A DNA stretch of 41,107 nt, from positions 1-41,107 of the forward strand of contig CACFXF010000015.1 in the NCBI GenBank assembly GCA_902570265.1. Direction: 5' to 3'. Shown here in pieces: positions 1-41,107 of this stretch. Each line of letters starts with the position of its first letter. Position 1 is the first letter of the stretch. The DNA comes from an uncultured Alphaproteobacteria bacterium. GTDB lineage: Bacteria > Pseudomonadota > Alphaproteobacteria > Rhodobacterales > Rhodobacteraceae. Made by a program: the position numbers and the translations under genes. The notes under the pieces were generated by a model. That model saw only the letters and a program-made list of their open reading frames with translations. It was not told the DNA's origin and made no database searches.

Positions 1-557
1 ATATCTTAGACTTAGGTAAGCTCAACAAACAATTTGATATCATTGAGAGTGTGGGTGTTTTGCATCATATGGATAATCCAATGAAAGGGTGGCGTGTACT
101 TACAGATTGCCTGAAGCCAGGCGGGCTAATGTTGATTGGTTTATATAGTGAACTTGCAAGACAACATATTGTCAAAATTAGGGATGAGATATGCCAACTA
201 GGCATTGGATCAAGCAATGCAGAGATGAGGTCTTTTCGAGAAACAATAATAAGATCAGATATAGATCATCATAAGCTTATTATAAAGTCTTCAGACTTTT
301 ACAGTTTGAGTACCCTAAGAGACCTTCTTTTTCATGTACAAGAACACAGGTTCACTATTCCATTAATAAAAGATCATCTGAATAAGTTAGGACTAAAGTT
401 TTGTGGTTTTGAGTCTAGCAAAATAGTTTCACACTTTAAGCAAACCAATAAAAATAAAGAAGATCCATATGACTTGGATAAATGGCAAGCATATGAAGAA
501 GCTAATCCAAGAGCATTTGCTGGAATATATCAATTCTGGTGCCAGAAAGACCTTTAA
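1..557 (+). CDS. Class I SAM-dependent methyltransferase, 3' part (5' end outside window)
   Basis: The frame is open from base 3, so the gene begins upstream of the window; a GTG at 51 is internal. The visible start reads ILDLGKLNKQFDIIESVGVL followed by HHMDNP. This is the post-motif II/III part of a Rossmann methyltransferase, where FDxIxxxGVLHH is typical, and KPGGLMLIGLYS is the usual motif after it. The C-terminal 120 residues (FRETIIRS, DFYSLSTLRDLLFHVQEHRFTIP, ending in an FAGIYQFWC-like tail) resemble the cap of TPR-linked methyltransferases of marine bacteria, whose substrate is unknown. The SAM-binding glycine motif I and any N-terminal TPRs lie outside the window. The fold is secure; the substrate cannot be told. 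Confidence 0.85.
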   Translation, partial: ILDLGKLNKQFDIIESVGVLHHMDNPMKGWRVLTDCLKPGGLMLIGLYSELARQHIVKIRDEICQLGIGSSNAEMRSFRETIIRSDIDHHKLIIKSSDFYSLSTLRDLLFHVQEHRFTIPLIKDHLNKLGLKFCGFESSKIVSHFKQTNKNKEDPYDLDKWQAYEEANPRAFAGIYQFWCQKDL

Positions 558-836
558 TTCTTAAAAAGTTAAAAACTATTTGAGGTGGAAAGGCAAGTGC
601 CACCATACCCCCCATACGTATGTATATATAAACACTGCCACAGATTAGGTTTTTAAAAGGGAGAAGGAGTAGTAGCTGTAACTACTTGATTGTGTTTATG
701 AAGGTGTTCAGCGTTTGACATTTAAAATTACTAAAGATTATAAATTGCAAATTAACTGTGAAAGAAAGTGTGAAAGAAAACGTGCCTGTTGACAGTGACT
801 TACAAATACATAACCTATTGTTATTGCTTGCATTAA

Positions 837-895
837 GATGTGAGTGGTGCATGGTGTAAGTATTAAACTACTTCTCAGCCGCACCATATCACATC
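837..895. ncRNA. Candidate structured RNA element
   Basis: The segment folds as GATGTGA (837-843) with TCACATC (889-895), a small internal loop, then GGTGC (846-850) with GCACC (881-885), and an inner AAGTA/TACTT helix. It lies downstream of two TTGACA boxes. No T-run follows on either strand, so it is not a standard terminator. It matches no RNA family I know. The strand is uncertain. Confidence 0.25.
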
Positions 896-905
896 AGATA
901 GTTTG

Positions 906-924
906 TATAACTCATTGATATATA
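906..924 (+). repeat. Left copy of 19-bp inverted repeat
   Basis: TATAACTCATTGATATATA is the exact reverse complement of 2439-2457. The similarity continues for about 8 bases on the inner side with two mismatches. The two copies bracket the SDR and ABM-like genes and their upstream region. Confidence 0.6.
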
Positions 925-964
925 TTCATTTTCGTTACTGACATATTCAAAGCTATGCATAAAA

Positions 965-1888
965 TTATGTCTTTGATAGAAATTTTTTTGCTCCTGAAAA
1001 AATATTAGCGAAATCTTCGTTGTTTGAATCAGTATAATTTGGAAGTGAAGATTCTAAATTATATTGTGTTAATGGTTTATTCATAGTTTCTTTAAAAAAT
1101 TTTGTAGCTTCTAATCTAGCATTATTAATTGATCCATCCTTATCGTAATCTTCTTTAAATCCAAATTGATTTGCAAGTTCTGCTGTTAGTAATGTCTTAC
1201 CATTAGCTTTAGTTATAAAGTTTTCATCTGCATTGTCGCAAATAGCTAGAATTGATCTACCTACATACTTTGGGCTTTCTCCACCAGGAAATGATGCAAC
1301 TTCAGTTTGGGCTCCACCTGGGTGCAAAGTAATTGCTTTAACATTATGATTTTTCAATTCTGTTGCCATATCTAGTGTAAGTCTATCCATTGCAGCATGA
1401 GATACTCCGTAACCAACATCACAAAAATATAAATAGCCTCCTGCACTTGAAATCTGAATAATTAATCCATCCTTTTTTCTAATCATTTTTGGGATAATTA
1501 ATTTACTCATAACATATGAGCTTCTCACACCAACATCCATATGTTCATCATAAACGGATATAGGTCTTTCCCAGAATGGTTTACCAAAATGAGGTGTCAT
1601 AGCAATTAAACCAGAATAAGCACTATTAACAAGTAAATCTATTTTATCTTCTTTGGAACAAATTTTGTTTGTAAATTCAATTACTTCGTTGTCATTATTT
1701 TGATCCAAAATACAGGGTATTAATTCACCTTCACACCTTGAGGAAACTACTTCTTCTTTTAATTTATTTAGAGCATCAGCATTTCTTGCAGTAGCGTAAA
1801 CTCTATAATTTCCTTCAGTAGCCAATATTAATGCAGTTCCACGCCCGAGTCCTCTTGATGCTCCAGTTACAATGGCTGTTTTTTTCAT
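965..1888 (-). CDS. Short-chain dehydrogenase/reductase (SDR), DHRS1-like
   Basis: A 307-residue NAD(P)-dependent oxidoreductase with a Rossmann fold. TGASRGLGRG at residues 8-17 is the cofactor-binding motif, LLVNSAYSG around 86-93 stands in the NNAG position, and ISS at 146-148 gives the catalytic serine. The active-site Tyr160 is present in GYGVSHAAMDRL, but the position four residues later, the catalytic lysine of the YxxxK signature, is His164. LHPGGAQTE follows as the usual PG motif. The long C-terminal tail after residue 230 is typical of the DHRS1-like branch. It lies 24 bp downstream of the ABM-like gene on the same strand, so the two are probably co-transcribed. The substrate is unknown, and the K-to-H change makes activity uncertain. 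Confidence 0.88.
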   Translation of the reverse strand: MKKTAIVTGASRGLGRGTALILATEGNYRVYATARNADALNKLKEEVVSSRCEGELIPCILDQNNDNEVIEFTNKICSKEDKIDLLVNSAYSGLIAMTPHFGKPFWERPISVYDEHMDVGVRSSYVMSKLIIPKMIRKKDGLIIQISSAGGYLYFCDVGYGVSHAAMDRLTLDMATELKNHNVKAITLHPGGAQTEVASFPGGESPKYVGRSILAICDNADENFITKANGKTLLTAELANQFGFKEDYDKDGSINNARLEATKFFKETMNKPLTQYNLESSLPNYTDSNNEDFANIFSGAKKFLSKT

Positions 1889-1912
1889 AATTTCACCTTA
1901 ATTTCTAATAAG

Positions 1913-2224
1913 TTAATCCATAGGAATTTTAATTCCAGAAAAGGCTTCCGTTCTACTATCATTAGGATATTTTTCTAATAAATGATCAACACTATCAAGC
2001 CACTCTAATCCATCAACTTGTCCGTCAATCAATGCGTCAATACTGGGCATTCTGGCGATTTGAACATATTCACCAGTAGCATCAATTTTAATAAAATCAT
2101 TAAGATAATCATACTTTTTATTATCTTTCATCATTTGATAAAGTCTTTTTAGAGACTCAATAAACTCTTCTTCACAACCCTCTTTGGGTTTATATTTAAT
2201 TATAGTCCATGTTTCATCCGACAA
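1913..2224 (-). CDS. Small ABM-like (dimeric alpha/beta barrel) protein
   Basis: 103 residues beginning MSDETWTIIKYKPKEGCEEE. A strand, then KPKEG, a helix, and a GEYVQIARMPSIDALID block fit the ferredoxin-like fold of antibiotic-biosynthesis-monooxygenase or EthD-type small proteins. It is a paralogue of the protein at 6806-7054: KPKEG/RPKEG, GEY-x-x-I and S-[IV]-D-x-x-ID align in the same order. It is the first gene of a two-gene unit with the SDR. AGGAG stands just before the ATG (GAGGAGCT on the minus strand). The reaction is unknown. A partner or accessory role for the SDR is only inferred from position. Confidence 0.6.
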   Translation of the reverse strand: MSDETWTIIKYKPKEGCEEEFIESLKRLYQMMKDNKKYDYLNDFIKIDATGEYVQIARMPSIDALIDGQVDGLEWLDSVDHLLEKYPNDSRTEAFSGIKIPMD

Positions 2225-2587
2225 TTTTTAGCTCCTCTTTATTTTTAAAAAAGCTGCAGTCTTTTAGAGGTCATTAAGATTACAGATTAAAACTAAATCA
2301 AAGATTTTAGAATACAAAGAAAAAAATTATTAATTTAACCTAATAACAATAATAAATTAAATTACGCATCGTGAGATATAGTTCTTCTTTTTGCTAATCA
2401 TTTTATGAACAACTTTGAATACAAAATAATAAACTGATTATATATCAATGAGTTATAGAAAAATATCTTATGTAATATGGTATTGATTGGAAATCTTTTA
2501 TAAAGGGTTTAATGATGGTTCATTAATAACCTTTTATATGAATTAATTATATTGGGAATGTTAATAATACTGGCTGTATTTACTTTA
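2225..2587. other. AT-rich spacer, no gene seen
   Basis: 363 bases upstream of the ABM-like gene. They hold the right copy of the 19-bp inverted repeat (2439-2457) and stop codons in every frame. A 12-base word, AATAACCTTTTA, at about 2524-2535 recurs at about 3063-3074 on the other side of the next gene. No convincing promoter or RNA element was seen. Confidence 0.5.
2439..2457 (-). repeat. Right copy of 19-bp inverted repeat
   Basis: TATATATCAATGAGTTATA is the exact reverse complement of 906-924. The two copies lie about 1.5 kb apart and flank a complete two-gene unit. No transposase or target-site duplication is evident. Confidence 0.6.
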
Positions 2588-2974
2588 TTATTTATTTTTT
2601 CTTAATTTAAGAAACGTAAATAAAGAGAGAATAGCTATAAAGCCCGTACCAACAATAGGTGGGATAGCAGAAATTTTTCCTGATATGTGTAATACTAAGT
2701 TAGTAAGAAATACTACACTAAATGCTATTGTATAACCTCTCATAACTACTTTTTGCATCTCTATTCCTTCAATATTTCTTAAATGAAATGTAATGGTAGC
2801 TAATGCAAAAATAACACTTGCTAATGCATATCTGAGGGTAACTAAATCTTCAAACCCTTGCCCTTCTGAATTTGGAAACTGTTCTTTTGTAACAAATTCA
2901 GGAGCAAAAAACATACCTAATGAAAAAATTAAACCTATAAAGGTGGCGATAGATAATGTTAATTTTGGTGTCAT
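2588..2974 (-). CDS. Four-helix integral membrane protein of unknown function
   Basis: 128 residues with four hydrophobic segments: about 5-25, 45-65 (RYALASVIFALATITFHLR), 78-97 and 103-122, ending in LKLRKNK. An amphipathic stretch rich in acidic residues (FVTKEQFPNSEGQGFEDL) separates helices 1 and 2. The topology and the Arg in helix 2 (TLRYA) resemble small DUF4345-type membrane proteins, but I would not assign the family firmly. It is monocistronic on the minus strand with wide spacers on both sides. A plus-strand ORF inside it is a shadow. Confidence 0.65.
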   Translation of the reverse strand: MTPKLTLSIATFIGLIFSLGMFFAPEFVTKEQFPNSEGQGFEDLVTLRYALASVIFALATITFHLRNIEGIEMQKVVMRGYTIAFSVVFLTNLVLHISGKISAIPPIVGTGFIAILSLFTFLKLRKNK

Positions 2975-3163
2975 TTTTTCTTATTCTACTTATGTTTAAG
3001 ATTAAAGTACATATTGGCCAAAAAATTTATATTTGTACAGTTTGAAATTTATTTTATATGAAATAACCTTTTATTATATGAGTTCAATTCGCTGATAGAT
3101 TCCTTTTGGCTGATGTTAGAAATCGTAATGGAAAGAATGAGATAGAAGGTGGCAAGCAAATAA

Positions 3164-3259
3164 ATGACTAAAGCAGATATTTTCATGATCATTGAAGCAA
3201 GTGTAGTACTTACTTTTGTTGGGTACATGTGGTGGAAGTCACAGCCACCTAAGGAGTAA
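3164..3259 (+). CDS. 31-residue single-pass membrane microprotein
   Basis: ATG at 3164 is preceded by AGAAGGTGG about 10 bases upstream, a good Shine-Dalgarno. The product has a short polar start (MTKADIF), one hydrophobic span of about 16 residues, then YMWWKSQPPKE. A tryptophan pair at the membrane edge followed by a charged tail is typical of small subunits of membrane complexes. A 20-codon frame starting with TTG and ending NGKNEIEGGKQIND stops in the ATGACTAA overlap with this start, which suggests translational coupling. A hairpin follows directly. Function unknown. Confidence 0.5.
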   Translation: MTKADIFMIIEASVVLTFVGYMWWKSQPPKE

Positions 3260-3293
3260 GTAAAAACTGTGGTAATGTTTACAGTTTTCTTAC
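3256..3293 (+). terminator. Hairpin at the end of the 31-residue ORF
   Basis: GTAAG (3256-3260) pairs with CTTAC (3289-3293), and AAAACTGT (3263-3270) pairs with ACAGTTTT (3281-3288) around a 10-base loop. It overlaps the stop codon. There is no clear T-run after it, so termination is likely but not certain; it may protect the 3' end instead. Confidence 0.4.
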
Positions 3294-3364
3294 TACAGAG
3301 GTTATGTTATAATTGATATATAATTTTTTAAAAGATAGTTAATTTAATTTTATTGAGGTTTATT

Positions 3365-3502
3365 ATGAAAGTTATAGAACTTCACAAAAGACAAATGGCG
3401 TGGTGGAAAAATAAGCTAGGAATTGATAACTATGCAGTTGCTTGGATTGCATTTATAAAAGGTTTAATAATTGGTTCTTTACTTACATATTATATAAATT
3501 AA
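3365..3502 (+). CDS. 45-residue single-pass membrane microprotein
   Basis: ATG at 3365 is preceded by TTGAGGTTTATT, giving a GAGG ribosome site about 9 bases away. The N-terminal half (MKVIELHKRQMAWWKNKLGI) is basic and amphipathic with a Trp pair; the C-terminal half (AVAWIAFIKGLIIGSLLTYY) is one membrane helix. The stop at 3500-3502 is 8 bases before the next gene, so they are probably co-transcribed. A longer frame that runs over the same bases (from 3442) is out of phase with this ORF. Function unknown. Confidence 0.5.
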   Translation: MKVIELHKRQMAWWKNKLGIDNYAVAWIAFIKGLIIGSLLTYYIN

Positions 3503-3510
3503 AAACATTA

Positions 3511-3768
3511 ATGATTATTAGAATAATTGTAGTGTTCATTTTATCATTTATCTCAACACCTATTATTGCAACTATAACTGAAGATTATGAAAAGTTAGAA
3601 CAATGTCTTGATGATTTCTATCAAGGTCGTCCTAGAGATTATCCACTAAAAGCAGAAAAAAAAGAAATAATAGTTTTTAAATCTGAAAATGGTAGTGAAT
3701 ATATTCATAAAAAGGAGTTAAGAGGTATGGAAGCAGTTTGTTATAATTTATATGCTTCAGAAAAATAA
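3511..3768 (+). CDS. Small exported protein, unknown function
   Basis: I start at ATG 3511 rather than 3442 because the product then begins with a clean signal peptide: MIIRIIVVFILSFISTPIIA followed by TITEDYEK. The mature part is about 65 residues, acidic and lysine-rich, with two cysteines (LEQCLDDFY and EAVCYNLY) that could form a disulphide in the periplasm. No family recognised. It follows the 45-residue membrane ORF by 8 bases. Confidence 0.55.
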   Translation: MIIRIIVVFILSFISTPIIATITEDYEKLEQCLDDFYQGRPRDYPLKAEKKEIIVFKSENGSEYIHKKELRGMEAVCYNLYASEK

Positions 3769-3815
3769 AAATGCTATCGGCTTTGATCAGAATTATTACA
3801 TACATAATTTTTTTC

Positions 3816-4331
3816 TTAATTATGATCACAAGTATTTTTTTTACAATTTAATAATGAATTAATAAGCTCATTATAATTATAAAAGCTTATACATTGGCCT
3901 TTTTTAAAATTTCCAAATTTTAAATCTATTAGATTAATATAAAGATTTCTTTTACCCCAGAATAAATTTAAATTTAGATGTTTATTTTTTTCAAACATAA
4001 AGAAATTTTTTCTCAAAGTGATTACCTTGTTATCATTTAATCCTATTTGATTATATTCATTTTTTTCAAATTTTATAAAAAATGCGTTTTCAAACTTTAC
4101 ATTCTCATCAGAATAATCACATTTTAATCCTTTGTAAGCTATTTTATCTGTTGTATTCGCATTAATAGGGGTTGCAAAAAAATCCTGAATAAAAATTGAA
4201 ATTATTAATAATAAAATAAAATTAACTTTTAATTTTTTATAAATTTTCAAAAACTTATGTAAAAAAAAGATTAATATATTAAATGCACAATTATAATTTT
4301 TATTGTATAAGCTCTCTAAGTTAGAGTTCAT
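3816..4331 (-). CDS. Hypothetical membrane-anchored or exported protein next to HupE/UreJ_2
   Basis: I choose the ATG at 4331 because it overlaps the upstream gene's stop as ATGA, the usual sign of translational coupling. The upstream ATG at 4358 would only lengthen the overlap. The 171-residue product has a basic N-terminal part, a hydrophobic span at about residues 36-52 (VNFILLLIISIFIQDFF), and a mature domain rich in Lys, Asn and Phe. That domain holds CDYSDEN and a late Cys group (GQCISF, LLNCKKNTCDHN). It likely belongs with the HupE/UreJ_2 protein as an exported partner. No family recognised. Confidence 0.55.
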   Translation of the reverse strand: MNSNLESLYNKNYNCAFNILIFFLHKFLKIYKKLKVNFILLLIISIFIQDFFATPINANTTDKIAYKGLKCDYSDENVKFENAFFIKFEKNEYNQIGLNDNKVITLRKNFFMFEKNKHLNLNLFWGKRNLYINLIDLKFGNFKKGQCISFYNYNELINSLLNCKKNTCDHN

Positions 4332-5467
4332 GTTAATAAGGTCCGCTCTAAAAGCCAAAATGTTCCAAAAAGAGCAATAATAAGAGATCCTGGTATTGAG
4401 ATATACTTTCGATAATAATTTTTTGTTTTAATCCAATAAATAAAAATAGCATAAAAAGCTAAAATTATTGTTATTTGCCCAATTTCAACACCTATGTTAA
4501 ATCCAACTAGAGCCCAAATAAAATTGGTGCCTGGTAAACCAAAACTACTTAATACACTTGCAAAACCAAGCCCATGCAATAAACCAAAAAAGAATATTAT
4601 TATTGATCTATATTTTGTAAGTGAAGAGTTGAAAAAATTTTCAACTGCAACATAAATTATAGATGCAGCTATTAAAGGCTCAATTATTTCTGCAGATATA
4701 TCAATAATTTTAAGAGAGCTTATTGCTAATGTTATAGTATGAGCTAACGTAAAAATTGAAACCTGTATTAGTAGTGGATAAAATTTTGGTGTTAAAAATA
4801 GCAAGCCAAATACAAATAGAATATGATCAAGGCCTTTTGGCAATATATGGGAAAATCCAACAGGAATATAATCCAAAAATGTATCAATCCATCCTAAAGG
4901 TTTTCCAGTTTTAGCAGAAATAACTTGACTTTTTTCACCGGATAACAAAAATTGAGTTACACCATTTTCGATACCTGTTTGACGAAAAATTATTTCTCCT
5001 AATGCTCTAGAGGCTTGAAATGTAATTGGTTTCATTTCTTGATTTTCAACAAAAAAGTAAATATTGCTCAAACGAGAAACTTCAGTATTGTCAATATCCT
5101 CAGTATCTATTTTGAAAAAATTAAAATTATTTAGTTTTGTTCCATCTTCCGAAATAATAGAAAATAATGAAACAAATTTATCCCAGTTTTTTAAAAAAAT
5201 CTTTGTTAATTCTGAATTATTTAATTTTCTAAGTGTCTTATAATATTTTTCATTGTCGTGATCATTCGTATTATCAAGTATTGAAAAATCTACGCCAGCT
5301 AAATAAGCTTCAAGATTAGTAGTAAATTCTATACTAATTCTGTTTTTATCAATTTGAAGATTTATAATATTTGGTGGTAATTCATGTGAAGAGAGTTGTG
5401 ATGTGGAAAAAATAAAAAAAGCTTTGAGAGAGAAAATGATTAATAAAAAGAAAGAAAATTTATTCAT
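4328..5467 (-). CDS. HupE/UreJ_2 family membrane protein (probable metal permease)
   Basis: 379 residues. A signal peptide (MNKFSFFLLIIFSLKAFFIF) precedes an extracytoplasmic domain of about 180 residues. Then come six to seven membrane helices with the family landmarks: GFSHILPKGLDHILFVFGLL, LAHTITLAISSL, EPLIAASIIYVAVEN and FFGLLHGLGFASVL. The clustered His/Asp residues in these helices are those expected to carry Ni or Co in the HupE/UreJ group. This is the long HupE/UreJ_2 form rather than the 200-residue hydrogenase-linked HupE. No hydrogenase or urease genes are nearby. Its 5' end overlaps by 32 bp the divergent DUF4198 gene. Metal identity is inferred, not shown. Confidence 0.82.
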   Translation of the reverse strand: MNKFSFFLLIIFSLKAFFIFSTSQLSSHELPPNIINLQIDKNRISIEFTTNLEAYLAGVDFSILDNTNDHDNEKYYKTLRKLNNSELTKIFLKNWDKFVSLFSIISEDGTKLNNFNFFKIDTEDIDNTEVSRLSNIYFFVENQEMKPITFQASRALGEIIFRQTGIENGVTQFLLSGEKSQVISAKTGKPLGWIDTFLDYIPVGFSHILPKGLDHILFVFGLLFLTPKFYPLLIQVSIFTLAHTITLAISSLKIIDISAEIIEPLIAASIIYVAVENFFNSSLTKYRSIIIFFFGLLHGLGFASVLSSFGLPGTNFIWALVGFNIGVEIGQITIILAFYAIFIYWIKTKNYYRKYISIPGSLIIALFGTFWLLERTLLT

Positions 5468-6266
5468 AGTTCAACTATTTACCTTAATAGTTTTTATTTA
5501 TTTTGTTTCTTATTCGCATTCTCATGAAATGTGGTTAGAAACTGAAACATTTCAGATAGATAAAAACGAAAACTTAGAAGTTAATATAAAAATTGGAGAA
5601 AAACTTCAAGGCTCCAATAGGCCATATATTCCAATTGATGTCGAGCAATTTTATTGGAGCCAAAATGGAAAAAAATTTAATGTTAATTCTAGATTGGGAG
5701 ATAGCCCAGCATTTTCTGAAATTATAAATGATAATGGCCTCACATCGATTGTTTATATTTCAAAACCATCTTTTTTAACTTATGATAAAATGGAAAAATT
5801 TGAGAAGTTTGCTAATCATAAGGATTTAGGACCTGTCAGAAAATTACATGCAAGCCTTGGTTTTCCAGAAAAAAACTTTATAGAAACTTATCGGCGGTTT
5901 GCAAAAGTTATCGTGGGCGTTGGCTCTAGTTTTGGGCGAGACACAAATTTTGGATTATTAATCGAATTTATACTACTTAATAATCCTTATACTGATAAAA
6001 ACCAGAATATTTTAAAACTAAAGTTAAATTATCAAGGAAAACCTAGAAGTAACGCTCAGGTAGAGGTCTTTGAGCGCTCATTAGATGATAAAGTATCAAT
6101 TTTTACAACTAAAACAACAAACGAAGGTATTGTAACAATACCTGTAAAAAAAGGGTATGACTACCTTTTTGATGCTGTAAAATTAAGAAAAGCTGATCCA
6201 TTATCAAATCAAAAAGCAGTTTGGGAAACTTTGTGGGCTTCTTTGATGATCAATATACCTTTGTAA
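5436..6266 (+). CDS. DUF4198 periplasmic protein
   Basis: Started at ATG 5436, with GAGAGAGAAA just upstream, giving MINKKKENLF, a hydrophobic signal sequence, and a mature N-terminus at HSHEMWLET. The His-Glu-Met-Trp-Leu opening is characteristic of DUF4198, a family once labelled NikM-like. A start at 5403 would add a highly charged stretch before the signal peptide. The late NAQVEVFERS, GIVTIPVKKG and ADPLSNQKAVWETLWASL blocks are the family's Ig-like C-terminal region. The 276-residue length is normal. It is head-to-head with HupE/UreJ_2. Together they probably handle a divalent metal, with this protein as periplasmic binder. That role is inferred. Confidence 0.8.
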   Translation: MINKKKENLFIVQLFTLIVFIYFVSYSHSHEMWLETETFQIDKNENLEVNIKIGEKLQGSNRPYIPIDVEQFYWSQNGKKFNVNSRLGDSPAFSEIINDNGLTSIVYISKPSFLTYDKMEKFEKFANHKDLGPVRKLHASLGFPEKNFIETYRRFAKVIVGVGSSFGRDTNFGLLIEFILLNNPYTDKNQNILKLKLNYQGKPRSNAQVEVFERSLDDKVSIFTTKTTNEGIVTIPVKKGYDYLFDAVKLRKADPLSNQKAVWETLWASLMINIPL

Positions 6267-6805
6267 AAATATTTTTTATATAATTTTTGATTTTTATAAG
6301 AGATTTTTCTAGAACTATTACCAATAAATTCGTGGAGTTTATTATCAAAAAGTCTTTCTGAATCATCCATAAAAGACGACAAAATTTTTTTCTTTTCTTT
6401 CTAATATTCTTTAATAGTTAAATAACCATAACTATTACATGTAATGTATTTAATCCAGTATTAACAAGAGCAAGCATGAATAATCCTACCCCAATAGTCA
6501 TTAAATTTCTGTTTTACAGTAAATAAAAGTATAAATTTTAAGTTTCTTTTCGGTTTAAGACAGAAATTTATCCTATTGGAAGAAAAATATTGAATGAGCC
6601 CTCTAGGAATTTTATTGCAAATTTTAAAAATTTTTTATGAGTTTGGTCATAATATTGCATAAATTTACAAGGGGCAGAAAGAGCAGTTCCACAAGAAATT
6701 GCAAACCTCATGTTTCTGTCATAACGCAATTATACAGGCTCTTGTGGATTAAAAATTCTCAAAAAATATCCCAATACTTTAATTGTAAATTCTGTTTAGA
6801 TAATT
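6267..6805. other. Decayed intergenic stretch
   Basis: 539 bases with no intact gene. A plus-strand fragment at 6674-6745 resembles the C-terminal part of an SDR. Long AT tracts and stops in all frames fill the rest. The region lies between the end of the DUF4198 gene and the 3' end of a small minus-strand gene, so it reads as a graveyard of older genes. Confidence 0.45.
6674..6745 (+). pseudogene. Possible SDR C-terminal remnant
   Basis: The frame from 6674 reads AERAVPQEIANLMFLS, then a TAA stop, then RNYTGSCGL. Classical SDRs of the FabG type carry R-x-x-x-P-x-E-I-A-N-x-x-x-F-L-x-S followed a few residues later by Y-x-TG. The in-frame stop and the shortened spacing suggest a dead fragment. 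The upstream 200 residues of an SDR are not recognisable, so chance similarity remains possible. Confidence 0.3.
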
Positions 6806-7054
6806 CTAATATCCCATTTCAATATATATTAGAGACTTTAAAACATGTTTAATCCTACTATTCATTATATCTATGAAACTATCAACGCTATGATGTAATC
6901 CAATAAGAGCGTATTCGCCAGATCCTAAATCAATAATTTGATGCATAATATCATCAAAAGGGTAATCTCTTACGCATTCTGCGAAAGCTTTAAATAAAGC
7001 TTCTGTTTGTCCTTCTTTGGGTCTGAATTTCATGCAGTTAATCATTCCAACCAT
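6806..7054 (-). CDS. Small ABM-like protein, paralogue of the 1913-2224 product
   Basis: 82 residues, MVGMINCMKFRPKEGQTEAL onwards, with an AAAAGG ribosome site about 9 bases before the ATG. It shares the order RPKEG, GEYALIG and SVDSFID with the 103-residue protein at 1913-2224, so both are likely to have the same dimeric alpha/beta-barrel fold. Compared with that paralogue it lacks about 20 C-terminal residues and its last 20 residues (NSRIKHVLKSLIYIEMGY) align poorly. It may be truncated and is surrounded by decayed sequence. Function unknown. Confidence 0.5.
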   Translation of the reverse strand: MVGMINCMKFRPKEGQTEALFKAFAECVRDYPFDDIMHQIIDLGSGEYALIGLHHSVDSFIDIMNSRIKHVLKSLIYIEMGY

Positions 7055-7078
7055 TATGTATTACCTTTTTTATTTTTG

Positions 7079-7270
7079 TTAATATGAATATCCAGAATTA
7101 GAGCTATAATTATTTGATGTAGAATTTGACGCTTGGGAACTTTCCTGATAATTTTTTGAGCTAGTTCAATTGCCTTCTTTATCAAAATCATAAGGAGAAA
7201 TAAAATTTTTGTTTTCTGTTTGGCAACCAATCAAAAATATACATAATATTATGAAAAAAATATTTTCTAG
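7079..7270 (-). pseudogene. Broken small lipoprotein gene
   Basis: On the minus strand one frame reads ENIFFIILCIFLIGCQTENK, a lipoprotein signal with the lipobox LIGC. It continues NFISPYDFDKEGN, meets a single TGA, and carries on in the same frame through a Ser/Asn-rich tail that ends NNYSSNSGYSY and TAA at 7079. Where an ATG would be expected at the start (7270-7268) the codon is CTA. A lost start plus one in-frame stop in an otherwise coherent lipoprotein points to a recently inactivated gene. It directly follows the EamA gene. Confidence 0.42.
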
Positions 7271-7277
7271 TGGTTGA

Positions 7278-8153
7278 TTAAATTGTTCTTTTTTTAATTT
7301 GCCATTCTCTTAAGGCTACAACTAAAGAACCAAAAATTATAATGCTTGCACCTAAATAACTAGTTTTATCAGGTAAAGAATTATAAATTACCAGATCCAA
7401 TAAAATAACAAAAATAAGAGTTGTATAAAAGAAAGGCATTAGAAAACTAGTATCTGCTCTTTTAACAGAATTAATAAAACAAAATTGTCCAAATAGCATA
7501 AAAAAAGAAATAAAAATTAATACTGTAATCTCCAATATAGTTGTTACCTCAAAAAAGAAGGGTAAAAATAAAGTTCCAATACATGTTGCAAAAAAATTAT
7601 TGAATAATAATATGTTCAATATTTCTTCTTTACTGGATAAAATCTTTATACAAATTATTTCTAATCCCATTATTACTGCACCAAAAAGACAAAGAACCGC
7701 TACTGGATCAACATTTAAATCCAAAGTTGGCCTGATTAATATTAATCCACCTAAGAATGAAATTAGTGCTGCAAACCAACGGATTACGCCAACACTTTCC
7801 TTGAAAAGTAATACTGCAAAAATCATAGCAAAAATAGGATTAAGAAATGTAAGAGCTGTTGCGTCACTGATAGGGATATAAAGAATAGCTGTAAATAAAA
7901 TTGATACACCAAGCCAACCAAAAAGTGAGCGAAGAAAATGTAGACGCTTATTTAGAGATTCAATTGGTTTATTAGTAAAAATAACAATTGAAGTTAAAAA
8001 AATAAAAGCAAAAAAAAATCTAGCATAAGCAATTTGAAATGGGTTAACGCCATCTCCAAAAATATATTCTCCTAATCCTTTTACTAAAGTTGCTGCAACT
8101 GCGAAGGAAAAAGAAGCTGCTAACATAAAACTTATTGCTGCTATTTTTTTCAT
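7278..8153 (-). CDS. EamA/DMT-family exporter
   Basis: 291 residues with about ten membrane helices in two EamA halves. The first half ends near TFLNPIFAMIFAVLLFKESVG, the hallmark of the EamA repeat. The second has DTSFLMPFFYTTLIFVILLD, followed by the closing helix and a basic tail (REWQIKKRTI). Proteins of this group export metabolites or amino acids by proton exchange; substrate cannot be deduced from sequence. It is the first of four DMT exporters in the window, and the broken lipoprotein frame begins at its stop codon. A plus-strand ORF within it is a shadow. Confidence 0.88.
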   Translation of the reverse strand: MKKIAAISFMLAASFSFAVAATLVKGLGEYIFGDGVNPFQIAYARFFFAFIFLTSIVIFTNKPIESLNKRLHFLRSLFGWLGVSILFTAILYIPISDATALTFLNPIFAMIFAVLLFKESVGVIRWFAALISFLGGLILIRPTLDLNVDPVAVLCLFGAVIMGLEIICIKILSSKEEILNILLFNNFFATCIGTLFLPFFFEVTTILEITVLIFISFFMLFGQFCFINSVKRADTSFLMPFFYTTLIFVILLDLVIYNSLPDKTSYLGASIIIFGSLVVALREWQIKKRTI

Positions 8154-8383
8154 GTATTTTAATAATTCTTGTGTTTTTTCTTAAATAATTTAAGTAATAA
8201 TTTTTGTTTTTTATAAAGTGAAAGTTTCAACTTAAATTTTTTATTATGACAAAATACATACTAGATTTTTTAGCATAATATAATCTGCTTTGTTATTTTT
8301 TGCATTTATATACTATAATTTAAAGGATAAAAAGCTATAGTGGTATGACATTTATATAAATTAACTCTTAAATAGTAGATTAA

Positions 8384-9343
8384 ATGCAAGATAATTATGA
8401 AACTGAAGAAATAAAACAACTTAAGAGAGAAATCGCTAAACTTAGATTAGAAGGAAATTTAAGAAAGTCATTGTCTAATCAATTAACTATTCAAAAAAAG
8501 ATTGCAGATGATGCCAAAGCAGAAGCTCTTACTAAAAGTGAGGAAGTAGCAAAGATTTCTAATCAGCTTGCAAAATATTTATCACCTCAAATACACGAAC
8601 AAATTTTCAGTGGTAAACAAAGTGCAGAAGTAAAAAGTAATAGAAAAAAATTAACTGTTTTTTTTTCTGATATTGTTAATTTTACAGACATTTCAGATGA
8701 ATTAGAGTCTGAAGAAATGACCAATTTATTAAATTTCTATCTCAATGAGATGTCACAAATAGCCTTAAAGTTTGGAGGTACAATTGATAAATTTATTGGT
8801 GACGCCTTAATGATTTTTTTTGGGGATCCTGAATCCAAAGGGCCTCAAGAGGATGCAAAGCAATGCATTCAAATGGCTTTGGAAATGCAAGATTTAATGA
8901 CTCAACTAAGTGATTATTGGTCAAAAAATTATAGTCTAAAAAAAGAGTTAAAAATAAGAATTGGTATTAATACTGGTTTTTGTACTGTTGGAAACTTTGG
9001 GAGTTTGGATCGCATTGATTATACAGCTATTGGTAGTACAGTAAATCTAGCTTCAAGGCTTGAGAGCATGTCAGATCCAGGTTCTATCTTAGTTTCTGAA
9101 GATACATTTGCTCTAGTGAATAATTTTTTTAGTTTTGAAAATCCAAAAGAAGTTAAAGTTAAAGGATTTCTTAGAAGTATTAAATGTTATAAACTGCAAA
9201 AGGAAGATACTTCAAAAGAAGATATTTTCTCCATATCTGGTAAAGGCTTTCAAATAAGTATTAACAAAAAACTTATTCATAAAAGTATTATTTCAGATTT
9301 GAAAAATAAATTAGATAATCTTATCAGTGAGGATAATGACTAG
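8384..9343 (+). CDS. Class III adenylate cyclase, soluble, coiled-coil N-terminus
   Basis: 319 residues. Residues 5-60 form a heptad-rich coiled coil, and the cyclase domain spans about 86-270. Metal-binding Asp96 (TVFFSDIVNFTD) and Asp140 (KFIGDALMIFFGD) are both present. Lys136 and Asp212 (RIDYTAIG) are the adenine-selecting pair, so cAMP rather than cGMP is predicted. Asn221 and Arg225 (STVNLASRLE) are the transition-state residues. No membrane span, receiver, CHASE2 or GAF domain is attached, so the coiled coil probably controls dimerisation. A 50-residue basic tail follows. The gene stands alone between two spacers. All catalytic residues are present. Confidence 0.93.
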   Translation: MQDNYETEEIKQLKREIAKLRLEGNLRKSLSNQLTIQKKIADDAKAEALTKSEEVAKISNQLAKYLSPQIHEQIFSGKQSAEVKSNRKKLTVFFSDIVNFTDISDELESEEMTNLLNFYLNEMSQIALKFGGTIDKFIGDALMIFFGDPESKGPQEDAKQCIQMALEMQDLMTQLSDYWSKNYSLKKELKIRIGINTGFCTVGNFGSLDRIDYTAIGSTVNLASRLESMSDPGSILVSEDTFALVNNFFSFENPKEVKVKGFLRSIKCYKLQKEDTSKEDIFSISGKGFQISINKKLIHKSIISDLKNKLDNLISEDND

Positions 9344-9565
9344 TTTCTTTTTTTTCAAATCTTCATATCTCCTATTTTATGAATTTTTTGGCTTAACTAA
9401 AAATTCTATTTAATTTTTTTTTACTAACTTTTTATAAAAGTGAATTAAAATGTTTGTATTATTAAGTAAATTAAAATAAGTTTTGTTTAAGGTATAATTT
9501 TCTCAAAATAATTTACCCAATATATTTTATCAAATTTATTTGAATAATTTTTGAAAGGATGAAAA

Positions 9566-9931
9566 ATGAATCCATCTGATAGATCTATACGAGCAGGCTG
9601 GCAACAGTTTTCTTTATATTCAGTACTTATTATGGTATTTGTAGGTTTGTTTACAAATCTTGCAACTCTTGCATTAATAGCTTTTGCTGTAGAAACATTA
9701 TATATTCCCTTAACTGTAATTATTATTTTAGTTAACTTACTTGTTGCTGCAGGAACTGTTGATGGAATAAGTGATTGGGATGCTATAAGACATGACTACG
9801 ACGAAGAAGAAAAGAAAACGCACTTAGCAGAACGTTTTGCTCAAACAAGTACAACCTTTTTTAAGGCCTTATTGTGTTTAATTTTTGGCAGTATTGCATT
9901 TGCACAATTGTATGTAATTTATTTAGCATAA
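9566..9931 (+). CDS. Small membrane protein, unknown function
   Basis: 121 residues, with GAAAGGATGAAAAATG giving a strong ribosome site. Three hydrophobic segments are seen: about 17-40, 43-65 (IPLTVIIILVNLLVAAGTVDG) and 98-120. Between helices 2 and 3 lies a conserved-looking charged loop, ISDWDAIRHDYDEEEKKTHL, that should face the cytoplasm. A strong hairpin follows the stop codon. No family recognised. Confidence 0.65.
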   Translation: MNPSDRSIRAGWQQFSLYSVLIMVFVGLFTNLATLALIAFAVETLYIPLTVIIILVNLLVAAGTVDGISDWDAIRHDYDEEEKKTHLAERFAQTSTTFFKALLCLIFGSIAFAQLYVIYLA

Positions 9932-9936
9932 AAAAA

Positions 9937-9969
9937 ACCAACTAATTCTTAAATAAAGAATTAGTTGGT
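9937..9969. terminator. Bidirectional intrinsic terminator
   Basis: ACCAACTAATTCTT (9937-9950) and AAGAATTAGTTGGT (9956-9969) form a perfect 14-bp stem with a 5-base loop. On the minus strand it is followed by seven T residues, so it is a good terminator for the leftward DoxX-like gene. It also sits 5 bases after the rightward 121-residue gene and can serve both. Confidence 0.8.
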
Positions 9970-10129
9970 GTTATAAAAAATGGTTTAGTTATAAATTAAT
10001 TTAATAAAGTATTAACGAAATTATAGATTTAAATTTAATAACTTTTAAACTAATATTTTTTCAGTATGTAGTTTTGTAAATGCTAATGTAATTAAAAAAA
10101 GCTAGATTTTTAAAATCTGTAGGATTGTA

Positions 10130-10564
10130 TTAAGCTTTACTACCTCTTAAAGCAAAAAACAAACCTCCAACCCATAGTAAAACATGTAAGTTATCATAAA
10201 GTATAATATCAATTAGACTTTCAGGTTCTCCAATCCAAATAACACCTGTAGTGATACAACCTATTGTAAAACCGCTAAATCTTGTAATTAAATCTCCTAA
10301 TATTTGTAATTTTTCTAGAAGTTTAATGTTTAATAACCCACCTACGATAAGACCTAAACCAGACCCTAATTCTCCGTAAGCTACTACCCACCAAGTGAGA
10401 TATGATAATCCGTATGATTCTGCTTCAGCAATATCAAGTGGTAATTTCATTAATCCTTGTTGAATAAAAATTACAGCTAAAGGTATTCTTAATAACCAAT
10501 GTGATTGACAGAATTCAGGAATATTTTTAAGAGTATTGTTTAATAAAAAAGTCAAATTAGACAT
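10130..10564 (-). CDS. DoxX-like membrane protein
   Basis: 144 residues. After a short polar N-terminus come WLLRIPLAVIFIQQGLMKLP, the DoxX-family signature of a helix with R near its start and F-x-x-x-G-x-x-K at its end, and three more helices: about 57-78 with ELGSGLGLIVGGLL, about 88-110, and 125-140. It ends in a short basic tail. Members are linked to quinol or thiosulfate oxidation or to redox control, but many have no known role. The gene is single, with its own terminator at 9937-9969. Confidence 0.72.
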   Translation of the reverse strand: MSNLTFLLNNTLKNIPEFCQSHWLLRIPLAVIFIQQGLMKLPLDIAEAESYGLSYLTWWVVAYGELGSGLGLIVGGLLNIKLLEKLQILGDLITRFSGFTIGCITTGVIWIGEPESLIDIILYDNLHVLLWVGGLFFALRGSKA

Positions 10565-10804
10565 AATTAATCCTTTCCATTATACGTTTTAACTAAGTAC
10601 ATTTTTTTTAAAAAAAAGGGTGTTATTTGTCGCAGGTTAAGCTAATCTATTTTTATTTTTTTTTGATTTGTTCGGAAAATTCAATTATATTGTCCATTAA
10701 GTTTTTTTATATAATTCAAAATTTAAATTTAACAAATGTGTTAATGTAATCATCTTAAAATAGGTTAAAAAAAAATAACTGAAAAAATATTATAAGTAAA
10801 AGTA
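10565..10804. other. Spacer before tiny ORFs
   Basis: AT-rich spacer of 240 bases that should hold the leftward DoxX promoter and a rightward promoter for the two tiny ORFs that follow. No clear box or structure was seen. Confidence 0.4.
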
Positions 10805-10894
10805 ATGTATTTTATAAAATATAAATTAATTAAAATCTCCATAGTTAGCTTACTTTTTTTGTCTGCTTGTAATGATAGCAGTAGGACTTATTGA
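10805..10894 (+). CDS. 29-residue lipoprotein
   Basis: ATG at 10805 opens MYFIKYKLIKISIVSLLFLS followed by ACNDSSRTY and TGA. This is a basic N-region, a hydrophobic core and the lipobox LSAC, leaving a mature peptide of only eight residues. Such entericidin-sized lipopeptides are known. The same frame continues after the stop as the next ORF, so the alternative is that the TGA interrupts one longer gene. Confidence 0.4.
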   Translation: MYFIKYKLIKISIVSLLFLSACNDSSRTY

Positions 10895-11050
10895 TTGTTT
10901 ATATTTAGATTTGTCCGTGATGTTTTAAAGTATGGACTAATAAAGGGTTGGAAACAACAAGATAGTTATACAAAGTGGCTTCTTATACTTTTTATTCTTA
11001 TTTTAGCATATAAACCTGTAGTAAATTTATTATTTTTTTTTGGACAATAA
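10895..11050 (+). CDS. 51-residue membrane microprotein, TTG start
   Basis: TTG at 10895 immediately follows the TGA of the lipoprotein ORF. AGTAGGA about 8 bases upstream is a good ribosome site for it. The product is basic and amphipathic (FRFVRDVLKYGLIKGWKQQ), then has one long membrane helix (WLLILFILILAYKPVVNLLF). Stop at 11048-11050. The start is non-canonical, so the call is moderate. Function unknown. Confidence 0.4.
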   Translation: MFIFRFVRDVLKYGLIKGWKQQDSYTKWLLILFILILAYKPVVNLLFFFGQ

Positions 11051-11182
11051 GAAAATATTTAATGGAACTTTAAGATCAACATTTTTTTCATTATTTATGA
11101 AATTTTCAAATTTTATCTAAATAAAATTTAACTTTTAAAATAATTTAAAATTTAAAAAATTTTTAGTTATTAAAGATTTTAA

Positions 11183-12052
11183 TCATAACAATTTTTTTAT
11201 TAATTTTTCTGCACAAATTCCAACTGTTACTCCACATATAATCAGTAATGAAGACAAAAATGAAACATATGATAATTTTTCATTTAGAAATAATATACTT
11301 ATAGTTAGTGCTATAACTGGAACTAATAATTGAACAAGCGCAGCTATTGTTTTTTCTAAAAAAGGCAAAATACTGTACCATAAAGAATATCCTAGAGCAG
11401 ACATTATAGCACCTGAACAAATAGCTAACAAAAAACCAATAAAACTTAATTTTATAACGTCAGGATATATGACTAGATTAAAAAAAATAATAGGTAAGGT
11501 AAAAATAAAGTTTGACATAGTTGTTATTAACGGATCTTTTGAACTCTTCCCACTAATTGTATAAATCCCCCATCCAATAGCAGCTAACAGCATCAGCATT
11601 AATCCATTTTGTGGTTGTGATAAGACTAAATCTTCTGGAAGGAATAAAATAAAAATTCCTATCATGGCTGTAATCATTCCCAACCAATTATAAATTGAGG
11701 GATTTTCTTTTGAAATAATTGCTGATGAAAACATTATAATTTGGACACCCCCAAACAGTATAATAGCCCCAATACCTGCATCTAAAAAATAATACGCATA
11801 ATGAAAACCAACCATATATAAAGATAATCCAATTATTCCTTTTAAGTTAGGTCTGATTTTAAATATAGAATTTAAACCTAAACGATAAACTACAATAATT
11901 ATAAGTATAACTGATCCACTTAATAACCTTAATAGTGCAAAACTTACTGGTCCAATTTCTTGACTAGAAATAGCCAGTCGCGCAAGAATTGAGTTAAAGG
12001 CAAAAGCTGTCATTGTTAATAAAACCAAAAAAAATAGTCTTCTATATTTCAT
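11183..12052 (-). CDS. EamA/DMT-family exporter (second)
   Basis: 289 residues with ten predicted helices in two EamA repeats. LARLAISSQEIGPVSFALLRLLSGS is the classical first-loop motif, in which the R following the F-x-x-R helix is conserved. The C-terminal half has the LVPVIALTISILFLNEKLSYV signature and ends in a basic tail (EKLIKKLL). Substrate unknown. It is convergent with the tiny membrane ORF at 10895-11050 and divergent from the 41-residue ORF at 12229. Confidence 0.88.
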   Translation of the reverse strand: MKYRRLFFLVLLTMTAFAFNSILARLAISSQEIGPVSFALLRLLSGSVILIIIVVYRLGLNSIFKIRPNLKGIIGLSLYMVGFHYAYYFLDAGIGAIILFGGVQIIMFSSAIISKENPSIYNWLGMITAMIGIFILFLPEDLVLSQPQNGLMLMLLAAIGWGIYTISGKSSKDPLITTMSNFIFTLPIIFFNLVIYPDVIKLSFIGFLLAICSGAIMSALGYSLWYSILPFLEKTIAALVQLLVPVIALTISILFLNEKLSYVSFLSSLLIICGVTVGICAEKLIKKLL

Positions 12053-12183
12053 ATCGACTTTAAATTTATCTAATTTTGTTTCTGTTATTTGATTATAATA
12101 ATTTACAGATTAGGATTTAATGTATTTTTTTTGAAATTTTTCATTTTTTTTTTGTATAGTAATATTTTAGAACAATTTTGAAA

Positions 12184-12209
12184 AAATTAAGTAATTTATT
12201 ACTTAATTT
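12184..12209 (+). promoter_or_regulatory. Perfect inverted repeat upstream of a tiny ORF
   Basis: AAATTAAGTAAT (12184-12195) and ATTACTTAATTT (12198-12209) form 12-bp arms separated by TT. The ribosome site of the next ORF begins 6 bases later. It could be a dimeric repressor operator or an mRNA hairpin that limits translation. A TATAGT-like -10 lies about 20 bases upstream. Confidence 0.45.
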
Positions 12210-12228
12210 AGAAAAAGGATAATTGATT

Positions 12229-12354
12229 ATGGATTTAGAAGAAGTTTATTTACGTAATATAGATCAAAAACTACAGCAAAACAATAGTTTACAGGAGGAA
12301 ACTAATAAGCTTTTAAAAGAGATTTTAAGAGAATTAATGTCTAAAAAGAGTTAA
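12229..12354 (+). CDS. 41-residue coiled-coil microprotein
   Basis: ATG at 12229 is preceded by AAAAAGGATAATTGATT, a strong AAGGA site. The whole product is predicted to be a charged helix with Leu at heptad spacing (MDLEEVYLRNIDQKLQQNNS, then LQEETNKLLKEILRELMSKKS). It has no membrane span. Such peptides often dimerise or bind a larger partner. The palindrome at 12184-12209 suggests regulation. No family recognised. Confidence 0.5.
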   Translation: MDLEEVYLRNIDQKLQQNNSLQEETNKLLKEILRELMSKKS

Positions 12355-12421
12355 AATTTTAAGTCAAATTAATTGGAAAAGGTTAATGCTTTAACATAAA
12401 TATGAAGAGTATTAGTTCTGT

Positions 12422-13225
12422 TTAGTTCCTTTCTTTATTTTTAAAAATTTTATTTAATTCTTTGTTTTTTTCTATCCATGTTAAATCTGTTTTTAATGCC
12501 GAAATCGTTATATAATTTTTATTGAGATAATATTCATCCATCTCAGCAAAGGGTTCTGATTTTTGTAAATTATGTTTTACCCATAAAAAATTTCGACCTT
12601 TTGTATTAGATTGGGCAACCATAGTAAAAGTTGGTTTTTTTCTTTGTCCAATATTACATATTTTATGGCCATTTACTTCTTTAGGTGAACATGCTGGAAA
12701 ATTTACATTATAAAATCCAGTAAATTTTGGATTAGAGAATGGATTATCATTTAAAATTTTATTACAAATATCTGTTCCGTATTTCAAAGCACATTTAAAA
12801 GGGTTATCAGATTCATATGTTTTTTTTGAATACTGCTGACTTAAGCCAATAGACTTTATTCCATTTAAAGCACCCTCCATTGCAGCTCCAACTGTACCAG
12901 AATATAAAATATCATCAGAAATATTTCTTCCTAAATTAACACCAGAGATAATCAAATCTGGTTTTTTATTTTTCATAACATAGTTTATTCCTGCTAATAC
13001 ACAGTCTGCGGGTGTTCCTTCTAAAGAATATTTATTTTTATTAATTTTTTGTATTAATGAAGGTCTCACAAAAGATATACTATGAGATACGCCAGATTTT
13101 TCAGATGATGGTGCGATAATAGTAATTTTACCTTTTTTATTCCCAATTATTGATTTTGCAATTTTTTTAGCTACTTCAAGACCAGGTGCATTTATTCCAT
13201 CATCGTTAGTAATTAAAATTCGCAT
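12422..13225 (-). CDS. surE: 5'-nucleotidase SurE
   Basis: 267 residues. MRILITNDDGINAPGL carries the Asp8-Asp9 metal pair of SurE. GVSHSISFVRP supplies the metal-binding Ser region, GTPADCV the substrate loop, and SGVNLGRNISDDILYSGTVGAAMEG the Asn ligand and active-site loop. SurE is a cytoplasmic metal-dependent nucleoside monophosphate phosphatase (EC 3.1.3.5) that also acts on short polyphosphate in some species. Here it is not next to pcm or rpoS/nlpD, its usual neighbours in other bacteria. Length is typical. Confidence 0.96.
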   Translation of the reverse strand: MRILITNDDGINAPGLEVAKKIAKSIIGNKKGKITIIAPSSEKSGVSHSISFVRPSLIQKINKNKYSLEGTPADCVLAGINYVMKNKKPDLIISGVNLGRNISDDILYSGTVGAAMEGALNGIKSIGLSQQYSKKTYESDNPFKCALKYGTDICNKILNDNPFSNPKFTGFYNVNFPACSPKEVNGHKICNIGQRKKPTFTMVAQSNTKGRNFLWVKHNLQKSEPFAEMDEYYLNKNYITISALKTDLTWIEKNKELNKIFKNKERN

Positions 13226-13522
13226 TTTTTTTCCTCAGATTAGATAAAACACATTTCTCTTTATTAGATTTATTAAGCTTTGACCACGAAATTTTTTAGA
13301 TTTTGTGAGTACATATTTAATCAATATTTAAATTTTATTCTAATTTTAAAATTACTAATTAAATATCTATGCTTCAATTTAATATAATTAATTTTCTCAA
13401 TGAAAGGTTAGTTGCTAAAAAAATTATTATTTTAGGTTTATTTATAGTTTAAGAAATATTTATCTTTATAATTCAAAAATAATCAAAATAATTAACTATA
13501 AAAAATGAAATGGAGATTAGTA
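13226..13522. other. AT-rich spacer
   Basis: About 300 bases between divergent genes, presumably with both promoters. A 27-codon frame from 13369 has no ribosome site and is not called. Nothing else stands out. Confidence 0.4.
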
Positions 13523-13702
13523 ATGAAACAAAATATTATAATTTTATTACTTGTTTGTTTAATAGTTATACAGTTAGTTATAATGAAACAATCACATGAT
13601 AATAGCTATAGATTAAGTAGTGTAGTAAAACATTCTGCTAATATATCAAATGATGTTAATTACATTTTAAATTTTGGGCTTAGGTTAAAAGATTATAATT
13701 GA
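13523..13702 (+). CDS. 59-residue membrane-anchored microprotein
   Basis: ATG 13523 is chosen over 13505 because GGAG sits 8 bases upstream and the product then begins with the membrane segment (MKQNIIILLLVCLIVIQLVI). A 38-residue hydrophilic tail follows, with HDNSYRLSSVVKHSANISND. It could be an inner-membrane anchor with a periplasmic tail or an uncleaved signal. Function unknown. Confidence 0.45.
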   Translation: MKQNIIILLLVCLIVIQLVIMKQSHDNSYRLSSVVKHSANISNDVNYILNFGLRLKDYN

Positions 13703-13733
13703 AGATGAGCGATATAAATTTACTACAAAATTA

Positions 13734-13751
13734 GATACATTTATTTGTATC
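13734..13751 (+). terminator. Weak hairpin after the 59-residue ORF
   Basis: GATACA (13734-13739) and TGTATC (13746-13751) pair around a 6-base loop, followed by CAAAAACATAAAA and a T-run 15 bases later. Weak candidate. Confidence 0.25.
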
Positions 13752-13889
13752 AAAAACATAAAATTTTTTTTAACATAGACAATTTAATAATATTAAGTAT
13801 TAGTAGTATTGTAATTTTTTTTTCTTTATTCATTTATATAAAGGAAATTAATTTTCTTATTTCTATTTTAAATTAATGAAGGAAATCAA

Positions 13890-14096
13890 ATGGCAAATGG
13901 AAAGATAAAATGGTTTAATATGAAAAAAGGATATGGTTTTATTGAGCCAGAAAATGGAGAAAAGGATGTTTTTATTCATATAAGTGCTCTTGAAAAAGCT
14001 GGAATTAAATTTTTAAATGAAAATCAAAAAGTTTCTTATGAGGTTAATCAAACAAAAGGTAAATTATCAGCTGGCAACATAAAACTGATAGATTAA
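13890..14096 (+). CDS. Cold-shock domain protein (CspA family)
   Basis: 68 residues with both RNA-binding motifs: RNP1 KGYGFIEP at 13-20 and RNP2 VFIHIS at 27-32. The start MANGKIKWFNMKKGYGFI is typical. CSPs bind single-stranded RNA or DNA and melt structure in mRNA. AAGGAAATCAA before the ATG gives the ribosome site. The upstream spacer of nearly 190 bases would fit the long leader common to csp genes, but no cold-box was recognised. Confidence 0.95.
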   Translation: MANGKIKWFNMKKGYGFIEPENGEKDVFIHISALEKAGIKFLNENQKVSYEVNQTKGKLSAGNIKLID

Positions 14097-14282
14097 ATTT
14101 TCTAACTTATTTATTTTAAACTGCTAAAATTTATTTGTTAATAGAGTTAAGTATATATTTAATATTCTATAATTATTAAATAAAAATAAATTAAATTTAT
14201 TTTTTCCACTACCATTTCATGTATTATTTTGTATAAGTATTTGTTGATCATTTAGGTAATTTTAACTTATAAAAATTAAAAA

Positions 14283-15356
14283 ATGAAACAAAGTTCACTA
14301 TTAACAACAGTTGTAGGTTCATTCCCTAAACCCAAGTATTTGCCCATTGAAGATTGGTTTGATGCTACAAGAAAAAACCAAGGAATGAATACTTCAAAAA
14401 TTACTCGTCTTTATACTGATTATAGTAAAAATCAAAATCCTAATGATGAAAAATTATTTATAAAAGCAGCAAAAGAGATAATCAATTTACAGTTAAATGC
14501 GGGAATTATGATTCCAACAGATGGGGAAGTTCGACGTGAAAATTATATTCATTATCATTGTAGATATTTAGATGGTTTCGATTTTGATAATTTAGAATTT
14601 CAAGTTTGGAGAGATGGTGCATATGAATCCTATTTGCCTGCTATTCGCAATAAAATTTTTCATAATCGAAATAGTTATTCAGTGCATGATTTCAAAGCTA
14701 GTCAAAATGTTTCACCTGTGCCAATTAAATTTACATTACCAGGTCCATTGACTATAATGGATACAGCTGTTGATTGTTGTTATTTTAATCGACCAAAATT
14801 AAATTATGATCTTGCTGAGACTATAAATAAAGAAATTTTGGCTTTGGTTGATGCTGGCTGTTCTTTTATACAAGTCGATGAACCACTTTTTGCTAGACAA
14901 GTTGATGATGCATTATCATTTGGTATGGAGGGTATTGATAGATGCTTTCATAAGGTTCCTAGGAATGTTACCAAAATTCTACATTTGTGTTGTGGTTATC
15001 CCGATCATCTTGATGATATAAATTATAAAAAAGCTGATCCAGAAAGTTATTTCATCTTAGCAAATCACATTGATCAATTACCTGTTGATCAAATTTCCAT
15101 TGAAGATGCACACTGTTGTAATGACTTGAACTTATTAGAACATTTTAAAAATTCTACGATTATTCTTGGTTCAATCGCAATAGCTAAAAGCAAAATAGAA
15201 AAAATAGATGATATAGAAAATCGTATTAGACAAGCATTAGAACATATTGATAAAAATCGTTTAGTAATTGCTCCAGACTGTGGGTTAGGTCTTCTTAACT
15301 CAAATCTAGCAGTAGCTAAATTAAAAGTTATGTGTGAAGCTGCATCTAGATTTTAA
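14283..15356 (+). CDS. Stand-alone MetE catalytic-domain protein (core MetE-like methyltransferase)
   Basis: 357 residues corresponding only to the C-terminal barrel of MetE. The Zn ligands His234 and Cys236 (ILHLCCGYP), Glu274 (ISIED) and Cys333 (APDCGLGL) are all present in the expected order. TVVGSFPKP at 9-17 and VDEP at 198-201 are also family motifs. The N-terminal half of full-length MetE, which binds methyltetrahydropteroyl-triglutamate, is absent. Such short proteins are core-MetE methionine synthases using another methyl donor, or thiol methyltransferases such as those acting on homocysteine or coenzyme-like thiols. No corrinoid protein gene or MesX-like gene is adjacent. Zn thiol chemistry is well supported; the methyl donor is not known. 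Confidence 0.85.
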   Translation: MKQSSLLTTVVGSFPKPKYLPIEDWFDATRKNQGMNTSKITRLYTDYSKNQNPNDEKLFIKAAKEIINLQLNAGIMIPTDGEVRRENYIHYHCRYLDGFDFDNLEFQVWRDGAYESYLPAIRNKIFHNRNSYSVHDFKASQNVSPVPIKFTLPGPLTIMDTAVDCCYFNRPKLNYDLAETINKEILALVDAGCSFIQVDEPLFARQVDDALSFGMEGIDRCFHKVPRNVTKILHLCCGYPDHLDDINYKKADPESYFILANHIDQLPVDQISIEDAHCCNDLNLLEHFKNSTIILGSIAIAKSKIEKIDDIENRIRQALEHIDKNRLVIAPDCGLGLLNSNLAVAKLKVMCEAASRF

Positions 15357-15420
15357 TTTATAAAATTAAAAATTTAACCTTTAAAAAAATATTTATTAAT
15401 ATGTCTTTGTGTATTTAAAA

Positions 15421-16194
15421 TTACACAATTTTGGTTATAACGTTAGATAAATTTTCAATTTCAAATTTAATCTGATCACCAGATTTTGGTTTTTTTGTTT
15501 TAAGTACACTACCAGTTATTATTATACTTCCTTTATCAATCGTTTTATTAAATTTACCAAGATGTTTTATAATCCAGCTCAAAGAATTTAATGGGTCAGA
15601 ATTAAATAATTTAGCCTCTCCAATTAAAATATTATTCCAGTATAATTTTGAATTAAGTTTATTTAAATCAAAACCTTTCCATTTTGGATTTGGGTTGCTT
15701 AAAATAATCCCTGAAGACCAAGCATTATCTGCTATTAATGTTAATGCATCTAGATTATTATAAGATGCATTTCTATCATCGATTAATTCAAAACAAGTAT
15801 AAGCGTTGTTAACATAATTTTTTATGTTAATACCTTCATTTTCAAGTGTATTAGGAAATATGTCTTGGTTGATTTCAAAAGCCAATTCAAATTCCAGTCC
15901 TAAACTTTGGTAATTTTTTAATTTAATTACCTCTTGAGATTGATAAATTTCACTTTTAAATATCCCTCCAGCTATAGGATTATTAATTGAACACAATTGT
16001 TGTTGCACTTTTGATGCTAATGCAATTTTAAATCCACCAATTTTTCCTCTTTTTGCATTTTTTTGGAAATCAAATTGTACTTCATATGCTTCATTCTCAT
16101 TTTTAAGAGTGTATGGATCTTCCAAATTTTTAAAGCTATAACCTTTTTTATGTTGAGATAATATATATTCTGAAACTTTATTTATTTTTTTCAT
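15421..16194 (-). CDS. 2-keto-4-pentenoate hydratase/FAH-superfamily protein
   Basis: 257 residues from ATG 16194; a GTG start at 16212 would add six residues and has a weak GAG in front. Motifs of the MhpD-type family are visible: GGFKIALAS near the N-terminus, the metal-binding LGLEFELAFEI near 105-115, FELIDDR, and LIADNAWSSGIILS. Members hydrate 2-hydroxypentadienoates or decarboxylate oxaloacetate-like acids in aromatic catabolism. No meta-cleavage pathway genes are present, so a general role in metabolite clean-up or an unknown 2-oxo-acid substrate is equally likely. The structured element at 16223-16294 lies directly upstream on its coding strand. Confidence 0.78.
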   Translation of the reverse strand: MKKINKVSEYILSQHKKGYSFKNLEDPYTLKNENEAYEVQFDFQKNAKRGKIGGFKIALASKVQQQLCSINNPIAGGIFKSEIYQSQEVIKLKNYQSLGLEFELAFEINQDIFPNTLENEGINIKNYVNNAYTCFELIDDRNASYNNLDALTLIADNAWSSGIILSNPNPKWKGFDLNKLNSKLYWNNILIGEAKLFNSDPLNSLSWIIKHLGKFNKTIDKGSIIITGSVLKTKKPKSGDQIKFEIENLSNVITKIV

Positions 16195-16222
16195 AAGTAC
16201 TATATTTTTCACTAATTTCTCA

Positions 16223-16294
16223 GGGGAGGATTACTTAAAATTTTCCCCCAATAAGTTTTCCTCCCCATAGTCGGTCACGAGATGGCACCGACTA
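16223..16294. ncRNA. GC-rich two-hairpin element (candidate cis-regulatory RNA)
   Basis: GGGGAGGA (16223-16230) pairs with TCCTCCCC (16259-16266); after a TT/TT internal loop ACTTA pairs with TAAGT, around a 14-base loop that holds CCCCC. TAGTCGGT (16268-16275) and ACCGACTA (16287-16294) form an 8-bp second stem with an 11-base loop CACGAGATGGC. The GGGG of the first stem could pair with loop CCCC instead, which gives two exclusive folds. GC content is far above the flanks. On the minus strand it sits in the leader of the hydratase gene; on the plus strand it precedes the 94-residue gene by about 120 bases. It matches no riboswitch family I know. Confidence 0.45.
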
Positions 16295-16415
16295 ACTTAA
16301 ACTAGCATAAAATTAAAATTCTGACAATTATCACATTGATTTTGGTAGTAAAAGAGCTGATATTATAGATATTAATGAAATCCAAATTATAAATTTATAA
16401 AAAAAAGAGGAAAAA

Positions 16416-16700
16416 ATGAAGGTCTTGTCAACTTTTGAAATTACAGAAGGGTTTGATAGATGGTTGCATTTAGTTGATGTTGAACTCAAACCACTTTTAA
16501 AAAAATATAAAATTAAAGTTCATTTTGCATGTGCCAATGAAGATGAAACTAGAGTGTATGACTTAAGCGAACTTGAAGATCCTAGCTTATTAAATGCTCT
16601 TTTAGAAGATAAAGAAATAATTAACCTTCGCACAGCAGCTGGTGTAAACTTGTCTAGTTCAGAAGTTTTGACTTCGGTTGGGAAGTATAAAACCTGGTAA
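16416..16700 (+). CDS. Small DUF3764-like protein
   Basis: 94 residues, with AAAAGAGGAAAAA before the ATG. MKVLSTFEITEGFDRWLHLV resembles the opening of DUF3764 proteins of marine bacteria and cyanobacteria, and the alpha/beta layout (strand, helix, VHFACANEDETRVYDL strand, helix, GVNLSSSEVLTSVGKYKTW) fits the same ferredoxin-like fold. The family has no known role. Assignment is tentative. A minus-strand ORF over the same bases is a shadow. Confidence 0.5.
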   Translation: MKVLSTFEITEGFDRWLHLVDVELKPLLKKYKIKVHFACANEDETRVYDLSELEDPSLLNALLEDKEIINLRTAAGVNLSSSEVLTSVGKYKTW

Positions 16701-16848
16701 TATACTTTGTATATTTGCATAATAGATTTTTTCTTTATTTAAGGATAAACTTGCAAACATAGATCTATAGATTTTCAAATTCGTTATTTTATTTCTTTAT
16801 CTTGGATTTTTAGTATCTATGATTCTTTTTTAGCGATTTATTAAAATT

Positions 16849-16879
16849 ATTATTATAATTTTTATTAAATTATAATAAT
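16849..16879. terminator. AT-only hairpin between convergent genes
   Basis: ATTATTATAATTT (16849-16861) pairs perfectly with AAATTATAATAAT (16867-16879) across TTATT. It lies right at the stop of the leftward aminotransferase and 150 bases after the rightward DUF3764-like gene. The A/T composition makes it a weak terminator for either. Confidence 0.4.
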
Positions 16880-16880
16880 A

Positions 16881-18056
16881 TTAAGGCTTAAAAATTTTTA
16901 ATCTTTCAAACATTTCTTTAATTTCATATGAATTAATATTAGCAAATGCAATTCTTATATGTTTTTTTACTACTTTGTTATTTATAGGTGTAAACATAGT
17001 TTCAGGAAGAGACAGGATAGCGCTTTTTGAAAGTAATTTTTTGCAAATAATATTAGAACATTTATTGAAAGGATGCTCAATATAGGCAAAGTAAGCTCCA
17101 CAACTCTTAAGTTTCCAGTGGTTTAAATTTTTAAAACTTTTGATAACTTTTTCTTTTTTATTGAGTATTTTTTTTCTTTCATCCCTTAGCCAACTTGATG
17201 ATTCCCTCAAACCGCACAAAGCTCCTATTTGGCCTAATTGGTTTGGACAAATAGTTACTGTGTCCAAAAATTTTTCAATTTGCTTTAATCTTTCACTTTT
17301 AGTGAAAACGGCACCGATTCTATGGCCTGTTAATCTGTAAGATTTTGAAAAGGAGTAAAGGCTTATAAAATTATTTTCCCAATTTTTTTGTTGAAACAAG
17401 GTATGGATTGGATCAATTTTAGAATGAAAATCTCTATATGTTTCGTCTAAAATTAGCATAATATTATTTTTTTTTGCCAATTTGAAAAATTTTAACAGTA
17501 ATTCTTTTGGATATTCTACTCCGGTAGGATTATTTGGTGAAACGAGTAAAATAGCCTTTGTTTTTTGATCAATTAATTTTTTGGCATTTTTAGGATCTGG
17601 TAACATTTTATTGTTTAATGGAATGATTTTTGATTTTATTGATGAAATATCTAGCCACATTTTATGATTGAAATACCATGGATTAGTTAAAATTATATTA
17701 TCTCCTGGTGATGCAATTGATGTAAGAGCAGCACAAAATGCTTGATTAGATCCTGACGTGATACCAATATTAGTTGAATTAATTTTTGCATCATAAATTT
17801 TATTCCACTTCTTACTTAATTCTTTTCGTAAGTCATTATTTCCTAGTATAGGTCCGTAAAGATGAGCATCTTTATTATTTAATGATGCATGTGCTATTGC
17901 TTGACATATCTCTTTTGGGGGAGGATGCATCGGTGCAGCTTGACTTAAGTTAAGTAATTTTAATTTTTTTGGTTTTTCAATATTTTCTAACCAATTAAAA
18001 GCTTCCTCTATTGGAGGGGAGAATGTTTTGTTAATATTATTATTTAAAGGGATCAT
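16881..18056 (-). CDS. PLP-dependent class I/II aminotransferase
   Basis: 391 residues with fold type I features. SGSNQAFCAAL is in the PLP phosphate region, LLVSPNNPTGVEYP carries the substrate-binding Asn, LILDETYRDF holds the PLP-pyridine Asp, and SFSKSYRLTGHRIG carries the Schiff-base lysine (Lys238). The distal Arg motif appears as HIRIAFA near residue 375. This is close to the aspartate or aromatic aminotransferase group. It transfers an amino group to a 2-oxo acid in the cytoplasm. The substrate cannot be set from sequence. The gene stands alone on the minus strand. Confidence 0.9.
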   Translation of the reverse strand: MIPLNNNINKTFSPPIEEAFNWLENIEKPKKLKLLNLSQAAPMHPPPKEICQAIAHASLNNKDAHLYGPILGNNDLRKELSKKWNKIYDAKINSTNIGITSGSNQAFCAALTSIASPGDNIILTNPWYFNHKMWLDISSIKSKIIPLNNKMLPDPKNAKKLIDQKTKAILLVSPNNPTGVEYPKELLLKFFKLAKKNNIMLILDETYRDFHSKIDPIHTLFQQKNWENNFISLYSFSKSYRLTGHRIGAVFTKSERLKQIEKFLDTVTICPNQLGQIGALCGLRESSSWLRDERKKILNKKEKVIKSFKNLNHWKLKSCGAYFAYIEHPFNKCSNIICKKLLSKSAILSLPETMFTPINNKVVKKHIRIAFANINSYEIKEMFERLKIFKP

Positions 18057-18200
18057 TTTTTAAATGTTATTATTTGAATTAATCAAGGGGAAAGTAATTA
18101 AAAAATCTAATTTTACTTCATTTTTATTTTGGAGTTTACTAAACATTAATTTGATAATTAATAAAGTTATTTCTAAATCAATCAATGATCATTTTTAGAT

Positions 18201-18593
18201 ATGAACAAAACTAATACCAAAGTAAAGATATCTTGTCATTGTGGTTCTATTAAAATGGAACTTTTATTACCTGAAAAAATTGACAAAATCATACGTTGTA
18301 ATTGCTCAATATGTAGTAAAAATAAAGGATTTGGTATGATTTGTATTCCTTCTGCTAATTTGTATTTGATTGAAGGTCAAGAATCTATGACTGAATATTT
18401 TTTTAATACAATGGAGTATCCGCATATTTTTTGTATTATATGTGGAACTCATACACATCATAAAAGTAGATCTTCACCTGGAAAACTTTGCATCAATATT
18501 GCTTGTATTGATGGTTTTAATTCTGATTATTTAAATAATAAAATAATTAAATTTGATGGTATCAATCATCCTAAAGATAAGATATTAAAATAA
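18201..18593 (+). CDS. GFA-family (CENP-V/GFA domain) zinc protein
   Basis: 130 residues. Zn ligands are visible: CHCG at 12-15, CNCSIC at 33-38 and CIICG at 78-82, the pattern of the glutathione-dependent formaldehyde-activating fold. Some members are reported to catalyse S-hydroxymethylglutathione formation; many are carbon-sulfur lyase-like proteins of unknown substrate. The acidic C-terminus is normal. It is not next to formaldehyde dehydrogenase genes, so a formaldehyde role is not supported by context. There is a GST at 27948. Confidence 0.85.
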   Translation: MNKTNTKVKISCHCGSIKMELLLPEKIDKIIRCNCSICSKNKGFGMICIPSANLYLIEGQESMTEYFFNTMEYPHIFCIICGTHTHHKSRSSPGKLCINIACIDGFNSDYLNNKIIKFDGINHPKDKILK

Positions 18594-18714
18594 TAGATTA
18601 AATCAGCCAAAAGGTTATATTTTTATTTAAACTGAAATAATTATTTCATTTGTTATAAGAGGTAGATATATATGAAAAAAAAGATGATATAAAAATTCTT
18701 AAAAAAGACTATAT

Positions 18715-19212
18715 CTAATTATTTTTAATCTCTAATTTAAATATATAAGTATTTTGTTTATGCAAAATAATTTTATTTTTTTTTATAAAATCTAACTTTT
18801 CTAAAATACGAATTGAACCATGATTATCTTCATGAGTAAGTGCTAAAATTTTATAAAGTTTAAGTTTTTTTATACCATAATTTATAACTAATTTTGCCAC
18901 ATCAAACCCAATTCCATTTCTCCATACTGACGGAGTGTATCTATAACCAAAATCAATCCCATAATCTTCTTCTAAAAAACCACACATTCCAATTAATTGT
19001 TTATTTTTTTTTAAACGAACAGCATATCTACCAAATCCATTATTGTCATAGGATAAAATATTTTTTTTTATATATTCTTCTGATTGTTTATATGTTTGTT
19101 TTTTACCATCTACAAAATGTCTTACCTTTGGGTCGCTTTCAATTTTACTCCATTCTGAAATGTCTGATCTTTTAAATTTTTCAATGAAAAGTTTTTCGTT
19201 TTCAGTTATCAT
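18715..19212 (-). CDS. GNAT N-acetyltransferase, RimJ/RimL type
   Basis: The start at ATG 19212 (MITENEKLFIEKFKRSD) is preferred. The frame's earlier ATG at 19293 adds a hydrophobic lead that would collide with the upstream gene and does not fit the GNAT fold. 165 residues. The RYTPSVWRNGIGFDVAKLVI block carries the acetyl-CoA loop R-x-x-G-x-G/A (here WRNGIGF). HEDNHGSIRILEKLDF is the terminal beta-bulge motif. RimJ/L relatives acetylate N-termini, ribosomal proteins or aminoglycosides; the target is unknown. Confidence 0.8.
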   Translation of the reverse strand: MITENEKLFIEKFKRSDISEWSKIESDPKVRHFVDGKKQTYKQSEEYIKKNILSYDNNGFGRYAVRLKKNKQLIGMCGFLEEDYGIDFGYRYTPSVWRNGIGFDVAKLVINYGIKKLKLYKILALTHEDNHGSIRILEKLDFIKKNKIILHKQNTYIFKLEIKNN

Positions 19213-19286
19213 TTTTATAGTTTTACTTATTAAAGTTGGTAACTTTTGAAAAATGAGATAATAACAAAAAATTAAAATTTTAATTT

Positions 19287-19673
19287 TTAACACAGGGGAC
19301 TAATGTTAAAACTAATTATTTTGTCCTCTAAAATTTCAAAATATAATTTACTAGAACAATTATCAGCTGTTTTGGCAGTTCCTTCTAATGTTGTAACACT
19401 ATTTTCTATATTGATAGATTTAAATGATGTTTCTATATAAGGTTGTGAATTTTTAAAAGCCTTCTCAAAATCGTCTAATGTGAACTCTTTTTTTAATGCA
19501 TCATGCATTAGGTTTGAAGCCTCATTATATTCACCGCTACTACTTAATAAAGTGAAATCGTTGGCTATTTTTCTTTCATTACTTGAGAGTGTCCCAATTA
19601 ATACTATTAACACTATTGCTATAACTGCAATAACACCAATAATAATAAGAAAATATTTTAAAATTTTTTTTAT
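19287..19673 (-). CDS. Single-pass membrane protein with probable ATA start
   Basis: The mature domain (SSNERKIANDFTLLSSSGEY through NCSSKLYFEILEDKIISFNI) is an alpha/beta domain of about 100 residues. With the only canonical start (GTG 19613) the membrane anchor would be cut. The same frame runs upstream as KKILKYFLIIIGVIAVIAIV and is preceded by ATA at 19673-19671, exactly where an ATG of MKKILKYFL would stand. Upstream of that a TAG closes the frame. Either this gene uses an ATA start or its start codon is damaged. The domain recalls small secreted DUF4878-like proteins but is not assigned. Confidence 0.5.
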   Translation of the reverse strand: MKKILKYFLIIIGVIAVIAIVLIVLIGTLSSNERKIANDFTLLSSSGEYNEASNLMHDALKKEFTLDDFEKAFKNSQPYIETSFKSINIENSVTTLEGTAKTADNCSSKLYFEILEDKIISFNISPLC

Positions 19674-19802
19674 TTGAAAATCTTTCTAGGTTATGTTCAA
19701 TCGAAATACAATATACATTCTTTTTTAATAATAGATAGTATTTTATTTCTTTAGATTTTAATAAAAACTTATCGATTTATTTATCAACAATTGGAAATTT
19801 TT

Positions 19803-20264
19803 ATGTGTATTATAGAAGAAATTAGTGAAAATGATTATGAAAATTGGAAGTTTATTTTCAAAAAGTATCTTTTGTTTTATAACTCAAAATTATCTGAGAA
19901 AATAATATGGTATTCATGGAATAATATAATAAATGAAGAAGAAGCAATCTATTGTTTGGGTTGTTATGAAACTTCTAGAAACAACAAAAAACAATTAATA
20001 GGTATTATGAATTTTATTTATCATAAATCTACTTGGAGTGAAAATAATGTATGTTATTTAGAAGATCTATTTATTTTAGAAGATTATCGCTCTAAAGGAT
20101 ATGCTTCTGCACTCTTAAATCATTTAACCAAAATTTGTAAAATAAATAATGTTGATAGAATTTACTGGAAAACCAAATCTGATAATCATATCGCACAATC
20201 TTTATATGATAAAGTAGCCATAAAAACAGATTTTCTTGAGTATGAAATCCTTTTAAAAAATTAA
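19803..20264 (+). CDS. GNAT N-acetyltransferase
   Basis: 153 residues from ATG 19803 (a TTG at 19791 would add four residues). The core motifs are LEDLFILEDYRSKGYASALL, with the acetyl-CoA pyrophosphate loop R-x-K-G-x-A, and IYWKTKSDNHIAQSLYDK, with the conserved N-x-x-A-x-x-L-Y. The first 55 residues form the variable acceptor part. Acceptor unknown. It lies between small hypothetical genes and is convergent with the zinc-ribbon gene at 20269, 4 bases away. Confidence 0.82.
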   Translation: MCIIEEISENDYENWKFIFKKYLLFYNSKLSEKIIWYSWNNIINEEEAIYCLGCYETSRNNKKQLIGIMNFIYHKSTWSENNVCYLEDLFILEDYRSKGYASALLNHLTKICKINNVDRIYWKTKSDNHIAQSLYDKVAIKTDFLEYEILLKN

Positions 20265-20268
20265 GAAA

Positions 20269-20457
20269 TTATTTGTTACTTTTTTTATTGAGTATTCCAC
20301 CATATTTAAACGTATCAAAATACAAAAAGCTTATTTTTCTGATGCAATTGTAACAAATTACTTCCCAGTATTTTTTATTGTTATATTTGCATAAATAAAG
20401 TTTCTTATAGGGAAGGTTACAACTAGTACAATTATTTTTTTCTTTTTCTCCTAACAT
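20269..20457 (-). CDS. Small zinc-ribbon protein
   Basis: 62 residues with CTSC at 10-13 and CYNC at 35-38, a CxxC-x21-CxxC ribbon likely to hold one Zn. YLCKYNNKKYWEVICYNC between them is basic and aromatic. The C-terminus is lysine-rich. Such ribbons bind nucleic acid or a protein partner. Function unknown. It is one of three tiny Cys-pair proteins in 20269-22234. Confidence 0.55.
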   Translation of the reverse strand: MLGEKEKNNCTSCNLPYKKLYLCKYNNKKYWEVICYNCIRKISFLYFDTFKYGGILNKKSNK

Positions 20458-20508
20458 TAGAACAAAAGTAGAACATTAGTAAAATTTTTTCAATTAGCTA
20501 AAAAGCTA

Positions 20509-20637
20509 TTATTGAAAAAAATAGAAAATAAGAAAAATTAGTATAATCCAGATTGTAGTAAGACTTACCCAATACCATTTTATAAGTAAATTTTCAATTT
20601 TTTTAAAGATTACAAGATATGTAAAGGTTTTTTTCAT
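20509..20637 (-). CDS. 42-residue membrane microprotein
   Basis: MKKTFTYLVIFKKIENLLIK is a basic amphipathic lead, followed by WYWVSLTTIWIILIFLIFYF, one membrane helix flanked by Trp. ATG at 20637-20635 has TAAGACC about 6 bases upstream, a weak ribosome site. It is divergent from the next tiny ORF at 20710, about 70 bases away. Function unknown. Confidence 0.4.
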   Translation of the reverse strand: MKKTFTYLVIFKKIENLLIKWYWVSLTTIWIILIFLIFYFFQ

Positions 20638-20709
20638 AATAGGTCTTAAAAATATTCACTTAAATGTTATTTTAAACAGTATCAAAATCATTATTAAGGA
20701 AAAAACATC

Positions 20710-20853
20710 ATGATATTATCTAATTTAATCACTGCGAAGGTAAGTGTAGTAACTGGTATATTCTTAGGTTTAGGTATTTGTTATTTAAATAAAAAAATAA
20801 TGGGAAAACAAGACATAAGTAAAGAAAACGAAAGCTCATTTAATGAAAAATAA
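20710..20853 (+). CDS. 47-residue membrane microprotein
   Basis: ATG 20710 follows ATTAAGGAAAAAACATC, a clear AAGGA site. One membrane helix (VSVVTGIFLGLGICYLN) is followed by a charged cytoplasmic tail (KKIMGKQDISKENESSFNEK). It precedes the deacetylase-fold gene by 33 bases and may be co-transcribed with it. Function unknown. Confidence 0.5.
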   Translation: MILSNLITAKVSVVTGIFLGLGICYLNKKIMGKQDISKENESSFNEK

Positions 20854-20886
20854 TAAACTTATAATTTTTAAGTTTCATTAATTGAG

Positions 20887-21792
20887 ATGAAGATCAATTG
20901 GGTTTACCATAATAATTACGATATACCATTAAAGGAAAATCATCGTTTTACATCAACAAAATTTTCTGATCTTTTTTCAGAGTTGAAAAATAGTAAATTA
21001 TATGAGAATGCAATTATTAATAATCCTTCTGCAGCTGATTTTAGTGAGTTAACAGTTTCACATTGTTTAACTTATATAAATAAAATTAAGTATGGATTAT
21101 TGAGCTATAAGGAAGAACGTAAGTTAGGACTATCTTGGTCTAAAAGGTTATCAGAAAGGTCATTTCTTGCCGTTAATGGCACTCTACTAACAGCAAATTT
21201 AGCTATTAAAAACGGTATTGGGTGTCATCTAGGGGGGGGGACACACCATTCTCACTTTGATTATGGAGCAGGTTTTTGTGTATTTAACGATCTTGCTTAT
21301 GCTGCATTAATGTTAATCAACAATAAAATTGTAAAAAAGATCTTAATATTTGATTGTGACGTACATCAAGGAGATGGAACAGCTAGAATTCTTGAAAAAA
21401 ATGATAATATTTTCACTTGTTCAATACATTGTAAAAAAAATTTTCCCCTAAATAAAGCTCAAAGTAATCTTGATATTGAACTAGAGGACCATACAAATAA
21501 TACTGAATACTTAAATGAAATTCAAAAAACAATCAAATTTTGTGTAAATTCCTTTAAACCGGACTTTGTATTATATGATGCAGGAATAGATATTCACAAG
21601 GATGATGAATTAGGGAAACTAAATATTGATGATGTTGGTTGTTTAGAAAGAGACATATTAGTATTAAACTTTTTAAAAAAACTATCTATACCAGTTGCTA
21701 CAGTTATTGGTGGGGGATATTCAAAAAACAAAGAAGAGTTAGCCATAAGACACTCATTTGTTTTTAATGCTGCAGATCAAGTATTTGGTTAA
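20887..21792 (+). CDS. Histone deacetylase-superfamily amidohydrolase
   Basis: 301 residues with the complete HDAC active site. GGGTHHSHFDYG has the His120-His121 general-acid/base pair, DCDVHQGDGT gives Zn ligands Asp158 and His160, and YDAGIDIHKDDELGKLN gives the third Zn ligand (Asp235). GGGYS near 271 is the late glycine loop. In bacteria, relatives act as acetoin-utilisation (AcuC), acetylpolyamine or other small-amide deacetylases. The sequence resembles the short class IV-like bacterial group; the substrate is unknown. The codons for the glycine triplet before HH are a run of nine G (21232-21240), unusual in this AT-rich DNA and prone to slippage. Confidence 0.9.
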   Translation: MKINWVYHNNYDIPLKENHRFTSTKFSDLFSELKNSKLYENAIINNPSAADFSELTVSHCLTYINKIKYGLLSYKEERKLGLSWSKRLSERSFLAVNGTLLTANLAIKNGIGCHLGGGTHHSHFDYGAGFCVFNDLAYAALMLINNKIVKKILIFDCDVHQGDGTARILEKNDNIFTCSIHCKKNFPLNKAQSNLDIELEDHTNNTEYLNEIQKTIKFCVNSFKPDFVLYDAGIDIHKDDELGKLNIDDVGCLERDILVLNFLKKLSIPVATVIGGGYSKNKEELAIRHSFVFNAADQVFG

Positions 21793-21811
21793 CTGTTAAA
21801 GTTTAAAAATT

Positions 21812-22060
21812 CTAATTACTTTTATCAAATTCTAAACAACGGAAATCAGCAGATAATTGATTACCATCAAAATCGATATGACATACATTTATACTATGTC
21901 TTATACACCAAATTTGAATTCCTAAACTGGTAAATCCAACTTCAAATTTAACAAAGTTTTTTAAATTTATATCACTTGAAGATAGTGTTGATAATTCTTT
22001 AATACATTCATTGCACACTATATGACTGTTTATAGAATATTTGAGATTTTCATGTTCCAT
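21812..22060 (-). CDS. Small Cys/His protein of unknown function
   Basis: 82 residues. HIVCNECIKEL at about 13-23 is a CxxC knuckle, and IWCIRHSINVCHIDFDG at about 50-66 supplies more Cys and His, so a single metal site is plausible. FVKFEVGFTSLGIQ before it is strand-rich. It is convergent with the deacetylase gene and 25 bases from the next small gene on the same strand, with which it forms a pair of CxxC proteins. I recognise no named family. Confidence 0.55.
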   Translation of the reverse strand: MEHENLKYSINSHIVCNECIKELSTLSSSDINLKNFVKFEVGFTSLGIQIWCIRHSINVCHIDFDGNQLSADFRCLEFDKSN

Positions 22061-22084
22061 GATAAAGAATAAGTCATATAAAAA

Positions 22085-22234
22085 TTAATCTTCTATTTTG
22101 TTTTTTTCAGCACAGCTTTTACACAATATACTATTATTAATTTTTACAAAACTTTCTTCATTTATAGCTTTTAAATCATCATAATATTTGGTTTTTAAAC
22201 AATAATCACACCATATTTCAAATGATTGTATCAT
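22085..22234 (-). CDS. 49-residue zinc-finger microprotein
   Basis: ATG at 22234-22232 has AGGAGACATGTC in front. The product reads MIQSFEIWCDYCLKTKYYDD and later NNSILCKSCAEKNKIED. CDYC at 9-12 and CKSC at 38-41 make a CxxC-x25-CxxC ribbon. It lies 24 bases upstream of the 82-residue Cys/His gene, so the two are probably one unit. The promoter region is shared with the sigma-54-like promoter facing the other way. Function unknown. Confidence 0.55.
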   Translation of the reverse strand: MIQSFEIWCDYCLKTKYYDDLKAINEESFVKINNSILCKSCAEKNKIED

Positions 22235-22336
22235 GACATGTCTCCTATAATAGATATATGCAGTTTAAATACCATGTGAATAGAATGAGACATCTTGTCT
22301 CAAATATAGTTGGTTTGTTAGATTTGAACTTTTTTT

Positions 22337-22353
22337 TTGGCACGTATTCTGCA
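22337..22353 (+). promoter_or_regulatory. Sigma-54 (RpoN) -24/-12 promoter
   Basis: TTGGCACGTATTCTGCA matches the consensus TGGCACG-N4-TTGC. GG (22339-22340) and GC (22351-22352) are exactly 10 bases apart, as required. Only one base of the -12 element differs (CTGC for TTGC). The predicted start near 22364 leaves a 19-base leader before the ATG at 22383. An upstream activator site was not identified. Confidence 0.6.
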
Positions 22354-22382
22354 TATTTTTTTAGAAAAATAGGGTATAAATT

Positions 22383-22556
22383 ATGAAATCTGAGATTTGT
22401 GAAAATTCTAAAAAATTAATTAATGAGAAGCTTTTTTTAAAATATGTTTCGTACAATAAACTAAATAAAAAAGATTCAAAAAAAACAATAGCTTTCAGCA
22501 ATTTTTTTTATAAAAATGGTGACAGAATTTTTAATAACAGCGATAAATCTGATTAA
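22383..22556 (+). CDS. 57-residue basic microprotein behind sigma-54-like promoter
   Basis: ATG 22383 has AGGG about 8 bases upstream. The product begins MKSEICENSKKLINEKLFLK and ends NSDKSD. It is strongly basic and soluble, with one Cys. Its position directly after a near-consensus -24/-12 promoter suggests activation by an enhancer-binding protein, as in nitrogen or stress control. The next gene, 130 bases on, is a membrane protein that may share the transcript. No family recognised. Confidence 0.5.
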   Translation: MKSEICENSKKLINEKLFLKYVSYNKLNKKDSKKTIAFSNFFYKNGDRIFNNSDKSD

Positions 22557-22685
22557 AAAAATTTCTTATTAATTAAGAATTCTTTGTTTTGATTTTAAAT
22601 AATTAATTTATATGTTTGCTTGTAGTAATCTTATTAAGTTTTATATCTTAGACATCAACAATATTAAATCAAACGCCTTAATTAA

Positions 22686-22910
22686 ATGATCAGACTTCTT
22701 GTAATATCAATACTTATAACGCTTTTTATTTGGATCTTTAATAATTATTCTTCAAAAAATAAAATTCCTTTATCTCACAAATTAAATTCTGTGTTGAAAG
22801 TGATATTTATAGTACTAGTTTCTATAGGAATAATACTAATTTTACCTAGATTTGGTTTCAATCCACTTGCTTTAGTACAAAAATTTTTACCTCTTATTGG
22901 TATGTTATAA
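22686..22910 (+). CDS. 74-residue two-helix membrane protein
   Basis: MIRLLVISILITLFIWIFNN is helix 1. A short loop (YSSKNKIPLSHKLNS) is followed by helix 2 (VIFIVLVSIGIILILPRF), then a hydrophobic end, LALVQKFLPLIGML. Convergent with the aldo/keto reductase gene. Function unknown. It could be in the sigma-54 transcript. Confidence 0.5.
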   Translation: MIRLLVISILITLFIWIFNNYSSKNKIPLSHKLNSVLKVIFIVLVSIGIILILPRFGFNPLALVQKFLPLIGML

Positions 22911-22929
22911 AATAGATTTAATTATTTTT

Positions 22930-23982
22930 TTACACACAAGGATTAGGATCAGATAAATGAATTTCATTGATCAATTTTAAAATTTCAGGGCTTAAATCTA
23001 ATTCAATACTATCTATATTTTCTTTAAGTTGTTCCATTGAAGTAGCACCAATTATATTACTTGTTACAAATGGCCTATTATTAACAAATGCATTAGCAAA
23101 TGTTGATGGATTAATATTTATTTTTTTAGCTAAATCCACATAAGACTTTATTGCTCTTTCACCTCTTTCAGTATGATGACGTGAAAAACGGCGCGGCCAT
23201 AGTGTATATCTTGAATTTTTTGGGGTCTGATTATTTAAATATTTACCGCTTAATCTTCCACCTGCTAAAGGTGAGTATGCAAGTAAACCACAATTTTCTC
23301 TAATAGAAACCTCAGAATTTGCAATATCAAATATTCTATTGACTAAACTATAGACGTTTTGAATCGACATTACTCTAGGCAAACCTTTTTCTTTTGATTT
23401 TTCTAAGAATTTCATAACACCCCAAGGAGTTTCATTAGAAAGGCCAATATTTCTAATTTTTCCTGCCTTTATTTGCATTTGTAAATTTTCTAAAACCTCC
23501 TCTAATGGTGTCCAGTCTTCATCATTAGGATCATATTCAAAATCTAAAACCCCAAATTTTGGAACTTTCCTTTCTGGCCAGTGGAGTTGATATAAATCTA
23601 TATAATCTGTTTTTAGCCGTTTTAAGCTCTGATCTATTGCATTATTTAGATTGGTTTTATCAAAGCCCAGGTATTTAGATCCTTTTCTTATCCACTCTAA
23701 ACCCTGTGATCTAGAAGCAATTTTTGAAGCCAGTATAATATCTTTTCTATTTTTTTTATTTTGAAACCAATTTCCTATTATTTCTTCTGTTTTCCCATAA
23801 GTTTCTTTTCTAGGCATTACTGAGTATAATTCTGCTGTATCAAAAAAATTTATACCTCTTTCAACAGCATAATCCATTTGTCGAAAAGCTTCTTTCTCTG
23901 AATTCTGTTCTCCCCATGTCATCGTTCCTAAACAAATGACACTCACTTTAATATCTGTTGTTCCAAGTTTTCGGTATTTCAT
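22930..23982 (-). CDS. NADP(H)-dependent aldo/keto reductase, Tas-like
   Basis: 350 residues with a TIM barrel. The family start CLGTMTWGEQNSEKEA and the insert TAELYSVMPRKETYGKTEEI are those of Tas-type enzymes. Asp and Tyr of the active site lie in FFDTAELY (D-x-x-x-x-Y), the catalytic Lys in ILASKIASRSQG, and His in YQLHWPE. The NADPH-binding end is SNIIGATSMEQLKENID. Reduction of aldehydes or ketones in the cytoplasm is expected. E. coli tas complements tyrosine auxotrophy, but the native substrate is unclear. Monocistronic. Confidence 0.88.
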   Translation of the reverse strand: MKYRKLGTTDIKVSVICLGTMTWGEQNSEKEAFRQMDYAVERGINFFDTAELYSVMPRKETYGKTEEIIGNWFQNKKNRKDIILASKIASRSQGLEWIRKGSKYLGFDKTNLNNAIDQSLKRLKTDYIDLYQLHWPERKVPKFGVLDFEYDPNDEDWTPLEEVLENLQMQIKAGKIRNIGLSNETPWGVMKFLEKSKEKGLPRVMSIQNVYSLVNRIFDIANSEVSIRENCGLLAYSPLAGGRLSGKYLNNQTPKNSRYTLWPRRFSRHHTERGERAIKSYVDLAKKININPSTFANAFVNNRPFVTSNIIGATSMEQLKENIDSIELDLSPEILKLINEIHLSDPNPCV

Positions 23983-24127
23983 TGCTGAATTTTAACAAAT
24001 GTAAATTTTTTGAGTATAGTATTTAAATATCTATAAATTTATATTTTATTATTTATAATTACAAAATACTATAAAAAAATATTTAATAAGAAATTGTGTT
24101 GTTATTGGAGTTTTAAGAGGAAGGAAT

Positions 24128-24721
24128 ATGCAAAATCTTTTTTTGGTCATTCTTTTATGTTTGTTAAATTTAAAAACTGCTTTTGCAGCTGATTTTATAG
24201 TTGGGTTAAAAGCATTTAAAGCTCAAGATTATGATACTGCTTTTGAGGAATTTAATTCATTAGCTGAGACAGGTGATATTAGAGCGCAAACCTATATAGG
24301 TATGATGTATTTTAATGGGTTGTCAGTATCTAAAAATTTTGAAACTGCTGCTGAGTGGTACATTAAAGCTGCTGAGTTAGGTCATCCACATGCTCAATAT
24401 TACCTTGGCTGGATGTATGATAATGGTAAAGGACTTGAAGAAAATAAGAAATTAGCTTTCAAGTGGTTGCAAACATCTGCAAAGCAGGGGCATCCAAGAG
24501 CTCAGAACAATGTAGGTGTAATGTATTTTAAAGGTGAAGGAGTGCAAAAAAATCTTTTACTTGCTCAAATGTGGTACATGATTTCTGCATCCAAAGGTAT
24601 GCAAGAAGCAATAGAAAATATGAATACTTTAAAAGGTAATTTAACTGATAAAGAAATTTCGCTTATTAAACAGATGGTAAAAAACTGTATGGTAAGTAAT
24701 TATCAAACTTGTGAAAAATAA
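24128..24721 (+). CDS. Exported Sel1-repeat protein
   Basis: 197 residues. A signal peptide (MQNLFLVILLCLLNLKTAFA, cleavage before ADFI) precedes three Sel1-like repeats: about 55-90 (AQTYIGMMYFNGLSVSKNFE), 91-126 (AQYYLGWMYDNGKGLEENKK) and 127-162 (AQNNVGVMYFKGEGVQKNLL). A Cys-containing tail (NCMVSNYQTCEK) closes it. Sel1 repeats are periplasmic protein-binding scaffolds, often in envelope or signalling complexes. GAGGAAGGAAT before the ATG is a strong ribosome site. The cytochrome b561 gene follows by 20 bases, so both may act in the envelope together. Confidence 0.86.
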   Translation: MQNLFLVILLCLLNLKTAFAADFIVGLKAFKAQDYDTAFEEFNSLAETGDIRAQTYIGMMYFNGLSVSKNFETAAEWYIKAAELGHPHAQYYLGWMYDNGKGLEENKKLAFKWLQTSAKQGHPRAQNNVGVMYFKGEGVQKNLLLAQMWYMISASKGMQEAIENMNTLKGNLTDKEISLIKQMVKNCMVSNYQTCEK

Positions 24722-24741
24722 AATTTACTTTTAGGTTTATT

Positions 24742-25275
24742 TTGGAAAAAAAAATCGATAGAAAATCAAATAATTCTTCTTATCATTATTCTCAAATTAT
24801 TATTCATTGGTTTGTAGCTTTGCTTGTTATCTATCAATTTACATTTGGGGGGAACATTAAGTTTTTAGAAATAGAAAGCTGTATTCATAGTAAAACTAAT
24901 GCTTTAGAGAGCTGCCAACATCTAAATAACCATTATTTAGTAGGAGTTATTATTTTATTATTAATGATTATCAGGCTTTTTTTAAGGATTTTATTTGGTG
25001 CACCACCATTGCCTAAATCAATCCCTTTAACAATCAAAATCTTTGCAAGATTATCGCATTATCTTATTTATTTAATATTATTTTCAATGCCTTTTTTGGG
25101 AATGTATATGTATTATTTTAATTCTGAAATTTCTCAATTCCTACATATAACATTTTCAAAAATTTTGTTATTTTTAATACTTTTACACATTTGTGCAGTT
25201 GCATTTCATGAAGGAGTCTTAGGATCTAAACTTTTTTATCGGATGGCATCAATAAGTAAAGAAGGAGATAAATAA
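24742..25275 (+). CDS. Cytochrome b561-family membrane protein
   Basis: 177 residues, TTG start with AGGTTTATT in front. Four membrane helices carry the haem His residues: IIIHWFVALLV in helix 1, HYLVGVIILL in helix 2, and ARLSHYLIYLI and LHICAVAFHE in helices 3 and 4. The loop GAPPLPKSIP after helix 2 is a typical b561 feature. Helix 1 is followed by a periplasmic stretch with two Cys (SCIHSKTNALESCQHL), unusual and possibly disulphide-linked. Such proteins move electrons from quinol to periplasmic acceptors. Co-transcribed with the Sel1 protein. Confidence 0.87.
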   Translation: MEKKIDRKSNNSSYHYSQIIIHWFVALLVIYQFTFGGNIKFLEIESCIHSKTNALESCQHLNNHYLVGVIILLLMIIRLFLRILFGAPPLPKSIPLTIKIFARLSHYLIYLILFSMPFLGMYMYYFNSEISQFLHITFSKILLFLILLHICAVAFHEGVLGSKLFYRMASISKEGDK

Positions 25276-25287
25276 TTTTTACAATTA

Positions 25288-25701
25288 CTAAGGGTTCACT
25301 ACAGTATTACCTTTTTTAATCCAATCAGTAATTCCGTCAGTTACATCGTAAATTAAACTATAACCTACTTTTTCAGATAGAAATTTGGATATAATTCCGG
25401 TTCTTCTACCAGTTCTACAAATTAATATTACAGGATCATTTTTTTTTGCTATTTTGTAAAGCTCTTTTAACCATTCATTTGTATTAGCTTTTCCGTTTTT
25501 ATCAAAAAAAGTCATAAGTATGCTATTTTCTACTACCCCTGTAGATTTCCATTCATCTTTTCTTCTAATATCAATTAAAGGAATTTTCTTTTGTAGTAAC
25601 GATTGTAGCTCAATATTTCCAATCTCTATAACATCAGAAAATGCTAATGATGCAAACAATACGTTAATAATTAATATTATTTTAAAAGCTAATGTTTTCA
25701 T
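25288..25701 (-). CDS. Periplasmic rhodanese-domain protein
   Basis: 137 residues. A signal peptide (MKTLAFKIILIINVLFASLA) is followed by a single rhodanese domain. PLIDIRRKDEWKSTGVVENS is the start and DPVILICRTGRRTG carries the catalytic Cys95 in a C-R-x-G-x-R loop. This six-residue loop fits a sulfurtransferase. It may move sulfane sulfur in the periplasm. The gene is convergent with the cytochrome b561 gene and divergent from the class V aminotransferase, which could also handle sulfur; a shared role is only suggestive. Confidence 0.85.
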   Translation of the reverse strand: MKTLAFKIILIINVLFASLAFSDVIEIGNIELQSLLQKKIPLIDIRRKDEWKSTGVVENSILMTFFDKNGKANTNEWLKELYKIAKKNDPVILICRTGRRTGIISKFLSEKVGYSLIYDVTDGITDWIKKGNTVVNP

Positions 25702-25764
25702 ACTATACTATTTAATAATTTTTTTATGGAAATTAAAGTATATATATAAATATATTGTGATATA

Positions 25765-26916
25765 ATGGAAAATATGATTAGTTGTCAGAGGAATTTATTT
25801 AATATTCCTGATGAAATAGTATATTTAAATACTGCATATATTTCACCATTATCGTTAAAAGTTGAAAAAGCTATAAATAAAGGGTGTAAGCTAGAGACTC
25901 AACCTTGGAAAATAGACCCTGAGTTTCATTTTTTTCATCAAATTAAAGAAACTAAAATTATTTTTTCAAATTTATTTAATATTTCATATAAAAACGTATC
26001 TTTAATACCATCTGCATCATATGGTATTTCAACTGCTGCAAATAATATCAAACTAACAAAAACAAAAAAAAAGATATTGATTTTAAAAGATCAATTTCCA
26101 TCTAATGTTTACCCATGGATGGAGCTTTCTAAGAAGCAAGAAGGGGTATTAGAGATAATTGATGAATTAAATGAAACTACTTTAACAGAAGAAATAATTA
26201 ATAAAATTAGTGAAGAGGTAGCAGTTGTTGCAATTCCTAATATTCGTTGGACTGATGGCTATATTATTGACTTAAAAAAAGTAAGTAATACTTGCAAAAA
26301 ATTTGATGTTAACCTTATTTTAGATTTAACACAATCTGCTGGTGCTATGCAAATTGACTTAAAGGAAATAAATCCTGATTTTGCTATTATTGCAAATTAT
26401 AAATGGATGCTTGGTCCTTATTCTACTGGTTTTTTATATATTTCTGATAAGTTCATTGACGGTGTACCTTTAGAAGAGACTTGGATTGGAAGAAAAAATA
26501 GTCAAGATTTTTCAAAACTAACAGATTATCAAAGTTTATATAATTCAGATTCTATTAGATTTGATATGGGACAAAGAGCTAATTTTTCTTTATTACCTGG
26601 GGTGAAAGCTGCACTAGAACAACTACATGATTGGAGTATTAAAAAAATTGAAAATACACTTTACCAAAATAATATGATAATTTGCAAAGGCCTTTCAGAT
26701 TTGGGCTTTGAAATTCTAGCAGAAAAAAATAGAGCACCGCACTTTATAAGTGCCAGATTGCCAAGATATGACGGAGATTCATTAATCAATAATTTGAAAA
26801 AAAATAAAATCTTTATTTCTGAAAGATCTGGTTATTTAAGGATAACACCCCATTTGTGGAACAACGAAGAAGACTTTTTTAAATTAATAAATTGTTTGAA
26901 ATCACTTATTTATTGA
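25765..26916 (+). CDS. Class V aminotransferase-fold PLP enzyme
   Basis: 383 residues of the cysteine-desulfurase/kynureninase superfamily. YLNTAYISPLS at about 20-30, PSASYGISTA at the phosphate-binding loop, LILDLTQSAGAMQIDLKEI with the PLP Asp/Gln and His replaced by Ser, and NYKWMLGPYSTGF with the Schiff-base Lys213 are visible. The C-terminal small domain contains FISERSGYLRITPHLWN. A conserved mobile Cys loop of true desulfurases is not seen, so this is a lyase or aminotransferase of unknown substrate. Its 3' end overlaps the convergent EamA gene by 11 bases. Confidence 0.85.
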   Translation: MENMISCQRNLFNIPDEIVYLNTAYISPLSLKVEKAINKGCKLETQPWKIDPEFHFFHQIKETKIIFSNLFNISYKNVSLIPSASYGISTAANNIKLTKTKKKILILKDQFPSNVYPWMELSKKQEGVLEIIDELNETTLTEEIINKISEEVAVVAIPNIRWTDGYIIDLKKVSNTCKKFDVNLILDLTQSAGAMQIDLKEINPDFAIIANYKWMLGPYSTGFLYISDKFIDGVPLEETWIGRKNSQDFSKLTDYQSLYNSDSIRFDMGQRANFSLLPGVKAALEQLHDWSIKKIENTLYQNNMIICKGLSDLGFEILAEKNRAPHFISARLPRYDGDSLINNLKKNKIFISERSGYLRITPHLWNNEEDFFKLINCLKSLIY

Positions 26917-27808
26917 TAACCAGTTTTTTTGTATTCCTTTTTATTATCAAAAATATTGAATTAAAAATTATAGCTATTAATAATATAAAGCCGCCAATAA
27001 AGGTCAGTCTTGTTGCTCCTTCTCCTAAAAATATCCAAACCCAAATTGGTGCTAGTAATACTTCACAGAGTGATAATAAAGTTAGTTCAGCAGCAGGCAC
27101 TGTTTTAGATCCTACTGTATATAAAATCAACCCAATGCCAACCTGAAAAATCCCTAAAAATAAGGCATAAAATGCATCATTTCTTTCAATTATTAAGTTA
27201 TGATTTTGAATTTTGCAAATTATTACAGTCAAGAAAATAGCTAATAATCCTGATAAAAAAACTGATGGTAACATATTATTTTGTTTTCCCCATCTTAAAG
27301 AAACTGTGAAAATTGAAAATCCAAATGCAGAAATAACCCCGCCAATGCTTCCATTTATAGAGTTATTTCCAAAACTATCCATAAACATTACGAAAATACC
27401 TAGAAAAGCAATTAAAATTGCTAAGAAAGTATGCAAAGATACTTTTTCTCCTAAAAAGTAGTAACCTAAGATAGATGTAATTAATGGAGCGGAAGCAAAC
27501 AATAACATTGCATTTGCTACACTTGTGTTTTGCACAGCATATATACCACCTGAATAGGCTATAAATAAACCGAAAGCTGCTATAAAAACAGGAAACTTTG
27601 ATTGGTAAATTAAAACAAAAGGATTTTTTTTTGTATTTATTAATAAAACTATGAATAAAAATAATACTAAGCTTGATGATCTATATAATAAAATTTGCCA
27701 AACATTAGCATTTTCAATTAATCTTATTCCTATGCCAATCATTGACCATAACATTCCAGCCACTATGACATAATAAACACCCGTATTTTTCCTTAGGTAG
27801 TAAAACAT
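26906..27808 (-). CDS. EamA/DMT-family exporter (third)
   Basis: 300 residues in two EamA halves. GMLWSMIGIGIRLIE opens helix 1, LLYRSSSLVLFLF is the R-containing helix 2, VANAMLLFASAPLITSILGYYFLGEKVS closes the first repeat, and TVPAAELTLLSLCEVLLAPIWVWIFLGEGAT closes the second. Ends RNTKKLVINK. The last 11 bases overlap the class V aminotransferase on the other strand. Substrate unknown. Plus-strand ORFs within it are shadows. Confidence 0.88.
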   Translation of the reverse strand: MFYYLRKNTGVYYVIVAGMLWSMIGIGIRLIENANVWQILLYRSSSLVLFLFIVLLINTKKNPFVLIYQSKFPVFIAAFGLFIAYSGGIYAVQNTSVANAMLLFASAPLITSILGYYFLGEKVSLHTFLAILIAFLGIFVMFMDSFGNNSINGSIGGVISAFGFSIFTVSLRWGKQNNMLPSVFLSGLLAIFLTVIICKIQNHNLIIERNDAFYALFLGIFQVGIGLILYTVGSKTVPAAELTLLSLCEVLLAPIWVWIFLGEGATRLTFIGGFILLIAIIFNSIFLIIKRNTKKLVINK

Positions 27809-27947
27809 AATTAGTTGCAGATCTTTTTTTATAATTAATATCAGAAAAAAATACTTAAAATTTTTTTGATAATTTGTTTATTTAAGTATAATTATATATT
27901 ACATATTTTTTTAACTAATTCTAGAAATTTACTAACATGTTATTCAT

Positions 27948-28574
27948 ATGACAAAATATCTAATTTTAGGTAAATCTGGTGCTGGATCCTTAATACCTGA
28001 ATTCTTATTTGCAGAGTTAAAGATTACTTACGATATTCAGTTTGTTAGTAAAGAGGAATTGGTTAAATCAACTAGTAAAGGGTTCAATCCTTTAGGTAAA
28101 ATACCAGTGCTAATTTTACCAGATGGTACAGAAATTTTTGAATCATTAGCAATTGTTAATTACATAACAACTAACTATCCTGGTCTAAGTCCAACTAAAG
28201 AAAGTACTGATTATTTTCAATACTGGCGAATGCTAAGTCTATTATCTAGCACTTTATATTCAGGATATCATAGGCAACATCATGCAAATGATTATGTCAA
28301 TGAAATTGGATTCACAAGTTTGAAAGAAAAAGCTCAACAAGAACAATCTATAATTTATGATTATATTGAACAAAACTTGAATCCATATCTATGTGGTGAA
28401 ATAATTACTGCTGCTGATTTTTATTTGTATACATTAACAAGATGGGATTTTGATAAAACTAAATTACGAATTGGAAGACCCAATCTGTCAATTTTTTTAG
28501 AAAATTTAAGATCAAGAAAATCTGTTGATAAAGTATTAAGTCAACAACCTCCTAAACCTAAAATTAGAGTATAA
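27948..28574 (+). CDS. Glutathione S-transferase-like protein
   Basis: 208 residues: thioredoxin-fold domain to about residue 80, helical domain after. LGKSGAGSLIPEFLFAELK, PLGKIPVLILPDGTEIFESLAIVNYI (cis-Pro and the glutathione-binding E-S motif) and AADFYLYTLTRWD are typical landmarks. Ser9-type or Ser5-type catalysis is likely (Ser in the GKSGAGS loop). It heads a long forward operon that reaches EamA at 33740. No glutathione pathway partner lies here except the GFA protein at 18201. Confidence 0.85.
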   Translation: MTKYLILGKSGAGSLIPEFLFAELKITYDIQFVSKEELVKSTSKGFNPLGKIPVLILPDGTEIFESLAIVNYITTNYPGLSPTKESTDYFQYWRMLSLLSSTLYSGYHRQHHANDYVNEIGFTSLKEKAQQEQSIIYDYIEQNLNPYLCGEIITAADFYLYTLTRWDFDKTKLRIGRPNLSIFLENLRSRKSVDKVLSQQPPKPKIRV

Positions 28575-28576
28575 AC

Positions 28577-29062
28577 ATGCCAAGTTTTGATATAGTAAGT
28601 AAGATTGATCTAAGTGAATTAAAAAATGCTGTACTAAATTCCATGAAAGAAATTAGTCAAAGATATGATTTTAAAGGTTCAATCTCTAAAATTGAGTTAG
28701 AAAATGAATATTTAGTTGTCCATACGGAAGATGATTTAAAAGCGAAGCAAGTAAATGACATTTTGATTAGTAACTTAGTAAAAAGAAAAATTGATCCAAA
28801 GTCTTTAAAAGAATTTAAAAAGGAGAGTGCCTCTGGCAATTCAATTAGAATTTTATTTTCTATTATAGATGGGATAGATAAAGAGGATGCAAAAAAAATA
28901 AATTTAGAAATCAAAAAAAGTAAACTTAAAGTAAAAAGTCAAATTCAAGGTGATGAGTTAAGAGTATCGGGTCAAAAAAGGGATGATTTGCAAAAAATCA
29001 TTAATTTAATCAAAAACCTTTCTTTAGATATCCCTGTTCAGTTCATTAATTTTAGAGATTAA
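28577..29062 (+). CDS. yajQ: YajQ family nucleotide-binding protein
   Basis: 161 residues, starting 2 bases after the GST stop. MPSFDIVSKIDLSELKNAVL, SQRYDFKGSISKIE, SIRILFSIIDGIDKEDAKKI and VKSQIQGDELRVSGQKRDDLQ are the full-length YajQ (DUF520) signatures. YajQ proteins bind c-di-GMP or tRNA/nucleotides in characterised species. No diguanylate cyclase is nearby, although an adenylate cyclase is at 8384. The C-terminal FVQ-like end (PVQFINFRD) matches the family. Confidence 0.94.
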   Translation: MPSFDIVSKIDLSELKNAVLNSMKEISQRYDFKGSISKIELENEYLVVHTEDDLKAKQVNDILISNLVKRKIDPKSLKEFKKESASGNSIRILFSIIDGIDKEDAKKINLEIKKSKLKVKSQIQGDELRVSGQKRDDLQKIINLIKNLSLDIPVQFINFRD

Positions 29063-29099
29063 GAACTTTGTGATTTATTGCTAAGGAAAAGTTGTAAGT

Positions 29100-30794
29100 A
29101 TGAAAAAAATAATACCAGAATTATATTCAACTGGTGAAAGTTTATATTATTACAGGGAAAAAGCACCTTCTTTAAAATCATTTGATTTAAATTTGCGTCA
29201 ATCCTGTGACTTAGATTTGCTTTTAGACGGTTCTTTTAATCCTTTAAATGGATTTCTTACAAAAAAAGAGTACATGTCAGTTTGTAAAAATATGCTTTTA
29301 CTTAATGGTGAATTATGGCCAATTCCAATAAATTTGGATGTTTCAAAAGAGTTTGCTGATACATTGGAATTAGGTGAAGAGATTTCCCTTAAGGATCAAG
29401 AGGGTGTAAATTTAGCAATACTTATTGTTGAAGATATATGGTATCCTGATAAGCTTTTTGAAGCAGAAAAAGTATTTGGTACTACAAATTCTGAGCATCC
29501 AGGAGTTAATTATCTGCTAAATAAATCTAAAAATGTTTATGTTGGTGGAAAAGTAATAGGTATAAACAAACCGAATTTTTATGACTTTAAACATTTAAGA
29601 AATTCACCAAATGAATTAAGACGTATATTCAATAAATTAGGTTGGTCCTCTATAGTTGCATTTCAAACTAGAAATCCCTTACATCGTGCTCATTTTGAAT
29701 TAACTTTAAGAGCTTCCTCTGAAAATGAAGCTAATTTATTAATTCATCCAGTGGTTGGAATGACTAAACCAGGAGACATTGATCATTTCACAAGAGTCAG
29801 ATGCTACGAGTCTATTTTAAAATATTATACAAAAACAACAACTTGTCTTTCACTATTAAACTTAGCTATGAGAATGGCAGGTCCTAAAGAAGCTATTCTT
29901 CATGGATTAATTAGAGCTAACTATGGATGTACTCATTTTATTGTAGGAAGAGATCATGCTGGACCAGGATTAAATTCAGACAAAGTTCCATTTTATCACG
30001 AGTATGAAGCTCAAGATCTATTTATACAGTTTCAAGATAAAATAAATATTCAATTGGTAAAATTCCAAAATTTTGTTTTTCTTGAAGATAAAGCCGAATA
30101 TGTTCCAATTAATCAGGTCTCTAAAAATTCAAGTATTATTGAAATATCAGGTACTGAATTACGAAGGAGACTTGATAAGGATCTAATTATACCTGAATGG
30201 TTCTCATTTCCAGAAGTTATAAAAGAATTAAAAAAAGCCAAGCCACCTTTACATAAAAAAGGATTTACAATATTTTTTACCGGCTTATCTGGTTCAGGTA
30301 AATCAACCATTGCTAATGCTCTAATAAATATGCTTCTAGAAATGGGAGATCGTTCTGTTACTTTGTTAGATGGAGATATTGTTAGGAAGAGGTTAAGTTC
30401 TGAACTAGGTTTTTCTAAAGAAGATAGAGACCTCAATATAAGAAGAATTGGTTTTGTAGCAACGGAAATTGTTAAAAATGGTGGTATTGCTATTTGTGCA
30501 CCAATTGCTCCATATCAAAAATCCCGGGATGATGTAAGAGAAGAGATTGAGGCTTTCGGATCTTTTATTGAGGTCTATTTATCAACACCATTAGAAATTT
30601 GTGAAAAAAGAGACAGAAAAGGATTATATAAGTTAGCAAGAGAAGGGAAAATTAAGGAATTTACTGGTATTTCAGATCCTTATGAAGTTCCCAAAAAACC
30701 TGAATTAATTTTAAATTCTGAAGATAAAAATGTTGAGTATTGTGCTTCTTTAATTATCTTAAAATTGAAGAGTTTAGGCTTGATTTTTGGATAA
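29100..30794 (+). CDS. Bifunctional sulfate adenylyltransferase/adenylylsulfate kinase
   Basis: 564 residues. N-terminal ATP sulfurylase of about 375 residues: QTRNPLHRAHFEL near 189 (QxRN and HxxH), GRDHAGPG near 283. C-terminal APS kinase: Walker A GLSGSGKST near 395-403, DGDIVRKRLSSELGFSKEDR with the APS-binding loop, and NGGIAICAPIAPY. It converts sulfate + ATP to APS and then APS + ATP to PAPS. The order Sat then CysC in one chain matches the alphaproteobacterial type. No PAPS reductase or sulfite reductase gene is in the window, so whether PAPS serves assimilation or sulfation cannot be settled here. cysQ follows. Confidence 0.96.
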   Translation: MKKIIPELYSTGESLYYYREKAPSLKSFDLNLRQSCDLDLLLDGSFNPLNGFLTKKEYMSVCKNMLLLNGELWPIPINLDVSKEFADTLELGEEISLKDQEGVNLAILIVEDIWYPDKLFEAEKVFGTTNSEHPGVNYLLNKSKNVYVGGKVIGINKPNFYDFKHLRNSPNELRRIFNKLGWSSIVAFQTRNPLHRAHFELTLRASSENEANLLIHPVVGMTKPGDIDHFTRVRCYESILKYYTKTTTCLSLLNLAMRMAGPKEAILHGLIRANYGCTHFIVGRDHAGPGLNSDKVPFYHEYEAQDLFIQFQDKINIQLVKFQNFVFLEDKAEYVPINQVSKNSSIIEISGTELRRRLDKDLIIPEWFSFPEVIKELKKAKPPLHKKGFTIFFTGLSGSGKSTIANALINMLLEMGDRSVTLLDGDIVRKRLSSELGFSKEDRDLNIRRIGFVATEIVKNGGIAICAPIAPYQKSRDDVREEIEAFGSFIEVYLSTPLEICEKRDRKGLYKLAREGKIKEFTGISDPYEVPKKPELILNSEDKNVEYCASLIILKLKSLGLIFG

Positions 30795-30834
30795 ATAATA
30801 ACTTTTGAAAGTTATGTATTTTGGAGATAAAGAT

Positions 30835-31611
30835 TTGAATTTAGAAAAATTAATTTTTAATTTAAAACCGGTAGTATTTGAAGCTGGAGATGCGATAATA
30901 GAAATCTATAAAAATGGAGCAAAAGCAGAATATAAGGAGGATGGTTCTCCAGTTACTATTGCTGACAGATTGTCAGAAGAAATAATTTTAAAGAGTTTAA
31001 ATTCTATTGCACCTAATATTCCTATTGTTAGTGAAGAAAATAGTATCAGTCATAAGAAAGTCTTTTCTGATGAATATTTTCTTGTAGATCCACTTGACGG
31101 AACAAAAGAGTTTTTAGATTTTAGTGGTTCTGGTGAGTTTACAGTTAACATTGGGTTAATTTCAAAAAATAGACCAATTATGGGAATTATCTATTCTCCA
31201 AATTCAGGACAATTGTATTATGGAATAAGTACAGAAGGTTCATTTTCTGAAAATAAAAATGGAGAAATTCTTAACTTAAAAGTTAAAAAAGGCGAAACTG
31301 ACGATATAATAGCTATTGCTAGTAAAAAACATTTGTCTTTAAAAACTGAGACATGGTTGGCTGATAGAAAAATAAAAAATATTATATCAGCAAGTTCTTC
31401 AATAAAATTTTGTGCGATTGCCAAAGGTGATGCTGACGTTTATCCAAGGTTTTCACCTACAATGGAATGGGATACGGCAGCAGGAGATGCAATTCTTACA
31501 GGAGCAGGAGGAAGAGTTACAGTAGGAGATTCTAATAAACCACTATTCTACGGAAAACCAAACTATAGAAATTTAGACTTTATTGCTTGGAGTAAACTCA
31601 AATTTTTTTGA
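30835..31611 (+). CDS. cysQ: 3'(2'),5'-bisphosphate nucleotidase CysQ
   Basis: I start at TTG 30835 because GGAG lies 8 bases before it and the product then begins NLEKLIFNLKPVVFEAGDAI, matching CysQ length (258 residues). Earlier starts at 30805 (TTG) and 30814 (ATG) are possible. Motifs: DGSPVTIADRLSE, VSEEN, VDPLDGTKEFLD (metal-binding) and MEWDTAAGDAIL. It hydrolyses PAP to AMP, removing the by-product of PAPS use. Located right after Sat-CysC, the expected context. Mg2+-dependent and Li+-sensitive by family. Confidence 0.94.
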   Translation: MNLEKLIFNLKPVVFEAGDAIIEIYKNGAKAEYKEDGSPVTIADRLSEEIILKSLNSIAPNIPIVSEENSISHKKVFSDEYFLVDPLDGTKEFLDFSGSGEFTVNIGLISKNRPIMGIIYSPNSGQLYYGISTEGSFSENKNGEILNLKVKKGETDDIIAIASKKHLSLKTETWLADRKIKNIISASSSIKFCAIAKGDADVYPRFSPTMEWDTAAGDAILTGAGGRVTVGDSNKPLFYGKPNYRNLDFIAWSKLKFF

Positions 31612-31621
31612 TTGTAATAAT

Positions 31622-32242
31622 ATGAAAATAGATCATTTTGCTATATCGGGTACTAATTTAGGAGAAGCCACTGAATATATAGAATCTACGTTAGGTTTTA
31701 AAATGCAAAAGGGAGGTAAGCATGAGATTTTTGGAACCCACAATAATTTGATGGGATTAAAAGATGGACTTTATCTTGAGTGTATATCTATCGATCCAAG
31801 CAGCAATAAAATAAGTTACCCGCGTTGGTTTAATCTTGATAATTTTTATGGTCCTCCAAAACTTACAAACTGGATTTGTAGATGTGAAAAAATTGAAGAA
31901 ATAGTTATGAATACTAGTGTTGATGTCGGCAAAGTAAAAAAAATAACACGAGATAAATTAAATTGGAAAATGACAATTAAAAATGATGGGATTCTACCTT
32001 TTAACAATATTTTTCCTGCATTTATAGAGTGGGATAAAAATTCTTCTCATCCATCTAAAAGTTTAAATTTAGTAGAATGTGAATTATATCATTTGACTAT
32101 TTATCATCCAAAAATTATCGATTTCAAATCAAACTTAAAGAGATTAAAAGATGATCGAATTTCATATGAAAATAATAATAAAATTGGGATAGTTGCTGAA
32201 TTTAAAACTAAAAGTGGGAATAAAATTCTATCAAGTTTTTAA
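31622..32242 (+). CDS. VOC/glyoxalase-like domain protein
   Basis: 206 residues from ATG 31622, 10 bases after the cysQ stop; a start at 31583 would overlap cysQ by 29 bases. MKIDHFAISGTNLGEATEYI is the opening of the glyoxalase_3 type of VOC proteins (His at 4 as metal ligand), followed by LGFKMQKGGKHEIFGTHNNL, LYLECISIDP with the Glu ligand, and FIEWD. A second half with LVECELYHLTIYHPK repeats the fold loosely. Enzyme role unknown. Confidence 0.75.
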   Translation: MKIDHFAISGTNLGEATEYIESTLGFKMQKGGKHEIFGTHNNLMGLKDGLYLECISIDPSSNKISYPRWFNLDNFYGPPKLTNWICRCEKIEEIVMNTSVDVGKVKKITRDKLNWKMTIKNDGILPFNNIFPAFIEWDKNSSHPSKSLNLVECELYHLTIYHPKIIDFKSNLKRLKDDRISYENNNKIGIVAEFKTKSGNKILSSF

Positions 32243-32266
32243 CTATTTTTCTAACAAGGAAATATA

Positions 32267-32806
32267 ATGGATTTTAACACTATTATTAAATTTTGGTTTA
32301 CAGATATTGACTCAAAAAAGTGGTTTGAAAAAGATGATAATTTTGATCAATTATTAAAAGAAAGATTTAATTCCTTAGTAGATCTTGCTTTAGATGATAA
32401 TCTTATGGATTGGAACGTAAATATAAAGGGCAACTTAGCCTTAATTTTGTTATTAGACCAATTCACTAGGAATATTTATAGAAATACTCCTAAAGCGTTT
32501 GCAGGAGATGAAAAAGCTTTAAAAATTTGTTTTATGGGTATAACCAAAGGTTACTTAGAATATGATAATACTTCCTGGAGACATTTTTTGCTTATGCCAT
32601 TAATGCATAGTGAAAATCTTGCAATTCAAGAATTATCTCTACCTCTTTTTAAAAAATACACAAATGACAAAACATATGATTTTGCAAAAAGACATTATGA
32701 AATAGTAAACAATTTCGGACGATTTCCTCATAGAAATACCATTCTTGGAAGAAAATCAACACAAGAAGAGATTATTTTTTTGAAAAAACCAGGATCCTCA
32801 TTTTGA
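32267..32806 (+). CDS. DUF924 family protein
   Basis: 179 residues. IIKFWFTDIDSKKWFEKDDN at the start, GNLALILLLDQFTRNIYRNT in the middle, and FLLMPLMHSE, HYEIVNNFGRFPHRN, RKSTQEEIIFLKKPGSSF at the end are the DUF924 consensus. It is an all-helical TPR-like protein of unknown function, widespread in Alphaproteobacteria and eukaryotes. AACAAGGAAATATAATG gives the ribosome site. It lies in the long operon with Sat-CysC and EamA. Confidence 0.9.
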   Translation: MDFNTIIKFWFTDIDSKKWFEKDDNFDQLLKERFNSLVDLALDDNLMDWNVNIKGNLALILLLDQFTRNIYRNTPKAFAGDEKALKICFMGITKGYLEYDNTSWRHFLLMPLMHSENLAIQELSLPLFKKYTNDKTYDFAKRHYEIVNNFGRFPHRNTILGRKSTQEEIIFLKKPGSSF

Positions 32807-32843
32807 ATAACATTATTATTTTAAAAATTTGAAAAATTAAAAA

Positions 32844-33740
32844 ATGAAATTTCCTTCAAAATCTATCGCAAGTGGTCACATGGCAATGTTAATGTTTTCA
32901 CTTCTAGTATCAGGCTCTTTTGTTTTGGGATCTATTATTGCAAACCTTATTTCACCAGATTTAGTGACTTTTCTAAGGTTTTTAATAGCATTTATAGCAA
33001 TTGCAATTTTAATTCTTTATCAAAGCAAATTTTGTTTTTTAAAATATTTATCTATTGGGAGGAGTTTAATTCTAGGTGCATTGATATCAATTTATTTTAT
33101 AACAATGTTTGAAGGTTTAAAAACAGCATCATCTACTTCTATGGCAGTTGTATTTACTCTTACTCCTTTATTAGCTGGTTTTTTTGATTTAATTTTTTCT
33201 AACCGAGTAATGTCTAAAAAAGTTTGGATTACTGTTGTTGTCGCAGCTATAGGTGCATTATGGATTATTTTTGATGGAAATATTCAAAATTTCATTAATT
33301 TCAAAGTTGGTTATGGTGAAAAACTTTTTTTTATAGGTTGCATTTGTCATGCCTTATATGCGGCATTAATACCAAAGTTTAATAATGGTGAACCTGCAAT
33401 TATTCAAACTTTTGGTACGCTGATATCTGGCATAATAATTTTGGGACTTTTTTCTAACAAAGAAATTATTTATCATAGTTGGATCGATTTTCCAGTTATC
33501 GTTTTATTAACAATTTTATATTTAGCAATTTTTGCAACAGCAGCTAGCTTTTTTTTGATTCAATATTCTGCTGTTCGATTGAGTTCAATTAAAGTTATGG
33601 CATATACATATGCTGTTCCAATATGGGTAGTTTTATTGCAAATTATTTTTTTGCAACAACTCCCTAACACAATTACTTTTGTTGGTGCTTTTGTTATTTT
33701 AGTTTCTTTATTAATTTTATTATTTAATGACGAAGGTTAA
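32844..33740 (+). CDS. EamA/DMT-family exporter (fourth)
   Basis: 298 residues with ten helices. LVSGSFVLGSIIANLISPDL at the first loop, FLRFLIAFIAIAILIL (R in helix 2), TASSTSMAVVFTLTPLLAGFFDLIF closing repeat one, and IKVMAYTYAVPIWVVLLQIIFLQQLPN closing repeat two. It is the last gene of the operon that starts with GST at 27948. Convergent with DUF1989, 21 bases away. Substrate unknown. Confidence 0.88.
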   Translation: MKFPSKSIASGHMAMLMFSLLVSGSFVLGSIIANLISPDLVTFLRFLIAFIAIAILILYQSKFCFLKYLSIGRSLILGALISIYFITMFEGLKTASSTSMAVVFTLTPLLAGFFDLIFSNRVMSKKVWITVVVAAIGALWIIFDGNIQNFINFKVGYGEKLFFIGCICHALYAALIPKFNNGEPAIIQTFGTLISGIIILGLFSNKEIIYHSWIDFPVIVLLTILYLAIFATAASFFLIQYSAVRLSSIKVMAYTYAVPIWVVLLQIIFLQQLPNTITFVGAFVILVSLLILLFNDEG

Positions 33741-33761
33741 GAAGATTTTAAACCATTAAAT

Positions 33762-34367
33762 TTAGTCAATTAAAATTTGATATTGAATTTCGTTAATAAT
33801 GCGGTCCTCCCCATTTATAGGAACAATATCCATAGGACATACTGACATAACAACAATACAATCTATAATTGCTTCTAAAATTATAAAATCATTTTTTTTT
33901 GATAGAGGTGAAGAAAATGTAACATCGCCGTCATTATTAACTGGAATATTCATCCAAAGATTTAATGGGGAAGGGCATTCTTTAATTTTGTATCCTAATT
34001 TATCTAAGGAATTAAATAAATTATCTGTACAATTTTCATGATAACCATCGCAACCAAGCATTTGATATCGATAAGTATCACAAGCAGCAATTAGAGTATC
34101 ATGCCTACCAGGTGAAGTATCCGCCATAATGTGAAGAATTGGTTTTCTTTTGTTTGTGTATAAATATTCACCCTCTTTTGGAAATATAGAACTTGTAACT
34201 GCTCTATTATGTTCCATTGACATAAATTCGCCTACGTCATTTTGATTAAAACACCAAGTATCAACAACTTGCGTTCCATGTGTGTTGATAATTTTAATTT
34301 TTTGATTTTTTGATATTAAAACTGCTTTTGATTCTCTTGGTGGAATTGTAATCAAATTATTAGTCAT
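33762..34367 (-). CDS. DUF1989/urea-carboxylase-associated family protein
   Basis: 201 residues. The first 40 residues (ITIPPRESKAVLISKNQKIK) and the core SMEHNRAVTSSIFPKEG, GRHDTLIAACDTYRY, CPSPLNLWMNIPV and FIILEAIIDCIVVMSVCPMD are the DUF1989 signature. GRHDTLIAACD and the Cys-rich YHENCTDN probably form a metal or substrate site. Relatives are urea carboxylase-associated proteins UAAP1/2, some of which act in the carboxyguanidine/urea pathway as aminohydrolases. Its start overlaps the deaminase stop by 8 bases (ATGACTAA). It is the last gene of the leftward locus. Confidence 0.88.
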   Translation of the reverse strand: MTNNLITIPPRESKAVLISKNQKIKIINTHGTQVVDTWCFNQNDVGEFMSMEHNRAVTSSIFPKEGEYLYTNKRKPILHIMADTSPGRHDTLIAACDTYRYQMLGCDGYHENCTDNLFNSLDKLGYKIKECPSPLNLWMNIPVNNDGDVTFSSPLSKKNDFIILEAIIDCIVVMSVCPMDIVPINGEDRIINEIQYQILID

Positions 34368-34812
34368 CTTCTGCTATATCCTCTAGCCACAGCTCAGGTT
34401 TTTCTTTTATAAATTTGGACATTAATTCTATGCATTTTTTATCATTTGCAATAACAACATCAATACCTTTTGATATTAGAAACTTTTCATTTCCACCAAA
34501 TGTTTTATTTTCTCCAATTACTACTTTAGGAATACCAAATTGAACAATTGTACCACTACACATCATACAAGGACTTAAACTGGTGTACAAAACAGTATCT
34601 TTATATGTTTTTTGTCTTCCAGCTTTTCTTAAAGCATCCATTTCTCCATGTGCTATAGGATCTCCTTTCTGTACTCTTTGATTTCTACCCTGAGCTAAAA
34701 TTTCTCCATTTCTTGCTAATACTGAGCCAATAGGACATCCACCTTCAAGAAAACCTGCTTTTGCTTCATCATAAGCTACTTGCAACAATTTTTGATCAAT
34801 TTCACTAAGCAT
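34360..34812 (-). CDS. Cytosine deaminase, yeast FCY1 type (nucleoside deaminase family)
   Basis: 150 residues. The Zn site is His55-x-Glu57 (AHGEMDAL) and Cys82-x-x-Cys85 (LSPCMMC). After it, IVQFGIPKVVIGENKTFGGN and MSKFIKEKPELWLEDIAE follow yeast cytosine deaminase closely, including the W-x-E-D-I end that closes the active site. Proteins of this group deaminate cytosine, or 5-methylcytosine and related bases, rather than tRNA. The E. coli CodA amidohydrolase is unrelated. Translationally coupled to DUF1989. TadA is excluded because the TadA loop and C-terminus are absent. Confidence 0.88.
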   Translation of the reverse strand: MLSEIDQKLLQVAYDEAKAGFLEGGCPIGSVLARNGEILAQGRNQRVQKGDPIAHGEMDALRKAGRQKTYKDTVLYTSLSPCMMCSGTIVQFGIPKVVIGENKTFGGNEKFLISKGIDVVIANDKKCIELMSKFIKEKPELWLEDIAEDD

Positions 34813-34826
34813 TGGTAATTAAACTC

Positions 34827-35708
34827 CTATAAAATTTTTTTATGATAGTAGGGTAACTTTTCTACACTTGGCGTCCAAATACTTTGATTTTTTAAATCAT
34901 CCAAATATTTAATTATATCTTCCAGTTTAGCAAACCATACATTTTTTGTTTCAAGTGTGCTTTCTATCCAACTTTCAACCTGTTTCCATCTTGCAAGTCT
35001 TCCAGTTAAAAATGGATGAATAATTAACATGAAAAATCCACCAGCTTCGTATTGTGCTTCAAACTCTTCCCAAAAACCTAATAGTCCTTTTGAAGGTGCC
35101 TGTACAGGCATCATATATCCAATTTCTTCATAATGAGCAAATGGAGGCCAATCATCTGTTCCCCAATGAACAGGTATTTCATATAAATTTCCTTTTGGAG
35201 TTTTAATTTCATATGGTATATCATCTGCCATCATTGAGCTATCATATTTAAATTTATGTTCTATCATTAAGTCAATAACCTCATCCGTAATATTATAAAC
35301 TGGTGCTCTATAACCAATGGGATGTTTGCCACAAATTTGTTTGTGTATTTCTAGGGTTTTTTCAAACCATTCTCTTTGATTTCCATATGTTTTGATTGGG
35401 TCTTCATGTAAATATCCATGATGACCTATTTCATGTCCGTCATTTAATATATTTTCAATTTGATATTGATATTCTTTTAAACACCATCCAGGAATAAAAA
35501 ATGATTGTTTTAATCCAAACCTACGATATGTTTCTAAAATTCTTGGAATTGCTACATTCGGACCGTATTTGCCCATTGAAATAGGATATAACCTTTTAAA
35601 ACTATCATCTGGCTTAGAAATGTGGATTAAACTATCAGCATCCATATCAAAAGTTATTGATACGGCACATTTTGCATTGTCAGGCCAAGGTATAGGATTC
35701 CTTATCAT
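34827..35708 (-). CDS. Polysaccharide-deacetylase-fold amidohydrolase (PuuE-like)
   Basis: 293 residues of the NodB-fold. SITFDMDADS (Asp21-Asp23-Asp25), HEIGHHGYLHE (His92, His96, His97, His101) and GYRAPVYNIT near 150 are the metal-binding and active-site motifs. HWGTDDWPP and FMLIIHPFLTGR also fit the amidohydrolase branch. The absence of a signal peptide and the neighbours point to a cytoplasmic small-molecule amidohydrolase, such as allantoinase PuuE or a ureido-acid deacylase, rather than a polysaccharide enzyme. It lies 3 bases from the ABC ATPase gene. Substrate unproven. Confidence 0.82.
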   Translation of the reverse strand: MIRNPIPWPDNAKCAVSITFDMDADSLIHISKPDDSFKRLYPISMGKYGPNVAIPRILETYRRFGLKQSFFIPGWCLKEYQYQIENILNDGHEIGHHGYLHEDPIKTYGNQREWFEKTLEIHKQICGKHPIGYRAPVYNITDEVIDLMIEHKFKYDSSMMADDIPYEIKTPKGNLYEIPVHWGTDDWPPFAHYEEIGYMMPVQAPSKGLLGFWEEFEAQYEAGGFFMLIIHPFLTGRLARWKQVESWIESTLETKNVWFAKLEDIIKYLDDLKNQSIWTPSVEKLPYYHKKIL

Positions 35709-35711
35709 TTA

Positions 35712-36800
35712 TTATTCCTCAATTAAAACATGAACATTCTTTTCTGACCAACTTAACCAATATTTATTTCCATTTTGAATATTAAATTTAGAAAGTTCTC
35801 TTTCGGTAATTTGTATTTTGAATTCTGTACCATCTGTACTTTCTAAAAATAAGGTAACTATTGAACCTACATATTCTTCTGAAATTAATCGACAATTTAT
35901 AATATTTGATTTTTGTGGTTTTACCGAAGAAAAATTCATTAAGTCGGCCGAAATAATATAGTTTATTTTATCTCCTTTTTGTATAGGCTTATTCTTATCA
36001 AGTTGAAAATTAAAGCATCCTGCATTAGTTTTGATATAGGCGATATTTGATTTTATATCATAAACTTTGCCGCTTAGAATATTATTTCTTCCTACAAATT
36101 CTGCAACGAACCTGTTTGTTGGAGATCTATAGATATCTTTTGGAGTGCCAATTTGAGAAACTTCCCCAACATTCATAATTATTACTCTATCCGCCATTGC
36201 AAATGCTTCTGATTGTGAATGAGTTACGTAAACAAAAGTTATATCCAATTCTTTTTGTAATTGTGTAAGTACAGCTTGCATTCTGATTACTAGATGCGCA
36301 TCTAATGCTGATAGAGGCTCATCAAGAAGTAAAATTTCAGGTTCCATTACTAACGATCTTGCAAGAGCAACACGCTGTTTTTGACCGCCAGATAATGTTG
36401 ATATATCTCTTTTTGCAAGCTCTTTAACCTCTAATTTTTCAAGCCACTCTAAAGATTTTTTATTTCTTATTTTGGGACTTAAGCCCCTCATTTTAAGTCC
36501 AAATTCAACATTTTCTTGTACGTTTAAAAAAGGGAATAAAGCTAATGATTGCCATACTAAAGGTGTATCTCTTTCATGCGGTTTTACATTATTCATCAGA
36601 CGATTATTAAATCTTATTTCACCAGATGACGGTATTTCTAATCCAGCTAGCATTCTCAATGTTGTTGTTTTCCCACACCCTGAAGGTCCCATAATGGCAA
36701 GAAATTCTCCTTTTCCAATATCAAAATTAATATCTTTTACTGCTGGAATTTTTTCAAAGTTTTTACAAACATTTTTGAATGTTACTAGTTTATATGACAT
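35712..36800 (-). CDS. ABC transporter ATP-binding protein, PotA-type
   Basis: 362 residues. Walker A GPSGCGKTT, Q-loop VWQSLALFPF, signature LSGGQKQRVALARS, Walker B ILLLDEPLSALD and H-loop YVTHSQ are all intact. A TOBE-type C-terminal domain follows (about 240-362), typical of spermidine/putrescine, iron and opine ABC ATPases. It powers the two permeases encoded upstream; its ATG is adjacent to the permease stop. By family a polyamine importer; by neighbours a nitrogenous base importer is more likely. Confidence 0.93.
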   Translation of the reverse strand: MSYKLVTFKNVCKNFEKIPAVKDINFDIGKGEFLAIMGPSGCGKTTTLRMLAGLEIPSSGEIRFNNRLMNNVKPHERDTPLVWQSLALFPFLNVQENVEFGLKMRGLSPKIRNKKSLEWLEKLEVKELAKRDISTLSGGQKQRVALARSLVMEPEILLLDEPLSALDAHLVIRMQAVLTQLQKELDITFVYVTHSQSEAFAMADRVIIMNVGEVSQIGTPKDIYRSPTNRFVAEFVGRNNILSGKVYDIKSNIAYIKTNAGCFNFQLDKNKPIQKGDKINYIISADLMNFSSVKPQKSNIINCRLISEEYVGSIVTLFLESTDGTEFKIQITERELSKFNIQNGNKYWLSWSEKNVHVLIEE

Positions 36801-37601
36801 TTATTTATTTTTTCCTTTCATTTGCCAAGTTAAGAAAAAAATTTGTGCAGTGATTACTAATGTCATAGACGTGAAGAATACAAAAGTACCAATTGCATTA
36901 ACTTGAGGATCAATATTTCCTTGTACAATTTCAAGAATAATTACTGGTACAGTTTTATTTAATCCAGAAACAAACCATGAAATAGCAAATTCATCAAAAG
37001 AAACAGCTGCAGTTAAACAAAGTGATGAAATAATGGCTGGTTTACAATAAGGTAATATCACATAGCGCATTGTAGCCCACTCCGAGCCTCCCAAATTCCA
37101 TGCAGCTGATTCTAAATCCGGGTCGATTTGATTTAATCTTAGTCTAATAATAGCCATTGCAAATGGTGCTGTTAGTACACTGTGTGCACAAATAATTGAC
37201 CATAATTGACCTGACATCCCAATTTTAGAAAGCCAGGCTAACATAGCTAAGGCAAGAATTATTAATGGAATGGTAGGAGGTAATAAAACTAATGCTAAAT
37301 ATAAACCTTTAAATTTAAAACGGTAGCGGTAGTCTGAATATGCTGTACAGAAACCGAGAAAGGTCGCAAGTATACATGTTACTAGGGATACTATTACACT
37401 ATTGATTGCAGCTTGCCATACTCCAGGATCATTAAAAATTTTAATATACCATTCTAAAGAAAAATTACCTAATGGAATAGTAGGAAATCTTTGAGAATTA
37501 AAAGAAAAAATAACACTAAACGCTATTGGTGTGAAAATGAACACAAATATAAAAATCAAATATGTTATAAGAATAAAATTCAAATATTTTTCTTTGGTCA
37601 T
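36801..37601 (-). CDS. ABC transporter permease, PotC-type
   Basis: 266 residues with six membrane helices. The EAA loop is DLESAAWNLGGSEWATMRYV followed by ILPYCKPAI, the conserved contact site for the ATPase. FTPIAFSVIFSFNSQRFPTI in helix 1 and TAAVSFDEFAISWFVSGL near the end are typical of PotC. It overlaps the preceding permease gene by 4 bases (ATGA). Inner membrane; substrate as for the locus. Confidence 0.92.
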   Translation of the reverse strand: MTKEKYLNFILITYLIFIFVFIFTPIAFSVIFSFNSQRFPTIPLGNFSLEWYIKIFNDPGVWQAAINSVIVSLVTCILATFLGFCTAYSDYRYRFKFKGLYLALVLLPPTIPLIILALAMLAWLSKIGMSGQLWSIICAHSVLTAPFAMAIIRLRLNQIDPDLESAAWNLGGSEWATMRYVILPYCKPAIISSLCLTAAVSFDEFAISWFVSGLNKTVPVIILEIVQGNIDPQVNAIGTFVFFTSMTLVITAQIFFLTWQMKGKNK

Positions 37602-38455
37602 TTTTTAAAACTTTTTGAATATGCAGTCATTATTCCAATAAAAGCTATTGAAAACAAAGTTATCATCATTACAATCGCAACCACCGCAGCTCTTGGCCAT
37701 TGTTGCCCTGATTTTGTTGTGTCTAAAATTAAAATTGGTAATGTTGGTTCTTGAGACCCTCCAAGATAAAATGGGGCAACAAAATCACCAAACGACAAAA
37801 TAAAGCAAAATACCGCAGCGATAATAAAACCTGTTTTTGATAAGGGAATAATAACTCTTTGAATAATTGATTTTGGTTTACATCCCAGATTATAGGCTGC
37901 TTCTATCAAATTTCTATCAATATTGGCCATTGTTACTGTTTGTAAAATGATTACTAAAGGTAGAGTTAGAGTCATATAACCAACTAATGTTCCAATATGA
38001 GTATTTAGCATTTTGAAAGGGCCTAAATCTAAATAACTAAAAAAAGCATTAATCACACCCTTTTCAGCTAAAATAACATACCATGAAAAAGTACGGACTA
38101 GATAACTTGTAAAGAAAGGTATTATAAGCATAAAAATTGCCCATCTTCTAATATTATCTGAAACTTTAAAAGCTAAAGTGAAAGAAGCTGGAAAAGCTAT
38201 TAGCATTGTAAGTAATGTACTAGTTCCTGCAATAATAATAGTAAACCAGTAGCTATCCCAAAAATAGTTTTTTGAAAACATTTTTGTCCAATTAATGAAC
38301 TCAAATGCCTCAGTCATTCTATAATTTTTGACTAAAAAGAATGACATGGCAACCATGAATAAAACTGGACCAACAAAAAATAATAACTGCCAGATAATAA
38401 TAGGCAGCCTAAAAGTTAAGGAATAAATATTTAAATTATTTTTAGTAGGTTTCAT
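37598..38455 (-). CDS. ABC transporter permease, PotB-type
   Basis: 285 residues with six membrane helices and a cytoplasmic N-terminus. FFVGPVLFMVAMSFFLVKNY opens it, SYLVRTFSWYVILAEKGVIN is the loop, and IEAAYNLGCKPKSIIQRVII followed by PLSKTG is the EAA loop. DFVAPFYLGGSQEPT is typical of PotB. The ATG lies about 8 bases after the hairpin at 38464-38487 with no clear ribosome site, which suggests weak or controlled translation. It overlaps the next permease by 4 bases. Confidence 0.92.
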   Translation of the reverse strand: MKPTKNNLNIYSLTFRLPIIIWQLLFFVGPVLFMVAMSFFLVKNYRMTEAFEFINWTKMFSKNYFWDSYWFTIIIAGTSTLLTMLIAFPASFTLAFKVSDNIRRWAIFMLIIPFFTSYLVRTFSWYVILAEKGVINAFFSYLDLGPFKMLNTHIGTLVGYMTLTLPLVIILQTVTMANIDRNLIEAAYNLGCKPKSIIQRVIIPLSKTGFIIAAVFCFILSFGDFVAPFYLGGSQEPTLPILILDTTKSGQQWPRAAVVAIVMMITLFSIAFIGIMTAYSKSFKK

Positions 38456-38463
38456 ATTAAAAA

Positions 38464-38487
38464 AGGGCGATAAAAATATCGCCCTTG
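38464..38487 (-). terminator. Intra-operon hairpin/attenuator between binding-protein and permease genes
   Basis: AAGGGCGATA (38464-38473) and TATCGCCCTT (38478-38487) form a perfect 10-bp stem with a 4-base loop. On the minus strand it is followed by a short T-run and, within a few bases, the ATG of the PotB-type gene. Partial termination or 3' stabilisation would give excess binding protein over permeases, as in many ABC operons. Confidence 0.75.
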
Positions 38488-38496
38488 TATAATAAA

Positions 38497-39615
38497 TTAT
38501 GCGTTTTTATATTCGGACCAAAAGTCATTCCAATCTTCTAATGTTTGTTGTTTAGGAATATCTCTGTAATGAATTCGGCCGTCATTTATTAATGCAATAG
38601 GATCATTTGGCATACCTTCCATTTGATGGCTTCTTTTAGCTTCTTTTGGATCTGCCTCAATTAAAGCAGCTCTGCCTGCTTTAGTAATGCAAAACCCTGG
38701 GTAAGCGGCCATTTGTGCAGATTTAACTTGTCCAACTGGAGATAACATATAATTAATAAATTTTTTAATTATATCAACTTTATCAGTTCCTTTCCCAATG
38801 CAGTAACTTTCTGTCCATTGAATTCCACCTTCTTTAGGTATTACTGAACCTACAGGAGCACCATCTTTTTCTAATACACCAGTTATCCAGTCTCCAATAC
38901 CACACATTGCTAACATTTCTCCATTTTTTAAGGAATTGAATGTTCCACCATAATCAAAATATCCACCAACTTGAGATCGTAATGACATAGTTACATCTTG
39001 TACAGCCTGCCATTTTTTATTATCTAAATCCCACAATCCGGATCCATTACCTTTATATAAACTCATCATACCTAAATTTGGTAAGTGCCAATCGAAATGA
39101 CCAACTTTTCCTTTAACTTCTGGTTTCCAAAAACAAGAATAACTCTGTGCTTCCTCTTCTGATATGACAGTTTTATTATATGAAACACCCAAATGACCAC
39201 CTCTGACCATTACGGAATGAAGTTTTCCATTGGCCCAATGTCCAGGAAATTTTGTAAAATCTTCATGAAGCATGTCATCAAAAGGATAGTCTGAAGGTTC
39301 AAGATCTTCAATATAACCTGCCATATTTAATTGTTGAACAAATTCAGCGTCTGAAAGTATTATATCATAAGTTCCTGGTGGAGATTGAGCTATTAAAGCA
39401 AGCATATTGTCACCACCTGCATAATATTTAGGTACAAACTTTACATTGTTTGCCGCTTCAAATTCAGACACAATATCAGGCTCACCATGTCCATACCATG
39501 CGAGCATATTTAATTCTACCGTAGATGCCCAAGCACGACTAACAAACGGAATACTTAAAGCAGTAGCTCCTGACAATTTAAGAAAATTTCTTCTGTTATT
39601 TTTTTTTGTGGTCAT
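38497..39615 (-). CDS. Extracellular solute-binding protein, PotD-like, Tat-exported
   Basis: I start at ATG 39615 because GGGAGATAAAT stands before it and the product begins MTTKKNNRRNFLKLSGATAL, a twin-arginine signal with the RR-x-F-L-K motif. The frame's earlier ATG at 39660 would add 15 residues before the RR. 372 residues with a spermidine/putrescine-binding fold: LNMLAWYGHGEPDIVSEFEA, GTYDIILSDAEFVQQL and a late QVKSAQMAAYPGF block. Tat export implies folding before export, which fits a cofactor or a ligand loaded in the cytosol, or simple lineage preference. It is the first gene of the ABC operon and is followed by a hairpin. Confidence 0.91.
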   Translation of the reverse strand: MTTKKNNRRNFLKLSGATALSIPFVSRAWASTVELNMLAWYGHGEPDIVSEFEAANNVKFVPKYYAGGDNMLALIAQSPPGTYDIILSDAEFVQQLNMAGYIEDLEPSDYPFDDMLHEDFTKFPGHWANGKLHSVMVRGGHLGVSYNKTVISEEEAQSYSCFWKPEVKGKVGHFDWHLPNLGMMSLYKGNGSGLWDLDNKKWQAVQDVTMSLRSQVGGYFDYGGTFNSLKNGEMLAMCGIGDWITGVLEKDGAPVGSVIPKEGGIQWTESYCIGKGTDKVDIIKKFINYMLSPVGQVKSAQMAAYPGFCITKAGRAALIEADPKEAKRSHQMEGMPNDPIALINDGRIHYRDIPKQQTLEDWNDFWSEYKNA

Positions 39616-39788
39616 ATTTATCTCCCTGTTATTTATTGTGAAAACTAAACTTTCAAACAAATATGTAAGTTAACCTATTGATATAATAATTAAAGACTTG
39701 CTTATATTTACAATAAAAATATATTAGTTTTAGTTTATCATTTTTACAATCTGTTTTGATCTTTATTTTTTAAAATTAACAAAAAATT
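39616..39788. promoter_or_regulatory. Divergent promoter region of the ABC and BtpA operons
   Basis: This 173-base interval separates the divergent starts of the leftward ABC operon and the rightward BtpA/phosphoribosyltransferase pair, so it should hold both promoters and any shared regulator site. It is A/T-rich; no operator palindrome was recognised. The BtpA-type gene has no clear ribosome site. Confidence 0.5.
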
Positions 39789-40529
39789 ATGAAACGAATT
39801 GATTTTCATAAACTTTTTAAACAGATTGGTCCTGTTGTTCTTCCTGTTATTCACGTTAAAAATATTGTTCAAGTTATTAATAATATTGATAAAATTGTTG
39901 GAGAAGGTGCGCCAGGATGTTTTTTAATAAATCATGATTTTGGAATTGATGATTTTTTACCTATTATTAAAAAAGTACGCATTAAATTTCCTTATTTATG
40001 GTTATCAGTTAATTTTTTAGCTGAAACAGGAAAAGTTGCATTTCCTATATTATCTGACCTTAGTTCTCAAGGGTGTTTTATTGATGGATATTGGGGTGAT
40101 GATGCTTGTATAGACGAAAATGGGGTTAATATTGAAGCCAAAATAATTTCTAAAATTAGAAATGATACTGGTTGGAAAGGCTTATATTTTGGGGGTACTG
40201 CCTTTAAAAAACAAAGAATTATTCCACAGGAAAAATATGGAGATGCTGCAAAATATGCTACTCAATTTATGGATGTGGTAACAACCTCAGGAGTTGCTAC
40301 TGGAATTAAGGCTGATATCTCAAAAATTAAAACTTTTAGATCATGCATTGGTGATAGTGTACTTGCTATTGCATCTGGTATTACAGTTGATAATGCAAAA
40401 ATGTATTCTATTGCTGACTGTTTTATGGTAGCTACAGGTATTAATTATGAAAACGATTTTTATGAAATAGATCATAAAAAATTGTCAAAGTTATTACTTG
40501 TTTGTCGTCAAATAGGTATAGGTGAATAA
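39789..40529 (+). CDS. BtpA/SgcQ-family TIM-barrel protein
   Basis: 246 residues. GPVVLPVIHVKNIVQVINNI opens the barrel, GAPGCFLINHDFG follows, FGGTAFKKQRIIP sits in the middle, and DVVTTSGVATGIKAD, DSVLAIASGITVDN and DCFMVATGINYEND close it, the BtpA consensus. Cyanobacterial BtpA affects photosystem I assembly; SgcQ in enteric bacteria is in a sugar-phosphate operon. Here its partner is a phosphoribosyltransferase gene 2 bases downstream, which points to a ribose-phosphate or nucleobase-linked substrate bound at the barrel's phosphate site. The catalytic role is unknown. Confidence 0.82.
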   Translation: MKRIDFHKLFKQIGPVVLPVIHVKNIVQVINNIDKIVGEGAPGCFLINHDFGIDDFLPIIKKVRIKFPYLWLSVNFLAETGKVAFPILSDLSSQGCFIDGYWGDDACIDENGVNIEAKIISKIRNDTGWKGLYFGGTAFKKQRIIPQEKYGDAAKYATQFMDVVTTSGVATGIKADISKIKTFRSCIGDSVLAIASGITVDNAKMYSIADCFMVATGINYENDFYEIDHKKLSKLLLVCRQIGIGE

Positions 40530-40531
40530 TC

Positions 40532-41107
40532 ATGACAAAAAAAAATATAAAAGGAATGAGAGATAATCGTTGGTATTTAAATATTATGTCTCCTAATACA
40601 AAAGGTGAAAAATTTGCATGGCTTGATCCTACATCAATTTATATCAATACTAATGCTTTCATAGATCTTCTTGATGATTTGTTGGATGATCTTGAAGAAA
40701 TTGATTGTGATGTAGTTGCAGGAATTGATGCTATGGGTTTTGTATTAGGTTCAGCTCTAGCTGCAAGATTAAGAAAAGGATTTTTGCCTATTAGAAAAGC
40801 AGGTAAACTTTGTGTAGACACTAAAAAAGTAGATTTTGTCAATTATTCAAAAAGAAATCAATTTATGGAAATTAGATTTCCTGCATTTGAGGCAGGTGCA
40901 AAAGTTATTATTGTTGATCAATGGGTGGAAACTGGTGGAACAATGGGGGCTGCTATTAGATTAATCGAACAACAGGGTGGTTTAGTTAAGGGAGTAATAG
41001 CCTTGGCTATCGAAGAAAATGATAATACAAAGAAACTTAGAAACGATTATAAATGTTTTTCAGCTGTAGTCCCTGGTTCTGAATGGCAAAAACAGTGTAA
41101 CGAACAG
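40532..41107 (+). CDS. Adenine-phosphoribosyltransferase-like PRTase, 3' end outside window
   Basis: Open from ATG 40532 to the window end (192 codons, no stop). The PRPP-binding motif VIIVDQWVETGGTM lies at residues 125-138, with the acidic pair changed from the usual D-D to D-Q. AGIDAMGFVLGSALAARLRKGFLPIRKAGKL is the type I PRTase fold of APRT-like enzymes, in which the hood region is unusual. It should join a base to PRPP. The preceding N-terminal 60 residues (MRDNRWYLNIMSPNTKGEKF) are longer than in E. coli Apt. It is coupled to BtpA with a 2-base gap. Confidence 0.88.
   Translation, partial: MTKKNIKGMRDNRWYLNIMSPNTKGEKFAWLDPTSIYINTNAFIDLLDDLLDDLEEIDCDVVAGIDAMGFVLGSALAARLRKGFLPIRKAGKLCVDTKKVDFVNYSKRNQFMEIRFPAFEAGAKVIIVDQWVETGGTMGAAIRLIEQQGGLVKGVIALAIEENDNTKKLRNDYKCFSAVVPGSEWQKQCNEQ

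Follow-up and report, generated by a model that had tools for sequence, protein, structure and literature searches.

The divergent nine-gene locus at positions 33762 to 41107 of the window (the whole 41,107-nucleotide stretch of Rhodobacteraceae DNA analyzed here, contig C15) probably serves to import and use cytosine or a very close relative, that is, a cytosine-type base or a compound yielding one. In seawater, dissolved nucleobases supply both nitrogen and carbon, and codBA of enteric bacteria is an operon for cytosine uptake and deamination. The locus shares with codBA an importer coupled to a uracil-making cytosine deaminase, but here the importer is ATP driven and PotABCD-like, the deaminase is of the yeast type, and genes for a NodB-fold protein, a DUF1989 protein, and a BtpA-phosphoribosyltransferase (PRT) pair are also present.

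Gene content and conservation of the locus

The sequence-only reading had described a leftward operon of an importer and three enzymes acting on C-N bonds, opposite a rightward pair of a BtpA barrel and an APRT-like PRT. A frame check and a Pfam profile search confirmed all nine open frames and their families. All of the parts are present, but two labels were too strong: BtpA scored below its Pfam cutoff (PF03437, 27.1 versus 30 bits), and the NodB-fold protein scored far below the cutoff for PuuE allantoinase (TIGR03212, 49.0 versus 424.6 bits).

On the minus strand, positions 33762 to 34367 encode a DUF1989 protein of 201 amino acids (aa) (PF09347, 159.4 bits against a cutoff of 27; PDB 3oru, E = 6e-58), 34360 to 34812 encode the FCY1-type deaminase of 150 aa (dCMP_cyt_deam_1, 81.7 against 25), and 34827 to 35708 encode a NodB-fold (CE4 superfamily), cyclic-imidase-like amidohydrolase (PF01522, Polysacc_deac_1, 48.6 against 23.1). 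They are joined by the importer ATPase (35712 to 36800; ABC_tran, 121.4 against 25), a PotC-like permease (36801 to 37601) and a PotB/PotH-like permease (37598 to 38455; BPD_transp_1, 53.8 and 40.6 against 26.4 for the two permeases), and a substrate-binding protein (38497 to 39615; SBP_bac_8, 89.4 against 27) with a Tat-type signal (TAT_signal_seq, 17.8 bits against a cutoff of 16.7). The frame of the binding protein is open to a TTG at 39660; same-genus homologues begin 15 codons later, near 39615, the likely start. The leftward genes overlap or lie 0 to 41 bases apart. On the plus strand, a BtpA-like phosphate-binding-type TIM barrel (39789 to 40529) is followed after 2 bases by an APRT-like type I PRT (40532 to 41107; PF00156, Pribosyltran, 44.0 against 26.3), of which 192 aa are visible before the contig edge at base 41107 truncates it; its same-genus relatives have about 209 to 223 aa. 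The window gave no Rfam matches at the gathering threshold and no tRNA, and scans for promoters and terminators returned nothing of note.

The gene cluster is common to many marine and some soil bacteria and is not an accident of one genome. An alignment-based genome scan confirmed 216 BtpA relatives (a scan with the single BtpA protein as the query confirmed none), and the best 80 of the 216 were taken for locus context. The neighborhood was found across Alphaproteobacteria and in some Gammaproteobacteria, and its cultured carriers include Marivita cryptomonadis (L024) and Phaeobacter marinintestinus (L090). Among 83 mapped loci (82 distinct, with L013 and L029 representing a single stretch; L042 and L044 belong to the same assembly, and L023 and L049 are records of G010 and G001, respectively), a PRT adjoins the BtpA relative in 81, and part of the divergent transporter is present in 74, where locus counts are tblastn matches at most 8.5 kb from BtpA; conservation beyond this genome, on which the sequence-only reading depended, was thus found. 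Fifty-six mapped loci (55 distinct) have the transporter and flank and are referred to here as full loci. NodB lies within the same distance in 47 of these and is missing in 9, and DUF1989, found in 17 of the 83 loci and missing from 40 of the 56 full loci, is an optional part. A PRPP synthetase gene follows the PRT gene in 4 of the 83.

Cytosine deaminases and links to uracil use

The best PDB matches of the window deaminase are yeast-type cytosine deaminases (E of about 1e-43, versus 3e-15 for the best tRNA deaminase); identities as a TadA tRNA deaminase or a guanine deaminase were dropped. We take the zinc ligands of FCY1 to be H62, C91, and C94, the catalytic residue to be E64, and the cytosine contacts to be N51, F114, W152, D155, and I156. 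The window deaminase retains all of these residues as well as G63, and the same ten are intact in 30 of 32 aligned relatives (FCY1 was counted in 34 of the 83 loci, and the residue check omitted L013, a duplicate, and L037, where the match is partial). The two exceptions are degenerate tandem FCY1 paralogues in L092 and L101, each next to an intact copy. Family and residues thus place the window deaminase among cytosine deaminases of the yeast (FCY1) type, and cytosine is its predicted substrate. It shares its family, zinc ligands, and cytosine contacts with yeast Fcy1 but is bacterial and stands in an operon with an importer.

In other genomes, FCY1 is substituted by the CodA-type cytosine deaminase, to which it is unrelated. 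Of the 56 full loci (55 distinct), 33 have FCY1, 7 have CodA, none has both, and 16 have neither. Eighteen genomes without a deaminase near the locus (14 of the 16 deaminase-less full loci plus the transporter-less L055, L087, L099, and L100; L048 and L057 were left out) carry one elsewhere: FCY1 in 8 and CodA in 10, with no genome having both or neither. Across 394 family genomes, a set that may overlap with these 18, FCY1 occurs in 20 (threshold E of 1e-30) and CodA in 133 (threshold 1e-120; 131 above its cutoff), and the two never co-occur (0 observed versus 6.75 expected; P = 2e-4, counting related genomes and not independent events). Of the 15 family genomes that carry the BtpA pair (strong match, 1e-100), 14 have exactly one deaminase type; counted in the same nonindependent way, either deaminase occurs in 14/15 of these versus 139/379 others (Fisher p = 1.2e-5), and FCY1 alone occurs in 6/15 versus 14/379 (p = 2.9e-5). 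The frequency of CodA in BtpA genomes (8/15) says little by itself because CodA is common overall, UPRT and dihydropyrimidinase are likewise widespread, and FCY1 is not specific to the BtpA locus, since 14 of the 20 FCY1 family genomes have no strong BtpA match. In the same-genus sister species G006 and G003, the same chromosomal slot is occupied by a PnrA/BMP-type (nucleoside-type) importer and CodA.

Observations that count against the cytosine reading include the 16 full loci that have no deaminase close by and five BtpA loci, with at least 8 kb of flank, that do not have this transporter (L014, L055, L087, L099, and L100). In addition, G105, a 99% complete genome, has BtpA and NodB at the locus and neither deaminase type in the genome; L048, in which both deaminases are likewise absent, is taken to be the same record as contig C12 of G105.

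The genomic surroundings of the deaminases point to pyrimidine use. Six of 10 unlinked CodA genes lie inside or next to Pyd clusters. The genome of the window (G000) has a reductive uracil pathway cluster (PreT-PreA, dihydropyrimidinase, and beta-ureidopropionase) on contig C8 and a UPRT on contig C9. Beyond the deaminase, URC1-URC4-UPRT genes are found in L038, L072, L074, and L082, accompanied in the last three by a RutR-type regulator. The URC uracil catabolism of Lachancea kluyveri passes through ribosylated intermediates (PMC7530994). Although URC1, URC4, and UPRT homologues adjoin the locus in these four relatives, URC4 (DUF1688) was not found in G000 (81% complete) and is present in only 2 of the 394 family genomes, and URC was therefore rejected as this genome's own pathway.

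The sequence-only reading had proposed that a nitrogenous ring compound is imported and then deaminated. This is supported, with the compound narrowed to cytosine or something closely related, but the proposal found no support as a named pathway. Gene content, conservation, the family and residues of the deaminase, the complementary occurrence of the two deaminase types, the replacement in the same slot, and the gene fusion described below are observed, whereas the ligand carried by the importer, each reaction, and the sequence in which they occur are inferred as follows: the PotABCD-like importer would bring in cytosine or a close relative, the deaminase would convert cytosine to uracil, and uracil would either enter the reductive (Pre/Pyd) pathway, which would consume it from a separate locus, or be converted to UMP via UPRT.

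A polyamine-like importer in a pyrimidine setting

Annotation labels this importer a polyamine transporter, Pot proteins are the top-scoring named families for its binding protein and its permeases, and the structures nearest in sequence to the binding protein are of the PotD and PotF types. That it is a true PotABCD polyamine importer merely located next to nitrogen metabolism genes is nevertheless highly improbable. All four subunits score far below the Pot equivalog cutoffs (PotA, 324.7 versus 482 bits; PotC, 155 versus 326; PotB, 103.3 versus 348, with PotH at 108.1 versus 489; PotD, 56.6 versus 582), and the importer keeps company with cytosine deaminase and PRT genes. Further, the spermidine contacts of PotD, which we take to include E36, D168, E171, W229, W255, D257, and Y293, are mostly absent from the binding protein: of 11 contacts that could be aligned, W255 and Y293 are retained, E takes the place of D257, and eight, including E36, D168, E171, and W229, are changed. 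G57, W191, and G254 of the window protein, at the places of E36, D168, and W229, are conserved in 51/51 aligned family members, which have S, N, or T at the place of E171 and W or F at that of W255. The sequence-only reading would have fallen had the binding protein carried the spermidine-binding residues of PotD, but most of them are missing. The locus offers a sequence signature by which a likely bacterial importer of the cytosine type, annotated as a polyamine transporter, could be recognized; listings of open-licence papers on cytosine deaminase or nucleobase ABC transporters showed nothing on this importer.

The BtpA-PRT pair and the NodB-fold and DUF1989 proteins

The BtpA label is weak (TIGR00259, 29.7 versus 153.4), although relatives carry BtpA/SgcQ annotation. 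The nearest PDB folds to its predicted structure (pLDDT 94) are ribulose-phosphate epimerase, TrpA, and PcrB, and a PDB sequence search with BtpA gave a single match (E = 0.5). The PRT, with a PRPP loop of VDQWVETGGTM, has its best APRT structure match at E = 2e-18 but does not qualify as an adenine PRT: it scores below the TIGR01090 cutoff (97.5 versus 185.85), and the acidic pair of the loop reads D-Q in 50/50 aligned sequences.

BtpA and PRT are fused into a single protein in three loci (L092, L101, and L102). UMP synthase, notably that of Leishmania donovani (PDB 3qw4), likewise has a TIM barrel of the phosphate-binding type ahead of a type I PRT. The fusion has the same domain makeup, and a modeled natural fusion aligns with 3qw4 over 508 columns, but the rigid-body fit is poor (TM, 0.38 to 0.40; rmsd, 17 to 18 Å), so that the likeness is limited to domain makeup and order. 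The barrel has no OMP decarboxylase match, and the PRT does not reach the cutoff for OPRT (pyrE, 26.6 versus 106.8).

In the preferred reading, BtpA and PRT would act jointly on a phosphoribosylated intermediate, much as in UMP synthase: the PRT would use PRPP to couple a base to ribose-5-phosphate, and the barrel would process what results. A bolder and less likely possibility is that the two form a new UMP-synthase-like two-step module, evolved separately from OPRT and OMP decarboxylase, in which the base is the imported, cytosine-related one and the nucleotide is then processed in the phosphate-binding barrel. The pair may represent a new step in base recycling. We know of no phosphoribosyltransferase for cytosine; if the proposal is true, either a cytosine-type PRT or a phosphoribosyl-dependent ring degradation that parallels URC would be biochemically new. 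Listings of open-licence papers on BtpA/SgcQ and on BtpA with phosphoribosyltransferase showed nothing on a BtpA-PRT pair. For both proteins, here adjacent or fused, the locus provides a concrete setting tied to pyrimidine use.

Simple import of cytosine would not call for NodB, BtpA, or PRT, so the compound actually taken up may be modified or bound. It might be a modified pyrimidine or a cytosine-releasing compound (acylated, methylated, or oxidized cytosine or a nucleotide-like form), from which NodB or BtpA-PRT would yield cytosine for a linked or unlinked deaminase. This would explain the core of importer, BtpA, and PRT, with NodB nearby in most full loci, and a genomic cytosine deaminase even where it is unlinked; we consider it rather unlikely, as no gene indicates a particular modification and DUF1989 and NodB are not constant.

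In the preferred cytosine reading, NodB and DUF1989 would probably act by hydrolysis, on a ring or on a C-N bond, in either a side product or an alternative substrate. In sequence, the NodB-fold protein is akin to PDB 3rxz (E = 1e-52) and 3qbu (E = 6e-28) and may belong to the cyclic imidase branch. The DUF1989 protein scores below both urea carboxylase-associated families (UAAP; TIGR03424, 98.4 versus 284.7; TIGR03425, 54.7 versus 205.95) and is encoded by a single gene rather than as two subunits; UAAP1 and UAAP2 are subunits of carboxyguanidine deiminase. On plasmids of Aminobacter, Phyllobacterium, Alisedimentitalea, and Leisingera, relatives of the NodB protein (60 to 64% identical) are grouped with DUF1989, an amidase, and an NAD(P)H-dependent reductase, and cyclic imidases of the NodB fold are known (PMC9304392 and PMC3084791). 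Both points would suit a general degradation of N-heterocycles (hydantoin, imide, or ureide), in which the central reactions would fall to NodB and DUF1989, with the deaminase acting on another amino-substituted ring, e.g., creatinine. Such a role is improbable, given that NodB and DUF1989 are missing from some and most full loci, respectively, that the locus in the window has no amidase or reductase, and that a pyrimidine is indicated both by the pair of deaminase families and by the links to Pyd and URC genes. The plasmid NodB-amidase-reductase modules were rejected as the same pathway, since they have only parts in common with the locus; the DUF1989 proteins of these plasmids are annotated as urea carboxylase associated.

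Locus architecture and an exchangeable slot

The divergent locus at 33762-41107 lies at the end of contig C15, which makes up the whole window, in a genome (G000) of 2.16 Mb that is 81% complete. Its leftward arm, starting at 39.6 kb, encodes a Tat-type binding protein, two permeases, an ATPase, a NodB-fold amidohydrolase (NodB), a small deaminase and a DUF1989 protein, and its rightward arm encodes a BtpA-like barrel followed by a phosphoribosyltransferase (PRT) truncated at the contig end; gene spacing is operon-like. The sequence-only reading had listed a transporter, a deaminase, NodB, DUF1989, the barrel and the PRT, all of which were found, and its broad inference of import of a nitrogenous ring compound with subsequent deamination is supported. 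We read the locus as probably a cluster, in a new form, for the uptake and use of pyrimidine bases of the cytosine type.

Two genomes of the same genus (G010, locus L011; G001, locus L012) share this gene order, as well as the left flank from ATP sulfurylase to EamA, and 3' of the PRT they carry genes named by eye as a hypoxanthine-type PRT, a sugar kinase, a LysE-type exporter, an SDR and GltB. Contig C44 of G000 opens partway through this hypoxanthine-type PRT gene, with the genes after it ordered as in those two genomes, and therefore very likely comes next after C15. At 29100-31611, a fused ATP sulfurylase-APS kinase and, next in order, a CysQ-like phosphatase (named by eye) form the conserved left neighbor of the slot in the genus.

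In G006, also of this genus, the nine genes lying between EamA and the hypoxanthine-type PRT are replaced by a PnrA/BMP-type importer (PF02608 and two PF02653 permeases), a CodA-type cytosine deaminase and an MFS-like gene; in G003, the same importer and CodA follow EamA, and the contig stops within CodA. As EamA was located in 4 of 11 sister genomes, the slot is visible, with the window, in five genomes and therefore splits into three with the window cassette (G000, G001 and G010) and two with importer and CodA (G003 and G006). We regard this replacement as the best indication that cytosine-type compounds are what both cassettes handle. The slot holds alternative base-uptake cassettes inside one genus.

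Two deaminase types

Yeast-type (FCY1-type) cytosine deaminases are the best structural matches of the window deaminase (E about 1e-43), ahead of tRNA (3e-15) and guanine (1e-12) deaminases. Ten positions that we take to be FCY1 substrate and zinc positions are all retained in it and in 30 of 32 aligned relatives, the exceptions being extra copies in gammaproteobacterial loci L092 and L101 that have lost zinc ligands. These proteins (L092:2165-2554 and L101:9101-9529) directly precede an intact FCY1-type deaminase, as if forming an active/inactive pair.

At eight loci (L015, L070, L076, L078, L091, L096, L097 and L098) a CodA-type enzyme is present instead; the two scanned against NCBIfam PRK07572 (cytosine deaminase), those of L015 and L091, scored 696 and 702 bits (cut-off, 438). 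The 56 full loci, with transporter and flank present, comprise 33 with FCY1, 7 with CodA, none with both and 16 with neither, an absence of overlap with a chance probability of 0.001 after removal of a duplicate. In each of 18 genomes whose locus shows no recognised deaminase, exactly one type is encoded elsewhere, FCY1 (at least 148 bits) in 8 and CodA (over cut-off) in 10. Of ten CodA genes unlinked to the locus, six are part of a reductive pyrimidine cluster or adjoin one (L208, L212, L213, L214, L215 and L217).

Among 394 family genomes, 20 contain FCY1 and 133 contain CodA, the latter over cut-off in 131; the two never co-occur (expected, 6.75; P = 2e-4). A single type, FCY1 in 6 and CodA in 8, is present in 14/15 BtpA genomes, and either deaminase occurs in 139/379 others (p = 1.2e-5). 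These statistics are not corrected for relatedness, and CodA by itself is common. The one BtpA genome that departs from this pattern, G105, has 99% completeness and carries NodB at its locus. Most of the 20 FCY1 neighborhoods inspected away from BtpA lack a telling neighbor; FCY1 adjoins NodB in L182 and L185 and DUF1989 in L195 and L197, and in L196 its neighbors are a nucleoside hydrolase, a PfkB kinase and, named by eye, a BMP-type importer.

Importer, accessory enzymes and the possible fate of uracil

The window importer is of the Pot type, and no subunit attains the Pot cut-off. Among the alignable positions that we take to be PotD spermidine contacts, W255 and Y293 are retained in the binding protein and D257 is replaced by E. 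In this region the family shows constant residues of its own, D104, E106, H188-F189-D190-W191-H192, D257-W258 and E284 (window numbering; 51/51 members).

NodB matters to the locus because it lies within 8.5 kb of BtpA in 47 of the 56 full loci; DUF1989 is found in 17/83 loci. Cyclic imidases occur among NodB-fold relatives, and HP0310 itself showed no activity in the assays reported for it (PMC9304392, PMC3084791). Modules on plasmids (L019, L020, L021 and L022) that combine NodB and DUF1989 with an amidase and an NAD(P)H-dependent reductase, with importers of different kinds nearby (Pot-type, BMP-type or annotated cytosine permease), resemble a separate pathway for N-heterocycles.

G000 encodes PreT, PreA, dihydropyrimidinase, an M20 amidohydrolase and an NMT1-type importer on contig C8 and a uracil phosphoribosyltransferase (UPRT) on C9. 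Neither UPRT (over cut-off in 16/17 genomes searched versus 11/14 controls) nor, in our rating of the search, dihydropyrimidinase (16/17 versus 2/14) is discriminating. Beyond the deaminase, L038, L072, L074 and L082 carry URC1-like (GTP cyclohydrolase II, PRK07198), URC4-like (DUF1688) and UPRT genes, with a RutR-type regulator alongside in the last three; the URC route breaks uracil down via ribosylated intermediates (PMC7530994). UPRT is also near the BtpA-PRT pair in L039, L092 and L101, and a PRPP synthetase gene lies 3' of the PRT in L014, L065, L078 and L096.

The BtpA-PRT pair

The pair is the most interesting part of the locus. BtpA was found in 4/101 relatives (own genome counted) by single-sequence search and, by profile search, as a strong match (E < 1e-100) in 15/394 family genomes, a count leaving out 20 matches (E, 4e-10 to 1e-3) that mostly cover the C-terminal part. 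A named-genome scan gave 216 relatives, the best 80 of which, by record title, include many Rhodobacteraceae, SAR116, Neomegalonema, Hyphomicrobiales and Geminicoccaceae, and also Gammaproteobacteria (Granulosicoccaceae). With L013 (a duplicate of L029), L014 and L015, these gave 83 loci mapped by tblastn. The neighborhood proposed from sequence is conserved across Alphaproteobacteria and some Gammaproteobacteria, the PRT being mapped in 81/83 loci and a transporter part in 74/83. The PRT is missing at a contig end in L076 and genuinely in L099; the transporter is missing on short contigs or at contig ends in L041, L054, L059 and L102 and genuinely, near BtpA, in L014, L055, L087, L099 and L100. 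A LysR-type regulator is near 43/83 loci, usually between the two arms, and none lies there in the window's genus.

In L092, L101 and L102, BtpA and PRT form a single open frame, a natural fusion. BtpA was modelled with high confidence (pLDDT 94), and its nearest solved folds among the 50 matches listed are the phosphate-binding-type barrels ribulose-phosphate epimerase, TrpA and PcrB (TM, 0.55-0.66; identity, 10-16%), which suggests a superfamily rather than a reaction. The PRT is APRT-like, its acidic pair reading D-Q in 50/50 sequences. The L101 fusion model (pLDDT 89) leaves relative domain placing unsure because its pTM is 0.67; it matches APRTs and, at ranks 6 and 22 and over its full length, Leishmania UMP synthase, although the rigid fit is poor. 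UMP synthase first couples a base to PRPP, after which its second domain decarboxylates the nucleotide (PMC9978035). By analogy, not family membership, the likeliest working mode for the pair would be UMP-synthase-like; that the two form such a module is a tentative and rather doubtful proposal.

BtpA-like barrels (34-37% identity) are also encoded in uncultured huge-phage records of 485 and 642 kb (L202:5001-5681 and L203:5001-5573), with no match to the window PRT within 5 kb by tblastn. On a Variovorax megaplasmid (L016:12995-14397), a BtpA-like protein (32% identical, below the Pfam cut-off) adjoins a protein with a match to PRA isomerase, which is likewise a phosphate-binding barrel.
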